Shown one piece after another: positions 1 through 64,000 of a DNA stretch of 64,000 bases. The notes under the pieces are model-generated. The model did no database searches. It saw only the letters and a program-made list of their open reading frames with translations, and was not told where the DNA came from. The position numbers were made by a program, and so were the translations under genes. The first letter of the stretch is position 1; every line of letters begins with the position of its first letter. The DNA is from Antarctobacter heliothermus (GTDB lineage: Bacteria > Pseudomonadota > Alphaproteobacteria > Rhodobacterales > Rhodobacteraceae): NCBI RefSeq assembly GCF_900188425.1, contig NZ_FZON01000011.1, positions 1-64,000 on the forward strand. The letters run 5' to 3'.

Positions 1-216
1 CCGTTTGCTCAGACCGGCGGCCAGCTGCTGTTCCACCTCGTCAGTCGTCTCTACGAGCGCACGTCCATCATCGTGACGACCAACCTCGACTTCGGTGAAT
101 GGCCATCGGTCTTCGGAGACGCCAAGATGACGACAGCGCTACTTGATCGCCTTACCCACCACTGCGACATCGTCGAAACCGGCAACGAGAGCTGGCGCTT
201 CAAGACCAGGGAGTAA
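1..216 (+). CDS. istB: IstB-like ATP-binding protein of an IS21-family element, C-terminal fragment
   Basis: The open frame enters at base 1 and stops with TAA at 214-216, leaving 71 C-terminal residues. The residues TTNLDFGEW (26-34) and the ending [11 protein letters not shown] are typical of the C-terminus of IstB, the AAA+ helper ATPase of IS21-family transposition; TTN corresponds to the sensor-1 region. Walker A and B lie outside the window. The IS end follows 131 bases later, as expected because istB is the last gene of IS21 elements. Whether the element is intact cannot be judged here. Confidence 0.9.
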
Positions 217-295
217 CCCAGGCCCCGCTGGCCCGACGCGGCTGCGCTGTGTGATGGCTACACCGCATCGGGCCAGCTACCCCTGCGCAAAATAA

Positions 296-347
296 GGGGG
301 TCATTTTTGGGCGCCGATAGGGGGTCAGGATTGCGTGCCGATTGACA
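296..347 (+). repeat. Duplicated terminal repeats of the IS21-type end
   Basis: Two related blocks lie head to tail. One starts GGGGGTCA at 296 and runs to GCGCCGAT at 311-318. The second starts GGGGGTCA at 320 and runs to GTGCCGATTGACA, ending at 347. Repeated blocks of this kind are the transposase-binding sites of IS21-family ends. The IS boundary is placed at 347. Confidence 0.65.
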
Positions 348-846
348 CGTCCAGCCGTGCCGGATTTCGCGCTGCCTCCTTTCTCTGCGCTCATCGTGCG
401 GTCCTGAACGGCACCTTCATTCCGTCCGTCATTGCGAAGATATGGAACGGTCCAGTGCACGCAGAAAAATTTTCCGGCCTGCAACACCAGAATATTCTGG
501 CGGACCCCACTGAGGCGGCTCTCCTTGATCCCTGTCGGCGCTCCCGAGGAGGTGGCCGATGCGGACGGGGACGCCGATCTCCCGGCGGAATGCCACGGGT
601 CTTGGGGCCAAGGTAGTCATTCGGCGTCATGGGGCCGATTGACAACCCAGGCAGAGCAATTCCGCAGCAGCGTCGAACAGAGCCGAAGTTTTTTCTTCGT
701 GCCGCGGGCTGTTGGCCAATCTCTATTTCGATTGACGGCCAAGAAAGGTCGTTCCGTCGAGGCAACAACACGGAGGGGCATCCCAGAAAACGGACAGGCT
801 TGATGCTGCCGCGATTGGCAGACGCGCAACCAGAGGAGGACCCAAC
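348..846. other. Gene-free stretch with a probable second, older IS end
   Basis: No frame here looks like a real gene; the small open frames on both strands have no recognisable family and no good ribosome-binding sites. At 634-644 the 11 bases GCCGATTGACA are identical to the IS tip at 337-347 and have the same orientation, and both sites are preceded by G-rich GTCA blocks. The simplest reading is that 348-644 is the remnant of an older IS21-like element into which the istB-bearing copy inserted. The last 200 bases must hold the promoter of the gene at 847. Confidence 0.4.
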
Positions 847-1260
847 ATGCTGCGCAAGCTACCAACGAAGACCCTGTCCGCAGACCCGCAACTCGCCGCC
901 GTGCGCGCCTTTTTCGATGAGCACGGGGCCGCGCTGTGCAATGCCGCCGGGCTGATCGACGGCGAGGCCGGTACCGCCCGCGTCCTGCGCCTCATGTCCG
1001 GACTGCGCGAAGCGTCGCGCCTGGATCGGGCGACGCGACGGCGGCTGGTCGATCTGCATCGGCTCCTGTCTCTCGACCCCGTCATCGACGCGTTCGAACC
1101 GGACCTGTCGTCTTGGATACTCCTCGACCCCGCAAGCCCAGAAGTGGAAGAGCTCTGTCTGCTCACCGACCGGCTCTATGACCTCCTGCTCGAGATCGGC
1201 GAACTGGACGACGAGCGGGACGCGCTCGCGCTCGCAATGCAGGCGCAGGACGCGGCCTGA
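847..1260 (+). CDS. Hypothetical small acidic protein, accessory region
   Basis: A 137-residue protein preceded by a strong Shine-Dalgarno (AGGAGG at 834-839). It has no signal peptide or membrane segment, is rich in Leu, Asp, Glu and Arg, and is probably all-helical. Residues 26-31 read HGAALC. The protein at 1578 has HGASLC at 27-32 followed by a similar helical stretch, so the two look like distant paralogues. No family is recognised. The setting, next to an IS and with long leaders between small genes, points to acquired DNA. Confidence 0.6.
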   Translation: MLRKLPTKTLSADPQLAAVRAFFDEHGAALCNAAGLIDGEAGTARVLRLMSGLREASRLDRATRRRLVDLHRLLSLDPVIDAFEPDLSSWILLDPASPEVEELCLLTDRLYDLLLEIGELDDERDALALAMQAQDAA

Positions 1261-1577
1261 ACCGCGGCACCGACCGTGCGCAGTTTGCGCGGTCGGCGTC
1301 ACGTCCCGGGATGACCGCAGGGCCGGATGCCCAGCATTGCATCGTCTCGAAACGTCGGCGGCGTTGAGGCGCAAGAGCAAAAAATCAGTCGCCCGGAAAA
1401 TTTCTTCTTCGTCGTCCAAAAGAACGACCAATGTTCTCGTCACCAGCACCGAAGACCAGCCTTTGAGACCAACCGAAAGGACCCTGCAACGCCCGACTTC
1501 TCCCCGCGACGGAACATGACGCCGATGAATCAGGCACACCAGCACCGTTTCCGCCACCGCATGAAAGGGAGAACATC

Positions 1578-1928
1578 ATGCTCAATACGACCACCCTCGA
1601 TACCGCCGAGGCCCGCCTCGGCGCGGCCTACGCGGCGGAGCAGCACCTCCGCCGTCACGGCGCGAGTCTCTGCGACCTGCTCGACGCGCTCGACGACCCA
1701 AGCGGGTTCTCGGCGCTCTGCGACCTGCACGGCGCCTTCGGGCAGCCGATCCCGGATGCCGATGCCGTCGAGGGCGCGCTTCAGGATATCCAGCGAATCT
1801 TGGCCGACCAGACGCCATCGTCGCTCGATCGGATCGGTCATGAACGCGGTCTGCCGCCCTCCGACATGACGCGGTGGCACGGCGCGCGCGTCAGCGAGTT
1901 CCTCGTGCGGTTCCGCCATGCCGACTGA
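1578..1928 (+). CDS. Hypothetical small protein, probable paralogue of the gene at 847
   Basis: A 116-residue acidic, probably all-helical protein with a Shine-Dalgarno (AAGGGAGA) just before the ATG. HGASLC at residues 27-32 and the Leu/Asp-rich helix after it match the layout of the protein at 847, though overall identity is low. Its 3' end overlaps the next gene by 11 bases, so those two are probably translated together. The 317 bases upstream contain no convincing gene. Function unknown. Confidence 0.6.
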   Translation: MLNTTTLDTAEARLGAAYAAEQHLRRHGASLCDLLDALDDPSGFSALCDLHGAFGQPIPDADAVEGALQDIQRILADQTPSSLDRIGHERGLPPSDMTRWHGARVSEFLVRFRHAD

Positions 1929-2316
1929 CGCAGGAGCACGCTGTGCCCTTCAGGTGGCGCGCAAGCGCCGCCTGAGCGTCTATCCCGATCGGTTCGGGAT
2001 GGAGCAGGACATCTGCGACGTGACAATGTGGCTCGTCGAAAAGTATGGCCTGTCTCGGGTCCACGTTTTTGTGGATCGGCATTACATCCATGTCGGCCGT
2101 GAAATGGCCGGCGTCACCGTCATGACCTCGCCGAGAAATCCGGCGCGGCTGACCGAAGCGGCGCACGAGGCGTTCGTCGCACTCGGTTACACGATCGAAG
2201 ATACGCGCGCAGATATCTACGGTCACCAACACTGCGATGGCCATCATTCGAGGCACGAGGCCATACGGGCCTACGCGCGCATCGAGAGCGCGCTACTGTG
2301 CTGGCGATCACCATAG
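1918..2316 (+). CDS. Hypothetical protein, 132 residues, accessory region
   Basis: This gene overlaps the one before it by 11 bases and ends 24 bases before a strong terminator, so it is the last gene of the small accessory operon. The protein is soluble, with alternating strands and helices. A His-rich stretch near residues 100-113 (GHQHCDGHHSRHE) could bind metal, but this is only a composition cue. It carries no HTH, nuclease or toxin motif that I recognise. The start at 1918 has no strong Shine-Dalgarno, as expected for a translationally coupled start; in-frame starts further in are possible. Confidence 0.55.
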   Translation: MPTDAGARCALQVARKRRLSVYPDRFGMEQDICDVTMWLVEKYGLSRVHVFVDRHYIHVGREMAGVTVMTSPRNPARLTEAAHEAFVALGYTIEDTRADIYGHQHCDGHHSRHEAIRAYARIESALLCWRSP

Positions 2317-2340
2317 GAAATTCGTAAGCACCTCGGAGAA

Positions 2341-2366
2341 GGGCGGCGAAAGCCGCCCTTTTTTTT
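2341..2366 (+). terminator. Rho-independent terminator after the accessory genes
   Basis: GGGCGGC (2341-2347), a GAAA tetraloop, GCCGCCC (2352-2358) and then eight T residues. This is a perfect 7-bp GC stem with a stable tetraloop and U-tract, placed directly after the gene ending at 2316. Confidence 0.92.
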
Positions 2367-2743
2367 GCGTGTCGTTCCTTGGTCCAATACCTGCCGATCT
2401 TGCTTATCTACTTCTCGGGAAGTCTCCGAAACGGTCGCTGACGTGCGCTTCCTGGCGAATAGGCCTACGGTGAGCAAAAGCCGCTGCGAGCCACTGATTC
2501 AATAGCGTTATCCGCCCCAACCAAGTCCAAGAAAAATTCCGAAAACCGTTTCTGTCGCCCGTTTCCGGTGCCCATATCCCTCAGGACAGAGCCGAAAGCG
2601 CCTTCATGCGCGAAATGGCCGAAATAGCGGAAAATCAGGCTCTTTTACCCGATTGACCTTATTCGCTTGCGAAATGGACATTTCAAGTCCGCCGATGGCC
2701 ACTAATTGGCAGTCAGAATACAACAAGTGGACCTAGCCGATGG
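2367..2743. other. Gene-free stretch between the accessory operon and nrdJ
   Basis: The 377 bases have no credible coding frame, tRNA or IS end. The stretch is less GC-rich than its surroundings and marks the junction between the accessory segment and the conserved chromosome. A small TAGCC-GAT-GGCTA inverted repeat (2734-2746) spans the nrdJ stop codon and may be part of its 3' end. I see nothing else. Confidence 0.5.
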
Positions 2744-5245
2744 CTATTGACACTTGGAATGCCCACACGACCCGCACGTCATGCAGCCTTCGACCATGCG
2801 CAGGTCATATTGGCCGCAGTTCGGGCAGGCCGGGCCGCGGGGTTGATCGAGGTTGACGACCTGCGCCTGAGGGTCGCTTTTCAGGCCCATACCCTCACCC
2901 TCAAGGAACCCGGTCGAGATCATGTGCCGTTCGATCACGCCACCGATCGCGGCCAGGATCGAGGGGATGTATTTGCCTTGCACCCAGGCACCGCCGCGCG
3001 GGTCGAAGACGGCCTTGAGTTCCTCCACCACAAAGGACACATCGCCGCCGCGCCGGAACACCGCCGAGATCATCCGAGTCAGCGCCACGGTCCAGGCGAA
3101 ATGCTCCATGTTCTTGGAATTGATGAACACCTCAAACGGACGGCGGTGTCCGCTGACGATAATGTCGTTGATCGTCAGATAAATCGCATGCTCGCTGTCG
3201 GGCCATTTCAGCTTGTAGGTATTGCCTTCAAGCGCCTGTGGGCGGTCCAGCGGTTCGGACATGTAGACGACGTCGCCGTGGGGTTGGAGGGGTTCGGCCT
3301 CGGTTTTGGAGACAACTTCGGGCGACGAAGGTACCTTCATGAACTCCGACAATTCCTTGCCAAAAGCCGCCGAAATCGCGATGGCGTTTTCTGCGCTAGT
3401 GGAACTGCCCTTTCGAGACATGAGTTTTTTCAAGACATCCAGTGAAACCTTCGCTTCAGCAGCGACTTCCGAAGCTTTCTTCCCGGAGGTTTCCATGTGC
3501 CATTTCAGAGCCTTGCCAAAGTCGCCAAAGGTCGCCTCCGGGGTCTCCGCCGACACACTCAACACACTCCCGGTCACCGCATTGGGCCGGTAGGTCGTGC
3601 AGCCCTTGCACCCGGTCTCGAACGCCTCAAGGTACACATCCTTGAAATCCTCGAACGAGATATTCTCGGGGCAGTTGATGGTCTTGGAGATCGACGAATC
3701 CACCCATTTCTGGGCCGCCGCCTGCATCCGCACATGCTCTAGCGGGGCCAGCGTCTGGGCGTTCACGAAATACTCGGGCAGCTCCGCATCCGCGCCGTGC
3801 ATCTCGCGGTAGAGCGTCACGGCGTAGTCGGCGATCTCTTCCTCGGTCCGCGATCCGTCCTTTTGCAGCACCTTGCGGGTGTAGGAATAGGCAAAGACCG
3901 GCTCAATCCCCGACGACACGTTCCCGGCATACAGCGAAATTGTCCCGGTCGGCGCAATCGACGTCACCAAGGCGTTGCGAATGCCGTGGGCGCGCACCGC
4001 CTCGCGGACATCCTCATCCATCGCCATCATGGTGTCGCTTGCCAGATATCCCTCGGCCTCGAACAAGGGGAAAGCCCCCTTTTCCTTCGCCAATTGCACC
4101 GAGGCCAGATACGCGGCGCGGGCGATCCGCTTCAGCCAGCGCTCGGTCTGACGCGCCGCCTCCTCTGAGCCATAACGCAGCCGCACCATCAACAGCGCAT
4201 CGGCCAGCCCGGTCACACCCAGCCCGATCCGCCGCTTGTTCATCGCCTCTTGGCGCTGCGCCTCCAGCGGGAATTTCGAGGCATCGACCACATTGTCCAT
4301 CATCCGAACGGCGGTGGCGACAAGGTCGTCCAGCGCGGTCTCATCCAGATGCGCGTCGCCGGTAAAGGGATCGTTCACCAGCCGCGCCATATTGATCGAC
4401 CCCAGCAGGCAGGCCCCGTAGGGCGGCAGAGGCTGTTCACCACAGGGGTTGGTGGCGCTGATCGTCTCGCAATAGTTCAGGTTGTTCGCCTTGTTGATCC
4501 GGTCGATGAAGATCACGCCCGGTTCGGCATAGTCATAGGTGCCGCGCATGATCTTGTTCCACAGGTCGCGCGCCGGCAGCGTGTGATAGACCACACCGTC
4601 GAATTGCAGCTCCCACGGGCCATCCGCCTTGACCGCCGCCATAAAGGCATCCGTCACCAGCACCGACAGGTTGAACATGCGCAAGCGGGCCGAATCCGAC
4701 TTGGCGCCGATGAAATCCTCGATATCCGGGTGGTCGCAGCGCATGGTGGCCATCATCGCCCCGCGGCGCGACCCTGCCGACATGATGGTGCGGCACATGG
4801 AATCCCAGACATCCATGAACGACAACGGGCCAGAGGCGTCCGCCGCCACCCCGGCCACCGGAGCGCCCTTGGGCCGGATGGTAGAGAAATCATAGCCGAT
4901 GCCACCGCCCTGCTGCATGGTCACAGCCGCCTCTTTGAGCATCTCGAAAATGCCACCCATGTTGTCGGGGATGGTGCCCATGACAAAACAGTTGAACAAG
5001 GTGACAGAGCGGTTTGTCCCCGCCCCCGCCGTGATCCGCCCGGCGGGCAGGTATTTGAAATCCTCCAGCGCGGTGTAGAACCGATCCTCCCACAGGGCCG
5101 GATCAGCCTCGACAGAGGCCAGCGACCGGGCGATCCGGCGCCAGGTGTCTTCGACACTCAGGTCGATGGGCGTCCCGTCCGCCTGTTTCAGGCGGTATTT
5201 CATGTCCCATATCTGGTGTGCGATCGGGGCGGCAAAGCGCGTCAT
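2744..5245 (-). CDS. nrdJ: Adenosylcobalamin-dependent (class II) ribonucleotide reductase with an internal XRE-type HTH domain
   Basis: Makes deoxyribonucleotides with coenzyme B12 as radical source. The 833-residue protein has the reductase barrel with NPCGEQ (catalytic Cys268), TAPTG-type loops, CKGCTTYRP at its end, a C-terminal domain starting near DVVYMSEP, and a last zinc-ribbon-like module with paired Cys (807-833). Family members from related bacteria are, from memory, about 750 residues; the surplus is residues 572-638, which read as a five-helix XRE/Cro-type HTH plus linkers. The insert is lower in GC than its flanks (97 of 190 bases by hand count). The start at 5245 (MTRFAAP) follows GAGGGA; an in-frame ATG at 5287 lacks support. 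Confidence 0.95.
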   Translation of the reverse strand: MTRFAAPIAHQIWDMKYRLKQADGTPIDLSVEDTWRRIARSLASVEADPALWEDRFYTALEDFKYLPAGRITAGAGTNRSVTLFNCFVMGTIPDNMGGIFEMLKEAAVTMQQGGGIGYDFSTIRPKGAPVAGVAADASGPLSFMDVWDSMCRTIMSAGSRRGAMMATMRCDHPDIEDFIGAKSDSARLRMFNLSVLVTDAFMAAVKADGPWELQFDGVVYHTLPARDLWNKIMRGTYDYAEPGVIFIDRINKANNLNYCETISATNPCGEQPLPPYGACLLGSINMARLVNDPFTGDAHLDETALDDLVATAVRMMDNVVDASKFPLEAQRQEAMNKRRIGLGVTGLADALLMVRLRYGSEEAARQTERWLKRIARAAYLASVQLAKEKGAFPLFEAEGYLASDTMMAMDEDVREAVRAHGIRNALVTSIAPTGTISLYAGNVSSGIEPVFAYSYTRKVLQKDGSRTEEEIADYAVTLYREMHGADAELPEYFVNAQTLAPLEHVRMQAAAQKWVDSSISKTINCPENISFEDFKDVYLEAFETGCKGCTTYRPNAVTGSVLSVSAETPEATFGDFGKALKWHMETSGKKASEVAAEAKVSLDVLKKLMSRKGSSTSAENAIAISAAFGKELSEFMKVPSSPEVVSKTEAEPLQPHGDVVYMSEPLDRPQALEGNTYKLKWPDSEHAIYLTINDIIVSGHRRPFEVFINSKNMEHFAWTVALTRMISAVFRRGGDVSFVVEELKAVFDPRGGAWVQGKYIPSILAAIGGVIERHMISTGFLEGEGMGLKSDPQAQVVNLDQPRGPACPNCGQYDLRMVEGCMTCGSCGHSKCQ

Positions 5246-5439
5246 GTCAGGCGATTCCCTCAGGTGGCAGACTGGCAATCCATCCAACAGGTTGAAGATT
5301 GCGAGACGCCTTGTACCATATCCTGACGTCCGGCGGAAAGGGACTGGTTGCCCGCGCGCCCCCGGATCTGCGCACGGACACCCCGATCTTGAACCCGGCC
5401 ACCACCCCGCTATGATCTCCCGGACACGAAAGGCCTGTC

Positions 5440-5871
5440 ATGCCCGGAACAACCCATCTGCTCAAACTCAGCGCCGGCACCGAAAGCGTCGACAGCCTGA
5501 TCGACTGGCAAGGCACGCGGCGCGCCCATGGCGATGACGGACTGCCCCGGCATGTGACGCGCATGTGGCCGCGTCGCGAGGAAGAGGTGCTGAACGGCGG
5601 TTCCATCTACTGGGTGATCAAGGGGCTGATCCAGTGCCGCCAGCGCATCCTGCGGTTTGACCCGGTCACCGGGCAGGACGGAATCAACCGCTGCGCGCTG
5701 GTGCTTGACCCCGAATTGATCCGCACCGCCGCCGCGCCCAAGCGCGCCTTTCAGGGCTGGCGTTATCTGTTGCCCGCCGATGCGCCGCCCGACCTGCCCA
5801 GAACCCGCGCCAACGAAGAGCCGCTGCCACCCGAACTGGCTGGCGTTTTGGCACAAATTGGCGTCCTTTGA
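5440..5871 (+). CDS. DUF1489 family protein
   Basis: A 143-residue soluble protein of the alphaproteobacterial DUF1489 family, recognised by the block RHVTRMWP, then GGSIYWVIKG, RQRIL, RCALVLDPEL and FQGWRYL. No enzymatic role is established for the family to my knowledge. It stands alone, divergent from nrdJ, with about 190 bases between the two starts and AAAGG before its ATG. Confidence 0.88.
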   Translation: MPGTTHLLKLSAGTESVDSLIDWQGTRRAHGDDGLPRHVTRMWPRREEEVLNGGSIYWVIKGLIQCRQRILRFDPVTGQDGINRCALVLDPELIRTAAAPKRAFQGWRYLLPADAPPDLPRTRANEEPLPPELAGVLAQIGVL

Positions 5872-5919
5872 GGTCAGGATTGGCTTGTATCAATGTGAAT
5901 GCCGACCCGGTCTGATAAA

Positions 5920-5934
5920 ATTCAATTGTTGAAT
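5920..5934. promoter_or_regulatory. Inverted repeat upstream of the secreted-protein gene
   Basis: ATTCAATTGTTGAAT is a perfect 6-bp inverted repeat with a 3-base centre in an AT-rich patch 20 bases before the ATG of the next gene. Its position suits an operator overlapping a promoter. No regulator can be named. Confidence 0.35.
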
Positions 5935-5954
5935 ACAGTCATGAGGAGGTTCAC

Positions 5955-6338
5955 ATGAAACGTCTTTTACTCGCCCTGACCTTGGTGCTTGTCGCGCCAC
6001 TGGCCGCCCAGGCACAGCAGTTGATGGGATCCTACAACGCCTTTATCGGGCAGCAGGATCTGTTCAATTCCAACGGTGTGCGCCTGTCGTCCGCAGCGCA
6101 GGTGTTGCGTCAGGACAGGGCAAACTATCACCGTTTCGGCATCTCGCAGTACGGCGACGACTGGGATCCCTATTTCGGCGACATCAACAACCGGGGTCGG
6201 CTGGAACAACTGGTCAACAACCGCGGTTTGCCGCCCTATGTGGCCAACGCCATCATGAGCGGCAACATCCATATCGTCGTGAACGTCTACGGTCAGAACG
6301 GCTGGATGCAATATATCGAGATCATTGTCCCCGGCTGA
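5955..6338 (+). CDS. Small secreted hypothetical protein
   Basis: A 127-residue protein with a clear Sec signal peptide (MKR, then a hydrophobic stretch to AQA near residue 20) and an excellent Shine-Dalgarno (GAGGAGG). The mature part of about 105 residues is Asn-, Gln- and Tyr-rich without Cys, so it is probably a soluble periplasmic or secreted protein. I do not recognise the family. It is monocistronic and sits convergent to the YdcF-type gene, 26 bases away. Confidence 0.75.
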   Translation: MKRLLLALTLVLVAPLAAQAQQLMGSYNAFIGQQDLFNSNGVRLSSAAQVLRQDRANYHRFGISQYGDDWDPYFGDINNRGRLEQLVNNRGLPPYVANAIMSGNIHIVVNVYGQNGWMQYIEIIVPG

Positions 6339-6364
6339 TCATCCGCCTTCTGCGGGGCAATGGC

Positions 6365-6859
6365 CTAGCGCCCTGCCCCGCGCACCCAGTACCAGCCAAG
6401 CGCAACCCCTTCACGCGCCCAGGCCCGTACCACGCGCCACAGCGGAGCGCCGGTTAGGCGCGGGCAGTCAGTCCGCGCCCGCAGGCCGACCCGCCGCGCC
6501 ACCAGTCGCGCCCGTGCCGCGTGGTAGCGGTCGGTCACCACAATCACCTCCCGCGCGCCCAAGGCCTGCAGGATCGGTCGTGCCAGTCGCATGTTGTCCT
6601 CGGTTGTCCATGCCGCCCGCTCCAGGAACAGCACCGAATCCGGCACGCCCGCCTCACGGCAGACCTGCGCCATGACCTCGGCCTCGGACGGGGGGTGCGT
6701 CCGCTCTCCCCCGGTGAGGACAATTCCCCGGACGCTGCCGGTGTGCCATAACGCTGCCGCATGACGCGCGCGCCGCTCCAGGGCGGGGGATGGCGCACCA
6801 CCCGGCCGCACCGCCGCGCCCAGCACCAGCGCAAGGGGTTTGTCGCAGAGATCGTTCAT
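6365..6859 (-). CDS. YdcF/ElyC/SanA family (DUF218) protein
   Basis: The 164 residues carry the DUF218 pattern: LALVLGAAV at the start, IVLTGGE, SEAEVM, TTEDNMRLA, then VIVVTDRYHAARA. DUF218 proteins are Rossmann-like and some act in envelope or peptidoglycan homeostasis; the reaction is unresolved. This copy lacks the N-terminal membrane anchor of SanA and ElyC and looks cytosolic like YdcF. Start set at ATG 6859; GTG at 6865 is two codons upstream. Confidence 0.85.
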   Translation of the reverse strand: MNDLCDKPLALVLGAAVRPGGAPSPALERRARHAAALWHTGSVRGIVLTGGERTHPPSEAEVMAQVCREAGVPDSVLFLERAAWTTEDNMRLARPILQALGAREVIVVTDRYHAARARLVARRVGLRARTDCPRLTGAPLWRVVRAWAREGVALGWYWVRGAGR

Positions 6860-6956
6860 TTCCACAGAGTCGCACAGACCCTGTGCGCCGCCCAGCCCCC
6901 TCTGGCATTCCGGCGCAAGAGTTGTACGGTCTGCTCAACGCGACAGGAGGAACAGC

Positions 6957-7787
6957 ATGACCGAAAACTACACCCCGCCCAAAGTCTGGACCTGGGACAA
7001 GGAAAATGGCGGCACCTGGGGTTCTTTGAATCGCCCGATTGCCGGGCCCACCCATGACAAGGAATTGCCCGTCGGCGAACATCCTTTCCAGCTCTACTCG
7101 CAAGGCACTCCCAACGGCGTAAAAGTCACCGTCCTGCTGGAGGAATTGCTGGCCGCCGGACATGACGCCGAATACGACGCCTGGCTGATCCGCATCGGCA
7201 AGGGCGATCAGTTCGGCTCCGGCTTTGTCGAGATCAACCCGAACTCAAAGATCCCCGCCCTGCTGGACCGCTCCGATCCCGAGCCGGTCCGCGTGTTCGA
7301 ATCCGGGGCGATCCTGATGCATCTGGCCGAGAAATTCGGCGCTTTCCTGGGCGACCCGGCCAAACGGGCCGAAATGCTGTCGTGGCTGTTCTGGCAGATG
7401 GGCAGCGCGCCCTATCTGGGCGGCGGTTTTGGCCATTTCTACGCCTATGCGCCCCACCCCATGGAATACCCGATCAACCGCTTTGCGATGGAGGTCAAAC
7501 GCCAGTTGGACGTTCTGGACAAGCACCTTGCAGACAACCGTTTCATGGTGGGCGAGGACTATACCATCGCCGACATGGCGATCTGGCCGTGGTACGGGCG
7601 CACCGTGCATGGCGAAAGCTATGACGCAGGCGATTTCCTGGATGTACAAAGCTATACCAACGTGCGCCGCTGGGCCGATGAGATCCTCGAACGCCCTGCC
7701 GTGCAACGCGGCCGTCTGGTGAACCGGACAGGTGAGGGAATGTTGGAGGAACGCCACAACGCCTCGGATTTCGACGGGTTGGTCTGA
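6957..7787 (+). CDS. yghU: Glutathione S-transferase family protein, YghU type
   Basis: The 276 residues match the YghU (Nu-class) group: an N-terminal extension (MTENYTPPKVW, then GGTWGSLNRP), a thioredoxin-like domain with NPNSKIPALLD and ESGAILMHLAEKFG, and a helical C-terminal domain with YTIADMAIWPWYG. YghU proteins bind two glutathiones and show disulfide-bond reductase activity; the physiological substrate is unknown. The start is fixed by GGAGGAACAGC before ATG 6957; a longer open frame reaching back to 6840 has no such support. Confidence 0.93.
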   Translation: MTENYTPPKVWTWDKENGGTWGSLNRPIAGPTHDKELPVGEHPFQLYSQGTPNGVKVTVLLEELLAAGHDAEYDAWLIRIGKGDQFGSGFVEINPNSKIPALLDRSDPEPVRVFESGAILMHLAEKFGAFLGDPAKRAEMLSWLFWQMGSAPYLGGGFGHFYAYAPHPMEYPINRFAMEVKRQLDVLDKHLADNRFMVGEDYTIADMAIWPWYGRTVHGESYDAGDFLDVQSYTNVRRWADEILERPAVQRGRLVNRTGEGMLEERHNASDFDGLV

Positions 7788-7850
7788 ACCGGCCACAGCC
7801 CCCGGACTGGCGGATTTTCTCTGGCCGACAGACACGGCCACATGCTTAAG

Positions 7851-7879
7851 TGGGTGGAAATTCTAGGAGTTTCCACCCA
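7851..7879 (+). promoter_or_regulatory. RNA hairpin that presents the Shine-Dalgarno of the next gene in its loop
   Basis: TGGGTGGAAA (7851-7860) pairs perfectly with TTTCCACCCA (7870-7879). The 9-base loop TTCTAGGAG holds the only Shine-Dalgarno (AGGAG, 7865-7869), and the last paired base is the A of the ATG at 7879. A 10-bp stem at this place should limit ribosome access; GGA in a hairpin loop is also what CsrA/RsmA proteins bind. The structure is seen directly; the regulation is inferred. Confidence 0.5.
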
Positions 7880-9252
7880 TGCGCATTCTGTTACCCGCTC
7901 TTTTTCCTCTTACTCTTTTCGGCGCGGCTGATCCGGCTGCAGCAGCAGACATCACCGCAGGCGGCAATGCCTACATGGGCTGTACCGCCACGCTCTCGGG
8001 CCTTCTACGGCCCGGTGACGCTGATCATGTCACTGCCTATTTTGAACAAAGCGACGATGAGTTCCATATCGTCTGCCTGAACAGCCCCGGCGGCAGTTTG
8101 GCCGAAGGCACAAGGATCGGCGACATCTTGCGCGAGAGGGGCGTGCCAACAGCGGTTGCGCGAGACGCGGAATGCCTGTCGGCCTGCGCGGTGCTGTTTC
8201 TGGCAGGGTTGGAGTGGTTCAATGACGGCACCCCCCCTTCACCACAACGCCTGTTGCACGCAGGAGGCAGGCTAGGGTTTCACGCGCCTTCATTGCCAGT
8301 TCCAAAAGGCTCCTTTACCGAAAAAGACATCGCCGACGCTTATGATTTGGCCATCGCCTCTCTGGCCGAAGTCAGCGCCCGCAAAGCAGACTGGCAACTG
8401 GCGGATTCTCTGCTGACGACCCTGTTGCGTACCCCACCGACCCAAATGTACGACGTTGATACCGTCTTTGACGCGGCGCTTTGGGGTATCGCTGTGGTGG
8501 GAACGGTCCACCCTGAGACCAACTCATTTCTGAATGCCGCCGAAGCGTGCTCCAAGGCATATTCGCACCGTCGCGAAACAGGGCAGGCTGCACTTTCTGA
8601 AATCCCCATCGGACCTGAACACCTGCACGGCTATGAACCTGCACGGGTCGACGATATCGACAATGGCCCCTCGATACATATCGGCGGATTTGGGGATGAA
8701 GGGGCCGCTGAAACCTGCCTAGTGTCCTTTTACGGTAACAACCCCGGTGAAATTGCGCCCAAGGCGCAGGCAATGCGGGCCGTCAATGAACACGGTGATC
8801 CAAATTGGTTTGCCAAAGCGAATTGGAGCGGCGGCGACTACAACAACCTGTTGCCCTTCATGTTCTTCCCTAGCGCCACACCCCTTTCCGCAATCGTTAC
8901 CGTGGCCGATGGCGCATTTGCAGAAGTCGATACCGCCCGTTTTCGCCGACCCGACATTGATACAACCACAACCGGCCGCTGCACCGTTTGGCGGGGCGAC
9001 ACATTGCAAGACGAAGACCCCTGCACGGAAGCCCGGCTCAAGACCGTTTCACCGGACCTTGTCCGCACTGATCTACACCGCTACCGCTGGCCTTCCGGGG
9101 CCGAAACGGTCGTAAAAATCCAGGATTGGAAACCCACCGTCAATGGTCGCTCGGCCAATAAACTCTGGGAATGGGATCCGCCACCCGGCATGGCCGGGTC
9201 ATGCTGGCTCAACCAAGGGTCGGGCAATACGTTCTGCTTTGAGCCGGGCTGA
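7879..9252 (+). CDS. Secreted ClpP/crotonase-fold protein (COG3904-like), probable Ser/His hydrolase
   Basis: A 457-residue protein with a Sec signal peptide (cleavage near AAAAD, residue 23). Residues 69-73 (SPGGS) and 99-103 (CLSAC) followed by GFHAPS (133-138) reproduce the oxyanion strand, nucleophile and His motifs of ClpP-like proteins; Ser101 and His135 are the expected catalytic pair. The remaining 300 residues are not recognised and include several Cys that may form disulfides. The protein at 30477-31583 is a paralogue with the same motif spacing. An RNA hairpin covers the start region. Confidence 0.75.
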   Translation: MRILLPALFPLTLFGAADPAAAADITAGGNAYMGCTATLSGLLRPGDADHVTAYFEQSDDEFHIVCLNSPGGSLAEGTRIGDILRERGVPTAVARDAECLSACAVLFLAGLEWFNDGTPPSPQRLLHAGGRLGFHAPSLPVPKGSFTEKDIADAYDLAIASLAEVSARKADWQLADSLLTTLLRTPPTQMYDVDTVFDAALWGIAVVGTVHPETNSFLNAAEACSKAYSHRRETGQAALSEIPIGPEHLHGYEPARVDDIDNGPSIHIGGFGDEGAAETCLVSFYGNNPGEIAPKAQAMRAVNEHGDPNWFAKANWSGGDYNNLLPFMFFPSATPLSAIVTVADGAFAEVDTARFRRPDIDTTTTGRCTVWRGDTLQDEDPCTEARLKTVSPDLVRTDLHRYRWPSGAETVVKIQDWKPTVNGRSANKLWEWDPPPGMAGSCWLNQGSGNTFCFEPG

Positions 9253-9286
9253 CCGACCGGGCATCAGCCGCGCTGCCCCCCGTGCG

Positions 9287-9979
9287 TCACAGGCCCAGCC
9301 GGTCCTCGACCGCGCGCAGGGTCGCACGTTCCGCCTCTGACTGCGCCGCCACACGCGACCGGAACAAGGTCGCCTGTGACCGCAAAACCGGCTCTTCTGC
9401 CAGCACCTTGAGGTGGTTCGCCCGCAAGGTTTCCCCGGTCGAGGTGATGTCGGCCACGGCCTCGGCGGTCAGGTTCTTGACCGTGCCTTCGGTTGCGCCC
9501 TGACTGTCGACCAACTGGTAATCCGCAACCCCGCCGTCGTGCAGATAGGCGCGCACCAGCCGGTGATACTTGGTCGCGATCCGCATCCGGAACCCGTGCC
9601 GCGCGCGAAAGGCCGCCGCCGCCGCGTCCAGATCATCCAGCGTGTCCACATCGACCCAACAGGCCGGAACCGCAACAATCAGATCCGCATGGCCAAAGCC
9701 CAGTTCCGCCAGCGGGGCGACCTTTTGGTCCCATTGCACCAGCTTTTCCTGAATCAGATCGGTGCCGGTCACCCCCAGATGGATGTGCCCCGCCGCCAGT
9801 TCGCGCGGGATCTCACCCGCGCTCAACAGCACCAGTTCCACATCATCGACGCCGTCCACCTGACCCGAATACTCCCGCTCTGAACCGGTGCGGGTCAGGC
9901 CGATGCCATAGGTGCTGAACCAGTCAAAGGTCTTTTCCATCAGCCGGCCCTTTGAGGGCACCCCAAGCTTGATACTCAT
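9287..9979 (-). CDS. hisG: ATP phosphoribosyltransferase, short-form catalytic subunit
   Basis: Catalyses the first step of histidine biosynthesis, joining ATP and PRPP. At 230 residues it is the short HisG form that lacks the C-terminal regulatory domain and needs HisZ. Visible family blocks are LGVPSKGRLMEKT, AGHIHLGVTGTDLI, ATKYHRL and the PRPP-binding VDSQGATEGTVKNL. Its ATG overlaps the hisZ stop by four bases, consistent with one hetero-octameric enzyme. Confidence 0.96.
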   Translation of the reverse strand: MSIKLGVPSKGRLMEKTFDWFSTYGIGLTRTGSEREYSGQVDGVDDVELVLLSAGEIPRELAAGHIHLGVTGTDLIQEKLVQWDQKVAPLAELGFGHADLIVAVPACWVDVDTLDDLDAAAAAFRARHGFRMRIATKYHRLVRAYLHDGGVADYQLVDSQGATEGTVKNLTAEAVADITSTGETLRANHLKVLAEEPVLRSQATLFRSRVAAQSEAERATLRAVEDRLGL

Positions 9980-11061
9980 GTCTCGGCCTCCTCAAGATCG
10001 ACCAGCAGACCGGGACGGATCACCCCGCCAACCGCCGGGATCTCACGCCCCTGCCCCAACTGCCGGGTCAGCGCGTCATAGCGCCCACCCGAGGCCACCA
10101 AGGGCCAGTCGGGATGCCCCGGTGCCGAAAAGCCAAAGACAAACCCGTCGTAATATTCCATCGAGGTGCGTCCGAAATTCGCATCGAACGGCAGGTTGCC
10201 CACGTCGACCCCGCGCGCGGACAGCGCATCGCACCGGGCGGCAAGCCGGTCCACCGCACCGGCAATCGCAGGCATGTCTACGGCAATGTCGCGCAACCGT
10301 TCAAGCGCATAGCCGCAGGTTTCCGACACCCGCACCAAGGCCTCGATCAGATCGACCTGACCGGCAGCCAGCGGCGGTTCGGCGGCGTCGGCGCGCAGCG
10401 CCGCCAGACGAGTGGCAATTTCATCGTGGTCGCGCAGGCCGATCACCGGACCGGCCTCAGCCAACGGATCGGCGCTTTTCAGCAACGCGGCCCGAGTCGG
10501 CGGCACCGGCGCGCGGCCCGAGTAGCGTTCCAGCAAAGCCCGGAACCGCCGGGGCCGCCAGATGTGTCGCATCATCGCCGCCTTGCGCGCGGCGCTGGTG
10601 TTCAGACCGGACACGGCAGCGATCAGGATACCGATATCGCCGACAACGGCCCGCAACCCGTAAGGGGCCAGCACATCGGCAAAACGGGCAAAGACCTCGG
10701 CATCCGCACCGGCAGGGTCGGCGCGGTCAAAGACCTCATAGCCAACCTGATGGTATTCCGATGGCCGCTCCGGGTGTTCTTCTTGCCGCCGAAATATCTC
10801 ACCCGCATAGGTGTAGCGCGCGGGTTCCGCCCCCTCGGCCATGTGACGCTGCACGACTGGCAAGGTGAAATCCGGGCGCAGAATGACCTCACCCCGCACC
10901 GGATCATGGGTCAGGAACGCGCGCGTGCGGATATCCTCGCCGTACAGGTCCAGCAGGGTCTCAGCGGGCAACAAGACCGGGCAATCCACCGGCAACGCAC
11001 CCGCCTCCGCAAACCCGGCCTTCAGCGTTGCGGCCTTTGTCTTGATCGCGGCAAGTGTCAT
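9976..11061 (-). CDS. hisZ: ATP phosphoribosyltransferase regulatory subunit
   Basis: A 361-residue histidyl-tRNA synthetase paralogue that does not charge tRNA but activates short-form HisG and confers histidine feedback. Blocks include [33 protein letters not shown] and a C-terminal [13 protein letters not shown] region. It is coupled by 4-base overlaps to hisS upstream and hisG downstream. The nucleotide run encoding GEIFRRQEE resembles the palindromic-element core, but that sequence is conserved in the family, so it is not counted as a repeat copy. Confidence 0.95.
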
Positions 11062-12530
11062 TTGTGCAGGTCCAGGATCTCACGCACCTTCGCGACCAGG
11101 TCGCCGCGCGGCACCTCGTATTGGCTGGGATGGTCTTTCCATTCCTCAAGGCTGGCATCGGCGGCCAGCTTTGCCCCAAGGATCAGATCCTTGATCTGCA
11201 CCACGCCGCGCTCTTTCTCATCGCCGCCCTCGATAACTGCCACCGGAGAGCCGCGCTTGTCCGCGTATTTCAACTGGTTGCCAAAGTTCTTGGGGTTGCC
11301 AAGATAGACCTCGGCCCGCAGCCCAGCGTTGCGCAGGTCCGCGACCATCGCCTGATAATCGGCCATGCGGTCCCGGTCCATCACCGTCACCACGACGGGG
11401 CCCTGCACCGCGCCGCCAATGCGGCCCTTTTCGCGCAGTGCCGCCAGCAGACGGTCGACGCCGATTGACACACCCGTCGCAGGTACAGCTTGCCCGGTAA
11501 AGCGCTTGACCAAATCGTCATAGCGCCCGCCCCCTGCGACAGACCCGAATTGCCGCTTGCGGCCCTTCTCGTCGAAGATCTCAAAGGTCAGTTCCGCCTC
11601 GTAGACCGGGCCTGTGTAGTAGCCAAGACCGCGTACAACAGAGGGGTCGATCATGATGCGGTCTGGGCCATAGCCCTGCGCCGCCAGCAGGTCCGCGATC
11701 TGCTCCAGCTCCGCCACACCTTCTTCGCCAATCGCCGCGCCGCCAATCGCCGCGCGCAGATTGGCAAGCGTATCCGCCGGGTCGAGCCGTCCAGAGGTCA
11801 AGAAGGCCACCACCGGTTCGGCCTGCTCCTCGGTCAGGCCAACACCGTCGATGAACGCCCCCGAGGCATCCAGCCGCCCCTTGCCAAGCAGTTCACGCAC
11901 ACCGGCCTCACCGACCTTGTCGAACTTGTCGATAGTCCGCAAAACCGCATCGCGCTGCGCGTCATCCGACAGCCCCATCGTCTCCAGCACACCGTTCAGA
12001 ACCTTGCGGTTGTTCACCCGGATCAGATAGTCGCCGCGCGGAATGCCGACCTTTTCCAACGTATCCGCCAGCATGGCACAAATCTCGGCATCCGCCGCCA
12101 CGCTTGCCGCGCCGACCGTGTCCGCGTCACACTGGTAAAACTGGCGATACCGCCCCGGTCCCGGCTTTTCATTGCGCCAGACCGGCCCCATCGCATAGCG
12201 CCGATAGGGCAGAGGCAAATCGTTGCGATGCTGGGCATAGACCCGCGCCAACGGCGCCGTCAGATCATAGCGCAGCGCCATCCAGCTGTCGTCTTCGTCC
12301 TGCCAGGCAAACACACCCTCATTCGGGCGGTCCACGTCGGGCAGGAACTTGCCCAGCGCCTCGACGGTCTCCACCGCAGCACTTTCCAGCGCGTCGAACC
12401 CGTATTGGTGATAAACCCCGGCGATGGTCTGCAACATCTCCGCCCGCTCTGTCACCTCCGGGCCGAAATAGTCGCGGAACCCCTTGGGCGTCTGCGCCTT
12501 GGGGCGAGGAGATTTCTTCTCTTTGGCCAT
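11058..12530 (-). CDS. hisS: Histidine--tRNA ligase
   Basis: Charges tRNA-His. The 490 residues show the class II core: [13 protein letters not shown], motif 2 around [17 protein letters not shown], the histidine loop [19 protein letters not shown], and motif 3 at GVSIGVDRL, then an anticodon-binding domain. It is the first gene of hisS-hisZ-hisG. A short N-terminal extension rich in Lys and Pro precedes the PKGFRDYF start of the fold. Confidence 0.97.
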
Positions 12531-12570
12531 GGATCGTCCCCGGTTGTCGCTGCGTTCGCGCTTCCTCTAG

Positions 12571-12631
12571 CCCTTCGGCTGCGAAGGGGCAAGCACACCC
12601 CCCTTGCAGCTTCTTCTTGGTGAAAATACTC
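12571..12631 (+). repeat. Degenerate copy of the composite palindromic element
   Basis: Between hisS and slyX. CCCTTCG (12571-12577) and CGAAGGG (12582-12588) form a hairpin; 22 bases later comes TTCTTCTTGGTGAAAATAC (12611-12629), a diverged form of the core TTCTTCTGGCCAAAAATATC seen at 28271. Weaker than the other copies. Confidence 0.4.
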
Positions 12632-12661
12632 ACACGCAAGGCCAGCAAAGGGGCAACCGCC

Positions 12662-12868
12662 ATGAATGACAGAACCGACCTGCTCGAAGAGCGCCTCTCT
12701 CATGCCTTGAGGACCCTCGACGACCTGTCCGATACGGTCGCCCGGCAAGACCGTGAAATCGCCCGCCTGACCGCGCGGGTCGAGATGCTGCTACAACGTG
12801 AGGCCACGCGAGAATCCGATGGCACCGGCGGGATCGTGCTGGGCGATGAACGCCCACCGCACTACTGA
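12662..12868 (+). CDS. slyX: SlyX family protein
   Basis: A 68-residue protein. Residues 6-48 form a continuous coiled coil with heptad Leu/Ile (LLEERLSHALRTLDDLSDTV then IARLTARVEML), followed by a short tail ending RPPHY, which is the SlyX signature; its biochemical role is unknown. The ATG at 12662 is used rather than the much longer open frame, because the coil begins there. It is divergent from hisS. Confidence 0.9.
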   Translation: MNDRTDLLEERLSHALRTLDDLSDTVARQDREIARLTARVEMLLQREATRESDGTGGIVLGDERPPHY

Positions 12869-12940
12869 CGCGCGCGCCCACATGAGACGGCGGGCGGGGC
12901 GATATGCGCGCCCGCAGGGCCGCAGGAGCGCCGTGCGGCG

Positions 12941-13714
12941 TCAGGTCTTGAGATCGACGGCAACCACTTCACCGTCATGCAGCAGGATGTTCTTCCAGCG
13001 CGGATTGCTGCCGAACCGTTCATAAACGCTGACAAAAACCGTATCACGCGCCAATTTGCGCATCTTGCTGCCACAGGGTTTGCCCTTGCGAACGCGGCAC
13101 ACCTTGCTCTTGAGTTTTTCATAGGCCGCGTCGGTGGCCGCGACCGGCAGTTCGGCGCCGGACGGCCCGTAATGCAACTGCTCATAACTCTCGGGAGCGC
13201 CAAAAATCACCAGCGCCGCCGTGAACTGGCGCGCGCAACGGTCCTTGAATCCGGTCAGGTAGAATGTATGCGGTGCCGTTGTGCCCGGAGCGCTGTCGTA
13301 CAAGACGTATTGACTGCCCCGTTCGGGGTAGCCCTCGATCTTCTTGCCCAGTTTGCGGTTGGGCACGCCGCAGACCCGGGCAAGCTCGCCATAAGGCAGC
13401 GTGACACCCAACGACACTTCGCGCGCGTCGGGTGCACCGGGCCGCGGTGCAGGCCCCGGCGCATCGTCGTCCCCGGTCGCCGCCGCCGCCTTGGCCCCGA
13501 AGAGACCCAATAGCCCGCGCTGCGGCGCGTCATCGGTTACCGGCGTGCGCGGCGTATCCGGCGCCAGCGCATCCGCCTGCCCGGTATCGTCCGCCAATGG
13601 CACATCGCTATAGCGCGGAACATCGGACAAAGGATCGGCGCAGCCTGACAGCAGAAGCCCCAGACAAAGGCCCAGACCCAAGGTCACTCCGGCTCTTGAA
13701 ACGCCTGCGCGCAT
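12941..13714 (-). CDS. Hypothetical lipoprotein
   Basis: The 257-residue precursor has a lipoprotein signal with lipobox LLSGC (Cys25), so it is probably anchored in the outer membrane or periplasmic face. Residues 27-95 are a low-complexity Pro/Asp/Ala linker. The rest (about 100-257) is a folded domain with several Cys (ARVCGVP, KDRCARQF, KVCRVRKGKPCGSKM). Similar roseobacter lipoproteins exist but no function is known to me. It stands between slyX and dnaE. Confidence 0.8.
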   Translation of the reverse strand: MRAGVSRAGVTLGLGLCLGLLLSGCADPLSDVPRYSDVPLADDTGQADALAPDTPRTPVTDDAPQRGLLGLFGAKAAAATGDDDAPGPAPRPGAPDAREVSLGVTLPYGELARVCGVPNRKLGKKIEGYPERGSQYVLYDSAPGTTAPHTFYLTGFKDRCARQFTAALVIFGAPESYEQLHYGPSGAELPVAATDAAYEKLKSKVCRVRKGKPCGSKMRKLARDTVFVSVYERFGSNPRWKNILLHDGEVVAVDLKT

Positions 13715-13811
13715 GTCGTTCTCCCGGCAAATCCACGGGGTTGTAGCGCGCGCAAGGGGTCCGCGTCCACCATCCGTCTCGCCAACTGGCTGAGTTCAGC
13801 CCGCAGCGGCC

Positions 13812-16800
13812 TCAAATTTCCTCGACCGCAAGCACCCCGTCCAGCGATTTTACCGCGCCTTTGATCTCGGGTGTTACCGGATAATCCAGCCCCGCATCCA
13901 GTTCGACCTCTCCCGGCAATGCCGGGTCGTTGAGGCACAAGGTGATCGGCCCGCGCGCGGCCTTGGGCATCTGTTCCGCCGCCCGCCCCAGCACAGAGGC
14001 GATCTGGCCAAAGGCATCCGCCGTCTCGACAAAGATGCGCAGTCCTGTCACCCCCGCCCCGGCCACGATCACATCCACCGGTGCAACCGACCGGCCCAGC
14101 AGTTTCAGCTGGTCCGATTCCATCGTTGCCTCGACCGTGACCAGAACCTTGGCCCCGCTTTCCAGAAACTCGCGCGATGCCTCGAGAGCCTCGGAAAACA
14201 GCGTGACCTCATAGGCGCCAGTCGGGTCCGACATCTGGCAAAAGGCAAAACGGTTGCCGCGCGCCGACTTGCGTTCCTGCCGCCCGGCGACCACGCCTGC
14301 CAGCTTGGCCACCATTGCGCCATTGCCTTGCACCTTGTGGGTCAACTCATCCAGCGTCATGAACGCGCCGGTGCGCTCGACCCGGCGCAGGCGCGGCATG
14401 TAGTCGTCCAGCGGATGCCCGGAGAGGTAGAAACCCACCGCCTTGAACTCTTCGGCCAACCGTTCTGCGGGCAGCCAGTCGGCCACCGGCGACAGGCGCG
14501 GTTCGGGCAGATCCTCGCCGGCCTCACCAAACAGCGACACCTGCGCACTGGCCTTTTGTTCATGGATCGCCGCCGAATAGGCCACCAGCGCATCCAGCGA
14601 GTCAAAGATCCGCCGCCGGTTCGAATCCAGAACGTCGAAACACCCCGCCCGCGCCATCATCTCCAGCGGGCGCTTACCGACCTTCTTAAGGTCCACACGC
14701 CGCGCGACATCAAAGATGCTGACAAACGCGCGGTCCTCGCGGGCGGCCACCACCAGCCGCATGACCTCCAGCCCGACGTTTTTCAGCGCGCCCAGTGCAT
14801 AGACCAGTTCGCCGTCCACCACGTCGAATGTCGCCTGTGACCGGTTCACGCAGGGCGGCACCCAAGGCAGTTTCAGCCCCTTGCGGACCTCCTCAAAGTA
14901 CACCGCCAGCTTGTCTGTCAGGTGGATATCGCAGTTCATCACCCCGGCCATGAACTCGACCGCGTGGTTCGCCTTTAGCCAGGCGGTCTGATAGCTGACC
15001 ACCGCATAGGCCGCCGCGTGCGATTTGTTGAAACCGTAGTTGGCGAACTTTTCCAGAAGGTCGAACACCTCGGACGCCTTCTTGGCATCCACACCGTTTT
15101 CGCCCGCGCCCTTTTCGAACTTGGGGCGTTCGGCGTCCATCGCCTCCTTGATCTTTTTACCCATCGCCCGGCGCAGCAGGTCAGCGCCGCCCAGCGTGTA
15201 ATTCGCCATGACCTGCGCGATCTGCATCACCTGTTCCTGGTAGACGATGATGCCCTGCGTCTCTTCAAGGATATGGTCGATCAGCGGATGGACCGAGGTG
15301 ATCTTTTTCAGCCCGTTCTTGACCTCGCAATAGGTCGGGATGTTTTCCATCGGGCCGGGACGGTACAGCGCCACCAGCGCCACGATGTCCTCGATACAGG
15401 TGGGTTTCATGCGCTTGAGCGCATCCATCATACCCGAGCTTTCAACCTGAAACACGGCGACCGTCTTGGCGCTGGCGTACAGCTTGTAGGATGCTTCATC
15501 GTCCAGCGGGATAGCGTTGATCTGGTTCTCGGCGCCCTCGGCGGGCTCATACAGCTGTGTGCCGTCGGCGGCCACATGCAGGGGACGCCCGGACTTGAAA
15601 ATCAGGTCCATCGCGTTCTGGATCACGGTCAGCGTCTTCAGACCCAGAAAGTCGAACTTGACCAATCCGGCCTGTTCGACCCACTTCATGTTGAACTGCG
15701 TCGCGGGCATGTCGGATCGCGGATCGCGGTACAGCGGTACCAATTCGTCCGTAGGCCGGTCGGCGATGACAACACCGGCGGCGTGCGTACCGGCAGAGCG
15801 CAACAGCCCCTCGACCTGCATGCCGTATTTCAACAGCCGGTCAACTACCTCTTCGTTCTTGGCCTCTTCGGCAAGGCGCGGCTCATCCCGCAGCGCCTGT
15901 TCGATGCTGACAGGTTTGACCCCCTCCACCGGGATCATCTTGGACAGGCGGTCCACCTGCCCGTAGGGCATCTGCAACACCCGGCCCATGTCGCGCACCG
16001 CCGCCTTGGACAGCAGCGCGCCAAAGGTGATGATCTGCCCCACCCGGTCGTGGCCGTATTTGTCCTGCACATAGCGGATCACTTCCTCTCGGCGATCCAT
16101 GCAAAAATCGATGTCAAAGTCGGGCATCGACACCCGTTCGGGGTTCAGGAACCGTTCGAACAGCAGCGAATAACGCAACGGGTCAAGGTCGGTGATGGTC
16201 AGCGCGTAGGCAACCAGTGAACCGGCACCAGACCCCCGCCCCGGTCCCACCGGGATAAAGTTGTCCTTGGCCCACTGGATGAAATCCGCAACGATCAGAA
16301 AGTAGCCGGGAAAGCCCATGCCCTCGATGATGCCCAGCTCGAAATCCAGCCGTTCCTGATATTTCTCGACCGTCACCGCATGGGGGATCACCGCCAGACG
16401 CTTTTGCAGCCCCTCATTGGCGATGCGGCGCAGTTCAGCCACCTCATCGTCGGCGAATTTCGGCAGGATCGGATCGCGCCGATAGGCCATAAAGGCACAG
16501 CGTTTGGCGATCTCGACCGTGTTTTCCAATGCCTCGGGCAGATCGGCGAACAACACCGCCATTTCCTGCGGCGTCTTGAAGTAATGCTGCGGCGTCAGGC
16601 GGCGGCGCGGTTCCTGCTGGTCCACATAGGCACCGTCCGCGATGCAGATCATCGCATCGTGGGCCTCGTACATCTCAGTCTTGGGGAAATAGACATCGTT
16701 GGTGGCAACCAGCGGCAGGTCCATCTCATAGGCCATCTCTACCAGACCGCGCTCTGACAAACGCTCTGCCTCGGGCGGGATGCCGTCCTCACCCGCGTGG

Positions 16801-17327
16801 CGTTGCAGTTCCACATACAGCCGGTCGCCAAAGATCTGCGCCAGCCGCGTCATCAGCGCCTGCGCCGCCCCCCGGTGCCCCTGCCGCAGGTGGCGGCCCA
16901 GCGGCCCGTCCGGTCCGCCGCTGAGGCAGATCACATCCTCGGCGTGCTTTTCCAGCTCGTCCAGCGTCACATGCGGGAACTCATTGTCGCGGCGCATGTA
17001 GAGGCAGGAGTTGAGCTTCATCAGATGCTCATACCCGGCCTCGGTCTGGGCCAGCAGGACGATCGGCGCGGGCGGTTTGACCCGTTCTCCGGGCTGCGGA
17101 TCGACATAGCGCAGGTCCATCTGACAGCCGATGATCGGCTGCACGCCCGCACCCGCCGCCCCCACCGAAAACTCCAGCGCGGCAAACAGGTTGTTGGTGT
17201 CGGTCAGCGCCACCGCCGGCATCCCCATGTCCACGCAGAGACCGGGCAGCTTTTTCAGCCGCATGGCCCCTTCGAGCAGGGAATATTCGGAATGGACACG
17301 CAGGTGAATGAATCGAGGATCAGCCAT
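13812..17327 (-). CDS. dnaE: DNA polymerase III subunit alpha
   Basis: The replicative polymerase, 1171 residues. Domains in order: PHP (starting HLRVHSEYSLLEG), palm with the catalytic acids in PDFDIDF (Asp403, Asp405), the thumb and fingers (GPGRGSGAGSLVAY, YQEQVMQIAQ), HhH motifs and an OB-fold toward the C-terminus. The start is ATG 17327 (MADPRFIHLR), which matches the family N-terminus; the open frame continues 44 codons upstream without homology. Confidence 0.97.
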   Translation of the reverse strand: MADPRFIHLRVHSEYSLLEGAMRLKKLPGLCVDMGMPAVALTDTNNLFAALEFSVGAAGAGVQPIIGCQMDLRYVDPQPGERVKPPAPIVLLAQTEAGYEHLMKLNSCLYMRRDNEFPHVTLDELEKHAEDVICLSGGPDGPLGRHLRQGHRGAAQALMTRLAQIFGDRLYVELQRHAGEDGIPPEAERLSERGLVEMAYEMDLPLVATNDVYFPKTEMYEAHDAMICIADGAYVDQQEPRRRLTPQHYFKTPQEMAVLFADLPEALENTVEIAKRCAFMAYRRDPILPKFADDEVAELRRIANEGLQKRLAVIPHAVTVEKYQERLDFELGIIEGMGFPGYFLIVADFIQWAKDNFIPVGPGRGSGAGSLVAYALTITDLDPLRYSLLFERFLNPERVSMPDFDIDFCMDRREEVIRYVQDKYGHDRVGQIITFGALLSKAAVRDMGRVLQMPYGQVDRLSKMIPVEGVKPVSIEQALRDEPRLAEEAKNEEVVDRLLKYGMQVEGLLRSAGTHAAGVVIADRPTDELVPLYRDPRSDMPATQFNMKWVEQAGLVKFDFLGLKTLTVIQNAMDLIFKSGRPLHVAADGTQLYEPAEGAENQINAIPLDDEASYKLYASAKTVAVFQVESSGMMDALKRMKPTCIEDIVALVALYRPGPMENIPTYCEVKNGLKKITSVHPLIDHILEETQGIIVYQEQVMQIAQVMANYTLGGADLLRRAMGKKIKEAMDAERPKFEKGAGENGVDAKKASEVFDLLEKFANYGFNKSHAAAYAVVSYQTAWLKANHAVEFMAGVMNCDIHLTDKLAVYFEEVRKGLKLPWVPPCVNRSQATFDVVDGELVYALGALKNVGLEVMRLVVAAREDRAFVSIFDVARRVDLKKVGKRPLEMMARAGCFDVLDSNRRRIFDSLDALVAYSAAIHEQKASAQVSLFGEAGEDLPEPRLSPVADWLPAERLAEEFKAVGFYLSGHPLDDYMPRLRRVERTGAFMTLDELTHKVQGNGAMVAKLAGVVAGRQERKSARGNRFAFCQMSDPTGAYEVTLFSEALEASREFLESGAKVLVTVEATMESDQLKLLGRSVAPVDVIVAGAGVTGLRIFVETADAFGQIASVLGRAAEQMPKAARGPITLCLNDPALPGEVELDAGLDYPVTPEIKGAVKSLDGVLAVEEI

Positions 17328-17380
17328 CCAGCTACGGTATCTTGTGTCCCGCAGGTGCGAAAGCGCGAAGTCCTTGCGGA

Positions 17381-18889
17381 TCACACCTCTGCAAATGGTT
17401 CCTCGCGCAGCAGCATCGAGGCAATGCACGCCACCAGAGCGGCCGCGGCCGCCGCCCAAAAGATCGGGTGCAGCGCCTCAGAGAACCCCTCCAGCACCCG
17501 CACCTGTGTTTCCGGCGGCAGCGCGTGCACCACATTTGCGCCCAACCCGCCAATCCCGCCAGACATCTCACCCGGCAGCGCCCCCGCCAGATTGCGCATC
17601 AGGCCCGCGCTGAACATCGCGCCAAAGACCGCCGTGCCAAAGGACCCGCCAATCAGCCGGAACATGTTGGTCGAGGCCGTGCCAACCCCCATCATCGACG
17701 GCGGCACCGCATTCTGGATCGCCGCCACGCCCACGGCAAACACCGGGCCAAGACCCAGGCCGACCATGACCATCACCGCGCCGATAACCCACAGCGCGCT
17801 GCCTGCATCCAGCCGCGACATCGCCAGCATCGCCAACGCGAGCACGCCCGTCGACAGCGTCGGCATCAGCTTGTAGCGCCCGGTCGCCGACATGATCCGG
17901 CCCGCCACCATCGACGACAGGATCAGCCCGCCCATCATCGGCACAAGAAACAGGCCCGAAACGGTCGGGCTGACCTCTTTCACCATTTGCAGGAACAGCG
18001 GCAAAAAGGTGATGGTGCCGAACATGCCCATGCCCACCAGGAACCCCACCGCATTGACCACCAGAAAAGTGTTGTTGGTGAACAGCGACAGCGGCAGGAT
18101 CGGCTCCTGAGCGCGCCTTTCGACCAACACGAACCCGATCAGCGCCAGCGCAACGCCCAGAACCAGGCCAAGGGTCTGCACGCCACCCCAGCCATAACTG
18201 CCCGCAACATTGGGGATCAGCACGACACTGCCCAGCAACGCCGCCAGCAACAGCGCGCCCAGGTAATCCACCTTCTTCTTCGACCGTGTGACCGGCGTCG
18301 GCAGCGCCCGGTTCAGCACCACAAAGGCCACCACGCCAACCGGCAGGTTCACGAAAAAGATCCAGTGCCAGCCGATGCTTTCAACAATGGCGCCGCCCAG
18401 CAGCGGCCCGATCACCGTCGACACGCCAAAGGCCGCGCCAAGAAAGCCCTGCGCCTTGCCGCGCTCACGCGGCGGCATCAGGTCGCCCACTGCGGTCATG
18501 CAGGTCACGATCAGCCCGCCGCCGCCCAGCCCCTGCACCACGCGCCCGGCAATCACCGTGCTCATGCTCCCGGCGGTGCCGCAGATCACCGCGCCCACCA
18601 CAAAGATCAGGATGCCGCCCTGCAGGATCACCTTGCGACCATACAGATCCGACAGCTTGCCCGCCACCGGCGCGCCAATGGTCGAGGCCAGCAGATACGC
18701 CGTGATCACCCATGTGATGTGATCCATTCCGCCAAGGTCGGCCACCATGATCGGCATCGCGGTCGATACGATGGTCTGCCCAAGCGAGGCAAACAACAGC
18801 GTCGCCGCAATCGCCACCAGCGCAAGGCGCAGCGTCGCAGGGTCCGGTCGCTCTATGGCGGGACTGGCGGGGGCTTCGGCAAGAGACAT
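17381..18889 (-). CDS. DHA2-family MFS drug efflux transporter (EmrB/QacA type)
   Basis: A 502-residue inner-membrane protein with about 14 hydrophobic segments. Motif A reads GKLSDLYGRK, antiporter motif C includes GPLLGGAI after GFLGAAFGVSTVI. DHA2 pumps export lipophilic drugs with a proton gradient. The start ATG 18889 has AAGGAT upstream, and a clear promoter precedes it. It is divergent from a MarR gene, the usual arrangement for a regulated pump. The substrate cannot be told from sequence. Confidence 0.92.
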   Translation of the reverse strand: MSLAEAPASPAIERPDPATLRLALVAIAATLLFASLGQTIVSTAMPIMVADLGGMDHITWVITAYLLASTIGAPVAGKLSDLYGRKVILQGGILIFVVGAVICGTAGSMSTVIAGRVVQGLGGGGLIVTCMTAVGDLMPPRERGKAQGFLGAAFGVSTVIGPLLGGAIVESIGWHWIFFVNLPVGVVAFVVLNRALPTPVTRSKKKVDYLGALLLAALLGSVVLIPNVAGSYGWGGVQTLGLVLGVALALIGFVLVERRAQEPILPLSLFTNNTFLVVNAVGFLVGMGMFGTITFLPLFLQMVKEVSPTVSGLFLVPMMGGLILSSMVAGRIMSATGRYKLMPTLSTGVLALAMLAMSRLDAGSALWVIGAVMVMVGLGLGPVFAVGVAAIQNAVPPSMMGVGTASTNMFRLIGGSFGTAVFGAMFSAGLMRNLAGALPGEMSGGIGGLGANVVHALPPETQVRVLEGFSEALHPIFWAAAAAALVACIASMLLREEPFAEV

Positions 18890-18977
18890 GGAAAAATCCT
18901 TGAAACATCGAACCTGCCCCCGCACACGGGAGGTCCGGGGCAGGCGCAAGGATTGCAACGGGTCTGAACTGGGCCTA

Positions 18978-19006
18978 GATATGTGCCAAGTACAAATACA
19001 TGTCAA
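18978..19006 (-). promoter_or_regulatory. Promoter of the DHA2 transporter, probable MarR target
   Basis: On the minus strand, TTGACA (19001-19006) and CATATC (18978-18983) are separated by 17 bases, a near-consensus sigma70-type promoter in an AT-rich patch. It lies between the divergent pump and MarR genes; GTGCC and GGCAC arms flank the patch and could belong to the operator. Promoter well supported, operator inferred. Confidence 0.6.
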
Positions 19007-19053
19007 CGGCACGCTTTTGTCGAAAGCACGCGGTTTCGCACACAGAGGGTCGC

Positions 19054-19656
19054 ATGAGCGCACGGGACGACAGACTGAAGGCACAGCTGGCGCGCGCCGG
19101 GATCGGCAGCGACGTGGCGCAGGCGGCGCTGGACGTCGACGCGATCCTGCAGGTCTGGCGCCGTAAGGTCTTCAAGCGCGAAATCGGACTGCGCGCAATC
19201 GCAGAGCTGGGCCTGCAAATCGAACTGGCCGAACTGGATGTGCTGATGGCGGTCCGCGCGCCGTCGAATGAATTTGCCGACGCCAAGGGCGAGGAAACCA
19301 TGGTCTCGACCGTGGCGACACGTCTGGCCATCGACCCCTCCCGCGCCAGCCGCCTGACCAGCGCCCTGATCAAACGCGGCTTTCTCCGCCGCGCGGTCAG
19401 CCAGCAGGACGCGCGCCGCGCCGTTCTGGAACTGACCGACACCGGCGAACGCGCCATCGAGGCTGTGCGCAGTTACAAGTTTCTGGTGCTTGGCTCTTAT
19501 CTCAAGGACTGGACGCCAGAGGAAATCGCCACCTTCCTGCCCTTGCTGGACCGCTTTTCGGCCTGGTCGGAACGCGCCGCCTGCCCGTCCGGCCCGGTGG
19601 TCGAGGAAATCGCTACACTGCGGGACAGATTGTCAGACACCAAGCACGACACCTAG
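19054..19656 (+). CDS. MarR-family transcriptional regulator
   Basis: A 200-residue winged-helix regulator: recognition region VATRLAIDPSRASRLTSALIKRG, wing with RRAVSQQDARRAVLELT, and helical dimerisation ends. MarR proteins usually repress a divergent efflux gene and release it on binding its substrate, which fits the neighbouring pump. ATG 19054 follows AGAGGGT; an alternative ATG at 19000 would overlap the pump promoter and has no Shine-Dalgarno. Confidence 0.9.
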   Translation: MSARDDRLKAQLARAGIGSDVAQAALDVDAILQVWRRKVFKREIGLRAIAELGLQIELAELDVLMAVRAPSNEFADAKGEETMVSTVATRLAIDPSRASRLTSALIKRGFLRRAVSQQDARRAVLELTDTGERAIEAVRSYKFLVLGSYLKDWTPEEIATFLPLLDRFSAWSERAACPSGPVVEEIATLRDRLSDTKHDT

Positions 19657-19675
19657 CCAAGTGGATAAGTTTTCC

Positions 19676-19717
19676 TTGACGCGGCCCTTTGCATCGAAAA
19701 AGATAGCCACATGGCTA
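19676..19717 (+). promoter_or_regulatory. Promoter and palindrome at the ArsR gene start
   Basis: TTGACG (19676-19681) is followed after 17 bases by a weak -10 (AAAGAT, 19699-19704). TAGCCACATGGCTA (19704-19717) is a 6-bp inverted repeat that contains the ATG at 19711. With no Shine-Dalgarno and the start 7 bases after the -10, the transcript may be leaderless and autoregulated by ArsR. Confidence 0.4.
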
Positions 19718-20040
19718 ACCATCTTGACACACTCTTCGGTGCCCTCTCCGATCCGACCCGCCGCGCGGTGATCGAACGGCTGATGTCCGGCCCGGCCCCG
19801 GTCTCTGACCTGCACCGGGGACATGACATGGCCCTGACCTCTTTTCTCAAACACCTCGGCAAACTCGAAGCGGCTGGCCTCGTCCGCTCGCAAAAGCGCG
19901 GGCGCACCCGCATCGTCCATATCGAAGCGGCCCCTTTGGTCGAGGTGGAAAGCTGGCTCGCCCGGCAGCGTGCCCTTTGGGAGGGGCGTTTGGACCGGCT
20001 GACAGCGCTCGCCGAACGCATGGACCCTGGAAAAGACTGA
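19711..20040 (+). CDS. ArsR-family transcriptional regulator
   Basis: A 109-residue winged-helix protein (ALSDPTRRAVIERL, then VSDLHRGHDMALTSFLKHLGKLEAAGLV). It lacks the CxC metal site of ArsR/SmtB sensors, so it belongs to the metal-free group commonly paired with an SRPBCC protein, which is the case here. It probably controls its own pair. The residue pattern around the recognition helix is standard. Confidence 0.9.
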   Translation: MANHLDTLFGALSDPTRRAVIERLMSGPAPVSDLHRGHDMALTSFLKHLGKLEAAGLVRSQKRGRTRIVHIEAAPLVEVESWLARQRALWEGRLDRLTALAERMDPGKD

Positions 20041-20172
20041 TGGGATTGTAACCCCGACGGGGCGCCCCGCCCTGCCAGACGACACCTGCAACGGCTTGAC
20101 CATCGGCCACGATCACCTGCCCCGCCGCGCCGAAAGCCCCCCCCTTGATCCGCCCGCAAAAGGAACCTGAAC

Positions 20173-20670
20173 ATGACCACACCCCCCGGAACTTACTTCG
20201 ACCCGGCGCTCGACCTGCGCCTTGACCGGCTGATCCAGGCCAGCCCAGCGCGCGTCTGGCGCTGCTGGACAGAACCCGACCTGCTGCGGCAATGGTTCGC
20301 CCCCAAACCGGTCGAGACCGTCGAGGCGGTGATCGACCCGCGCCCTGGTGGCCGCTGTTTCACGGTGATGCGCATTCCCGACATGGGCGACATGCCCGGC
20401 GAGGGATGTTTTCTGGTGGCCGAACCGGATCGCCGACTGGTCTGGACAAACACAATGCAGGCGGGCTTTCGCCCCGTCACGCTCGATGCACCCGGCAGCT
20501 TTGCCTTCTCGGTCGAGATCACCCTGTCGCCCGAAGGCGACGGGTGCCGCTACATCGCCACTGTCCGACACGCCGACGCCGCGGGATGCAAGATCCACGC
20601 CGACATGGGCTTTGAGGGCGGCTGGGGCACGGCAGCACGGCAGATGGAGGCGCTCGCTCAAACCCTCTGA
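20173..20670 (+). CDS. SRPBCC family protein (AHSA1-like)
   Basis: A 165-residue START/Bet v1-like fold: LIQASPARVWRCWTEPDLLRQWFAPKP at the start, a central PGGRCFTVM strand and EGGWGTAARQMEALA at the end. These proteins have a hydrophobic cavity but their ligands are mostly unknown. The gene lies 132 bases after the ArsR gene in the same direction, a very common pairing. I see no evidence for a specific substrate. Confidence 0.88.
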   Translation: MTTPPGTYFDPALDLRLDRLIQASPARVWRCWTEPDLLRQWFAPKPVETVEAVIDPRPGGRCFTVMRIPDMGDMPGEGCFLVAEPDRRLVWTNTMQAGFRPVTLDAPGSFAFSVEITLSPEGDGCRYIATVRHADAAGCKIHADMGFEGGWGTAARQMEALAQTL

Positions 20671-20806
20671 GCGCCCAAAGGAACGGCGAACCCGCAGCAT
20701 CCGCCAGAACGACGGTGATTTTTCCTTGCCAATCCGGCCCCCCCGCGCCTAGCCTGATCGCCGAACAACAGGGACGCGCGCTTTCTACGCCGCATCGAAG
20801 GCGCGC

Positions 20807-20826
20807 CCCCCGGACCGATCCGGGGG
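20807..20826. repeat. GC-rich hairpin upstream of xdhA
   Basis: CCCCCGGA-CCGA-TCCGGGGG is a perfect 8-bp stem, followed by a second copy of its motif (CAGTCCGGGGCAATG). Repeats of this CCCGGA/TCCGGG type are common in alphaproteobacterial intergenic DNA. It is distinct from the TTCTTCTGGCC-type element and has no U-tract, so it is not a simple terminator. Confidence 0.5.
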
Positions 20827-20868
20827 CCCAGTCCGGGGCAATGGGTAAGGCGGCGGGTCACTGAACAA

Positions 20869-22284
20869 ATGGACATCACCTTTCTTCTGAACGGAGAGAG
20901 CGTGGAGCTGCGGGAGGTCCCGGCCACCGTCACGCTGCTCGACTGGCTGCGCGAAACGCGCGGCCTCACCGGCACCAAGGAAGGCTGCAATGAGGGCGAT
21001 TGCGGTGCCTGCAGTGTCATGGTGACGGATGCCGACGGCGCGCGCACCCTCAACGCCTGCATCCTGTTCCTGCCGCAACTGCACGGCAAGGCCGTCCGCA
21101 CGGTCGAGGGGCTGTCCAGCCCGGATGGCACACTGCACCCGGTGCAACAGGCGCTCATCGACTGTCACGGCAGCCAATGCGGCTTTTGCACCCCCGGCTT
21201 TGCCGTCTCCATGGCCACCGCCCACTTGAACGGCGACACCAACCACAACGACGCGCTGGCCGGCAACCTGTGCCGCTGCACCGGCTACGCCCCGATCCTG
21301 CGCGCCGCCCGCGCCGCCACGGACCAGCCCGCGCCGGACTGGCTCAAAGCGGACCAGGATTTCTTCTGGCCGGAAATATCCTCGGGGGGGCCCGGCACAG
21401 CCGGGCGGGGGGCAGACAGCCCCCCTCCCACCTGTCATGCCCCGCACACCGCCGATGACCTGGCGCAGCTCTACGCCGCATACCCCGATGCTACGCTGGT
21501 GGCCGGGGCCACGGATGTGGGCCTCTGGGTGACCAAACAGCTGCGTGATCTGGACCAGGTGATCTTTCTCAACCGCTGCACAGATCTGCAAGAGATCACC
21601 GAAACGGACACTGCGCTGCGCATCGGCGCAGGCGTCACCATGGACCGCGTCCATACGCTGATGAAAACCCATCACCCCAGCTACGCCGAGATGATCCGCC
21701 GCTATGGCTCGACCCAGGTGCGCAACGCCGCCACCATCGGTGGCAACAACGCCAACGGCTCTCCCATCGGGGACAACCCGCCCGCGCTCATCGCGCTGGG
21801 GGCCACCCTGCACCTGCGCCACGCCAACACCCGGCGCGACCTGCCGATCGAGGCGTTCTTTCTCGACTACGGCAAACAGGACCGCGCCAAGGGCGAGTTT
21901 ATCGAGGCTGTCTCGATCCCCAAACAAGCCGACACCCTGCGGGTCTACAAACTGTCGAAACGCTTTGATCAGGACATCTCCGCCCTCTGCGGGGCCTTCA
22001 ACCTGACGATCACCGACGGCCATGTCACTGAGGCGCGCATTGCCTTCGGCGGCATGGCAGGCATCCCCAAACGCGCGACACAGGTTGAGGCCGCGATCAC
22101 CGGCCAGCCCTGGACAGAGGCCACGGTAGAGGCCGCAGCCCCCGCCTGGGCACAGGACTTCGCGCCGATGTCGGACATGCGCGCCAGTGCCGATTACCGC
22201 CTGACCGCCGCGCGCAACATGCTGCGCCGCGCGTGGGCCGAGGATCAAGGCCACGCCACCCGCGTGCTGGAGGTCCGCCCATGA
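20869..22284 (+). CDS. xdhA: Xanthine dehydrogenase small subunit (2Fe-2S and FAD)
   Basis: The electron-transfer subunit for xanthine/hypoxanthine oxidation, 471 residues. The first 2Fe-2S cluster uses Cys40, 45, 48 and 64; the second, Cys104, 107, 135 and 137. The FAD domain shows [11 protein letters not shown] and [19 protein letters not shown]. Residues 165 to about 188 are encoded by a copy of the composite palindromic element inserted in frame in the linker between the iron-sulfur and FAD domains. Its stop overlaps the xdhB start by four bases. The Shine-Dalgarno is weak. Confidence 0.96.
21361..21425 (+). repeat. Composite palindromic element inserted in frame in xdhA
   Basis: The core TTCTTCTGGCCGGAAATATC (21361-21380) is followed by GCCCGGC-ACA-GCCGGGC (21390-21406) and GGGGGGC-AGACA-GCCCCCC (21407-21425), both perfect 7-bp hairpins. 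It has the same order of parts as the intergenic copy at 28271. It is read in frame as [10 protein letters not shown] and following residues, inside a domain linker. Confidence 0.8.
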
Positions 22285-24623
22285 GCGTGAACAAACCCCT
22301 GCCGCATGACGCCGCCCGCCTGCATGTCACCGGCCGCGCACGTTACGTCGATGACATTCCGACACCGGCCAATTGCCTGCACCTCGCATTCGGGATCTCG
22401 CCCATTGCCGCCGGGCGGCTGACCGCGCTGGACCTTGACGCCGTGCGCGCAGCCCCCGGTGTCGCGGGTGTCTGGACACACACGGATCTGCCTTCGGGCT
22501 GCGATTGCTCGCCCTCGAACCATGATGAACCCATGCTGTCGGACGGCACGATCCACTATCAGGGCCTGCCACTGTTCCTTGTGGCCGCTGACAGCCATCT
22601 TGCCGCCCGCAAGGCCGTGGCGCTGGCCGGGATTGAGACCGAGGCCGCAACGCCGATCCTGACCATCGAACAGGCGCTGGACGCCGACAGCCGATTTGAG
22701 GAAGGCCCCCGCATCTGGACGCGCGGCGATGTGGAAACCGCCATCAACAGAGCCGCCCACCAAATCGACGATCGCATCGAGATCGGCGGGCAAGAGCACT
22801 TCTACCTCGAAGGTCAGGCCGCCCTCGTGACCCCGCAGGAAGACGGCGACATGCACGTCGTCTCGTCCACGCAACACCCGACAGAGATCCAGCACAAGGT
22901 GGCGGATGCGCTGAACCTGTCGATGCACAACGTCCGGGTGGAAACCAGGCGCATGGGCGGCGGCTTTGGCGGCAAGGAAAGTCAGGGCAACGCGCTGGCC
23001 ATTGCCTGCGCCGTGGTGGCAGCCGCCACCGGGCGACCCGCCAAGATGCGCTATGACCGCGACGATGACATGATCATCACCGGCAAACGGCATGATTTCC
23101 GCATCGACTACCGCGTGGGTGTCGACGAGGACGGCGTGATCGAGGGCATCGAATTTCTGCACTACACCCGCTGCGGCTGGGCGCAGGATCTGTCGCTGCC
23201 GGTGGCGGACCGCGCCATGTTGCACGCTGACAACGCCTATTTCCTGCCCGCCGTACGGATTGAATCGCATCGGCTGAAGACCAACACCCAAAGCGCCACC
23301 GCCTTTCGCGGCTTTGGCGGGCCGCAGGGCGTGGTCGGGATTGAGCGGGTCATGGATCATATCGCGCATGTGCTGGGCCGCGACCCGCTGCAAATCCGCC
23401 GGGCGAATTATTACGACAGGTCAGAGGGGGGCGCTGCCCCCCACTCGGACAAGCCGAGCCCCCCCGGGGGTATTTTTGCAGCAAAGAAGCCACGAAACGT
23501 CACGCCCTACGGGCAGGATGTGCGTGATTTCATCCTGCACGAGATGACCGACGCGCTGGCCAAGTCCTGCGACTATGCCACGCGGCGGGCAGATGTGGCG
23601 GCTTGGAACGCCACCCATCCGCTGCTCAAGCGGGGGCTGGCGCTGACGCCGGTCAAGTTCGGGATTTCCTTTACACTGACCCATCTCAATCAGGCCGGTG
23701 CCCTGGTGCATGTCTATCAGGATGGGTCCATCGCCATGAACCACGGCGGCACCGAAATGGGACAGGGGTTGTTCCAGAAAGTAGCGCAGGTGGCGGCGGC
23801 GGTTTTCGGGGTGCGCACCGAAAAGGTGCGCATCACCGCCACCGACACCGGCAAGGTGCCCAACACCTCGGCCACGGCGGCCTCTTCCGGGTCGGATCTG
23901 AACGGCGCGGCGGTCAGGATCGCCTGTGAGACGCTGCGCACCCGCATGGCAGAGTATCTGGCCGGGATGCACCAATGCCCGCCAGAGGAGGTGGTCTTTG
24001 ATGGTGGGCGTGTGTCGGTTGGCGGGCAGGACATGGACTTTGCCGAGGCCGCCGCCTTTTGTTACGCGGGCCGCGTCAGCCTGTCGGCCACCGGGTTCTA
24101 CAAGACACCCGACATCACATGGGACCGGCTGCGCGGCGAGGGGCGGCCGTTTTACTATTTCGCCTATGGGGCCGCCTGTACCGAGGTGGTCGTGGACACG
24201 TTGACCGGCGAATACCGGATGCTGCGCACCGATATCCTGCACGATGCGGGCCGGTCATTGAACCCGGCACTGGACATCGGCCAGGTCGAGGGCGGTTTTG
24301 TGCAGGGCGCGGGCTGGCTCACGACCGAGGAACTGGTCTGGGACGACCATGGCCGTTTGCGCACCCATGCGCCCTCGACCTACAAGATCCCCGCCTGTTC
24401 CGACGCGCCGGAGGTGTTCAACGTCGCCCTTTGGGACGGTGAGAACCAAGAGGACACGGTGTACCGGTCCAAGGCGGTCGGTGAGCCGCCACTGATGTTG
24501 GGCGTTTCAGCCTTGATGGCGCTGTCGGATGCGGTGGCGGCCTGCGGGTCGTCCTATCCGGCGCTGGATGCGCCCGCGACGCCCGAAAGGGTGCTGGCCG
24601 CAATCGGGACGGTTCGCGCATGA
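22281..24623 (+). CDS. xdhB: Xanthine dehydrogenase large, molybdopterin-binding subunit
   Basis: The catalytic subunit, 780 residues, that hydroxylates hypoxanthine and xanthine at the molybdenum cofactor. Cofactor motifs include [33 protein letters not shown] and the C-terminal VGEPPLMLG, whose Glu is the conserved active-site base. ATG 22281 overlaps the xdhA stop. Residues 380 to about 405 are encoded by a palindromic element in reverse orientation and separate NYYD from the conserved RNVTPYG, so the core fold is probably intact. Confidence 0.96.
23426..23489 (-). repeat. Composite palindromic element inserted in frame in xdhB
   Basis: Reverse orientation relative to the xdhA copy. GGGGGGC-GCT-GCCCCCC (23426-23442) is a perfect 7-bp hairpin, then CTCGG-ACAAG-CCGAG (23444-23458), then CCCCCGGGGGTATTTTTGCA and GCAAAGAAG, the inverted core. 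It adds about 26 residues to XdhB without shifting the frame. Confidence 0.78.
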
Positions 24624-25630
24624 GCTTTGACCTTGACGTCCTTGCCCGCGCCGTCGCCGCACATGGCCGGGTTGCGCGCGTGGTTGTGGCCGAAGTGGCG
24701 GGATCGACCCCGCGCGAGGTCGGCGCAGCGATGCTGGTCTGGTCCCACAAGGACGGCACTGGGCAGGTCGGCACTGGGCAGGTCGGCACCATCGGCGGCG
24801 GCGCGCTGGAATTTGCCGCCGCGCGGGCGGCCTTTGACCATGAGGGGCTGACGCGGCATCCGCTGGGGCCATCGCTGGGCCAATGCTGTGGCGGCGCGGT
24901 GACCTTGTTGACAGAGGTCTATGACGCCGAAGCGATTGCCACACTGACCACCGCATTGGCGGACAAGACCGTGATCGCGCGCGGCACCGGGCAGATGCCG
25001 CTTGCCGTGCGCCGCCTGCTGGACCGCGCCCGCGCCCGCGGCGACGTGCCAGAGCCACACCTGGTACAGGGCTGGATGATCGAGCCCGTGGCCCCGCCTG
25101 CGCTGCCGGTCTGGATCTGGGGCGCGGGCCACGTCGGGCGCGCCATGATCGCATCGCTGGCCCCGCTTCCGGGAATGGCGCTGACCTGGGTGGATACCGG
25201 GCCGGACCGCTTTCCCGCCGATGTGCCGGAGGGCGTGACTGTCCTGCCCACACCTGCCCCTGACCGCGCGATGGCCCTGGCCCCCCGACAGGCCGCGCAT
25301 CTGATCCTGACCTACAGCCATGAGCTGGATCTGTCGCTGTGCCATGCCGCGCTCCGGCACGGCTTTGGCTTTTGCGGTTTGATCGGTTCGGACACCAAGA
25401 AAGCACGGTTTCGCAAACGGCTGCTGGCGCTTGGCCACGCGGCTGCGCAAATCGACGCCATTTGCTGCCCGATCGGGCAGAAAGACCTGGGCAAACATCC
25501 GCAGGCCATTGCCATCGGCACCGCGACCCAGCTACTCAGATTGCAAAAACAAGGAATGACAGGGCGTGGCCGATGCACTTCTCAGCCTCCGGGGCCTGAC
25601 CAAGATCTATCCCGGCGTGATCGCCAATGA
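24620..25630 (+). CDS. xdhC: XdhC, xanthine dehydrogenase cofactor-insertion factor
   Basis: XdhC binds and sulfurates the molybdenum cofactor and inserts it into XdhB. The 336-residue protein shows AEVAGSTPREVGAAM, GTIGGGALE, CGGAV, a Rossmann segment VWIWGAGHVGRAM, and GLIGSDTKKARFRKRL then HPQAIAIGTATQLL near the usual C-terminus. About 30 further residues follow, overlapping the ABC ATPase gene by 65 bases in another frame, which is unusually long for this operon. A 15-base duplication lies at 24755. Its start overlaps xdhB by four bases. Confidence 0.94.
   Translation: MSFDLDVLARAVAAHGRVARVVVAEVAGSTPREVGAAMLVWSHKDGTGQVGTGQVGTIGGGALEFAAARAAFDHEGLTRHPLGPSLGQCCGGAVTLLTEVYDAEAIATLTTALADKTVIARGTGQMPLAVRRLLDRARARGDVPEPHLVQGWMIEPVAPPALPVWIWGAGHVGRAMIASLAPLPGMALTWVDTGPDRFPADVPEGVTVLPTPAPDRAMALAPRQAAHLILTYSHELDLSLCHAALRHGFGFCGLIGSDTKKARFRKRLLALGHAAAQIDAICCPIGQKDLGKHPQAIAIGTATQLLRLQKQGMTGRGRCTSQPPGPDQDLSRRDRQ
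24755..24784 (+). repeat. Perfect 15-base tandem duplication inside xdhC
   Basis: GGCACTGGGCAGGTC occurs twice head to tail (24755-24769 and 24770-24784) and a third partial start follows. It encodes GTGQV twice before the conserved GTIGGG, adding five residues in frame. Probably a recent slippage or unequal-crossover product. Confidence 0.85.
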
Positions 25631-27089
25631 CGACGTGTCCTTTGATATCGGGCGCGGCGAAATCCACGCCTTGCTGGGGGAAAACGGCGCTGGCAAGTCG
25701 ACACTGGTCAAGATGATCTACGGGCTGGTCGCCCCCGACAAGGGCGAGATGCAGCTGGACGGGGCGCGCTATGCGCCCACCAAACCGTCAGAGGCGCGGC
25801 GCGCCGGCATCGCCATGGTGTTTCAGCATTTCTCGCTGTTCGATGCGCTGAACGTGGCGGAAAACGTGGCGCTTGGGATGGAAACGCCGCCGCCCATGTC
25901 CGACCTTGCCCGCCAGATCCGCGAGGTCTCGGAAACCTACGGCCTGCCGCTGGACCCCGGTCGCACCGTTGGCACGCTGTCGGCGGGCGAACGGCAACGG
26001 GTCGAGATCATTCGCTGCCTGCTGCAAAATCCCCGCCTGCTGATCATGGACGAACCGACCAGCGTGCTGACCCCGCAAGAGGTCGAGATCCTGTTCGAAA
26101 CCCTGCGCAAGCTGAAAGCCGAAGGCACCTCAATCCTCTATATCTCGCACAAGCTGGAAGAAATCCGCACCCTGTGTGACAACGCCACCATCCTGCGGCT
26201 GGGCAAGAAGGTGGACACCTGCATTCCGTCGCAATCCTCGGCCCGGCAGATGGCTGAAATGATGGTCGGGTCCAGCTTTGCCACACCCGAGGCACGCGGC
26301 GGCACAGCCGGCGAGGTGCTGCTGGCGGTGCGCGATCTGCACCTGCCCGCCCCCGGCGCCTTTGGCACCCCGCTGCGCGGCATCAGCTTTGAGGTCCGCG
26401 CCGGTGAGGTGCTGGGCATCGGTGGCGTGGCGGGCAACGGACAGGATGAATTGCTGTCGGCTCTGTCAGGCGAACGTGCCGCCCCTGCGGGCAGCATCAT
26501 GCTGGACGGCAAGGACATCAGCCGCGCCGGACCGGTGGCGCGGCGCGGGATGGGGGTGCTGTCGGGCCCCGAAGAGCGGCTGGGCCACGCCGCCGCCCCG
26601 GACATGAGCCTGATCGAAAACGGCGTGCTGACAGCCGCGCGGAGCGAGGGCATGCTGACGCGCGGCTTCATCTCCTGGACCAAGGCGCGGACCTTTGCCG
26701 AAGAGGTGATCGCCCATTTCGACGTGCGCACACCCAGCCCGGGCACGGCAGCCCGGGCGCTGTCAGGCGGCAACCTGCAGAAATTCGTGGTCGGACGCGA
26801 GATCCTGCAAAGCCCGCAGGTGCTGGTGCTGAACCAACCCACCTGGGGCGTGGACGCGGCGGCGGCAGCCTTTATCCGGCAATCCGTGCTCGACCTCGCT
26901 GCCAAAGGGGCAGCCGTTGTGGTCATCAGCCAGGATCTGGATGAATTGATGGAGGTCTCGGACCGCTTTGGCGCCCTGAACGAGGGCCGCCTGTCGCAGA
27001 CGCCCCCCGTCGCCAGCCTGAACATCGAACAGATCGGCCTGATGATGGGCGGCGCGCATGACATGGAGGTGGCCCATGTGGATGTCTGA
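25566..27089 (+). CDS. ABC transporter ATP-binding protein, purine/nucleoside (BMP-linked) type
   Basis: The 507 residues hold two fused ATPase domains. The first is complete: GENGAGKST, LSAGERQRVEII, LLIMDEPTSVLTPQE. The second is degenerate (GVAGNGQDELL in place of Walker A, LSGGNLQKFVVGREIL, and NQPTWGVD at Walker B), as in RbsA- and NupA-like proteins. It energises uptake through the two permeases downstream. The start is GTG 25566 with AAGGA 11 bases upstream, inside the end of xdhC. Confidence 0.94.
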   Translation: MADALLSLRGLTKIYPGVIANDDVSFDIGRGEIHALLGENGAGKSTLVKMIYGLVAPDKGEMQLDGARYAPTKPSEARRAGIAMVFQHFSLFDALNVAENVALGMETPPPMSDLARQIREVSETYGLPLDPGRTVGTLSAGERQRVEIIRCLLQNPRLLIMDEPTSVLTPQEVEILFETLRKLKAEGTSILYISHKLEEIRTLCDNATILRLGKKVDTCIPSQSSARQMAEMMVGSSFATPEARGGTAGEVLLAVRDLHLPAPGAFGTPLRGISFEVRAGEVLGIGGVAGNGQDELLSALSGERAAPAGSIMLDGKDISRAGPVARRGMGVLSGPEERLGHAAAPDMSLIENGVLTAARSEGMLTRGFISWTKARTFAEEVIAHFDVRTPSPGTAARALSGGNLQKFVVGREILQSPQVLVLNQPTWGVDAAAAAFIRQSVLDLAAKGAAVVVISQDLDELMEVSDRFGALNEGRLSQTPPVASLNIEQIGLMMGGAHDMEVAHVDV

Positions 27090-27120
27090 CCGCCCCCAAT
27101 CAATTCCCCAATCCGGGACA

Positions 27121-27141
27121 CGAATTTTCGTCGAAAATTCG
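27121..27141. repeat. Perfect AT-rich palindrome between ATPase and permease genes
   Basis: CGAATTTTCG, a T, then CGAAAATTCG: a 10-bp perfect inverted repeat 30 bases before the permease ATG. A near-identical sequence lies inside the CoA-transferase gene at 35075. It could form a hairpin in the operon mRNA or bind a dimeric protein. Confidence 0.6.
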
Positions 27142-27170
27142 CCTCTGCCCACAACACCCGGAGGCCAGTC

Positions 27171-28256
27171 ATGATCCGGCTTGAAAAACGTCCCCAACCA
27201 TCGCGCCTCTGGACCATCCTCGCCCCCATTCTGGCCGTGCTGCTGACCATGTTCGTCGGCGGACTGCTGTTCGCCGCCCTTGGCGCCAACCCCTTCGAGG
27301 CGATCCGCACCATCTTCTGGGATCCGATCTTCAACGCGCAATTCGCGTCTTTCACCCGGCCGCAATTGCTGGTCAAGGCCGCGCCGCTGATCCTGATCGC
27401 CATCGGCCTCAGCATCGGGTTTCGCGCCGGGATCTGGAACATCGGAGCAGAGGGCCAATACATCATGGGCGCGATCTGCGGCGCCGCCGCCGGTCTGGCG
27501 CTTTACCCCTCCGAAAGCGTGCTGATCTTTCCGGCGATGGTTATCGCCGGGGCCTTTGGCGGCTGGGTCTGGGCGATGATCCCCGCCATCCTGAAAACCC
27601 GCGTCGGCACCAATGAAATCCTCGTGTCGCTGATGCTGGTCTATGTCGCCGAAACCATCCTCGGATCGGTCGCCACCGGCCTCCTGCGCAACCCCGAAGG
27701 CCGCGGCTTTCCCGGTTCACGCAACTTCAAACAATGGGACGCCGCCCACAACGCCGAGATCTTCGCAGGGACAGGCATGCACTGGGGCGTGGTCTTTGCC
27801 TTCATCGCGGTGATCGGCGCCTACGTTCTGCTGACCCGCCACATCCTTGGCTACAACATCCGCCTCACCGGCGAGGCGCCGCGCGCCGCGCGGTTCTCGG
27901 GTGTGCGCCCGGCGCGTATCGTGCTGATCTGCCTTGGACTTTCGGGCCTGCTGGCCGGGATGGCCGGGCTGTTCGAGGTCACCGGCCCTGCCGGCCAGAT
28001 CTCGATCGACTTCAACTCGGGCTACGGGTTCACCGCCATCATCGTGGCCTTCCTTGGCCGCCTCAATCCCATCGGCATCCTGCTCGCCGGGCTGCTGATG
28101 GCGCTGACCTATATCGGCGGCGAACTGGCGCAACTGATGCTCGGCGTGCCGGGTGCCTCGATCCAACTGTTCCAAGGGATGCTGCTGTTCTTCCTGCTGG
28201 GGGTGGATGTCTTCACCAACTACCGCCTGCGCATCGGCCGGAGGGAAATCGCATGA
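27171..28256 (+). CDS. ABC transporter permease, purine/nucleoside type (first subunit)
   Basis: A 361-residue inner-membrane permease of the BPD_transp_2 family with about 9-10 hydrophobic segments; FRAGIWNIGAEGQYIMGA and GTNEILVSLMLVYVA are family blocks. It pairs with the permease at 28360 to form the channel of the BMP-type importer. It starts 81 bases after the ATPase gene. The gene order ATPase, permease, permease, binding protein supports one transporter. Confidence 0.93.
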   Translation: MIRLEKRPQPSRLWTILAPILAVLLTMFVGGLLFAALGANPFEAIRTIFWDPIFNAQFASFTRPQLLVKAAPLILIAIGLSIGFRAGIWNIGAEGQYIMGAICGAAAGLALYPSESVLIFPAMVIAGAFGGWVWAMIPAILKTRVGTNEILVSLMLVYVAETILGSVATGLLRNPEGRGFPGSRNFKQWDAAHNAEIFAGTGMHWGVVFAFIAVIGAYVLLTRHILGYNIRLTGEAPRAARFSGVRPARIVLICLGLSGLLAGMAGLFEVTGPAGQISIDFNSGYGFTAIIVAFLGRLNPIGILLAGLLMALTYIGGELAQLMLGVPGASIQLFQGMLLFFLLGVDVFTNYRLRIGRREIA

Positions 28257-28270
28257 CCCGCAACACCCGT

Positions 28271-28331
28271 TTCTTCTGGCCAAAAATATCCCGGGGGGAA
28301 TGCGCCGCAGGCGCAGGGGGGCAGCGCCCCC
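28271..28331 (+). repeat. Composite palindromic element between the two permease genes
   Basis: The cleanest copy: core TTCTTCTGGCCAAAAATATC (28271-28290) then CCGGGGGG, hairpin TGCGCC-GCA-GGCGCA (28301-28315), and hairpin GGGGGC-AGC-GCCCCC (28317-28331). It fills most of the 103-base gap inside an otherwise tight operon. Confidence 0.8.
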
Positions 28332-28359
28332 TTGCCCCGGCTGACACAGGGGACACCGC

Positions 28360-29283
28360 ATGGACCTGAGCTCAATCAACCCCATCCTCCTGGTCGCCTC
28401 TATCATGGTCTCGGCGACACCGATCCTGCTGGCCGCCATCGGTGAAATGGTGGTGGAAAAGTCCGGCGTCCTGAACCTCGGGGTCGAGGGCATGATGATC
28501 ACCGGCGCGGTGGTCGGCTTTGCCGTGGCGGTCAATTCCACCTCGCCCGCCGCCGGTTTCCTGGCCGCCGCCGTCGCAGGCGCGCTGTTGTCGCTGGCCT
28601 TTGGCGTGCTGACCCAATTCCTGCTGTCCAATCAGGTCGCGACCGGCCTTGGTCTGACGCTGGTGGGTCTGGGCATGTCCAGCCTGATCGGCAAACCCTA
28701 TGAGGGCATGAAAAGCCCCACCTTGCCAAAACTGGACATTCCCCTGCTCTCGGACCTGCCCGTTGTGGGGCGGATGCTGTTCAGCCACGATCTGATGGTC
28801 TACCTCAGCCTTGTGCTTGTCGCTCTTGTCTGGGCCTTCCTGAAATACACCCGCGCCGGGCTGATCCTGCGCGCGGTGGGCGAAAGCCACGACAGCGCCC
28901 ATGCACTGGGCTACAAGGTGGTGCGCATCCGCCTGATCGCCATCCTGTTCGGCGGCGCCTGCGCGGGACTTGGCGGGGCCTACCTCAGCCTTGTGCGGGT
29001 GCCGCAATGGACCGAGGGCATGACCGCTGGCGCAGGCTGGATCGCGCTGGCCATCGTGGTCTTTGCCAGCTGGCGCGCGGGCCGCGTCGCCATTGGCGCA
29101 TACCTCTTTGGCGGCGTCACCGTACTGCAACTGAACCTGCAGGCCGCTGGCGCGGATGTGCCGGTCGCGCTGTTGTCGGCCTCACCCTATCTTGTCACGA
29201 TCATCGTTCTGGTGATCATCTCGGCCTTGGGCGCACATGGCGCACCCGCCTCGCTGGGCCGACCATTCCACGCCTCATCCTGA
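28360..29283 (+). CDS. ABC transporter permease, purine/nucleoside type (second subunit)
   Basis: A 307-residue integral membrane protein with about 8-9 hydrophobic segments; GEMVVEKSGVLNLGVEGMM and TRAGLILRAVGESHDSAHALG are typical of the second permease of BMP/nucleoside importers. It follows the first permease with only the palindromic element between them. Together they form the heterodimeric membrane channel. Confidence 0.93.
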   Translation: MDLSSINPILLVASIMVSATPILLAAIGEMVVEKSGVLNLGVEGMMITGAVVGFAVAVNSTSPAAGFLAAAVAGALLSLAFGVLTQFLLSNQVATGLGLTLVGLGMSSLIGKPYEGMKSPTLPKLDIPLLSDLPVVGRMLFSHDLMVYLSLVLVALVWAFLKYTRAGLILRAVGESHDSAHALGYKVVRIRLIAILFGGACAGLGGAYLSLVRVPQWTEGMTAGAGWIALAIVVFASWRAGRVAIGAYLFGGVTVLQLNLQAAGADVPVALLSASPYLVTIIVLVIISALGAHGAPASLGRPFHASS

Positions 29284-29327
29284 GGCCAATAGTCACTCTT
29301 AAAAAACCACTCCAACAGGGGAACATC

Positions 29328-30404
29328 ATGAAAAGAAGAACGCTCCTTTCGACCGCAGCCCTCGCGCTGACCCTTGGCTTTGGCACCGCCGCTGCCGCAC
29401 AGGACGTCACCGCCGGTTTCATTTACGTCGGCCCGATCGGCGACGGCGGCTGGACCTATGAGCACGACAAGGGCCGCCTTGCCGTCGAAGATGCCTTTGG
29501 CGACAAGGTCAAGACGATCTACCAGGAAAGCGTCCCCGAGGGCGCCGACTCTGAGCGCGCAATAACCCAGATGGCCCTGTCCGGCGCCGACATCATCTTT
29601 ACCACCTCGTTCGGCTACATGGACCCGACCGTTTCCGTGGCTGCGAAATTCCCGAACGTGAAGTTCGAACATGCCACCGGATACAAGACCGCCGACAACG
29701 TGTCCGTCTATTCGGCCCGTTTCTACGAAGGCCGCGCCATTCAGGGCCATATCGCCGGGTCGATGACCAAGACCAACAAGATCGGCTACATCGCCTCCTA
29801 CCCGATCCCCGAGGTCATTCGCGGCATCAACTCCGCCTACATCCACGCCAAAAAGGTGAACCCGGATGTGGAATTCTCGGTCATCTGGGCCTTCACCTGG
29901 TTCGACCCGGCCAAAGAGGCGGACGCCGCCCGCGCGCTGATCGAAAACGGCGCTGACGTGATCCTGCAGCACACTGATTCCACCGCACCGCAGGCCGCCG
30001 CCGCCGATGCGGGCAACGTCATCACCTTTGGCCAGGCCTCTGACATGGGCGACTATGCCCCCATGCCGCGCGTCTCGTCGATCATCGACAACTGGGCGCC
30101 CTACTACATCGACCGCGTACAGGCGGTGATGGACGGCACGTGGGAATCGAAAGACACATGGGACGGCATCGGCCCGGGCATGGTCGGCATCGGTGAAATC
30201 TCTGACGCGGTACCGGCAGAGGTCAAAGAGCAGGCGCTGGCGCTCAAGGATGCCATCGCGGCGGGCGACTATCACCCCTTCACCGGCCCGCTGAACAAGG
30301 CGGACGGTTCGGTCTGGCTGGCCGACGGCGAAGTGGCCGATGACGGCACGCTGCTGGGCATGGATTTCTACGTCGAAGGCATCACCGGCGACATCCCGAA
30401 ATAA
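29328..30404 (+). CDS. BMP-family substrate-binding protein
   Basis: The 358-residue precursor has a signal peptide (MKRRTLL to AAAAQ) and the BMP/PnrA fold: VGPIGDGGWTYEHDKGR, ALSGADIIFTTSFGY, FEHATGYKT, IGYIASYPIPEVIRGINS and HTDSTAPQAAA. BMP proteins capture nucleosides or purines; the nearby xdhABC genes make a purine base the best guess. AGGGG lies before the ATG. It ends just before a strong terminator, so it closes the operon. Confidence 0.94.
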   Translation: MKRRTLLSTAALALTLGFGTAAAAQDVTAGFIYVGPIGDGGWTYEHDKGRLAVEDAFGDKVKTIYQESVPEGADSERAITQMALSGADIIFTTSFGYMDPTVSVAAKFPNVKFEHATGYKTADNVSVYSARFYEGRAIQGHIAGSMTKTNKIGYIASYPIPEVIRGINSAYIHAKKVNPDVEFSVIWAFTWFDPAKEADAARALIENGADVILQHTDSTAPQAAAADAGNVITFGQASDMGDYAPMPRVSSIIDNWAPYYIDRVQAVMDGTWESKDTWDGIGPGMVGIGEISDAVPAEVKEQALALKDAIAAGDYHPFTGPLNKADGSVWLADGEVADDGTLLGMDFYVEGITGDIPK

Positions 30405-30430
30405 GCCGGATCTTCCTCGCGAAACCACAT

Positions 30431-30457
30431 AGGCCCCGCATCATGCGGGGCCTTTTT
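30431..30457 (+). terminator. Rho-independent terminator after the purine operon
   Basis: AGGCCCCGCA-TCA-TGCGGGGCCT (30431-30453) is a perfect 10-bp stem with a three-base loop and a run of T's. It ends the transport operon; the convergent gene at 30477 could also use the stem, though no U-tract exists in that direction. Confidence 0.92.
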
Positions 30458-30476
30458 CTGCCAACCGACCTGACGT

Positions 30477-31583
30477 TCAGTGCGGCGGCAGGTCCGTCAG
30501 CCGGGTCAATCCGTCATAGAAGGCATAATGAGGCATCTCGATCGAGTCCCGTGTCAGGATCATCTCGTCCGATACCGCATCCCAGACTTTTTGCGCCGGC
30601 TCACCCGGCCAGACGTCCACCTTCTGCAAACTCAATGAAATCGTCGGGAAATCCGCGCGACCATTGGGATACAGCCCCCCGGCGTTGTAGCGCTTTGCCC
30701 GTTCAAGAAAGAACCCGAAGGTGCTGTCACTGATCACGCAGACATGCTGTGAGCGCCGCTCACCATCCATGCGGATCACCCAGGATGTCTCATCGACATA
30801 GCCCACACGCTCCCCCGGCTCTGCCGCGTCGCGCAGTTTCTTCAGATGCGCCGCAGCGTCCGATAGGGCGACATCGACCCCACGATGCACCAGGTAGGCG
30901 TTCTCACATAGGTGAACCAGATTGGTCTTGAGGATCTTCTCCGGTGCCTTTGCTGCCGAAACCGCCACATTCGCCATCAACGCCTCGGCCAACGACTGGA
31001 TACGGAACATGCTTTCCCCGGGTGTCTCCAGGATCCGCGCGTACAGGAAATCGTTCAGCGCCTCGACGTTGTCATCGGTGGTCAGCTTGATGTCGAAATA
31101 GCCCTCGGCCGCTGTCAACGCGATGCGAAAGGCGTTTTCGACATCCCCTGCCGGATAGCTGCCTCCGGCCGGCAAGTTCAGGCTGGGTGCATGGAATCCC
31201 AGAATGCCGCCCGGTTCGATGCTGCGCGACGGAAACCGGACTGCCAATGTCCCTTCCTGTACGCCGCCGCCCAGCCAGGCAATCGCACAGGCGGATTCGC
31301 AGCGGTCGCCATCGACCACGCGGGTGTGCATCTGCGAATTCCAGATCGCGTTGAACATGGCGATCCCTTCCAGCAGCGACCCGCCGGGGCTGTCCAGACA
31401 CAGCGAGGCCCCCGCCGACCCGTAAGTGTTCAACGCATCGATCTTGGCCGCATCGCCCGTGGCCACCTTCCCGGTGAATTTATAACTGCACTCCGCGTCG
31501 AAACCGCCTAGTTCCACGATCTCGCCGCAAAACGCCTGTCCTGCCGTCAGGGTCAACGCCAGAACCCAGTGTCCAATCTTCAT
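30477..31583 (-). CDS. Secreted ClpP/crotonase-fold protein (COG3904-like), paralogue of the gene at 7879
   Basis: The 368-residue precursor has a signal peptide ending near AFCG. Its motifs are SPGGS (65-69), CESAC (95-99) and GFHAPS (129-134); Ser97 and His131 are 34 residues apart, the same as in the protein at 7879, and SPGGS to Ser is 32 in both. The C-terminal part differs between the two. A periplasmic peptidase is likely but not proven; some family members may be inactive. AGGAAAGG precedes the ATG region. Confidence 0.75.
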   Translation of the reverse strand: MKIGHWVLALTLTAGQAFCGEIVELGGFDAECSYKFTGKVATGDAAKIDALNTYGSAGASLCLDSPGGSLLEGIAMFNAIWNSQMHTRVVDGDRCESACAIAWLGGGVQEGTLAVRFPSRSIEPGGILGFHAPSLNLPAGGSYPAGDVENAFRIALTAAEGYFDIKLTTDDNVEALNDFLYARILETPGESMFRIQSLAEALMANVAVSAAKAPEKILKTNLVHLCENAYLVHRGVDVALSDAAAHLKKLRDAAEPGERVGYVDETSWVIRMDGERRSQHVCVISDSTFGFFLERAKRYNAGGLYPNGRADFPTISLSLQKVDVWPGEPAQKVWDAVSDEMILTRDSIEMPHYAFYDGLTRLTDLPPH

Positions 31584-31682
31584 CTGTCATGCCTTTCCTG
31601 AGGATCCGGCCCTCCAGACTAGGCAAGCCCCCGGCATCGGCCAAGGAAAACATGCATGTTCCGTGCTGATTGCAAGGCGGGT

Positions 31683-32189
31683 TCAGCAGTCCCCCACATC
31701 CGCCAGTGTCACATAGCCCCATTTGTCCAACTGGCCCAAAACGCTATCCAACGCAGCCCGCTGGCGGTCGCCCGCCACGCAGCCCAGCGCCGTCACCACC
31801 GTCCCGTCTCGCGTCAGGGCGACCTCACCGGCGCTTGTGTCCAGAAAGGCCTGCATGGGGGTGATGTCGCGGTAGACCACCACGGTCACATGGCCGATGT
31901 CCGGCGGGTTGCGGCTGGAGATCGTCGTCAGCGTCGTGCTGGCCACGGTCTTGCCCAGCAGATAGACCACCTTGTCGCTCAGGGTGCTGATGTCTGCAAT
32001 ATCCGGATCACCAATCGACAGTTCGGAAAACGGCACGGCAAAGTCCAGGGTGACGGCGTGTCCGGCCTGCACCTCGACGGTTTCCCCCGCCCCCATGACC
32101 TTGAATGACGCCTCCTGCGCCAGAACCGGGGCGCACAGGCCAAGGCTGAAGACGACACCGCAGGCTGCGGAGAAAAGCAATTTGTTCAT
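31683..32189 (-). CDS. Secreted protein with pilus-assembly/secretin N-terminal-like domain
   Basis: A 168-residue precursor with a signal peptide (MNKLLFSAACG to VLAQ). The mature part begins with VEVQAGHAVTLDFAVPFSELSIGDPDIADI and continues with VVYLLGK and ASTTLTTI, the pattern of the CpaC/RcpA N-terminal region (T2SS-T3SS pilus N domain). It lacks the secretin barrel, and no pilus genes are near, so it is a stand-alone domain. Start fixed by GGAGGG upstream of ATG 32189. Confidence 0.75.
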   Translation of the reverse strand: MNKLLFSAACGVVFSLGLCAPVLAQEASFKVMGAGETVEVQAGHAVTLDFAVPFSELSIGDPDIADISTLSDKVVYLLGKTVASTTLTTISSRNPPDIGHVTVVVYRDITPMQAFLDTSAGEVALTRDGTVVTALGCVAGDRQRAALDSVLGQLDKWGYVTLADVGDC

Positions 32190-32302
32190 AAGACCCTCCT
32201 GAAAAAGCGTCGCACGGGCCACGGGGGTCCGTACATGCGGTCAGCCTGCCGAATGGTCATTACTGCGTAAAGCATGGAAAACCTGACGCCCCGGGGGCGG
32301 TC

Positions 32303-33031
32303 CTAGGGCAGCCGCCGCGCGGACCTCACGTCCAGCGCCCCCAGCACGTTGCACCCCAACGTCGTGCGCAGCGCGCCAATCAGCTGATCCACGGTTTCCG
32401 CGCTCACATAGTGCCCGCCGGTGCGGTCCGCCAGACAGCGCGCCACCGTGGTGCCAGCGGGATCATCCGGTTTGGCCCAGTCGAAATGATCGCTGCGCAC
32501 CTTGAAACCGATGACATGCACCGTCAGCCCCGGCGCGATGGCGGCAATTTCGGCGGCCAACACGCAAGGCGCGCCGCCGCAGGTTTCCTTGCCGTCCGTC
32601 ACCAGCACGACGGTGCCCGATTGCCGGGTATAATCCAGCGTTTCCGCCGCCCGCCGCACGCTCTCGGTCAGTGAGGTGCCCCCGGCGGGCCGCAGCGCGT
32701 CCACATCCGCCAGGATGCGCGGCCCCGCCTGCCATTGCGGGGCAAAGCGCAGATCGGTGTTGGCGCAGGTGCGGTCGCCGGACGGCCCGTAGATCACCAG
32801 ACCCAGCCGCCGCACCGTCGCGATAGAGGGGATCGCCCGCCGCATCGCCGCGCGCGCCTCGGAGATGCGCGGCACGCCGATGGCGTTGTAGCCGATCTCG
32901 GCCATGCTGCCAGAGCCGTCAAAGACGATCATCGCGTCTTCGGTACAGCTTTCCCCGGCGCCCGTCGCAGCGGCGACACTCAGGGAAGCTGCCAGACAGA
33001 CCGCACCAGCCATGTAGGAAAAGGGACGCAT
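32303..33031 (-). CDS. Secreted von Willebrand factor A domain protein
   Basis: A 242-residue precursor: signal peptide to about residue 25, then a vWA domain with the MIDAS motif DGSGS (38-42), a second metal-loop Thr region (GGTSLTESV) and LVTDGKET. It may bind ligands through a divalent metal in the periplasm or outside the cell. It lies 113 bases upstream of the previous gene on the same strand. The long upstream open frame is not used; GAGGA supports ATG 33031. Confidence 0.85.
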   Translation of the reverse strand: MRPFSYMAGAVCLAASLSVAAATGAGESCTEDAMIVFDGSGSMAEIGYNAIGVPRISEARAAMRRAIPSIATVRRLGLVIYGPSGDRTCANTDLRFAPQWQAGPRILADVDALRPAGGTSLTESVRRAAETLDYTRQSGTVVLVTDGKETCGGAPCVLAAEIAAIAPGLTVHVIGFKVRSDHFDWAKPDDPAGTTVARCLADRTGGHYVSAETVDQLIGALRTTLGCNVLGALDVRSARRLP

Positions 33032-33184
33032 CGGCAGGGTTCCTCTCTGGGCCAGCATGGCAGGCACTTGGCCCCCTGTCGAGTAACAGCCGCGTGCCGA
33101 CCACCCGACCAAGGTCGTGCAGCGCCATGCGGCGACGGGACAAATCCGCTTTGCCTGCCGCCCCTGTCGTGTCAGGGTCCGTCC

Positions 33185-34114
33185 ATGACCCTGACAACCC
33201 TTTCGGGCGACACGCCCGCGCCCTTCGCCTTTGGCTGCATGCAATTCGGGGGCCGCGCGTCGGACACCGACAGCCGCGCCATGTTCGACGCCTGCCGCGC
33301 CGCCGGCATCCGTCATTTCGACACGGCCTATGTCTACACCGATGGCCAGTCGGAACAGATGCTGGGCCGCTATGCCGAAGCCGAGCGTGAAAACCTGTTC
33401 ATCGCCACCAAGGCCAAATTCACCTGCGGCGCCAGCCGCGACAATATCCTTGCCTCGCTGGACGAAAGCCGCGCCCGCCTGAACATGGAGGTGATCGACC
33501 TCTATTACATGCACCGCTGGGACGGCGACACGCCGCTGGACGAGACGTTCGAGACGCTGGCCACGCTGCAATCGGACGGCAAGATCCGCTATATCGGCGT
33601 GTCCAACTACGCCGCTTGGCAGGTGATGAAGGCACAAGGCGTGGCCGCCCGTTACGGCACCCGCATCGACGTGATCCAACCGATGTACAATCTTGTGAAA
33701 CGGCAGGCAGAGGTCGAAATCCTGCCCATGTGCGCCTCCGAAGGCATCCTGGCCGTACCCTACTCGCCGCTGGGCGGCGGACTGTTGACCGGCAAATACG
33801 CGGGCGGCGGCACCGGACGCCTGACCGAGGACACGCGCTATGCCAGCCGCTATGGCCGCCCGGAAATGCATGAAACCGCGCAGGCGCTGACGGATCTGGC
33901 AACCGAGCTGGGCACGGACCCGGCAACACTGGCCGTGGCCTGGGTCGCGGCCCACACCGCAGGCCCCGCCCCGATCCTGTCCGCCCGCACCGCCGAACAG
34001 CTGGCGCCCTCGCTGGCCGGAATGCGCTACCCGATGGATGACGCGCTCTATACCCGCCTCTGCGCGCTCAGCCCCACGCCGCCTCCGGCCACGGACCGGC
34101 TGGAAGAGGCCTGA
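33185..34114 (+). CDS. Aldo/keto reductase
   Basis: A 309-residue NADPH-dependent TIM-barrel oxidoreductase. Catalytic residues sit in HFDTAYVY (Asp, Tyr), ATKAKF (Lys) and YYMHRWD (His), with IGVSNYA and PYSPLGGGLLTGKY as further family blocks and SARTAEQL near the cofactor site. The substrate is not evident. Its stop codon is inside the first unit of a 12-base tandem repeat. Confidence 0.93.
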   Translation: MTLTTLSGDTPAPFAFGCMQFGGRASDTDSRAMFDACRAAGIRHFDTAYVYTDGQSEQMLGRYAEAERENLFIATKAKFTCGASRDNILASLDESRARLNMEVIDLYYMHRWDGDTPLDETFETLATLQSDGKIRYIGVSNYAAWQVMKAQGVAARYGTRIDVIQPMYNLVKRQAEVEILPMCASEGILAVPYSPLGGGLLTGKYAGGGTGRLTEDTRYASRYGRPEMHETAQALTDLATELGTDPATLAVAWVAAHTAGPAPILSARTAEQLAPSLAGMRYPMDDALYTRLCALSPTPPPATDRLEEA

Positions 34115-34170
34115 ACAGGAGTCTGAACTGGGGCCTGAACTGGGGCCTGAACTGGGGCCCGAACAGGGGC
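34111..34170 (+). repeat. Five 12-base tandem repeats at the end of the aldo/keto reductase gene
   Basis: CTGAACAGGAGT, three exact CTGAACTGGGGC units and CCGAACAGGGGC run head to tail over 60 bases. The first unit contains the reductase TGA. The outer units are diverged and the three central ones identical, as expected for slippage growth. It fills the space between two convergent genes. Confidence 0.92.
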
Positions 34171-34178
34171 ATTGGCGC

Positions 34179-34847
34179 TCAGCGCCAGTCCACCACCTCA
34201 TCCAGCGGTGCGCGGTCTGTCCTGAACCTGTTTGCCGGGTGATCCGGGGCGGCGTAGCCCAGCGCGATCCCGCACAGAAGGTCGCGATCTTCGGCAATGC
34301 CGTAGCGGTCTCGCACAAACGGCGCTAACCCGGCCACAGAGGCCATGGCGCAACTGGCCACGCCCCGCGCCTGCAACGCCAGCAAGACGCCCGTCACATA
34401 GGCCCCGCAATCCAGCACGCCATAAGTCCCCAGCGCCTTTGGCGTTGTGATCAACAGGAAATGCGGTGCGCCGAACAGGCGAAAGTTCTCCCGCATCTGT
34501 CGCCCCGATGCCGCACGGTCGCCCCTCTGCACCCCCACCGCATCATACAACTGCCAGCCACAGATGCTGCGCCGGTCTTTGTAGACGCCCTCATAGCGGG
34601 CCGGAAACGGAATATCGCTGTGATGCGCCGCCTCTGCCACATGGTCATAGAGCGCATCGGCAAATGACGCCGTTTCCTCCTGCGACAGCGCGATCACCTG
34701 CCAGGGCTGGGAATTGCACCAGCTTGGCACCTTTTGCGCATCGCTCAAGGCCGCGTCGATCACCGCGCGCGGCACCGGGTCGCTCAGAAACCCCCGGCAG
34801 GAAAACCGCGCGCCCAACAGATCGGCAAATGTCTCATCCACGCTCAC
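34179..34847 (-). CDS. Nitroreductase family protein
   Basis: A 222-residue FMN-dependent NAD(P)H nitroreductase: RFSCRGFLSDPV (FMN phosphate contact), PSWCNSQPWQVIAL, GVLDCGAYVTGVLLALQARG and LLCGIALGYA are family blocks. These enzymes form homodimers and reduce nitro compounds, quinones or related acceptors. Its ATG overlaps the stop of the CoA-transferase gene by four bases, so the two form an operon. Confidence 0.92.
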   Translation of the reverse strand: MSVDETFADLLGARFSCRGFLSDPVPRAVIDAALSDAQKVPSWCNSQPWQVIALSQEETASFADALYDHVAEAAHHSDIPFPARYEGVYKDRRSICGWQLYDAVGVQRGDRAASGRQMRENFRLFGAPHFLLITTPKALGTYGVLDCGAYVTGVLLALQARGVASCAMASVAGLAPFVRDRYGIAEDRDLLCGIALGYAAPDHPANRFRTDRAPLDEVVDWR

Positions 34848-35920
34848 AGCAATCCCTTTTCCACCAATTCCGCCAATATCGCATCGCCATCCTGCCCGTG
34901 GCGCGGCGGCGTGCCCACCGGCAAGACCGCCCCGTCAAAGCGCGGCGCGGGCAAGGCGCTGCCCGCCCCATGCCCCCGCGCCGCCATATGCGCATCCTGC
35001 GCCGCCGCATCCGGGCTCAGCACCGGCGCCACGCACGCATCAGTTCCGTCGAAAATCCCAACCCAATGGGCGCACGAGTTTTCGGCGAAAATTCGACCCA
35101 GCTTTACGCCCTGCGCCGCCCACTGATCGGGATCGAATTGCACCGCAAAATCCGGATCGTTCGCCAAGCCCATCTTGTCCAGAAACAGCGCGTAGAACTT
35201 TGGCTCCAGGCATTGCACCGCCACATGCCCCCCGCAAGCACAGGCATAACAGCGCGACCAATGCGGCCCGTCCAGCAAGGATCGCCCCCGCGCGCCGGTA
35301 TCAAACGCCGACCCCAGCGACCGCAACAGCGCCATCATATGCTGCGCCCCGTCGACAATCGCCGCATCCACCACGCAGCCCACACCGCTGGTCCGCGCCT
35401 GCACCAGCCCCGCCAGCATGCCCACCGTCAGATACAGCGCCCCCGCCCCGATATCGCCCAACATCGTCGGCGGCACCCCCGGCACCGCCCCCGGCAGCCC
35501 GCCATAAAACAGCGCCCCCGACAGCCCGAGGTAGTTGAGGTCATGCCCCGCTTGCCACGCACGCGGCCCCTCCTGCCCCCAGCCCGTCATCCGCCCGTAG
35601 ACCAGCGCCGGATGCGCGTCCCGCACCTGCTGCGGCCCCAGCCCCAACCGCTCCATCACGCCGGGGCGCATCCCCTCTATCAGACCGTCCGCGCTGCGGA
35701 TCAGCGCCCGCGCGATCCCCAGATCGCCTGTGTCCTTGAGGTCCAGCGCAATCGCCCGCTTGCCCCGGTCCAGCAGGCCGCTTGCGCCCTTGGCCGGGTT
35801 TTCCGCGCCACCCCTGCGCTGCACCACAATCACCTCGGCCCCCAGATCGGCCAGATGCATGGCAGCAAAGGGCGCGGGCCCCAGCGCCTCGAATTCCACG
35901 ATGCGGATGCCTGTCAGCAT
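34844..35920 (-). CDS. CaiB/BaiF family CoA-transferase (alpha-methylacyl-CoA racemase-like)
   Basis: A 358-residue class III CoA-transferase-family protein: GIRIVEFEALGPAPFAAMHLADLGAEV, DLKDTGDLG, NYLGLSGAL, GHDLNY and the Asp in the GDIGAGALYL segment. Sequence resembles alpha-methylacyl-CoA racemase, which inverts the methyl centre of branched acyl-CoA; CoA transfer is an alternative. GGGAGGA precedes ATG 35920. The palindrome at 35075 lies inside the coding sequence without changing the family length. Confidence 0.9.
   Translation of the reverse strand: MLTGIRIVEFEALGPAPFAAMHLADLGAEVIVVQRRGGAENPAKGASGLLDRGKRAIALDLKDTGDLGIARALIRSADGLIEGMRPGVMERLGLGPQQVRDAHPALVYGRMTGWGQEGPRAWQAGHDLNYLGLSGALFYGGLPGAVPGVPPTMLGDIGAGALYLTVGMLAGLVQARTSGVGCVVDAAIVDGAQHMMALLRSLGSAFDTGARGRSLLDGPHWSRCYACACGGHVAVQCLEPKFYALFLDKMGLANDPDFAVQFDPDQWAAQGVKLGRIFAENSCAHWVGIFDGTDACVAPVLSPDAAAQDAHMAARGHGAGSALPAPRFDGAVLPVGTPPRHGQDGDAILAELVEKGLL
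35075..35095. repeat. AT-rich palindrome inside the CoA-transferase gene
   Basis: CGAGTTTTCG, a G, then CGAAAATTCG: the same design as the perfect palindrome at 27121 with one arm mismatch. It is read in frame as RIFAENS. Because the protein length there looks normal, this may be a chance or converted sequence rather than an insertion. Confidence 0.4.
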
Positions 35921-35977
35921 GTCGGTCCTCCCTGCCTGGCAGGAAAGCGGATGTCGGCGCGAATGGAAAGCGGGATT

Positions 35978-36090
35978 GCGCCGCCTGCGGCGCCGCCGGG
36001 GGGGCGCGCGGGCAAGCCCGCGCCCCGGGGGCTCTGCCCCTCTTGGCCACAAGTGGCCAATTCACCCCGGGATATTTTCGGCCAGAAGAA
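35978..36090 (-). repeat. Long composite palindromic element upstream of the helicase gene
   Basis: The reverse-orientation core CCCCGGGATATTTTCGGCCA plus GAAGAA lies at 36065-36090. Upstream are hairpins GCGCCGC-CT-GCGGCGC (35978-35993), an imperfect GC-rich stem near 36001-36026, GGGGC-TCT-GCCCC (36028-36040) and TTGGCCAC-AA-GTGGCCAA (36043-36060). It occupies about a third of the 318-base gene-free gap 35921-36238; the rest shows no feature apart from the two gene starts. Confidence 0.75.
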
Positions 36091-36238
36091 ACACAAGGGG
36101 TCTGCTGCGTTTGCTTTCCGGGTCGGTCGCAAGGTGATCGACCCTGTTCCTGACCGGAGTTACCTCGGCGCGCGGGCGACACTGACCGCCGCTGTCAAAC
36201 CCGTTTTGCTTTTGCCGCCGCCGGGTTACTTCTCGACC

Positions 36239-38662
36239 ATGACAAGGCTCCCCGACGCTCTGCAACACTGGTTCGACACGCGCGGCTGGCAGGTCCATCC
36301 GCACCAAAAGGCCATGCTGGACCGCGCCGATGCCGCCTGCCTGATGCTGATCGCCCCCACCGGCGGCGGCAAGACGCTGGCAGGGTTCCTGCCGACCCTG
36401 TCGGAACTGACCGAAGAGCCGCGCACCGGGCTGCACACGCTGTATATCTCACCGCTCAAGGCGCTGGCGGCGGACATCCGGCGCAATCTGCGGGTCCCTA
36501 TCGAAGAGGCAAACCTGCCAATCCGGGTCGAGGACCGCACCGGCGACACCCCCGCCAGCCGCAAGAAACGCCAGCGCGCCGACCCGCCGCATATCCTGCT
36601 GACCACGCCTGAAAGCCTGGCGCTGCTGACCTCATACGAGGACGCGCCGCGCATTTTCGCGGGCCTGCAACGGGTTGTGGTGGATGAAATCCATGCGCTG
36701 GCCGAAAGCAAACGGGGTGACCAGTTGATGCTGGCGCTGGCGCGGCTGCAAACGCTCTGCCCCGGCCTGCGCCGCGTCGGTCTGTCCGCCACGGTCGAGG
36801 ACCCGCAGGCCATCGCCCGCCTGCTGGCGCATGGCGATTTCCCCTGTGAGATCCTGCAAGCCGATCCCGGCCCCGACCCGGATATTTCCATGCTGATCAC
36901 CGATGAGGCCCCGCCCTGGGCCGGTGGCGGGGCCAAGTATTCCATCCCCGCCGTGCTGGAACAGGTCAAACGACACCGCACCACGCTGATCTTTCACAAC
37001 ACCCGCGCGCAGGCGGAAATCTATTTCCACAACCTGTGGCTGGCCAATGAGGACTCGCTGCCCATCGGCATCCACCACGGCTCGCTCGACCGGGGCCAGC
37101 GGGAAAAGGTCGAGGCGGCCATGGTCGCGGGCCACTTGCGCGCCATCGTCTGCACCGGGTCGCTGGATCTGGGCATCGACTGGGGCGATGTGGATCTTGT
37201 GATTCAAGTCGGCGCGCCGAAAAACGTCAAGCGGCTGGTGCAGCGGATCGGCCGTGCCAACCACCGCTACAACGCGCCGTCCAAGGCGATCCTTGTCCCC
37301 GCCAACCGATTCGAGGTGGTCGAGTGCCTGGCCGCGCTGGAGGCAGTCAGGGCGCATGATCTGGATGGAGAGCCGCGCGGGCCCGGCCCCCGCGACGTGC
37401 TGTGCCAGCATATCCTGATCGCCGCCGCCTCTGGCCCGTTCGAGGCCGATACGCTGTACACGGAAATGCGTGGCGCTGGCCCCTATGCCGGGCTGACACG
37501 GCCGCAGTTTGACGCCTGCCTGGAGTTTTGCGCCACCGGCGGCTACGCCCTGCGCGCCTACGACCAGTGGAAGCGCCTGATGCAGCGTCCCGACGGGCTG
37601 TGGCAATTGCGCGATCCCCGCTCTGCCGTGCGCATCCGCCAAAACATCGGCACGATTCAGGACACCGACACGCTCAAGGTGCGCTGGCGTGGGCGCGGCG
37701 GCAAGCCGCTGGGCGAGGTCGAAGAAAGCTTTGCCGCCTCGCTGACCAAGGGCGACACCTTTCTGATCGGCGGCCAGATCGTGCGCTATGAGGGGCTGCG
37801 CGAGTTGACGGTGGAGGTCAGCCGCGATCCGGGCCGCAAACCCAAGATCGCCACCTTCATGGGCACCAAGTTCGCCACCTCCACCCAGCTTTCCGACCGT
37901 ATCCTGCGGCTGTTCCAGCAGGACGACTGGCCCGATCTGCCGCCCCACACGCGCGACTGGCTGCACCTGCAACGGCGGGTTTCGCGCCTGCCGGAACCGG
38001 GCCGCCTGCTGGTGGAAAGCTTTCCGCACGACGGGCGGCAGCAACTGGTGGTCTACGGCTTTGCCGGGCGCAACGCGCAGCAGACGCTGGGCCTGCTGCT
38101 GACCAAACGGATGGAAGAGATCGGCCTTGCCCCCATGGGTTTTGTCGCCACCGATTACGCCACGCTGATCTGGGGGCTGGACGCGGTGACGGACCCGGTG
38201 CCGCTGTTCGATCTGGCCGCCCTTGAGGCGGGGCTGGACGGCTGGCTGGCGGGCAACGCGGTGATGAAACGCACCTTTCGCGCGTCGGCCACCATCGCCG
38301 GGCTGATCGAGCGGCAGATCGGCGGCCAGCGCAAGACCGGGCGGCAGGCCACCATGTCGTCGGACATCCTGTATGACACGTTGCTGAAATACGACCCCGA
38401 CCACCTGCTGATGCAGATCACCCGCGAAGAGGCGATGCGCGGGCTGGTCGATTTCGCCCGCATCCGCGAGATGAGCGCCCGCGTCGGGGACCGCATCGAC
38501 CATCTGCGCCTGACCCGCGTCACGCCGCTGGCGGCACCCTTGTTTCTTGAGCAAGGGCGCGTTCCGGTGCGCGGCTCGGCGGATGAGCGGTTGATGGAAG
38601 AAGAGGTCACGCGCCTGCTGAACGAAAGCGGACTGGCGCAGGTTGGGCCCAAGCGCCCCTGA
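36239..38662 (+). CDS. Ligase-associated DEXH-box DNA helicase (Lhr-like)
   Basis: An 807-residue superfamily 2 helicase: APTGGGKT (39-46), DEIH (149-152), LSATVEDP, FHNTRAQAE, and QRIGRANHR, followed by an Lhr-type C-terminal part. It matches the group that accompanies a DNA ligase, an exonuclease and PdeM in a presumed DNA-repair module; PdeM is 68 bases downstream here. The same frame is open for 590 more codons upstream, but those residues are Pro/Arg-rich shadow sequence, so ATG 36239 is chosen. Confidence 0.94.
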   Translation: MTRLPDALQHWFDTRGWQVHPHQKAMLDRADAACLMLIAPTGGGKTLAGFLPTLSELTEEPRTGLHTLYISPLKALAADIRRNLRVPIEEANLPIRVEDRTGDTPASRKKRQRADPPHILLTTPESLALLTSYEDAPRIFAGLQRVVVDEIHALAESKRGDQLMLALARLQTLCPGLRRVGLSATVEDPQAIARLLAHGDFPCEILQADPGPDPDISMLITDEAPPWAGGGAKYSIPAVLEQVKRHRTTLIFHNTRAQAEIYFHNLWLANEDSLPIGIHHGSLDRGQREKVEAAMVAGHLRAIVCTGSLDLGIDWGDVDLVIQVGAPKNVKRLVQRIGRANHRYNAPSKAILVPANRFEVVECLAALEAVRAHDLDGEPRGPGPRDVLCQHILIAAASGPFEADTLYTEMRGAGPYAGLTRPQFDACLEFCATGGYALRAYDQWKRLMQRPDGLWQLRDPRSAVRIRQNIGTIQDTDTLKVRWRGRGGKPLGEVEESFAASLTKGDTFLIGGQIVRYEGLRELTVEVSRDPGRKPKIATFMGTKFATSTQLSDRILRLFQQDDWPDLPPHTRDWLHLQRRVSRLPEPGRLLVESFPHDGRQQLVVYGFAGRNAQQTLGLLLTKRMEEIGLAPMGFVATDYATLIWGLDAVTDPVPLFDLAALEAGLDGWLAGNAVMKRTFRASATIAGLIERQIGGQRKTGRQATMSSDILYDTLLKYDPDHLLMQITREEAMRGLVDFARIREMSARVGDRIDHLRLTRVTPLAAPLFLEQGRVPVRGSADERLMEEEVTRLLNESGLAQVGPKRP

Positions 38663-38730
38663 TCCGCCCCACGACAGCGCACAGCGGCGCGCCTCTTGCG
38701 GCGGGCCGGGCGGCATGGCAAGAACAAGCC

Positions 38731-39411
38731 ATGAACACGCACCCCTTCACCTTCCACGGCGCAGCCCTGCACGCCCTGCCCTCCGGGGCATTATACTGGG
38801 AGCAGACGGGACTACTGGTGGTGTCGGACCTGCATCTGGGGAAATCCGCCCGCCTCTCTGCCGTAGGCGGCGCGCAACTGCCGCCCTACGAGACGCGCGA
38901 GACGCTGCAACGGCTGGACGCCGATCTGGCCGCCACAGGGGCCACTCGCGTGATCTGCCTTGGCGACAGCTTTGACGCGCCGGGCATCGACGCGCATCTG
39001 CCAGAGGACGATCTGCTGTGGATCGCGCGACTGCAGGCGGGGCGCGACTGGACATGGATCGCGGGCAACCACGACCCCGCGCCTGTGGCGCTGACCGGCG
39101 CGCACCGGGCCGAACATCGCGACGGCCCGCTAACCTTTCGCCACATCGCCACGCAGGGCACCACCGCCGAAGTGTCTGGCCACTACCACCCCAAGGCCCG
39201 CTTGACAGTACGCGGGCGCAGCTTGACCCGGCCCTGTTTCCTGCTGGACGCGGACCGCCTGATCCTGCCCGCCTACGGTGCCTATACCGGCGGGCTGTTC
39301 AGCGACAGCCCGGTGCTGAGTGCGCTGATGCGCCCGGACGCACAGGCCATCCTGACCGGCTCGCGCCCCGTCGCCATCCCGATGCCCCGCCGGGCCGCAT
39401 CACGCGCCTGA
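38731..39411 (+). CDS. pdeM: Ligase-associated DNA damage response metallophosphoesterase PdeM
   Basis: A 226-residue calcineurin-like phosphoesterase with the dimetal motifs VVSDLHLGK (32-35 SDLH), LGDSFD, AGNHDP and GHYHPKA. It matches the PdeM family, found next to ligase-associated helicases, and probably acts as a nuclease or phosphodiesterase in DNA repair. The gene follows the helicase in the same operon. Ligase and exonuclease genes of the full module are not in this window. Confidence 0.93.
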   Translation: MNTHPFTFHGAALHALPSGALYWEQTGLLVVSDLHLGKSARLSAVGGAQLPPYETRETLQRLDADLAATGATRVICLGDSFDAPGIDAHLPEDDLLWIARLQAGRDWTWIAGNHDPAPVALTGAHRAEHRDGPLTFRHIATQGTTAEVSGHYHPKARLTVRGRSLTRPCFLLDADRLILPAYGAYTGGLFSDSPVLSALMRPDAQAILTGSRPVAIPMPRRAASRA

Positions 39412-39682
39412 CCTGACCGCGCGTCCCCGCCCACAGCGCCAGCGGCGCAAGGCCCAGACCCGCCACCCCTAACCAGGACGCCGGGGTCATCGGCTCTCCC
39501 AACCCAAAGGTGACCAGCCCCGCCGCCGCAGGCGCGATGCAGACCAGCAGCAGCCCCACGCCACTGGCAAACAGCTGTCCGCGCGCCCAGCGCGGCGCCG
39601 TCTCGCGGTGGTGCAGGGCAGAGGCCCAAAGATACAGGCCAATCGCCGCCAGGAGGACGGCAACCCCCTCAAGAATATGCAT
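39299..39682 (-). CDS. Small membrane protein, three predicted membrane segments
   Basis: A 127-residue protein with hydrophobic segments near residues 4-20, 31-53 and 65-82, then an Arg/Gly-rich basic tail. The tail is encoded antisense to the last 113 bases of pdeM, which is unusual and may mean the true protein ends differently. The segments look like genuine membrane helices, and DNA 39412-39680 has no other gene, so a real gene is likely. No family recognised. Confidence 0.5.
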   Translation of the reverse strand: MHILEGVAVLLAAIGLYLWASALHHRETAPRWARGQLFASGVGLLLVCIAPAAAGLVTFGLGEPMTPASWLGVAGLGLAPLALWAGTRGQVRRVMRPGGASGWRRGASRSGWPVRPGASAHSAPGCR

Positions 39683-39829
39683 AATCCTGTTGTCCCAATG
39701 ATGCATGCCACGCGATCCCACCGCCGACATCCGGCGGCATTGCGCGGGACGACACAGGATATCGGTACGCCGCCACGTCTCTGCAAGAGCCCCTTGCGTG
39801 CCACCGGCAAGATGGGCAACGCTGGGCGC

Positions 39830-40255
39830 ATGGACGATCTGGAAACCCGCATCCGCACCAGCTTTGACCGGCAGGGCATGCTTGTCACCCTTGGCGCAAC
39901 CCTGCTCGACATCACGCCCGGAAAGGTCGTGATTGCCGTCCCGATCCGACCAGAAGTCTCACAACAACAGGGCTATGCCCACGGCGGGCTGGCCTTTGCC
40001 ATCGGCGACAGCGCGGCGGGTTATTCCGCCCTGTCCCTGCTGGACGCCGACAGCGAGGTGGTGACCTCGGAAATGGCGATCCACTACCTTGCCCCCGGCA
40101 GCGGCCAGCGCCTGATTGCGCGCGGATCGGTGATCAAACCGGGCAAACGGATGCTGGTCACGCAGGCCGATGTCTACGCACAGGATCAGGGCAAGGAACG
40201 CCACATCGCCCGGCTGACCGGAACGATGGTGCGCGTCCCCGCCTCCCCAGCCTAA
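39830..40255 (+). CDS. PaaI-family hotdog thioesterase
   Basis: A 141-residue hotdog-fold protein with the PaaI active-site pattern QQQGYAHGGLAFAIGDSAAGYSAL and then IHYLAPG. Such enzymes hydrolyse aryl- or acyl-CoA thioesters in the cytosol as homotetramers. The start ATG 39830 (MDDLETRIR) fits the family length; the open frame begins further upstream without similarity. Its physiological substrate cannot be deduced. Confidence 0.88.
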   Translation: MDDLETRIRTSFDRQGMLVTLGATLLDITPGKVVIAVPIRPEVSQQQGYAHGGLAFAIGDSAAGYSALSLLDADSEVVTSEMAIHYLAPGSGQRLIARGSVIKPGKRMLVTQADVYAQDQGKERHIARLTGTMVRVPASPA

Positions 40256-40260
40256 CCCGC

Positions 40261-41148
40261 CTAACCCAGTACATCCCGCCAACTATGCGCGGGCTGATAG
40301 CCCAGCATCCGCTTGGCCTTGGCGTTGGCATAAAACGTCTCCGCCGCGCCGATCTCACCCTTGACCGGCACGCCCTGATAATACCGCTCTATCAGCTCGG
40401 CTGAACTCAACCCCACCGAATGATCGTCGTTGGAGACGTTGAACACCTCATAGCCCAGCCCGTCAGTGTGCAAACAGCACTCCACCATCTGCCCCAGATC
40501 ACGCGCGTCGATATAGGCAAAGATATTGCGCCGCCGCACGCCGGGATCGGCCATATAGCCCGGGAAATCCTGCGCGTATTCATGCGGCTCGATCACGTTG
40601 TTGATCCGCAGCCCATAAATATCCACGCCAAAGCGCGCCTGAAACCCGCGCGCCGTCACCTCGTTACAGACCTTGGACAGGGCATAGCTGTCCTCGGGCG
40701 TGGTCGGGTGGTCCTCATCAATCGGCAGGTACTCCGGCTTGCGCTCACCATCGGCGAAACAGACGCCATAAGTGGTCTCGGATGAGGCAAAGATCACCTT
40801 GCGGATGCCGGATTTCACCGCCGCGTCGATGACATTATACGTCCCCATCGTGTTCACCCGGTAACATTCATTGTCCGAAGTGATCAGGATGCGCGGCACG
40901 GCGGCAAAATGCACAACCGCGTCAAAGGACGGCACCCCGGTCCCCGGCTCCAGCTCATCCAGACCGGCAAGGCTGTGCATCACGTCATACATCTGGCCCG
41001 CGTCGGTGATGTCGGCAATCCGGTTGTCGACGCCCGCCAGATCCAGCGGCACCCGGTCCACGTTCAGCACCCGATGCCCCTGTTCCAGCAGGTAGGCCAC
41101 CACATGACGCCCCGCCTTGCCCGATCCGCCGGTGAACAGAATACGCAT
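40261..41148 (-). CDS. NAD-dependent epimerase/dehydratase
   Basis: A 295-residue extended-SDR protein. The N-terminal Rossmann fingerprint is FTGGSGKAG, the catalytic Ser-Tyr-Lys appear as FASSETTYG and SYALSKVCNE, and NNVIEPHEY lies in the substrate domain. Family members act on nucleotide sugars or on uronic acids. It ends five bases from the convergent thioesterase gene. AGGAG supports ATG 41148. Confidence 0.9.
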   Translation of the reverse strand: MRILFTGGSGKAGRHVVAYLLEQGHRVLNVDRVPLDLAGVDNRIADITDAGQMYDVMHSLAGLDELEPGTGVPSFDAVVHFAAVPRILITSDNECYRVNTMGTYNVIDAAVKSGIRKVIFASSETTYGVCFADGERKPEYLPIDEDHPTTPEDSYALSKVCNEVTARGFQARFGVDIYGLRINNVIEPHEYAQDFPGYMADPGVRRRNIFAYIDARDLGQMVECCLHTDGLGYEVFNVSNDDHSVGLSSAELIERYYQGVPVKGEIGAAETFYANAKAKRMLGYQPAHSWRDVLG

Positions 41149-41225
41149 GATCAAACTCCTCCACTTTTGACGCGCAGCATGCCGCGCCGACCCGCGAAAC
41201 ACCAGCAGGTGCGGCGCGGGGCGTT

Positions 41226-41582
41226 TTAGTCAGAGAAACACAGCTTGTTGCCATCCAGATCCCGCACATAGGCGGAAAACCGGGGGCCGCGCGCACCCGG
41301 CGCGCCCTCACAGCACCCGCCCAGGGCGATGGCACGGGCGTGAAACGCCGTCACGTCGTCGGGGGTGCCGACGCAAAAGCCAACCATCGTGCCGTTGCCT
41401 CGTGTCGCCGGCTGTTCGTCAAACGGGATCGCGACGGCAAAGGCGAAATCCTCGACCAGCCAGTAAGTCATGCGCTCCACCGGGGAAAACCCGCTGACGC
41501 CGAGGGGCGCAAAAAGCCCGTCGTAGAATGTCCGTGCGGCGGCCATGTCGTTGGTGCCGACAACACAATAGTTCATTTTCAT
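41226..41582 (-). CDS. VOC family (glyoxalase-like) protein
   Basis: A 118-residue vicinal-oxygen-chelate fold with two beta-alpha-beta-beta-beta repeats: NYCVVGTNDMAAARTFYD at the start and FSAYVRDLDGNKLCF at the end, the usual metal-ligand Glu here replaced by Lys-Leu-Cys. That makes it likely non-glyoxalase, perhaps a binding or resistance protein. It is divergent from the WYL regulator, which may control it. Confidence 0.88.
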   Translation of the reverse strand: MKMNYCVVGTNDMAAARTFYDGLFAPLGVSGFSPVERMTYWLVEDFAFAVAIPFDEQPATRGNGTMVGFCVGTPDDVTAFHARAIALGGCCEGAPGARGPRFSAYVRDLDGNKLCFSD

Positions 41583-41684
41583 ACTGTTCTCTCCATATAC
41601 GCCGATGCCCTGCCGTTTGGGTCGGCGGCCCCCTGACGGTTGGCTTGGATAGGGTGGCAGGACGGCATCGTGATATTGATAAAC

Positions 41685-41701
41685 AGGACAGTTTATGTCC
41701 T
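41685..41701. promoter_or_regulatory. Candidate operator of the WYL regulator
   Basis: AGGACA-GTTTA-TGTCCT is a perfect 6-bp inverted repeat with a 5-base centre, ending 10 bases before the regulator ATG and in the divergent region shared with the VOC gene. Position and symmetry fit autoregulation and control of the VOC gene. Inferred, not proven. Confidence 0.45.
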
Positions 41702-41710
41702 ATTTCATCC

Positions 41711-42445
41711 ATGACACGGACAAACACGCAGGGCAGACTGCGGCGGCTGGAATTGCTGGCCGTGCAGTTGAAACAAGAGACGCATTGCACAATCGCGGAT
41801 CTGGCGGCGCAGTTCGGTGTCAGCGCGCGCACCATCGCCCGCGATCTGTCCTTGATGCGGGATCAGGGGATGCCGCTTGACGCGGATCGCGGGCGCGGCG
41901 GCGGCGTGCGGCTGGACCGCACCTGGGGCGTGGGCCGGATGAACCTGTCCTATGCAGAGGCGGTTGACCTGCTGATCAGCATCGCGGTGGCGGAACAGAT
42001 GAACTCGCCCATGTTCCTGGCCAAGCTCGGGGCGGTCAAACGGCAGTTGGTGGCCTCGTTTTCGCCGGAAAAACGCAAGCAGGTGACCCGGTTGAAATCC
42101 CGCATCCTGATCGGCGTCACCGCGTCGACCTACGTTCAGGCCGGTGTCGCGTCGCCGCCGGACCGGGTCGTGCGGGCGCTGCACCGGGCCTTTGTCGATC
42201 AGGAAGTGTTGGAGATCACATACAGGCGCGAGGATGGCCAGACATCCCGGCGCAGGATCGACCCGCAGTATCTCTTGCTGAAATACCCGGTCTGGTACGT
42301 CGTCGCCTTTGACCACCTGCGGGATGGGCCGCGCACCTTTCGCTGTGACCGGCTGTTGACGGCCAAGGCCACCGGCACCCCGTTCCGCCTGCGGCCCAAG
42401 GCAGAGTTTGGCGCGTCCCTTGTTGGCGACGATCTACTGGTGTGA
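41711..42445 (+). CDS. YafY-type transcriptional regulator (HTH_11 plus WYL domain)
   Basis: A 244-residue regulator. Residues 1-65 form a DeoR-like winged helix (RRLELLAVQLKQE, then ADLAAQFGVSARTIARDLSLMRD); the centre is helical; the C-terminal WYL domain shows ITYRREDG, RIDPQYLLLK and VWYVVAFDHLR. WYL domains sense ligands, often nucleic acid or nucleotides. It faces the VOC gene. No clear Shine-Dalgarno is present before ATG 41711. Confidence 0.88.
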   Translation: MTRTNTQGRLRRLELLAVQLKQETHCTIADLAAQFGVSARTIARDLSLMRDQGMPLDADRGRGGGVRLDRTWGVGRMNLSYAEAVDLLISIAVAEQMNSPMFLAKLGAVKRQLVASFSPEKRKQVTRLKSRILIGVTASTYVQAGVASPPDRVVRALHRAFVDQEVLEITYRREDGQTSRRRIDPQYLLLKYPVWYVVAFDHLRDGPRTFRCDRLLTAKATGTPFRLRPKAEFGASLVGDDLLV

Positions 42446-42535
42446 TCGCCGCTCGCCCCCTATCCAGAGGCGGTCAAAGGTTACCCAAACGTAAAAATGC
42501 CTCTGTAACCCCTTGATTTTACACAGGCCGACATC

Positions 42536-42551
42536 TGTCCACGCGTGGACA
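42536..42551. repeat. Perfect 16-base palindrome between convergent genes
   Basis: TGTCCACGCGTGGACA has no loop and lies just downstream of both the regulator and folD. It has no U-tract. It may be a protein-binding site or a weak transcription block; nothing more can be said. Confidence 0.5.
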
Positions 42552-42558
42552 CCCATTT

Positions 42559-43461
42559 TCAGGCAGTCAGCCCCTCAGGCTCTTCCAGCCCATTGGCCCG
42601 GCAGCAGGCCGTCACCGTATTGGCCAGCAGGCAGGCTATCGTCATCGGCCCCACACCGCCCGGCACAGGGGTGATCGCCCCGGCCACCGCAGCGCAGCTT
42701 TCATAGTGGGCATCGCCCACCAGCCGGGTCTTGCCTTCGCCTTTTTCGGGCGCATCAATCCGGTTGATGCCCACGTCAATCACCGTCGCCCCCGGCTTGA
42801 TCCAATCGCCCGGCACCATCTCCGGCCGGCCCACGGCGGCCACGACAATATCCGCGCGGCGAACCACATCGGGCAGGTCTTTTGTCCGCGAATGCGCGAT
42901 GGTCACGGTACAGCTATCGCCCAGCAACAGCTGCGCCATCGGCTTGCCCACGATATTGGACCGCCCGATCACCACCGCATCCATGCCCGACAAAGACCCG
43001 TGATGATCCCGCAGCATCATCAGGCAGCCCAGCGGCGTGCAGGGCACCATCGACTTTTGCCCGGTCCCCAACAGGCCCACGTTCGAGATATGGAACCCAT
43101 CCACATCCTTGGCGGGATCAATGGCGTTGATCACCAGATCCTCGTCCAGATGCTTGGGCAGCGGCAGCTGCACCAGAATGCCATGCACCGCCGGGTCAGC
43201 GTTCAGCTTGTCGATCAACGCCAGCAGATCCGCCTCGGAGGTGTCGATGTCCAGCTTGTGCTCGTAAGAGTTCATGCCGACCTCGGTGGTCATCTTGCCC
43301 TTGGACCGGACATAGACCTGGCTCGCCGGATCCTCACCCACCAGCACCACGGCCAGTCCCGGCGTAATGCCATGCTCTTCTTTCAGGCGGGACACATGCA
43401 CCGCCACCTTTTCCCGCACCTTGGCCGCAAAGGCCTTGCCGTCGATGATCGTCGCGCTCAT
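42559..43461 (-). CDS. folD: Bifunctional methylenetetrahydrofolate dehydrogenase/cyclohydrolase
   Basis: FolD interconverts 5,10-methylene-THF and 10-formyl-THF. The 300 residues include YVRSKGKM (catalytic Lys), [20 protein letters not shown], the NADP loop [14 protein letters not shown] and [17 protein letters not shown]. It overlaps the chorismate mutase gene by four bases, giving the start at 43461. fhs lies 411 bases upstream on the same strand, so the C1-folate enzymes are grouped. Confidence 0.97.
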
Positions 43462-43772
43462 CCGTCTTTTCCTTCTGTGCCAATCACCCGCTCTTCGCGG
43501 GCAATCACCGTCTCGATCATGATCCGCCACATCGCCTCGGCCAGATCCGGGTCCAAACCACCCGCCGCCGCCTTGTCCCGGACATGTCCCAGCACCGCCT
43601 CAATACGTCCAGGGGCCCGCGCAGCGATGCCTTCACGCGCCTTCAGAGCCGGGGCGCGGTTCGTATACCGCTCCCGCTCCGCCAAAAGCGCCACCAAGGC
43701 GCTGTCGATCTCGTCGATGCAAACCCGCAGGTCCGCCATGGTTTCGATGGTCTCGGGGGCAGGACGCGCCAT
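43458..43772 (-). CDS. Chorismate mutase (AroQ class)
   Basis: A 104-residue all-helical protein: [30 protein letters not shown], with Arg and Lys residues for chorismate binding, and [14 protein letters not shown] at the end. It converts chorismate to prephenate for Phe and Tyr, or, as in PchB-like proteins, acts on isochorismate; the sequence does not decide. It is translationally coupled to folD. Confidence 0.85.
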
Positions 43773-43872
43773 GAAGTTTCCTCTTTGTCGTCTGGTCCCG
43801 ACCGCCGTAGCCGATAACGGCCCTTGCGTGCAACGCGCCGCCCTCCCCGATGACCTAGGGAGGGCGAAACGG

Positions 43873-45549
43873 TTAGAACAACCCTTCGATCATACCGTCC
43901 TCGTTCAGACGGATGCTTTCCGCCGCAGGGGTGCGCGGCAGGCCCGGCATGGTCATGATCTCACCGCAAACCACGACGACAAAGCCCGCCCCGGCGGAGA
44001 TGCGCACCTCACGCACCGGGATATCAAAGCCGGTCGGCGCGCCGCGCATGGTCGGGTCGGTGGTAAAGGAGTACTGGGTTTTCGCCAGACAGACCGGCAA
44101 TTTGCCATAGCCCTGATCCTCCCACTCCTTCAACTGAGCGCGAATCTTGCTGTCCATCACGACGTTGTCGGCGCGGTAGATTTCCTTGCAGACGGTTTCG
44201 ATCTTCTCGGCCAGCGACAATTCATCGGCATAGAGCGGGCGGTAATCCGCCTCACCGGCCTCACACAGTTCGACCACCTTCTTGGCCGTCTCGGTGATGC
44301 CCTCGCCGCCAAACTCCCAATGCTTGTTCAGGATCGCCTCGACTCCCAGCGACGCGCAGAAGTCCATGACCGCCTGCACCTCGGCGTCGGTGTCGGTGAC
44401 AAAGTGGTTGATGCCCACAACCGCCGGCACGCCGAACTTTTTCATGTTCTCGATGTGACGGCCCAGGTTCGGGCAGCCGTCCTTGACCGCCTGCACGTTC
44501 TCCGCGCCCAGATCCGCCTTGGCCACGCCGCCGTTCATCTTCATCGCGCGCACCGTGGCCACGATCACCACCGCATCAGGGCGCAGACCGGCCTTGCGGC
44601 ACTTGATGTCCATGAATTTCTCGGCACCCAGATCGGCACCAAAGCCCGCCTCCGTCACCACGTAATCCGCCAGTTTCAGCGCGGTAGAGGTGGCAATGAC
44701 AGAGTTACAGCCATGCGCGATATTGGCAAAGGGACCGCCATGCACAAAGGCCGGGTTGTTCTCCAGCGTCTGCACGAGGTTCGGTTGCATCGCGTCCTTG
44801 AGCAGGACAGTCATGGCACCTTCGGCCTTGATGTCGCGGCAGAAGACCGGGGTCTTGTCGCGGCGATAGGCCACGATCATGTCGCCCAGTCGCTGTTCCA
44901 GATCCTTGAGGTTCTTGGCAAGACAGAGGATCGCCATGACCTCGGACGCCACGGTGATGTCAAACCCATCCTCACGGGCAAAGCCGTTGGCGACGCCACC
45001 CAAGGACGAGGTGATCTGACGCAGCGAACGGTCGTTCATGTCGACAACACGGCGCCAGACAACTCTGCGGGTGTCAATTTCGGCCGCATTACCCCAGTAG
45101 ATGTGGTTGTCGATCATCGCCGACAGCAGCGAGTGCGCTGATGTGATCGCGTGGAAGTCGCCGGTGAAGTGGAGGTTCATTTCCTCCATCGGAACAACCT
45201 GCGCCTTGCCGCCGCCAGCAGCGCCGCCCTTCATGCCAAAGTTCGGCCCAAGAGAGGCCTCGCGGATGCAGATCATCGCGTTCTTGCCAATCTTGTTCAG
45301 ACCGTCGCCCAGACCCACAGTTGTGGTGGTCTTGCCCTCACCGGCAGGCGTCGGGTTGATCGCCGTGACAAGGATCAGCTTGCCGTCCTTGCGGTCCTGA
45401 ACGCTGTCGATGAACGGCTGGCTGATCTTGGCCTTGTCATGGCCATAGGGCAGCAGATGTTCTGTCGGGATGCCAAGGCGATCACCGATTTCCTGAATCG
45501 GTTTCTTGTTGGCCTCGCGGGCGATTTCGATGTCGGACTTGAATGCCAT
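43873..45549 (-). CDS. fhs: Formate--tetrahydrofolate ligase
   Basis: Makes 10-formyl-THF from formate, ATP and THF. The 558-residue protein starts with the usual [14 protein letters not shown], and the ATP loop is [18 protein letters not shown]. Further blocks are [25 protein letters not shown] and the [11 protein letters not shown] region. AGGAAG precedes ATG 45549. With folD it supplies or oxidises one-carbon units, as in demethylating roseobacters. Confidence 0.97.
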
Positions 45550-45787
45550 TCTGCTGCGCTTCCTGTTGGGGGGCGGTGATCTCTTGCCTCAAGGCATACA
45601 GAGACGGGCGCCGCGCTGGGAAAGCGAATCCGACATATTCCGGCTGTGTTGCGGCGCAGATCGGTCACCCGGCGAACAATTCGCCGCCCATCGGAAACGA
45701 TTGTGTCTTTCTGGTGTACCGGACGCGGCTTGGAGGGCGGGCCGCTGGCCGCGCAGCGGCCGGTCGGGGTGGCCGGAAAGCGGCGAC
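45550..45787. other. Gap between fhs and the MOSC gene, with two hairpins
   Basis: GGCGAA-CAA-TTCGCC (45671-45685) lies in the fhs leader and GGCCGCTG-GCCGCG-CAGCGGCC (45740-45761) just after the MOSC gene stop. The latter is a possible terminator stem but has no U-tract. I found no riboswitch pattern I could name and no coding frame. Confidence 0.4.
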
Positions 45788-46372
45788 CTAATCGGGTTGC
45801 CAGCCACGCTGGTCCGGTATGTGCAGACGCAGAACGTCCCCCAACGCCACGCGCCCCTCACACGCGACAGAGGCTGTGACACCACGGCGGCCTGTTGCGG
45901 CAGGCTTGAACCCCTTGCCCAGACCCGGCGCAACCTTGTCGATGCTCTTGGCCGGGAATTGGCAGGGCCGGTTCTGCATGTCCACGGTCAGCGTCGCACC
46001 GGATGGGGCTTGCAACCGCGACGACGGCGGCACAAAGCTGAAATCCGGCAGGCCGCTAATCACCATGGATGCGCCCAGTCGAGCCGGGTCAATCGTCTCG
46101 ACCCCCATCCGGGCGGCGATCTCGGCCAGATCCTCGGCACTGATGATGCTCAACTGGCGTTCATTGCGGATGCGGGTGCCGCGCGAGTATTGCGATTTGA
46201 CCCGCGAGCACGACTCCCGTGTCGCCCCGCCATGCACCGACCCGGCAATCCCGTCAAAGGTCAGGTCCACAGCATTGCGCTTTTCGGCCAGCAATTCCAC
46301 GCGGTCGTCATTCGTCACGACGCCCAGCCAGATCACGGTTGCGGAATAGTCGGTGGGTTTCAAGGCAGGCAT
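45788..46372 (-). CDS. MOSC domain-containing protein
   Basis: A 194-residue protein of the MOSC (molybdenum-cofactor sulfurase C-terminal) family: GIAGSVHGGATR, NERQLSIISAEDLAEI, and the conserved Cys in MQNRPCQFP, followed by RRGVTASV. Members handle Moco-bound sulfur or reduce N-hydroxylated compounds. It lies 11 bases after the tam gene, last in the ftsH-tam-MOSC group. No direct link to xdh is shown here. Confidence 0.85.
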   Translation of the reverse strand: MPALKPTDYSATVIWLGVVTNDDRVELLAEKRNAVDLTFDGIAGSVHGGATRESCSRVKSQYSRGTRIRNERQLSIISAEDLAEIAARMGVETIDPARLGASMVISGLPDFSFVPPSSRLQAPSGATLTVDMQNRPCQFPAKSIDKVAPGLGKGFKPAATGRRGVTASVACEGRVALGDVLRLHIPDQRGWQPD

Positions 46373-46383
46373 TGTCGGCTTTC

Positions 46384-47199
46384 CTATGGTGCAGGCGCAC
46401 CGTGCCCGGCGCGGACGACGGTAAAGAACAGGCGGCGGAAGGGGAACAGCGCGCTCCCGTCCGCCGACAGCGGATAGGCTTTGGGAATCAACTCGTCATA
46501 GGCCCGGACAAGCCGCTCACTCTCATGGTCGGGCATGGCTTGCAGGATCGGCCGCGCATAGGTTGCCTCTGTAAAGCAGCGCACTGGATGCCCGTCCTCC
46601 GACGGCGGCAGCTTTTGGAAATAGTCCGTCTCCCAGAGGCGGACATCCCCCATGGTTTCGAGAAGATGATAATACTGCGCGGGCAACAGGACCGATGGCA
46701 GATCCACATCGTCCATCCGCCCCGGACACAGTTCATCCGCCAGCGTGCGCCACAGGCGATGTGACGGCGCATTGTTCTGATGTGGGACCTGCACTGCAAG
46801 GGTGCCCCCCGGCGCCAGGGCCGCGACCAGCCGAGGCAAAAGGGTCTGATGATCACTGGCCCAGTGCAGCGACGCGTTGGAAAAGATCAGCGCCGGTGCC
46901 TCATCCGGGGTCCACAAGGCGATATCCGCCTCATCCAGCCGGTCATATACGTCCAGCGCGCGCGCCTGCTGCATCATCGCCGGAGACCGGTCGACCCCGA
47001 TCAGTCGGGCCTTCTGTGTCTCGCAGAACCGCAGATGCAGGGCCGACGCCACGTCCCCCGCGCCGCATCCCAGATCGACCACATCCCCTTTGGGCAAGGG
47101 GCCGACCCGTGCCAGCAGATCCAGTGCGGGGCGCAGACGTTGACCCCGGAACCTGTGATAGATCCCGGGGTCCCAGTCATTCTGGCCCACGCCGCTCAT
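46384..47199 (-). CDS. tam: Trans-aconitate 2-methyltransferase-like SAM methyltransferase
   Basis: A 271-residue class I methyltransferase. The SAM site is [12 protein letters not shown] with [10 protein letters not shown] as motif II, and the N-terminal [25 protein letters not shown] plus [11 protein letters not shown] match Tam, which methylates trans-aconitate, an aconitase inhibitor. Its ATG overlaps the ftsH stop by four bases. Annotated Tam; substrate not verified. Confidence 0.88.
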
Positions 47200-49115
47200 G
47201 CGGTGGGTTCAGGCTCCATCCCGCCATCGTCCGACGGTTTTGCCTTGGGCTTGGTCTTGGGAATGGCGGTCAGAGACGGTTTTTCGTCAGCCACACCCGA
47301 TCCACCATCATCGTCACCCGAATGCGGATCCTCACCGCGCATGACGCGCTTGATCTCTTCGCCGGTCAGGGTTTCGAACTCAAGCAGTCCCTGCGCCAGC
47401 CGCTCCCATTCGTCGTGACGGTCAGTGAGGATCTGGAAGGCGCGCTCATAGGCTTCCTGAATGAAGCGGCGCACTTCTTCCTCGATCATCTCCTTGGTGT
47501 GGGCGGACACCGACAGACCGGCAGTGTTGCCCTGATAGCCCTCGTGGGCCTCGGCGTAGTCGATGTTGCCGATCTTGTCCGACATGCCCCAGCGCAGCAC
47601 CATGGCGCGCGCCAGCGCGCTGGCTTGCTGGATGTCGCCCGCCGGTCCGTTGGAGACGTTGTCTTCGCCGTATTTGATGATCTCGGCGGCCTTGCCCGCC
47701 ATGGTCATCGCCATCTTTTCCTCACACTCGGAGCGGTGCCAGTTCAGACGGTCGATTTCGGGTAGAGACACCACCATGCCCAACGCGCCGCCGCGCGGGA
47801 TGATCGTTGCCTTGTAGACCGGATCACACTGCGGCAGGGCCAGACCGACAACGGCGTGACCGGCCTCGTGATACGCGGTCTTTTCCTTTTGCTCATCGGT
47901 CAGAACCATGCTGCGGCGCTCTGCGCCCATCATGACCTTGTCCTTGGCCTGCTCAAAATCCTCCATCGTGACAAACCGGCGGCCGATGCGCGCCGCCATC
48001 AGCGCCGCCTCGTTCACAAGGTTGGCAAGATCGGCACCGGAAAAGCCCGGTGTGCCGCGCGCGATGATGCGCAGGTCCACATCGGGGCCCAGCGGGGTCT
48101 TGCGGGCATGCACGCCAAGGATCTTTTCCCGGCCCTTGATATCCGGGTTCGGCACCGTCACCTGACGGTCAAAACGACCGGGACGCAGCAGAGCCGGGTC
48201 CAGAACATCGCGACGGTTGGTGGCGGCGACGATGATCACACCCTCGTTCGCCTCAAAACCGTCCATCTCGACCAGCAGTTGGTTGAGCGTCTGCTCGCGT
48301 TCGTCATTGCCACCGCCATAGCCCTGACCACGGGCACGGCCCACGGCGTCGATTTCGTCGATAAAGACGATACAGGGGGCGTTTTTCTTCGCTTGTTCGA
48401 ACATGTCTCGGACACGGCTGGCACCGACACCCACAAACATCTCGACAAAGTCAGAGCCGGAGATGGTAAAGAACGGCACACCCGCCTCACCGGCAATCGC
48501 CCGCGCCAGCAGCGTCTTACCCGTGCCCGGAGGGCCAACCAACAGCGCGCCTTTGGGGATCTTGCCGCCAAGACGGCTGAATTTCTGCGGGTTACGCAGG
48601 AATTCCACAATTTCCTCAAGCTCTTCCTTGGCCTCATCAATGCCCGCCACGTCGTCAAACGTCACGCGACCATGCTTTTCGGTCAGCAGCTTGGCCTTGG
48701 ATTTGCCAAAGCCCATCGCGCCGCCTTTGCCGCCGCCCTGCATCCGGTTCATGAAATAGATCCAGACACCGATCAGCAGCAGGAAGGGCAAGAGGCTGAG
48801 CAGGAAGGACTGAAAGCCGGATTGCTCTTGCGCCTCGGCCTTCATCGGGACGTTGTTGTCCAGCAGCAGGTTGGTCAATTCCGCGTCCTGCGGCTTGATC
48901 GTCACATAGTCCTGCCCGTCTTCTGTCCGATAGCGCACTTGCTCTCCGTCGACCGTCGCAGAACTGACGTTCTGCGATTCAACGGCGCGTACAAAGTCGG
49001 AATAACTGACTTCGCGGCTTTGCAGCGTGGTTCCGCCGCCCGAGAACAGGTTGAAGAGCGCCAGGATCAGCAGGAAGAGGACGACCCAGAAGGCGATGTT
49101 TCTCGCGTTACCCAA
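47196..49115 (-). CDS. ftsH: ATP-dependent zinc metalloprotease FtsH
   Basis: Membrane-bound AAA+ protease for quality control, 639 residues from the TTG start. Order: membrane helix near residues 8-25, periplasmic domain, second helix near 104-121, Walker A GPPGTGKT (194-201), Walker [19 protein letters not shown], and zinc motif HEAGH (416-420), then an acidic Pro-rich tail. TTG 49115 follows AAGGAG by 7 bases and begins GNARNIAFW, the family N-terminus; ATG 49148 has no Shine-Dalgarno. Confidence 0.97.
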
Positions 49116-49192
49116 GGGGGAACTCCTTTGAAAACTTTGGTGCGTCATAGCACAGCGATTTGGTGTGTAAAATAGACATCACTGGGCCGGGT

Positions 49193-50542
49193 TCAATGCG
49201 ACAGCAGGAACCGGGCAAAGCTGCCCGTCTCCTGCCCCATCGGCCAAAGACGCGTGCCCGGCGTTTCGGTCCGGCCAAGCGCGTGACAGGCGACCAGCGT
49301 ATCGCCCCGCCACAGGCTGGGCAGCGATCTGGCGGAATGAAACGGCGGCGCCGCCTCCGGTTTTTCGCCGATCTGCGTCCAGCCGTCTTCCCCCAGCGCG
49401 CGTATGAAGTCACCCTCTGCTCCGGTTCCTTGGATCTGCCAGCGCCCATCCCACAGCCGAACACGTCCATCGCCCTGGCCAAGCGGCTGGATCAGGCCCT
49501 GCACCGCCTTGAATTCGCGGAAGACCCGCAGCGTGTCCCGCTCCATCCGCGCCTCGCATCCATGCAGCGTGCCGGCACCGCCGGCCAACAGACGCTCCAG
49601 CAAAGCGTCCAGGGGGGCGATGCGCGGGCGGTATTCGGCGGATGATACCCATTGCAGCGCAGCGGCCAACAGTCGCAACTGCGTGTCGCGTTCGACCGCC
49701 TCATAGCCGGAGCGGTCGAGCAGGATTTCCCCCGTAGGTGTATGGCTTGCCCGTCCCTCCTGCCCAACCTCTTTCCAGACCTGAACGGCGCGCGCGCCCA
49801 AGGCGTCCCGCGCGCGCGCCATGCGTTCGGCCGTGTCGGCCAAAGTCGTCACATCCAGCCCCAGTTCCGCCAGCGCTGGCAGAGCCTGCCGGACCCGGAC
49901 GCGCCGGTAAGCGGGGTCATCGTTCGACGGGTCCTCGACCCAGCGACCCTGCAATGTGCGCAGATAATGGCGCAACTCGGTACGGGTCATGGTCAGGCAA
50001 GGACGGACCACCCGGAACGCGCCAGAGCGCCCGGGGCCGCCTTTGACCACCTTCGATTGCTGCGGCAATGCACCGTCGAACTCGGGCGCGGTCAGCGGAT
50101 GCGCGCCACCGTGACGCACCGTGCGACTGGCCGTCATCGCCGACAGCCCCTCGACCCCAGACCCGCGTGCCAGTCTCATCAGAAAGGTTTCGGCCAGATC
50201 GTCGCGGGTGTGCGCCATCAGGACGTGCCCCAAGACGCCGCGCCAACGGTCGATCATTTCCAGCCGCCCGCGGCGGGCGGCATCCATCTTGTTGCCCAGT
50301 CCGTCCCAGTGCCAGCGCAGTGTGGCATGGGGCCAGCCAAGTTCGCTGCATTCGCGCGCCACCATCGCCGCCTCATCGGCGCTTTCGGGACGGAACCCGT
50401 GATCAACCGTGACCACATGCAGCCGCACACCCCAGACCCGTGTCCAGTTGTGTGCAAGATACAGCATCGCCATGCTGTCCCCGCCGCCGGAAACCGCCAG
50501 CCCGATATCGGAGGGAAAATCCGGCCCAAGCAATTGCCCCAT
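49193..50542 (-). CDS. tilS: tRNA(Ile)-lysidine synthetase
   Basis: TilS makes lysidine at the wobble C of tRNA-Ile(CAU). The PP-loop SGGGDS is at 18-23 from the ATG used, followed by VDHGFRPES, AHTRDDLAETFLMRLARG and RPCLTMTRTELRHYL; the protein is 449 residues. Similar residues (QRFAAA) lie just upstream of this ATG, so the true start may be TTG 50602, overlapping the end of cpoB. It stands between cpoB and ftsH, as in most Alphaproteobacteria. Confidence 0.94.
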   Translation of the reverse strand: MGQLLGPDFPSDIGLAVSGGGDSMAMLYLAHNWTRVWGVRLHVVTVDHGFRPESADEAAMVARECSELGWPHATLRWHWDGLGNKMDAARRGRLEMIDRWRGVLGHVLMAHTRDDLAETFLMRLARGSGVEGLSAMTASRTVRHGGAHPLTAPEFDGALPQQSKVVKGGPGRSGAFRVVRPCLTMTRTELRHYLRTLQGRWVEDPSNDDPAYRRVRVRQALPALAELGLDVTTLADTAERMARARDALGARAVQVWKEVGQEGRASHTPTGEILLDRSGYEAVERDTQLRLLAAALQWVSSAEYRPRIAPLDALLERLLAGGAGTLHGCEARMERDTLRVFREFKAVQGLIQPLGQGDGRVRLWDGRWQIQGTGAEGDFIRALGEDGWTQIGEKPEAAPPFHSARSLPSLWRGDTLVACHALGRTETPGTRLWPMGQETGSFARFLLSH

Positions 50543-50588
50543 CGCGGCGGCGAACCTCTGGTCAAGGCTCTCCGATGGTGGCCGTCGG

Positions 50589-51419
50589 TTATTGGCAGCC
50601 AAGTTTCTGTCGGCTCGCCTCGGCCTGTGACACCGCATCCGATCCCGGATACCGGACGCTGACCTCACCCAACGTGATGCAGGCGTCGTCAATCGACCCC
50701 AACGATGCAATGGCATCGCCCAGCCGCCACAGTGCCTCTGGCGCGATCGCCGCATCCGGAAAGCCGGAATAGGCTGACAGGTAGCGCCGCGCGGCCTCTC
50801 TCGAGTCGCCCAAACCCTCCAGCGCACGGCCTTCACCGACCAGCGCCGCAGGTTCCAGCGGTCCCATGGGATAGGTCTCGCGGAACTGCGCGAACAGCAA
50901 CTCCGCGCCTGCGTAGTCACCTTCATCCAACGCGTCCAAAGCGGATCGGAAATCCGCCTCTTCGCTGATCGCCAATTCGCCGTCAAACGGCAGCGCATCG
51001 GTGGCGGGCGGTGTCGCGGGTTGCGCGACCGGGGCCGTTGGCACGGCATCGCCGCCCAGCGGATCGGTTTCGCTCAGCTTGCCGATGTCACAACCTGCCT
51101 CCAGCTCGCAGATGCGGAATTTCAGGTCGCCGATGCGGTTGGTGCCGTCCTGAACCACGCGACCGATCCGGAACTCCAGCTCCTCCGCCTTGGCGGTGAC
51201 GCGCTGCAATTCGCCCTCGATGGCGGTGATCCGGTCCAGAGCCGATCCGCTGATCCCCAGCGCGGGTGATCCGGTGGTGTTCAACTCGCTGCGCAGCTTG
51301 CGCAGCTCGACCGTCAGGACCGCAAGATCCTGCTTTATGTCGGCCAGCGTTTCACCCTGCTGCGCTGCGGCCATGCTGCCTGCCAGCAGGCAGGCTCCGA
51401 ACACCATCCCCCGCAACAT
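50589..51419 (-). CDS. cpoB: Cell division coordinator CpoB (YbgF, Tol-Pal associated)
   Basis: A 276-residue periplasmic protein. Signal peptide to about AAAQQ (residue 21), an N-terminal coiled coil (IKQDLAVLTVELRKLRSEL), a Pro/Ala linker, and C-terminal tetratricopeptide-like repeats from SEEADFRSALDALDEGDYAGAE to VRYPGSDAVSQAEASRQKL. CpoB coordinates Tol with peptidoglycan synthesis. It lies directly after pal, 3 bases away. Confidence 0.94.
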   Translation of the reverse strand: MLRGMVFGACLLAGSMAAAQQGETLADIKQDLAVLTVELRKLRSELNTTGSPALGISGSALDRITAIEGELQRVTAKAEELEFRIGRVVQDGTNRIGDLKFRICELEAGCDIGKLSETDPLGGDAVPTAPVAQPATPPATDALPFDGELAISEEADFRSALDALDEGDYAGAELLFAQFRETYPMGPLEPAALVGEGRALEGLGDSREAARRYLSAYSGFPDAAIAPEALWRLGDAIASLGSIDDACITLGEVSVRYPGSDAVSQAEASRQKLGCQ

Positions 51420-51422
51420 GTC

Positions 51423-51944
51423 TTATCCCGTCAGTCCAGTGGCTGAGATCACCGTCACGGCGCGGCGGTTCTTGGCGTAGCAGGCTTCTTCGGAACAGAT
51501 CTCCAGCGGGCGTTCCTTGCCGTAGCTGACAAACTTCAGCCGGTTTTGCGGGATACCCTTGGCGACAAGATATTCCATCACCGCGTTGGCTCGCCGGGCG
51601 CCCAGCGCAAGGTTGTATTCCCGTGTGCCCTGCTCATCCGCATGACCCTCGATGATCGCCAGATAGTCCGGATTGGTTTGCAGCCATGTCGCCTGACCGT
51701 CCAGCACCACCCGCGCCTCGGGGCTGAGCGACGACTGGTCGACGGCAAACAGCACCCGGTCCCCGACACGGGCCGAGAAATAGGCAGGCGACCGGGGGTC
51801 GTCCACGCTGCCCGGTACAACCGTCGATGTATCGGGTCCGCCGGCGCCGCGGCTGGCGTCCGGTCCGCCAAACCTGTTGGGGTTTGTACAGGCCGCGGTG
51901 GCCAGCGCCGCGACCATAAGGAGGGCCATGGTTGTATGTTTCAT
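51423..51944 (-). CDS. pal: Peptidoglycan-associated lipoprotein
   Basis: The 173-residue precursor has a lipobox TAAC (Cys19) and an OmpA-like C-terminal domain that binds peptidoglycan: LFAVDQSSL, IEGHADEQGTREYNLALGARRANAV, FVSYGKERP. It links the outer membrane to the wall and interacts with TolB. It lies between tolB and cpoB in the standard order. Confidence 0.97.
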   Translation of the reverse strand: MKHTTMALLMVAALATAACTNPNRFGGPDASRGAGGPDTSTVVPGSVDDPRSPAYFSARVGDRVLFAVDQSSLSPEARVVLDGQATWLQTNPDYLAIIEGHADEQGTREYNLALGARRANAVMEYLVAKGIPQNRLKFVSYGKERPLEICSEEACYAKNRRAVTVISATGLTG

Positions 51945-52011
51945 TGTTTAGCGGTCCTGCTCTGGTTGTTGCGTTTGGTTTACCACAACACGCAACATAT
52001 GGGAATTGATG

Positions 52012-53337
52012 TTATTGAAGCGGGCCCCAACTGGGGTCCGAGGCACCGGCGGGTGTGCGCACCCGTTTCAGATTGCGCCCCGAGATGTCGACCGAATACA
52101 GCGCCGATGAGCCCTGCGCGCCCTGGGTCTCACGGGCGAACATGATAACGCGCCCGTTGGGTGACCATGTCGGGCCCTCATCCAGGAAAGAGGCGGTCAG
52201 CAGGCGTTCCTCCTTGCCATCGGTGCGCATCACCCCGATGTGAAAGCGCCCGGCGTTCTGCTTGGTAAAGGCGATCCGGTCACCGCGCGGCGACCAGACC
52301 GGTGTGCCATACCGGCCCTCGCCAAAGCTGATCCGCTGCGCCTCTCCGCCCATGGCGGGCATGACATACAACTGCTGACTGCCGGATCGGTCGGATTCGA
52401 ATACGATCTGACTGCCGTCGGGGGAGAAGCTGGGCGCAGTTTCGATCGCCGGGGTCGACGTCAGCCGCCGGGTCGCGCCCGAGGCAAGATCCATGGCGTA
52501 TATGTCCGTATTGGACCCTTGGGTCAGCGAAAAGACCACCATGCGCCCGTCCGGAGAAAAGCGCGGCGCAAAGCTCATCTCGCCATCGCCCACCTGCAAG
52601 ATGCGGCTATCGACGTTTCCGACGGTCAGAACATGGATGCGCGGAAACCCGGTGGCATAGCTGGTGTACAGCACCCGCTCGCCGTTCGGTGAAAAGCGCG
52701 GGGCCAGAACCAGAGAGGAGTCATCGGTCAGGAACTGCACGTTTGCGCCGTCGTAATCCATGATTGCCAGCCGCTTCTGGCGCGCATCCTTGGGTCCGGT
52801 TTCTGAAACAAAGACCACTCGGCTGTCGAAATAGGGCGTCTCGCCGGTCAGCCTGCTATAGACCTGATCGGCAACCTTGTGCGCCAGTCGGGTCCACCCA
52901 CTGGCGTCCGAGACGAACTGCATTCCCTGCCCCAGCTCTTGCCCGGCAAAGACGTCCCAGACGCGGAATTTGACCACCACGCGACCAGAGGAATCCGCCG
53001 CGACCGATCCAGTGATCAGCGCCTGCGCGTTGATCGCTTTCCAGTCGGCGAATTGCACCGGCGCACCAAAGCTGCTGACGCGTGCGATGTGGGCATCGCG
53101 CGAAATTTCGCGGAACAGTCCCGTGCCCGTCAGGTCAGCGGCGATCACGCGGCTGATGTCGGTGGCAAACTGTTGCGCCGCCGGGCTTTCGGCGACGAAG
53201 TCAGGCACCGCAAACGGCATGGGTTCGATCACACCTTCGGTGAGCTCGATACGAAGCGGACCAGACTGGGCCGTGGCCTGCACCGGCAAAAGCGCCGTGG
53301 CACAGACTAGAACCAAGGCGGCAAGGCGTGCGATCAT
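52012..53337 (-). CDS. tolB: Tol-Pal system protein TolB
   Basis: A periplasmic 441-residue protein with a signal peptide to VQATAQ, an N-terminal TolB domain, and a C-terminal beta-propeller with repeated [25 protein letters not shown] and [13 protein letters not shown] blades. It contacts Pal and couples TolA force to the envelope. GGAGGG before ATG 53337 fixes the start; the 38 upstream codons are shadow. A 197-base gap separates it from tolA. Confidence 0.97.
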
Positions 53338-53534
53338 CTCGGGGACCCTCCTTCGGGTGCTGCTCGGACCGGATGCGGCGGGTCTGTGCCCGCCCTGCAT
53401 CAACCTATCCGCATTTGGCCTGTCGCAAAACAGGCAATACATGGGGCGCAAGGGGGAATTTGCGCAGGAAGCCGCTCATTTCCATCTAATTCCTTCAGAG
53501 TATAACACCGCCCGACGGGTCGCGGTTCCAGCAG

Positions 53535-54722
53535 TCATCGCAACCGCATGGTGGCGGGGTTGAAGGTCATCTCGATTTCTCGCCACTGATCGTATTTTTC
53601 GGCAGGCAGACCATAGCCTTCGGCCCCCTGACACCGCAGCACTGCGCGCCGCGCCACCTGAAAGGCGGTCTGGACCGCAGCGGCGCTGCCCTGCGACGCA
53701 CCCACCATCTTCAGGCTGCTCGGAACGACGCGGCCGTCCTGCTCCATCTCAAAGCCCACCGTGACCGTGATGCTTGACGCCTCGGACCCGACATCCACCA
53801 CCCAACACGCCTGCACCGCCAACCGCAGCGCCTCGCGCTCTCCGCTGGTCATCGGCGGACCTGAGGGCGCGGCGGGCGCGGGGGCGGCCGACAGCGCCTC
53901 GGCCAGCGCCGAAGTGATGGCGTCATCCGCCCCGCTGATCGGATCGGGATCGGGTTGCGCGGCCTCAGGTTGCGGCGCCGGATCGGGTCGGGCCGCCTGC
54001 GCGGCGCGTTGCGGTCGCGCCTGCGGACGGATCGACTCGGACGGGGCAAAGCGTTCGTCCGCTTCGGTCACGATCTCGGTCGTGGTTTCGGGCGGTGCAG
54101 TCGCCTCGCGCAACTCCTCGGCCACGTCAGGGCTGACGGCATCCGGGTCGGCGGCCTCTACCCGTTCTTCGGCGCGTTCGGTGTTCGGGTCCGGCGGCGC
54201 CACGGGGGTGTTGGCCACCCGGTCCGCCGGGCGCGCCTTGGGACGCAGCGACGCGGTCGGCGCGACTGGCGCGGGCGGCGGTGCGGGCAGCGGGGCCGGA
54301 GGCACCGGGATCGGTTCAGGTTCGGGCAGTGGCGCGGGGACCGGCGTTGGCTCCGGCACGAGTTCTGGAAGCGGTTGAGGTTCAGGCACAGGCTCCGGCT
54401 CTGGCACAGGTTCGGGCACAGGTTCCGGCGTCGGGGCAGGCTCCGGCTCTGGTGTCGGTGCGGGGGTTGGTTCTGGCGTCGGTTCTGGCGTCGGTTCTGG
54501 CGCTGGCTCGGGTGCCGGTTCAGGCGTCACCACTGGCGTCACAGGCTCTGCCACCGGCTCGGGTGTCGGAGGCGCGGTCAGCGCGGCGAAATCCGCTTCG
54601 CTCAGGATTGTCACGTCTGCCACCTGCATCTGCGGCGGATCCGTCGCAAACACATTGCCCAGCAGCAGCCAAGCAAGCACAAGGGCATGCGCCCCGCCTG
54701 ATATGTACAGATAGCGGTTCAT
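53535..54722 (-). CDS. tolA: Cell envelope integrity protein TolA
   Basis: A 395-residue inner-membrane anchored protein. One membrane helix near residues 8-27 (GAHALVLAWLLLGNVF), then a very long Pro/Glu-rich rod of PEP-type repeats (about residues 50-165), a charged linker, and a C-terminal TonB/TolA-like domain (WVVDVGSEASSITVTVGF, EMTFNPATMRLR). It bridges TolQR to TolB and Pal. The rod replaces the Ala/Lys-rich helix of enterobacterial TolA. Start at 54722, 7 bases after tolR. Confidence 0.93.
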   Translation of the reverse strand: MNRYLYISGGAHALVLAWLLLGNVFATDPPQMQVADVTILSEADFAALTAPPTPEPVAEPVTPVVTPEPAPEPAPEPTPEPTPEPTPAPTPEPEPAPTPEPVPEPVPEPEPVPEPQPLPELVPEPTPVPAPLPEPEPIPVPPAPLPAPPPAPVAPTASLRPKARPADRVANTPVAPPDPNTERAEERVEAADPDAVSPDVAEELREATAPPETTTEIVTEADERFAPSESIRPQARPQRAAQAARPDPAPQPEAAQPDPDPISGADDAITSALAEALSAAPAPAAPSGPPMTSGEREALRLAVQACWVVDVGSEASSITVTVGFEMEQDGRVVPSSLKMVGASQGSAAAVQTAFQVARRAVLRCQGAEGYGLPAEKYDQWREIEMTFNPATMRLR

Positions 54723-54729
54723 TTGCGCC

Positions 54730-55206
54730 TCAGCCGCCGTCAGGTCCGTCGAGTGCCGGGCCACCCACATCCGTCACCAGACCGATCGACGAAAATCCAC
54801 CCGCGTTCAACGCACCCATGATCTGGGCCACTTGTTCATAGGGCACTGACCCGTCCGCGCGCAGGTAGACCCGGTCATCCGACCGTTCCGCCGCAATCGC
54901 CCGCAGCCGCCCCACCAGTTCATCGCGTGAGACCACCGTGGTCTGGATCAGCACCTCGCCATCCGCCGACAGGGTTACTGTCAGCGGTTCTTCGGTTTCC
55001 GCAGGCAGCGCCTGCGCCGCCGTCTTGGGCAGTTCCACCGGTACGCCGACCGTCAGCAATGGGGCGGCCACCATGAAGATGATCAGCAACACCAGCATGA
55101 CGTCCACAAAAGGCGTCACGTTGATTTCGGCCATCGGCTGGGCGCGGCTGCGGCGCGATCCGCGCCGCCGCTTGCCCCCTCCGGATTTGACGACCCCTGC
55201 GCCCAT
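54730..55206 (-). CDS. tolR: ExbD/TolR family protein TolR
   Basis: A 158-residue inner-membrane protein with one helix, INVTPFVDVMLVLLIIFMVA, whose Asp is the proton-path residue. The periplasmic part carries VELPKTAAQAL and VYLRADGSVPYEQV. TolR and TolQ form the proton-driven motor. It starts 3 bases after the tolQ stop. Its N-terminus is Arg/Lys-rich, which is usual for the cytoplasmic tail. Confidence 0.96.
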   Translation of the reverse strand: MGAGVVKSGGGKRRRGSRRSRAQPMAEINVTPFVDVMLVLLIIFMVAAPLLTVGVPVELPKTAAQALPAETEEPLTVTLSADGEVLIQTTVVSRDELVGRLRAIAAERSDDRVYLRADGSVPYEQVAQIMGALNAGGFSSIGLVTDVGGPALDGPDGG

Positions 55207-55209
55207 CGC

Positions 55210-55905
55210 TCAGGAATCCAGCTGGCGTGAGAGGATGGTGGCGAACTCGTCGGCAAACGCCTCGTAGTTGCCCACGATCCGGTCCGCATCCGCCGAAAAC
55301 TTGTTGTAGAAGATCACCGCCGGGATGGCCGCCAGCAGGCCAAGGCCTGTGGCCAACAGCGCCTCTGCGATGCCGGGCGCGACCACCACCAGTGACGTAT
55401 TCTGCTGCGCCGCGATCTCGATAAAGGCGTTCATGATCCCGAAAACCGTCCCGAACAGCCCGATAAACGGTGCGGTCGAGCCGACCGTCGCCAGCACCGG
55501 CAGGCCGCGTTGCAACACGTCGGCCTCTTTCTGGATAGCCACATCCATCGACCTGTCGATCCGGCTTTGGGCATTGGCGATCAGCCCGCCGTCCTCACGG
55601 TGGCTGCGACGCCATTCCATCATGCCAGCGGCGAACACCCGTTCAGACCGGCCCTTGGGCTCTGGCCCCAACTGTTCGAACAGTTCATCCAGCGGCTCAC
55701 CGGACCAGAAGGCGCGGTCGAAGCGCGTCGCCTCGCGCCGCGCCTTGCGGTAGCTGACGAATTTCTCGACGATGATCGCCCAAGCCCAGACCGAGGCCAC
55801 CATCAGCAACAGCATGACGAGTTTCACCGTCAGCGTCGCGCGCATGAAAAGACCCCAGAAGGAGAAGTCGATCTCCGACGCGAGTGCAAGCGTTCCTGCT
55901 TCCAT
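55210..55905 (-). CDS. tolQ: Tol-Pal system motor protein TolQ
   Basis: A 231-residue member of the MotA/TolQ/ExbB family with three membrane helices: near 17-42, and two C-terminal ones in ATVGSTAPFIGLFGTVFGIMN and GIAEALLATGLGLLAAIPAV. It is the first tol gene of the run. ATG 55905 (MEAGTLAL) is chosen; ATG 55917 four codons upstream is equally possible, as neither has an ideal Shine-Dalgarno. Confidence 0.95.
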   Translation of the reverse strand: MEAGTLALASEIDFSFWGLFMRATLTVKLVMLLLMVASVWAWAIIVEKFVSYRKARREATRFDRAFWSGEPLDELFEQLGPEPKGRSERVFAAGMMEWRRSHREDGGLIANAQSRIDRSMDVAIQKEADVLQRGLPVLATVGSTAPFIGLFGTVFGIMNAFIEIAAQQNTSLVVVAPGIAEALLATGLGLLAAIPAVIFYNKFSADADRIVGNYEAFADEFATILSRQLDS

Positions 55906-56039
55906 AGACCTGCTCATTTCCTGTCGGCCCCTGTGACCGGGGCTCTGATTACCGCGTTCTTTACCCGATTTGCAGGGGGAACGCTACTGAATAGGCGGCA
56001 TTCCGCAGGACGCGCCGGACGGGTGTCGGCGCAAATCGG

Positions 56040-56426
56040 CTAGTGTACCCGCTGCCGCAGTTTGGCCGGCAGGCGCGCGGGATGGCCGTCACGTGTCACG
56101 CAGACCGCCGTCACCTCGGCGCGAAAGACAACCTCCTGGCCGCGCAGCACCTCCTGGCCCATGACCAGCCGCACGCCGGTCATGCTGCGCACCGTGGTGC
56201 GCACCTCCAGCGCGTCGTCGTATTTCGCGGTCATCAGATAATCCGCCTCGATCCGCCGCACCACAAAGACAATGCCGTCCTGTTCACGCATGACGTTCTG
56301 GTCCAGCCCCTGTTCCTTGACCCAGTCCGAGCGCGCACGTTCGATGAATTTCAGGTAGTTGGCGTGGTAGACGATCCCCGCCATGTCGGTATCTTCGTAA
56401 TAAACACGGATCGGGAAACTGTGCAT
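56040..56426 (-). CDS. ybgC: Tol-Pal system-associated acyl-CoA thioesterase YbgC
   Basis: A 128-residue hotdog thioesterase with the YbgC signature VYYEDTDMAGIVYHANYLKFIERARSDW, including the catalytic Asp. It hydrolyses short acyl-CoA or acts in phospholipid metabolism and usually precedes tolQ, as it does here with a 134-base gap. Standard length for the family. Confidence 0.95.
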   Translation of the reverse strand: MHSFPIRVYYEDTDMAGIVYHANYLKFIERARSDWVKEQGLDQNVMREQDGIVFVVRRIEADYLMTAKYDDALEVRTTVRSMTGVRLVMGQEVLRGQEVVFRAEVTAVCVTRDGHPARLPAKLRQRVH

Positions 56427-56514
56427 GCCGGGCTCCTCTCTGGCAGGGTGACCCTAGGCGGGCCAATCCTGAGCGGCAAGCAGCCCGCGCGCCGAATTTC
56501 ATACGAAACCCAAC

Positions 56515-56817
56515 TCATCGCTTGCGCCGCCCGCCCGCGCTGCGGCTGTGGAACCCCGGCGGACGCCTGGCCACCCAGCTCAGGAATCCCGCCAGATCGG
56601 GATGCGCGCGCAGTTTTTCCGGAGTGTTCAGATCGCGGGCAAGTTCGGCCTCGGTAAACCGCGCATGGATTTCGTTGTGGCAGATCTGGTGCAACAGGAC
56701 CACCGGCCCGCCTTTGCCACCTTTCAGCTTGGGCACAAGGTGATGCAGGCTTTGCCTCGCGCTGCGCGGGATCGGGCGCAGGCAGAGCGGGCAAACAGCC
56801 TCCGACGTGTCGTCCAT
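56515..56817 (-). CDS. HNH nuclease-like protein
   Basis: A 100-residue protein with a zinc/HNH pattern: CPLC near the start, HHLVPK (His-His) and CHNEIH. Length and motif order agree with small HNH endonucleases of unclear function in Alphaproteobacteria. The start is ATG 56817 (MDDTSEAV); the open frame reaches back to 56898, overlapping the promoter area of the MscS gene. No phage or restriction genes adjoin it. Confidence 0.82.
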   Translation of the reverse strand: MDDTSEAVCPLCLRPIPRSARQSLHHLVPKLKGGKGGPVVLLHQICHNEIHARFTEAELARDLNTPEKLRAHPDLAGFLSWVARRPPGFHSRSAGGRRKR

Positions 56818-56899
56818 GTCGTCCCCCGGATCGCTGCCCTTGTCCCCACGGCATACATTGGGCAAGAGGATGGGACGACGACGCCAGGGATCAAGCAAA

Positions 56900-58234
56900 A
56901 TGAATTTCGACCTCGCCGGCCAGCCTGAATTTGTGCAACAGGCCGCTGCCTATGTGCTGCAAGGATGGGACATCGCCCGCGAATGGCTGATGTCGCCCGC
57001 CGCGCGGTCACAGTTCGGCTTGCTGGTCGCGGCCTTTGTGATTGCCTGGCTTTTGACGCGGAAACTGCGCCCCTGGTTGGAACGTGTTCTGACACCAGAG
57101 GCCGGGCGGACATCGGTGCTGGCCACGATCCGGCGGTTCTTGCTGATCTTCGTGCCGCTGCTGCTGCCGCTGCTGGCCTTTGCCTTCACCGGCATCGGTG
57201 AGGGGCTGACCCGCGCAATCTTTGGCTCCGGCGCGGTGATCGCATTCGGCAAGCGGTTCTTCCTGTTGCTGGCCGCCCGCGTGCTGGTGCGCGAGATCGT
57301 CAAGGACGGCTTTCTCAAGGTGCTGGGCCGTCTGATCCTGCTTCCGGTCATGGCGCTGTACACGCTGGGCCTGCTGGACGTGGCGACCGACCGGCTGAAC
57401 GAGCTGACAGTGAGCCTTGGCAATATCGAATTCACCGCCATGGCGGTGATCCGGGGCTTGATCGCCGGGTCCATTCTGTTCTGGCTGGGCCGCTGGTCCA
57501 ACGACCAGACGGGTGCCTACATCCACAAACAAGAGGAAATGCGCCCGGCCACCCGCCAGATTGCCGCCAAAGCGGCGGAGTTCGCGATTTTCGGCCTTGC
57601 CTTCATGCTGCTGATGAACATCGTCGGCATCCCGCTGACCTCGCTTGCGGTGCTGGGCGGTGCCATCGGTGTCGGCCTTGGCTTTGGCCTGCAAAAGATC
57701 GCGTCGAACTACATTTCCGGCATTATCCTGCTGCTTGAAGGGCAGGCCACCGTGGGCGACTACGTCGAACTGGACAACGGACAGGCAGGCACCATCGTCA
57801 AGACCACTGCGCGGGCGATGATCCTTGAGACTTACGATGGCCGCTGGATCGTGGTGCCGAATGAGGATTTCATCACCACCCGCATCATCAACTATTCCGA
57901 TCAGGGCAGCGCCAATCGCTATGAGGCGGATTTCTCGGTCAGCTACAAGACCGACATCAACACCGTCCCCGCCATCGTCGAGGCGGCAGTGGCGCAGCAT
58001 CCCGGCGTGCTGGCCGCGCCCTATCCCCCCGATTGTGAGCTGCGCGGATTTGGCGACTCAGGTGTGGATTTCGCTGTGGAATTCTGGGTCAACGGCATCG
58101 ACGACGGGCCGAACAAATACACCTCGGACGTGCTGTTCCTGATCTGGAACGCGCTCAAGGACAACGGGATAGAGATCCCCTATCCGCATCGCGTCGTCGA
58201 ACTGCATCAGGTGCCCGGACCCGCAGCGCCATGA
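56900..58234 (+). CDS. MscS-family mechanosensitive ion channel
   Basis: A 444-residue membrane protein with several N-terminal hydrophobic helices, the pore helix in VLGGAIGVGLGFGLQKIASNYISGIILLLEG, then the MscS beta domain (VGDYVELDNGQAGTIVKTTARAM and IVVPNEDFITTRIINYS) and a cytosolic cage. It releases solutes on hypo-osmotic shock. Its stop overlaps the next gene by four bases. Larger than E. coli MscS because of extra N-terminal helices. Confidence 0.94.
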   Translation: MNFDLAGQPEFVQQAAAYVLQGWDIAREWLMSPAARSQFGLLVAAFVIAWLLTRKLRPWLERVLTPEAGRTSVLATIRRFLLIFVPLLLPLLAFAFTGIGEGLTRAIFGSGAVIAFGKRFFLLLAARVLVREIVKDGFLKVLGRLILLPVMALYTLGLLDVATDRLNELTVSLGNIEFTAMAVIRGLIAGSILFWLGRWSNDQTGAYIHKQEEMRPATRQIAAKAAEFAIFGLAFMLLMNIVGIPLTSLAVLGGAIGVGLGFGLQKIASNYISGIILLLEGQATVGDYVELDNGQAGTIVKTTARAMILETYDGRWIVVPNEDFITTRIINYSDQGSANRYEADFSVSYKTDINTVPAIVEAAVAQHPGVLAAPYPPDCELRGFGDSGVDFAVEFWVNGIDDGPNKYTSDVLFLIWNALKDNGIEIPYPHRVVELHQVPGPAAP

Positions 58235-59415
58235 GCCACGCGCTGGTGATCGGCGGCGGACCGGCCGGGTTGATGGCGGCGGAGGCGCTGTTGTCGGCGG
58301 GGCACCGGGTTGTTCTGGCAGAGGCAAAGCCGTCAGTCGGCCGCAAGTTCCTGATGGCCGGAAAATCCGGGTTGAACCTGACCAAGGTCGAGGACGCCGC
58401 CGCCTTTCGCGCCGCCTATGCCGGGGCCGCCGCGCCGCTGTCGCCCATGCTGGACGCCTTTGGCCCACAAGAGGTGCAGACCTGGGCCGAGGGGCTGGGT
58501 CAGGCCACCTTTACCGGCTCCAGCGGGCGGCTGTTTCCCACCGCGATGAAGGCCTCGCCGTTGCTGCGGGCCTGGCTGGCGCGGCTGGACGGCATGGGGC
58601 TGGATCGGCGCACCGGCTGGCGCTGGCAAGGGTGGGCCGAGGAGGGCGGGCTGCGGTTTGATACGCCGGATGGACCTGTCGTTCAGCGCCCGTCGGTCAC
58701 GGTTCTGGCGCTTGGCGGTGCCAGTTGGGCGCGGCTGGGGTCGGACGGGGTCTGGGCGGATCATTTCCGGGCTGCGGGCCTGCCGGTAGCCCCGTTTGCC
58801 GCATCGAGTGCCGGGGTTCTTGTCGATTGGTCGCCGCATATGGCACGCCATTTCGGCGCACCGCTCAAGAACGTGACCTTTCGCGCCGGGGCTTTGGAGA
58901 ACCGGGGCGAGGCGGTGATTTCCGCGCGGGGGCTGGAGGGGGGCGGGATCTATCCGCTGACCCCGGCCCTGCGCGCGGGCCATGATCTGACGGTTGATCT
59001 GTTGCCGGATATTTCGGTGGATGTGCTGGCGGAACGATTGGCGCGGCCGCGTGGCAAACAGAGCCGCGCCAATGCGATCCGCAAGGCGCTGCGGCTGGCC
59101 CCGGCGGCGCAGGCCTTGCTGATGGAATTTGCCCGCCCCTTGCCTGATGAGCCTGCCGTTCTGGCCGCGATGATCAAGGCGCTTCCCCTCCCCCATGCGG
59201 GGCTGAGGCCGATGGATGAGGCAATCTCGACCGCGGGCGGGGTGCCCTTTGCGGCGCTGGATGAGGGGCTGATGCTGCGGGGAAAACCGGGCTGTTTCTG
59301 CGCCGGGGAGATGCTGGATTGGGAGGCCCCGACAGGGGGGTATCTGTTGACGGCCTGTCTTGCCACGGGTCTCTGGGCGGGGCGGCATGCGGCCGCGTGG
59401 TTGGCCGCCGCGTAG
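58231..59415 (+). CDS. NAD(P)/FAD-dependent oxidoreductase, YhiN/HI0933-like
   Basis: A 394-residue flavoprotein. The FAD-binding motif is VIGGGPAGLMAAEALLSAG, followed by GRKFLMAGKSGLNLT, TGSSGRLFP, and the C-terminal FCAGEMLDWEAPTGGYLLT. It belongs to the HI0933/YhiN group of unknown substrate; a Baeyer-Villiger-like role has been proposed for relatives but is not established. Coupled to the MscS gene by a 4-base overlap. Confidence 0.9.
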   Translation: MSHALVIGGGPAGLMAAEALLSAGHRVVLAEAKPSVGRKFLMAGKSGLNLTKVEDAAAFRAAYAGAAAPLSPMLDAFGPQEVQTWAEGLGQATFTGSSGRLFPTAMKASPLLRAWLARLDGMGLDRRTGWRWQGWAEEGGLRFDTPDGPVVQRPSVTVLALGGASWARLGSDGVWADHFRAAGLPVAPFAASSAGVLVDWSPHMARHFGAPLKNVTFRAGALENRGEAVISARGLEGGGIYPLTPALRAGHDLTVDLLPDISVDVLAERLARPRGKQSRANAIRKALRLAPAAQALLMEFARPLPDEPAVLAAMIKALPLPHAGLRPMDEAISTAGGVPFAALDEGLMLRGKPGCFCAGEMLDWEAPTGGYLLTACLATGLWAGRHAAAWLAAA

Positions 59416-59499
59416 GGGTCCGCCACAGTGGGCAAGGTTAACGGCCCAACGAAATCAATGGCTTGCAGAGACGAGTTTACCTGACATTAAGATTTCCGC

Positions 59500-61689
59500 C
59501 TATTGCACCGCCTGCCCCGGCGCCCGCCAGAACAGCGAGATACGCCGGTTCAGCGCGCGGCCTGCCTCGGTCCCATTGTCGGCCACGGGCCGGGACGGGC
59601 CAAAGCCGACCACGTTCATGGCCCCGGCCCGCACACCGCGTTTGGAGATCTCGACCGCCACCACAACCGCGCGATCGCGGCTGATCGCCCGGTTGGCCGC
59701 CTCCGCGCCGAAGGCATCGGTGTGGCCCTCGACCTGCACCTGCAAACCGCCCTCTGACACGCAAACGCGCGCCACGGCGGCCAGCGCGTTGACGCCGCGC
59801 ACCGATCTGGCGTCCAGCCGGGCAGAGCCGGACAAAAAGCGGACCGGATCCGCGCGTTCGGCCAACAGGCTTTGCCGCGCGCATTCGGCCACCGAGGGCG
59901 TGAAATCCAGCACCGGCAACCAGTAGCCCGCCACAAAGACCTGCGCCAAGCCCAGCGCCACATTGCGCCGCGTGGCACCTGCGGGCGGCCTGTCGGACAA
60001 CGGGCGCAGGCGCAGGGTGTCCTGCGGGTCCAAAACCGCGCGCATCGCCGCGTCGATCTGGGCCAAGTCGACGCCCGGCGACAGCACGGCGTCCAGCGTG
60101 ATCTGCTCTGGCGTCAGTGTCAGGGTCAGATCCTCAGCCTCTCCCAGCCAGCGTTCCACGGCCAGCAGAACCGCCGTGGCGCGGGGCAAGGGCATGTCCG
60201 CGTCACTGCCCGCCTCACCTGCAACATCGGGCAGGCCCAACAGGTCCGGCAGTTCGGCTGCCGCTAAATTGCCGGGCAAGGTGCCCTCAATCCGCGCGCC
60301 CATCTGCGGGGCATAGGTGAGGGTTGCGTTCAGCATCAGCCCGTCATCGACCAATGCAACTGTGCGGCGGAAATCCTGCCCCTGGGGGAGCGCCGCCAAC
60401 AGCCTATCGACCCGCTCGGCGCGGGCCGGATCGGGCAACAGCGCGTCCAATGTGACAGAGCCTTGTTCCAACAGCAGCCGCCCCGCGACGACCTCGCCAA
60501 AGGCGGCGCTGACCGCGTCCAGCCCAGCGGTCCAGCCGGTGATATCCGGGTAAAGAGAGTGCCGCAGGCCGGAAACATCCGCGCCCTTGAATGCGGCGGC
60601 CAGCGTGTCTTGCGCCAGATCGACTGGCACAACACCCCGGACCGTGACCGTGCCATTGCGCCGCTCAAGGTCCAGCCAAAAGGGTTCTGGATCGGTCAGG
60701 GGGATCCGCGACACGTCCAACAGGGTGTCACCGGGCAGATTGGCCCGCAGCGCGTCCAGCGCGCGATCCACCTCCGCGCCGCCGCGCAGGGCAGAGAGGA
60801 GCATGGCGGCGGGCGTCACCGTCACCACGCCTTGATCCGCCAGATGCAGAACACGCGCAGCGGCCAGCATATGGGCGGCAAGCGCGGGATAGCCCGGATC
60901 GACAGGGCCAACGGTCAGGGTTTCGGCGCGGACGCCCGGCCCGAAGACCTCTGACAGATCCTTGGGGGACAGCGTGGCGGGCAGCTTGCCGCGCAGGCGC
61001 ACCCCCAGACCCGGCTGCTTTTCCGCGATCAGAACAAAGGGGAGACCATCGTCGCGGGCGGTCAGATCCGATGTGACGGTAATGTCCTTGGGCAGCTCCG
61101 CAAGCACATGGTCGATGGCCTCCAGATCGGAGGGCCAGAGCGCCACACCGCTGATCCGGGCCGTGGTGCCTGTCAGCGTGACCTCGGCCCTATCCAGTTG
61201 CGCCGCGACCCGCGCCAGCGACAGGACCGCATCATCCCAGCCGTCAATCGCCCCACCACTGGCCAGCGCGATGTCCGTCAGCGGTGCGGCGGTCAGGTCA
61301 GCCAGAGCCTCCAGCGTAGCGGCACGGCGCACCTGCCCCGCCAGCGCCATGCCCGCCGCATCCTTTTGCATCGCAAATGTAAACTCTGCGACCTCTGGCA
61401 AGACCTCCAGCCGGGCGGTCACGTCTCTGACACCGTCGATCCCGCGCAATCCGCTTTCGATCTGGCGGCGGACCGCGTGGCTCTGAACCCGGCCCGCGAC
61501 GGCGATGTCGCGGCCCGTGACGGTCAGGGTTGGTGGGTTGGGCAGATCGGCCAGCTGGGCGGTGGCCTGCGCCTGCAACCCCGCCTCTATCGTGGCGTCT
61601 TCGCTGGGCACCTGGAACAGGCCAAGCCCCGCCAGTGTCAGAAAGATCACCAGCGCGGCCATCGCCTCGACAAGCGCCCTGGCGGTCAT
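59500..61689 (-). CDS. OmpA-family protein with N-terminal anchor and BON-like repeats
   Basis: A 729-residue envelope protein. Residues 1-25 are a membrane segment (ALVEAMAALVIFLTLAGLGLF). BON-like units follow (VTGRDIAVAGRVQSHAVRRQIESGL and later GTLPGNL-type units), and the C-terminus is an OmpA peptidoglycan-binding domain (LQVQVEGHTDAFGAEAANRAISRDRA). The repeated middle part, with recurrent VRGVVP-like strands, is not classified. Its start is 4 bases after the dat stop. Confidence 0.85.
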   Translation of the reverse strand: MTARALVEAMAALVIFLTLAGLGLFQVPSEDATIEAGLQAQATAQLADLPNPPTLTVTGRDIAVAGRVQSHAVRRQIESGLRGIDGVRDVTARLEVLPEVAEFTFAMQKDAAGMALAGQVRRAATLEALADLTAAPLTDIALASGGAIDGWDDAVLSLARVAAQLDRAEVTLTGTTARISGVALWPSDLEAIDHVLAELPKDITVTSDLTARDDGLPFVLIAEKQPGLGVRLRGKLPATLSPKDLSEVFGPGVRAETLTVGPVDPGYPALAAHMLAAARVLHLADQGVVTVTPAAMLLSALRGGAEVDRALDALRANLPGDTLLDVSRIPLTDPEPFWLDLERRNGTVTVRGVVPVDLAQDTLAAAFKGADVSGLRHSLYPDITGWTAGLDAVSAAFGEVVAGRLLLEQGSVTLDALLPDPARAERVDRLLAALPQGQDFRRTVALVDDGLMLNATLTYAPQMGARIEGTLPGNLAAAELPDLLGLPDVAGEAGSDADMPLPRATAVLLAVERWLGEAEDLTLTLTPEQITLDAVLSPGVDLAQIDAAMRAVLDPQDTLRLRPLSDRPPAGATRRNVALGLAQVFVAGYWLPVLDFTPSVAECARQSLLAERADPVRFLSGSARLDARSVRGVNALAAVARVCVSEGGLQVQVEGHTDAFGAEAANRAISRDRAVVVAVEISKRGVRAGAMNVVGFGPSRPVADNGTEAGRALNRRISLFWRAPGQAVQ

Positions 61690-61693
61690 CGGC

Positions 61694-62557
61694 CTAGATC
61701 GCGGCCTTGCGGCTTTCGTCGAGATAGATTTCGCGCAGGCGCAGCGCGCGCGGCCCGGGTGTGCCGGTGCCCAGCGCGACGCCGTCAATCTCGACCACCG
61801 GCATCACAAAGGTCGAGGCGGAGGTGATGAACGCCTCATCCGCGCCTTGCGCCTCTTCGATGGTAAAGCTGCGCTCTTCGACCTCCATCTGGGCCTCTTT
61901 GGCAAAGCGCAGCACGGCGGCGCGGGTGATCCCGTGCAGGATGTCGTTGGACAGGGCGCGGGTGACGATCCGGTTGCCCTTGATGAAATAGGCGTTGTTG
62001 CTGGTGCCTTCGGTGACAAAGCCGTCCTCGACCAGCCATGCGTCGTCGACGCCGGCCTTTTTGGCCATCATCTTGCCCATCGACGGGTACAGCAGTTGCA
62101 CCGTCTTGATGTCGCGGCGGCCCCAGCGCTGATCGTCAATCGAGATGACCTTGATGCCCTTTTGCGCCGCCGGGCTATTGGCAAGGCCGGGCTTGTTCTG
62201 GGTGAACAGGACAATGGTCGAAGGGGTCGTATCGGGGTCAGGAAAGGCGAAATCGCGGTCATCAGGTGCGCCGCGGGTGATTTGCAGGTACACCAGCCCC
62301 TCGGTGATGCCGTTGCGGTCGACCAGTTCGCGGTGGATCTGCAGCAGGTCGTCCATCCTGACCGGTGCGCGCATATCCAGCTCATCCAGCGAGCGTTGCA
62401 GCCGGGTGGCATGGCCTTGGAAATCGATCAGCTTGCCATCCAGGACCGACGTCACCTCATAGACGCCGTCGCCCATCAGAAAGGCGCGGTCAAAGATCGA
62501 GACCTTGGCCTCGTGCTCGGGCAGGTAGTCTCCGTTGACGTAGACGGTGCGGGTCAT
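61694..62557 (-). CDS. dat: D-amino-acid transaminase
   Basis: A 287-residue fold-type IV PLP enzyme: VYVNGDYLPEHEAKVSIFDRAFLMGDGVYE, PLP lysine in DIKTVQLLYP, and VTEGTSNNAYFI. D-amino-acid transaminases move amino groups between D-amino acids and 2-oxo acids, typically D-Ala and D-Glu; branched-chain transaminase is a less likely relative. It follows dgcA by 90 bases. ATG 62557 fits the family start; upstream codons are shadow. Confidence 0.93.
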   Translation of the reverse strand: MTRTVYVNGDYLPEHEAKVSIFDRAFLMGDGVYEVTSVLDGKLIDFQGHATRLQRSLDELDMRAPVRMDDLLQIHRELVDRNGITEGLVYLQITRGAPDDRDFAFPDPDTTPSTIVLFTQNKPGLANSPAAQKGIKVISIDDQRWGRRDIKTVQLLYPSMGKMMAKKAGVDDAWLVEDGFVTEGTSNNAYFIKGNRIVTRALSNDILHGITRAAVLRFAKEAQMEVEERSFTIEEAQGADEAFITSASTFVMPVVEIDGVALGTGTPGPRALRLREIYLDESRKAAI

Positions 62558-62647
62558 GGGCGTGGTCCTCGGACAATGTGTTGCGGGTGTTTTAGGCAGG
62601 CACCGGACGCGCCGCAAGCCTTTGGCGCGGCGGCGGCGCGGCGGGTG

Positions 62648-63613
62648 TCAGCCCCACAGCGCGGCCTCGGGCGGGTGAACGCCCTCAGCGTCATAGCGCA
62701 GGGGTGTGTCGCGGTCCTCGGCCAGCAGCAGCGGCCCGTCCAGATCGGTGACAGCGGCGCCCTGCGCCAGCAGGACGGCGGGCGCCATCGCCAGCGATGA
62801 GCCCACCATGCAGCCAACCATCAGGCCATAGCCCTCGGCCAAGGCGGCCTTGCGCAGGGCCAGCGCCTCTGTCAGCCCGCCGGTCTTGTCCAGCTTGAGG
62901 TTGACCATGTCGTACTTGCCCTTGAGCGCAGGCAGGGACGCGCGGTCATGACAGCTTTCGTCGGCGCAGACCGGCACCGGGCGGTCCATCCCGATCAAGG
63001 CGGCGTCCTCACCGGCAGGCAAGGGCTGCTCGACCAGCGCCACACCCAACCGCACCAGATGCGGCGCAAGATCGGCGTAGACGGTCGCACTCCACCCTTC
63101 ATTGGCATCGACGATGATGCGGGCTTCGGGGGCACCGCGCCGCACCGCCTCCAGCCGGGGCATGTCATCAGGCGTGCCCAGCTTGATCTTCAATAAGGGG
63201 CGGGCGGCGTGGCGGCGCGCCGCGGCCTCCATGTTGCCAGGCGTGTCCAGCGACAGCGTATAGGCGGTCAGTTCCGGCCCCGGCGGAGGCATGCCGACGA
63301 GATCCCAGACCCGGACGCCAGCGGCCTTGGCCTCCAGATCCCACAATGCGCAGTCAACGGCGTTGCGGGCGGCCCCGGCGGGCAGCGCGTCCTGCAGATC
63401 CGCGCGAGAGATCCCCTCAGGCAACCCCGCGATCTCAGCCGCCACACTATCCAGCGTCTCGCCATAGCGCGCATAAGGCACACATTCGCCCCGGCCACTC
63501 ACCCCGCCACGCGTCACCCTTACCGTCAGCACATGTGCCTCGGTCCGGCTGCCGCGCGAAATGGTAAAGGCCTCGGCCAGCTTGAACACGTCTCGCGATA
63601 CGCTGATGGTCAT
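62648..63613 (-). CDS. dgcA: N-acetyl-D-glutamate racemase DgcA / dipeptide epimerase family
   Basis: A 321-residue enolase-superfamily enzyme with LLKIKLG (Lys acid/base), metal ligands in VDANEGW, VEQPL and CADESCH, and LKLDKTGG. Older databases call it L-Ala-D/L-Glu epimerase. Next to a DUF1611 gene it is better read as DgcA, which racemises N-acetyl-D-glutamate made by DgcN. The start ATG 63613 (MTISVSRD) is preferred; a longer frame includes repeat sequence upstream. Confidence 0.85.
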   Translation of the reverse strand: MTISVSRDVFKLAEAFTISRGSRTEAHVLTVRVTRGGVSGRGECVPYARYGETLDSVAAEIAGLPEGISRADLQDALPAGAARNAVDCALWDLEAKAAGVRVWDLVGMPPPGPELTAYTLSLDTPGNMEAAARRHAARPLLKIKLGTPDDMPRLEAVRRGAPEARIIVDANEGWSATVYADLAPHLVRLGVALVEQPLPAGEDAALIGMDRPVPVCADESCHDRASLPALKGKYDMVNLKLDKTGGLTEALALRKAALAEGYGLMVGCMVGSSLAMAPAVLLAQGAAVTDLDGPLLLAEDRDTPLRYDAEGVHPPEAALWG

Positions 63614-63628
63614 CTCTGCCGCTCCTGC

Positions 63629-63760
63629 TTCTTCTCTGTAAGAAATACCCATAGACCACCCCCCCGCGCACGCCACACCCCAGACAATGCGCCCAAAGGG
63701 ACGGTGGGTGGGGCGCCTTTCGCGCGCAAGCGCGAAACAGCGTCCGGCCAAAGGCCGGAC
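63629..63760 (+). repeat. Composite palindromic element between dgcN and dgcA
   Basis: A diverged core TTCTTCTCTGTAAGAAATAC (63629-63648) and, farther on, TTTCGCGC-GCAA-GCGCGAAA (63718-63737) and GTCCGGCC-AAA-GGCCGGAC (63742-63760), both perfect 8-bp hairpins. It fills most of the 156-base gap between these genes. Confidence 0.6.
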
Positions 63761-63769
63761 CGCCCGCCG

Positions 63770-64000
63770 TCAGATGTTTTCCATCGCCTCTGCCAGCCGC
63801 TCTGCGCCATGGCGGAACGGATCGACCGTCGGCAGACCCAGTCGGGCCTCGACCTCGGCGCAATAGCTGACCGCCTCGGCCTCTCCCATGTGCTGGGTGT
63901 TGATCGACACGCCCACAACCTGACAGTCCGGGTTCGCCACCCGGGCCAGCGCCAGCGACAGGTCGCGCACCTCTTCCAGCGTCGGCAGGGCATAGCCCGG
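63770..64000 (-). CDS. dgcN: D-glutamate N-acetyltransferase DgcN (DUF1611), C-terminal fragment
   Basis: The frame enters at base 64000 and ends at 63770; 76 residues are present. The end RDLSLALARVANPDCQVVGV, SINTQHMGEAEA and RLGLPTVDPFRHGAERL matches the C-terminus of the DUF1611 family, characterised as DgcN, which acetylates D-glutamate with acetyl-CoA. The N-terminal P-loop-like part is outside the window. It is upstream of dgcA, in the pathway order. Confidence 0.85.
   Translation of the reverse strand, partial: PGYALPTLEEVRDLSLALARVANPDCQVVGVSINTQHMGEAEAVSYCAEVEARLGLPTVDPFRHGAERLAEAMENI

What the first reader, a model, noticed from the sequence alone, without database searches (positions are those of the whole stretch)
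3332..3532. XRE-type helix-turn-helix inserted inside the B12-dependent ribonucleotide reductase
Seen: NrdJ residues 572-638 read as five short helices of the Cro/XRE pattern (FGKALKWHMETSGKK, then ASEVAAEAKVSLDVLKKL and a Ser-rich turn), between the barrel end CKGCTTYRP and the C-terminal VVYMSEP domain. The insert is in frame. By hand count 97 of 190 bases are G/C, below the flanks. Known: XRE domains bind DNA as dimers; NrdJ is not a DNA-binding protein. Inference: a domain from a regulator or phage repressor was captured, giving possible autoregulation or an oligomer contact.
Basis: partly seen in the sequence, partly recalled or inferred. Interest (0 to 1): 0.78.

Follow-up and report, generated by a model that had tools for sequence, protein, structure and literature searches.

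The report
Swappable phage-repressor-like domain in NrdJ
In one family of marine bacteria, a DNA-building enzyme (B12-dependent ribonucleotide reductase) has again and again acquired, at exactly the same spot, a small DNA-binding domain resembling those of phage repressors, a different one in almost every species, which may be a natural way of gaining immunity to phages.

Summary
Window 3332-3529 (minus strand) encodes a five-helix XRE domain inserted in frame in the linker between the NrdJ barrel and its TSCPD/zinc C-terminus. AlphaFold2 models it as a separate, tethered domain (pLDDT 80-95). Of 397 genomes of the same family, 48 carry an XRE domain at this site; most of the others have a short linker. 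Almost every carrier has a different XRE domain. The window's NrdJ and that of a congener share 97.7% of the backbone but 10.6% of the domain. The domains form some 15 types, with at least 43 changes on the NrdJ tree and no significant correlation with backbone identity. GC3 is lower than the backbone in 45 of 49. No HTH was seen outside the family or in viral NrdJs. The window's type is shared with CI-like repressors of a prophage and a viral contig, flanked by lambda-like operator arrays (RTGCCNNNNGGCAY); nrdJ promoters lack these. One pair, with and without the domain, has a 98% identical promoter, against autoregulation. Best guess: natural repressor fusions that give phage immunity (inferred, about 0.4). 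Capture and exchange of XRE domains is well supported; the function is untested.

The parts
2744..5287 (-). nrdJ, class II (B12-dependent) ribonucleotide reductase, frame of 847 aa; likely start ATG at 5245 (833 aa)
   Evidence: TIGR02504 NrdJ_Z 590.8 bits, above the cut-off of 400; Pfam barrel PF02867, lgN PF00317, TSCPD PF12637; nearest PDB entry Thermotoga maritima NrdJ 1xje
3590..4993 (-). catalytic barrel, intact
   Evidence: PF02867 at residues 99-566, 2.4e-127; NPCGEQ and GCKGCTTYRP motifs conserved in the alignment
3536..3550 (-). disordered linker before the insert
   Evidence: AF2 pLDDT below 50 at residues 566-570 of the 833-aa protein
3332..3529 (-). inserted XRE/Cro-CI-type helix-turn-helix domain (type A), five helices at about 3338-3520
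   Evidence: Type-A profile hit 3332-3529, E=3.7e-33; AF2 helices 576-587, 591-598, 602-610, 618-627, 632-636; XRE folds by Foldseek; low GC3
3416..3475 (-). helices 2 and 3 of the domain (helix-turn-helix proper; recognition helix VSLDVLKKL)
   Evidence: AF2 helices 591-598 and 602-610; alignment with phage repressors
3257..3310 (-). disordered linker after the insert, within the PEVVSKTEAEPLQPHGD tail that most insert-bearing NrdJs share
   Evidence: AF2 pLDDT below 50 at residues 646-663; conserved tail in A1, also in about 35 insert-free relatives
2921..3217 (-). TSCPD domain
   Evidence: PF12637 at residues 691-789, 8.5e-11
2759..2842 (-). C-terminal cysteine-rich zinc-ribbon-like segment
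   Evidence: CPNC..CMTCGSC..C motif seen in the translation, weak zinc-ribbon Pfam hits; a cysteine-rich C-terminal domain is needed for turnover in another class II RNR (PMC5704485)
5246..5745 (-). upstream region of nrdJ, tested for the phage operator
   Evidence: no RTGCCNNNNGGCAY site with 1 mismatch or fewer

Best explanation
The linker between barrel and TSCPD domain of nrdJ is a hot site at which this bacterial family captures, exchanges and loses XRE DNA-binding domains, at least some of them of phage-repressor (CI) type. SHOWN: same site, unrelated domains, no phylogenetic clustering, foreign base composition, no other domain type at the site in the sample checked, and type-A relatives that are phage CI-like repressors with operator arrays. 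INFERRED: because class II RNRs oligomerise, NrdJ can hold two or more copies of the domain together and so replace the lost dimerisation half of CI. The result would be a natural version of the laboratory lambda-repressor fusion: a constitutive, abundant repressor that cannot be induced and binds the operators of temperate phages of the matching immunity type, giving immunity without a prophage. Turnover of phage immunity types would explain the constant swapping. The reductase itself keeps all its domains and motifs.
For: Recurrence: 48 of 397 family genomes plus two congeners carry an XRE domain at one site. HTH presence needs 28 changes on the NrdJ tree, no better than shuffled labels (mean 29.5; 179 of 500 as low). 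With types, 43 changes; backbone and HTH identity are not significantly correlated (Mantel r 0.084, p 0.094); L001/L005 have 97.7% backbone and 10.6% HTH identity. One NrdJ carries two different HTHs in tandem (L099). Sharp borders: L006 and L015 are about 84-100% identical along the gene outside the linker. GC3 below backbone in 45 of 49, mean -0.22. Specific to XRE: 47 of 49 hit HTH_3; the 45 or so insert-free family NrdJs have gaps too short for another domain. Source: type-A relatives in prophage-like L130 (G134) and viral contig L182 are 104-111-aa repressors flanked on both sides by RTGCCNNNNGGCAY arrays (L130: 1418, 1444, 1468 and 1924, 1978, 2007; L182: 5918, 5944 and 6463, 6493); an S24 CI-type relative, L134; type-D relatives in viral contigs, up to 53% identity. 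NrdJs L007 and L008 have the same helix-3 residues at positions 1, 2, 6 (S/R/N) as the two phage repressors. Oligomers: class II NrdJs form dimers to tetramers (PMC5704485). Precedent: the CI N-terminal domain fused to an oligomerising protein confers immunity to lambda (PMC3004787). Type-A inserts keep a positive charge in 6 of 7.
Against: No binding or immunity experiment exists. Closest stand-alone relatives of type A are only about 53% identical, so direct donors were not found, and no relatives were found in named phages. Types B, C, E, F and G were not traced to phages convincingly: C and E only 35-46%, B weak, G none, F not searched. Inserts as a whole are slightly less positive than stand-alone XREs (mean -0.4 against +1.1, p 0.027), and type G is acidic. 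The window's own domain has S/L/K, not S/R/N, at the assumed contact positions. L129 has S/R/N but no such operators beside it. The numbers are too small to test whether type-A NrdJ excludes type-A prophages. Some type-D relatives are conserved chromosomal S24-like regulators, not phage genes.
Confidence: 0.4

Rival explanations
1. Host regulation: NrdJ uses the XRE domain as its own transcription factor (autoregulation, or control of other host genes by dNTP-dependent oligomerisation), like enzyme-regulators such as PutA or BirA.
For: Class II NrdJ changes oligomer state with dNTPs (PMC5704485), so DNA binding could report dNTP level. The intergenic region of L001/L005 is more diverged (63-74%) than their genes (about 90%).
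Against: L006 (HTH) and L015 (no HTH) have 98% identical promoters; no phage-type operator lies upstream of the readable type-A nrdJ genes, 0 sites with 1 mismatch or fewer in 3.0 kb; about 88% of relatives manage without the domain; unrelated recognition helices would need a new operator at every swap.
Confidence: 0.13
2. General DNA tether: any XRE domain will do, because it only holds the dNTP-making enzyme on or near DNA; specificity does not matter, so domains are exchanged freely.
For: Only DNA-binding domains of one fold are found at the site; unrelated recognition helices are tolerated.
Against: Patchy presence with rapid gain and loss fits a steady benefit poorly; several inserts are acidic.
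Confidence: 0.15
3. Tolerated debris: the disordered linker accepts short foreign open frames, and XRE genes are merely very common on mobile DNA; the domain has no function and is soon lost.
For: The linker is hypervariable and disordered; presence is patchy and quickly lost; two copies are broken (L032, L103); foreign composition.
Against: Only XRE folds are inserted although many other small genes exist; 48 of 50 copies show no detected break and 47 of 49 still match HTH_3; no HTH in about 27 NrdJs of other alphaproteobacterial families or in about 40 viral NrdJs with similar linkers; the cassettes share a common tail.
Confidence: 0.2
4. Decoy or lysogeny stabiliser: the domain binds phage antirepressors or other partners of CI proteins rather than operators.
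For: CI-type relatives; swapping as in an arms race.
Against: No antirepressor was looked for or found; no direct evidence.
Confidence: 0.08

Closest known systems
Lambda-repressor fusions (CI N-terminal domain on a foreign oligomerising protein; PMC3004787)
   Same: Phage-repressor-type DNA-binding domain joined to an oligomeric protein without its own dimerisation half
   Different: Those are laboratory constructs with the domain at the N-terminus; here it is natural, internal and recurrent, and immunity is untested
CI-type phage repressors (type-A stand-alones L130, L182; S24 forms L134, L140)
   Same: Homologous XRE domain; L007 and L008 share the assumed DNA-contact residues with L130 and L182
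   Different: NrdJ lacks the S24 or short C-terminal part and lies in a host enzyme with no operators beside it
Enzyme-regulator fusions such as PutA, BirA and NadR (from general knowledge)
   Same: A metabolic enzyme carrying a DNA-binding domain
   Different: In those the domain is fixed and regulates the enzyme's own genes; here it is patchy and exchanged, and in one pair the promoter does not change with it
Target-recognition-domain exchange in type I restriction HsdS (from general knowledge)
   Same: DNA-recognition domains exchanged between conserved flanks
   Different: Different fold and enzyme; no restriction system
Class II RNR NrdJ, Thermotoga maritima type (1xje)
   Same: Barrel and motifs; nearest solved structure
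   Different: The XRE insert is an addition; none was found in the NrdJs sampled outside the window's family

Membership tests
Class II ribonucleotide reductase NrdJ_Z (TIGR02504) | score above the curated cut-off, barrel with conserved motifs | tested here: met
   590.8 bits against 399.95; PF02867 2.4e-127; motifs invariant in A7
XRE / HTH_3 domain | profile match above gathering score | tested here: inconclusive
   Window alone 19.2 bits, cut-off 23; 47 of 49 same-site inserts match at E<=0.1, best 5e-17
XRE / HTH_3 domain | compact helical bundle with helices 2-3 as HTH | tested here: met
   AF2 five helices, pLDDT 82 alone and 80-95 in the full model; Foldseek hits are mostly XRE domains, TMq 0.66-0.74, though E-values only 0.002-0.03
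CI-type phage immunity repressor | homology to a repressor encoded in a phage lysogeny region | tested here: met
   L182 (viral contig) 41% and L130 (prophage-like region) at E=2.2e-22; operator arrays flank both repressor genes
CI-type phage immunity repressor | own operators adjacent to the gene | tested here: not met
   No site with 1 mismatch or fewer upstream of the readable type-A nrdJ genes
CI-type phage immunity repressor | C-terminal S24 or other dimerisation part of its own | tested here: not met
   Absent; NrdJ TSCPD follows. NrdJ oligomerisation could substitute (inference, PMC5704485)
CI-type phage immunity repressor | sequence-specific operator binding and immunity | not testable with these tools
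   needs gel shift and phage plating
Autoregulatory enzyme (PutA-like) | operator in own promoter that tracks the DNA-binding domain | tested here: not met
   Promoter 98% identical with and without HTH (L006/L015); one pair only

The most novel reading that the evidence does not exclude
Rhodobacteraceae-type bacteria use nrdJ as a fixed receptacle for phage-repressor DNA-binding domains: a heritable, prophage-free immunity system in which an abundant oligomeric housekeeping enzyme serves as scaffold for exchangeable CI domains, with immunity types replaced as phage populations change.
Probability: 0.35. Interest if true: 0.93.

Novelty: new variant of a known kind. Interest (0 to 1): 0.8.

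Why it matters
Enzymes with DNA-binding domains are known, but in the cases I know the domain is fixed. Here one linker of a central DNA-synthesis enzyme has received unrelated repressor-like domains dozens of times within one bacterial family. If the immunity reading holds, it is an unrecognised form of phage defence that cannot be induced and needs no prophage, built on a housekeeping protein and likely to be missed by defence-gene finders. Even if it does not, it is a natural experiment in repeated domain insertion with sharp borders. The operator prediction (GTGCCNNNNGGCAC) makes it testable at once. Searches of the paper library and of two RNR papers found no description of an HTH domain in NrdJ.

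Tried and rejected
(1) Named phages as donors: tblastn of type A and type D found nothing; viral contigs and prophages had to be used. (2) One ancestral HTH with fast divergence: rejected, since 97.7% identical NrdJs have 10.6% identical HTHs. (3) HTH as an ancestral class II RNR feature: rejected, none in about 27 NrdJs of other alphaproteobacterial families. (4) HTH carried in by phage NrdJ genes: about 40 viral NrdJs examined, none has it. (5) Counting paired TGCC-N4-GGCA sites in 298 genomes: too noisy in GC-rich DNA; own genome 0; not used. (6) Mutual exclusion of type-A NrdJ and type-A prophages: none overlap in 121 genomes, but expected overlap is below one, so no information. (7) Loss of positive charge as a sign of lost DNA binding: small overall difference, none in type A. 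(8) Type-A profile for the collection scans failed for lack of a conserved stretch; repeated with A6.

Full report
1. What is there. The minus-strand frame 2744-5287 encodes a class II, B12-dependent ribonucleotide reductase (TIGR02504 590.8 bits, cut-off 400; barrel, N-terminal and TSCPD Pfam domains; nearest solved relative Thermotoga maritima NrdJ 1xje). It has the lowest GC3 of the gene, 0.60 against 0.80. Pfam sees HTH_3 only weakly in this one sequence, but AlphaFold2 predicts five helices with good confidence, both alone (pLDDT 82) and in the full protein (80-95), flanked by segments below 50: a separate domain on flexible tethers. Its nearest solved folds are mostly XRE domains, including CapH, DdrO, SinR, P22 C2 and 434 Cro (Foldseek E-values 0.002-0.03, TM-scores about 0.7).

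2. Relatives. In 100 relatives most NrdJs have a short linker and no domain. A profile of the linker found an XRE domain at this site in 48 of 397 family genomes, drawn nearly one per genus; two congeners (G002, G004) add to 50. The domains sit between SVLSVSEEKK and APEVVATxDAEPxxPHGDVVYMSEPLD. About 35 insert-free NrdJs have the same tail, as if the domain had been lost or not yet gained.

3. They are not the same domain. The inserts fall into about 15 types by my grouping, as different as the XRE superfamily. In the window's own genus three species have three unrelated HTHs and three have none. L001 (window) and L005 share 97.7% of the backbone and 10.6% of the domain. Presence needs 28 changes on the tree, as many as random labels; with types the minimum is 43. 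Backbone and HTH identity are not significantly correlated (Mantel r 0.084, p 0.094). L099 carries two different HTHs in tandem. GC3 is below the backbone in 45 of 49 inserts. The main exception is type G, which sits in early branches and is at or near host composition; it looks older and perhaps vertically inherited. Within type A, several NrdJ copies resemble each other more than any phage repressor found, so transfer between NrdJs as well as new capture is likely (inference).

4. Restricted and specific. None of about 27 NrdJs of other alphaproteobacterial families and none of about 40 viral NrdJs with readable linkers has an HTH there. In the sample, insert-free family NrdJs have gaps of at most about 60 nt between the two matched pieces, so no other domain type uses the site. 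Borders are sharp: L006 and L015 are mostly 85-100% identical along the gene, and only the linker differs.

5. Source. Type-A stand-alone relatives were found in other family genomes and in a viral contig, L182. Two of them, L130 (a prophage-like region of G134) and L182, are 104-111-aa repressors flanked on both sides by arrays of RTGCCNNNNGGCAY: three sites before and three after the gene in L130, two and two in L182. Background is about 0.2 sites per kb. This resembles the lambda OL/OR layout. A further relative, L134, is an S24 CI-type repressor. Type-D relatives occur in viral contigs, up to 53% identity, and also as chromosomal S24-like regulators. Types C and E have only distant viral relatives, B weak ones, G none. 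Named carriers of type A in NrdJ: Antarcticimicrobium sediminis, Citreimonas salinaria, Ruegeria sp. PrR005.

6. Function. Autoregulation is disfavoured: the promoter is 98% identical with and without the HTH (L006/L015), and no phage-type operator lies before the type-A nrdJ genes that could be read. A counter-hint, the diverged intergenic region of L001/L005, is noted. My preferred mechanism is a natural repressor fusion. CI N-terminal domains need an oligomerisation partner; fused to an oligomeric protein they give immunity to lambda (PMC3004787). Class II NrdJs form dimers and tetramers (PMC5704485). L007 and L008 have the same residues at helix-3 positions 1, 2 and 6 (S/R/N) as the phage repressors L130 and L182; that these positions touch DNA is assumed from 434 repressor (general knowledge). 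The window has S/L/K, so its operator, if any, may differ. Shown: capture, exchange, predicted fold, phage-type relatives, absence of promoter co-change in one pair. Inferred: DNA binding, oligomer-dependent repression, immunity.

7. Verdict. The capture idea is supported, the autoregulation idea is not. The recurrent exchange is the real finding. I rate the immunity reading at about 0.4 and the evolutionary pattern itself at about 0.9. All domain-function claims need bench work.

Noticed in passing
G000:C102:43339-45570 (own genome, outside the window): A second, larger class II RNR-like frame of 1268 aa with about 32% identity to NrdJ pieces; the window's NrdJ may be one of two RNRs.
   Followed up: no
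G013, G098, G076; G395 and G267: NrdJ frames of 1140-1190 aa. In G013, G098 and G076 the match is split near residue 280 (NPCGEQPL), which looks like an intein at the active-site motif.
   Followed up: no
L099 (G164): Two unrelated XRE domains in tandem in one NrdJ linker (types A and G).
   Followed up: partly
L103 (G230) and L032 (G014): Two inserts are disrupted: L103 runs into foreign-looking sequence inside the HTH, L032 loses frame after it. Sequencing error is not excluded for L032.
   Followed up: partly
L189, L192-L198, L200, L202 (viral contigs): Viral NrdJs that end shortly after the barrel, without TSCPD domain, with a different Cys-containing tail (for example GGACELKYDDNTGQLIRSCE).
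   Followed up: no
L132 and L134 upstream of the type-A repressors: A different operator-like palindrome, about GGGAYNTTTATCCCC, beside repressors with other helix-3 residues.
   Followed up: no
L101 (G162) linker: A run of GEGEGEGE repeats directly after the HTH.
   Followed up: no
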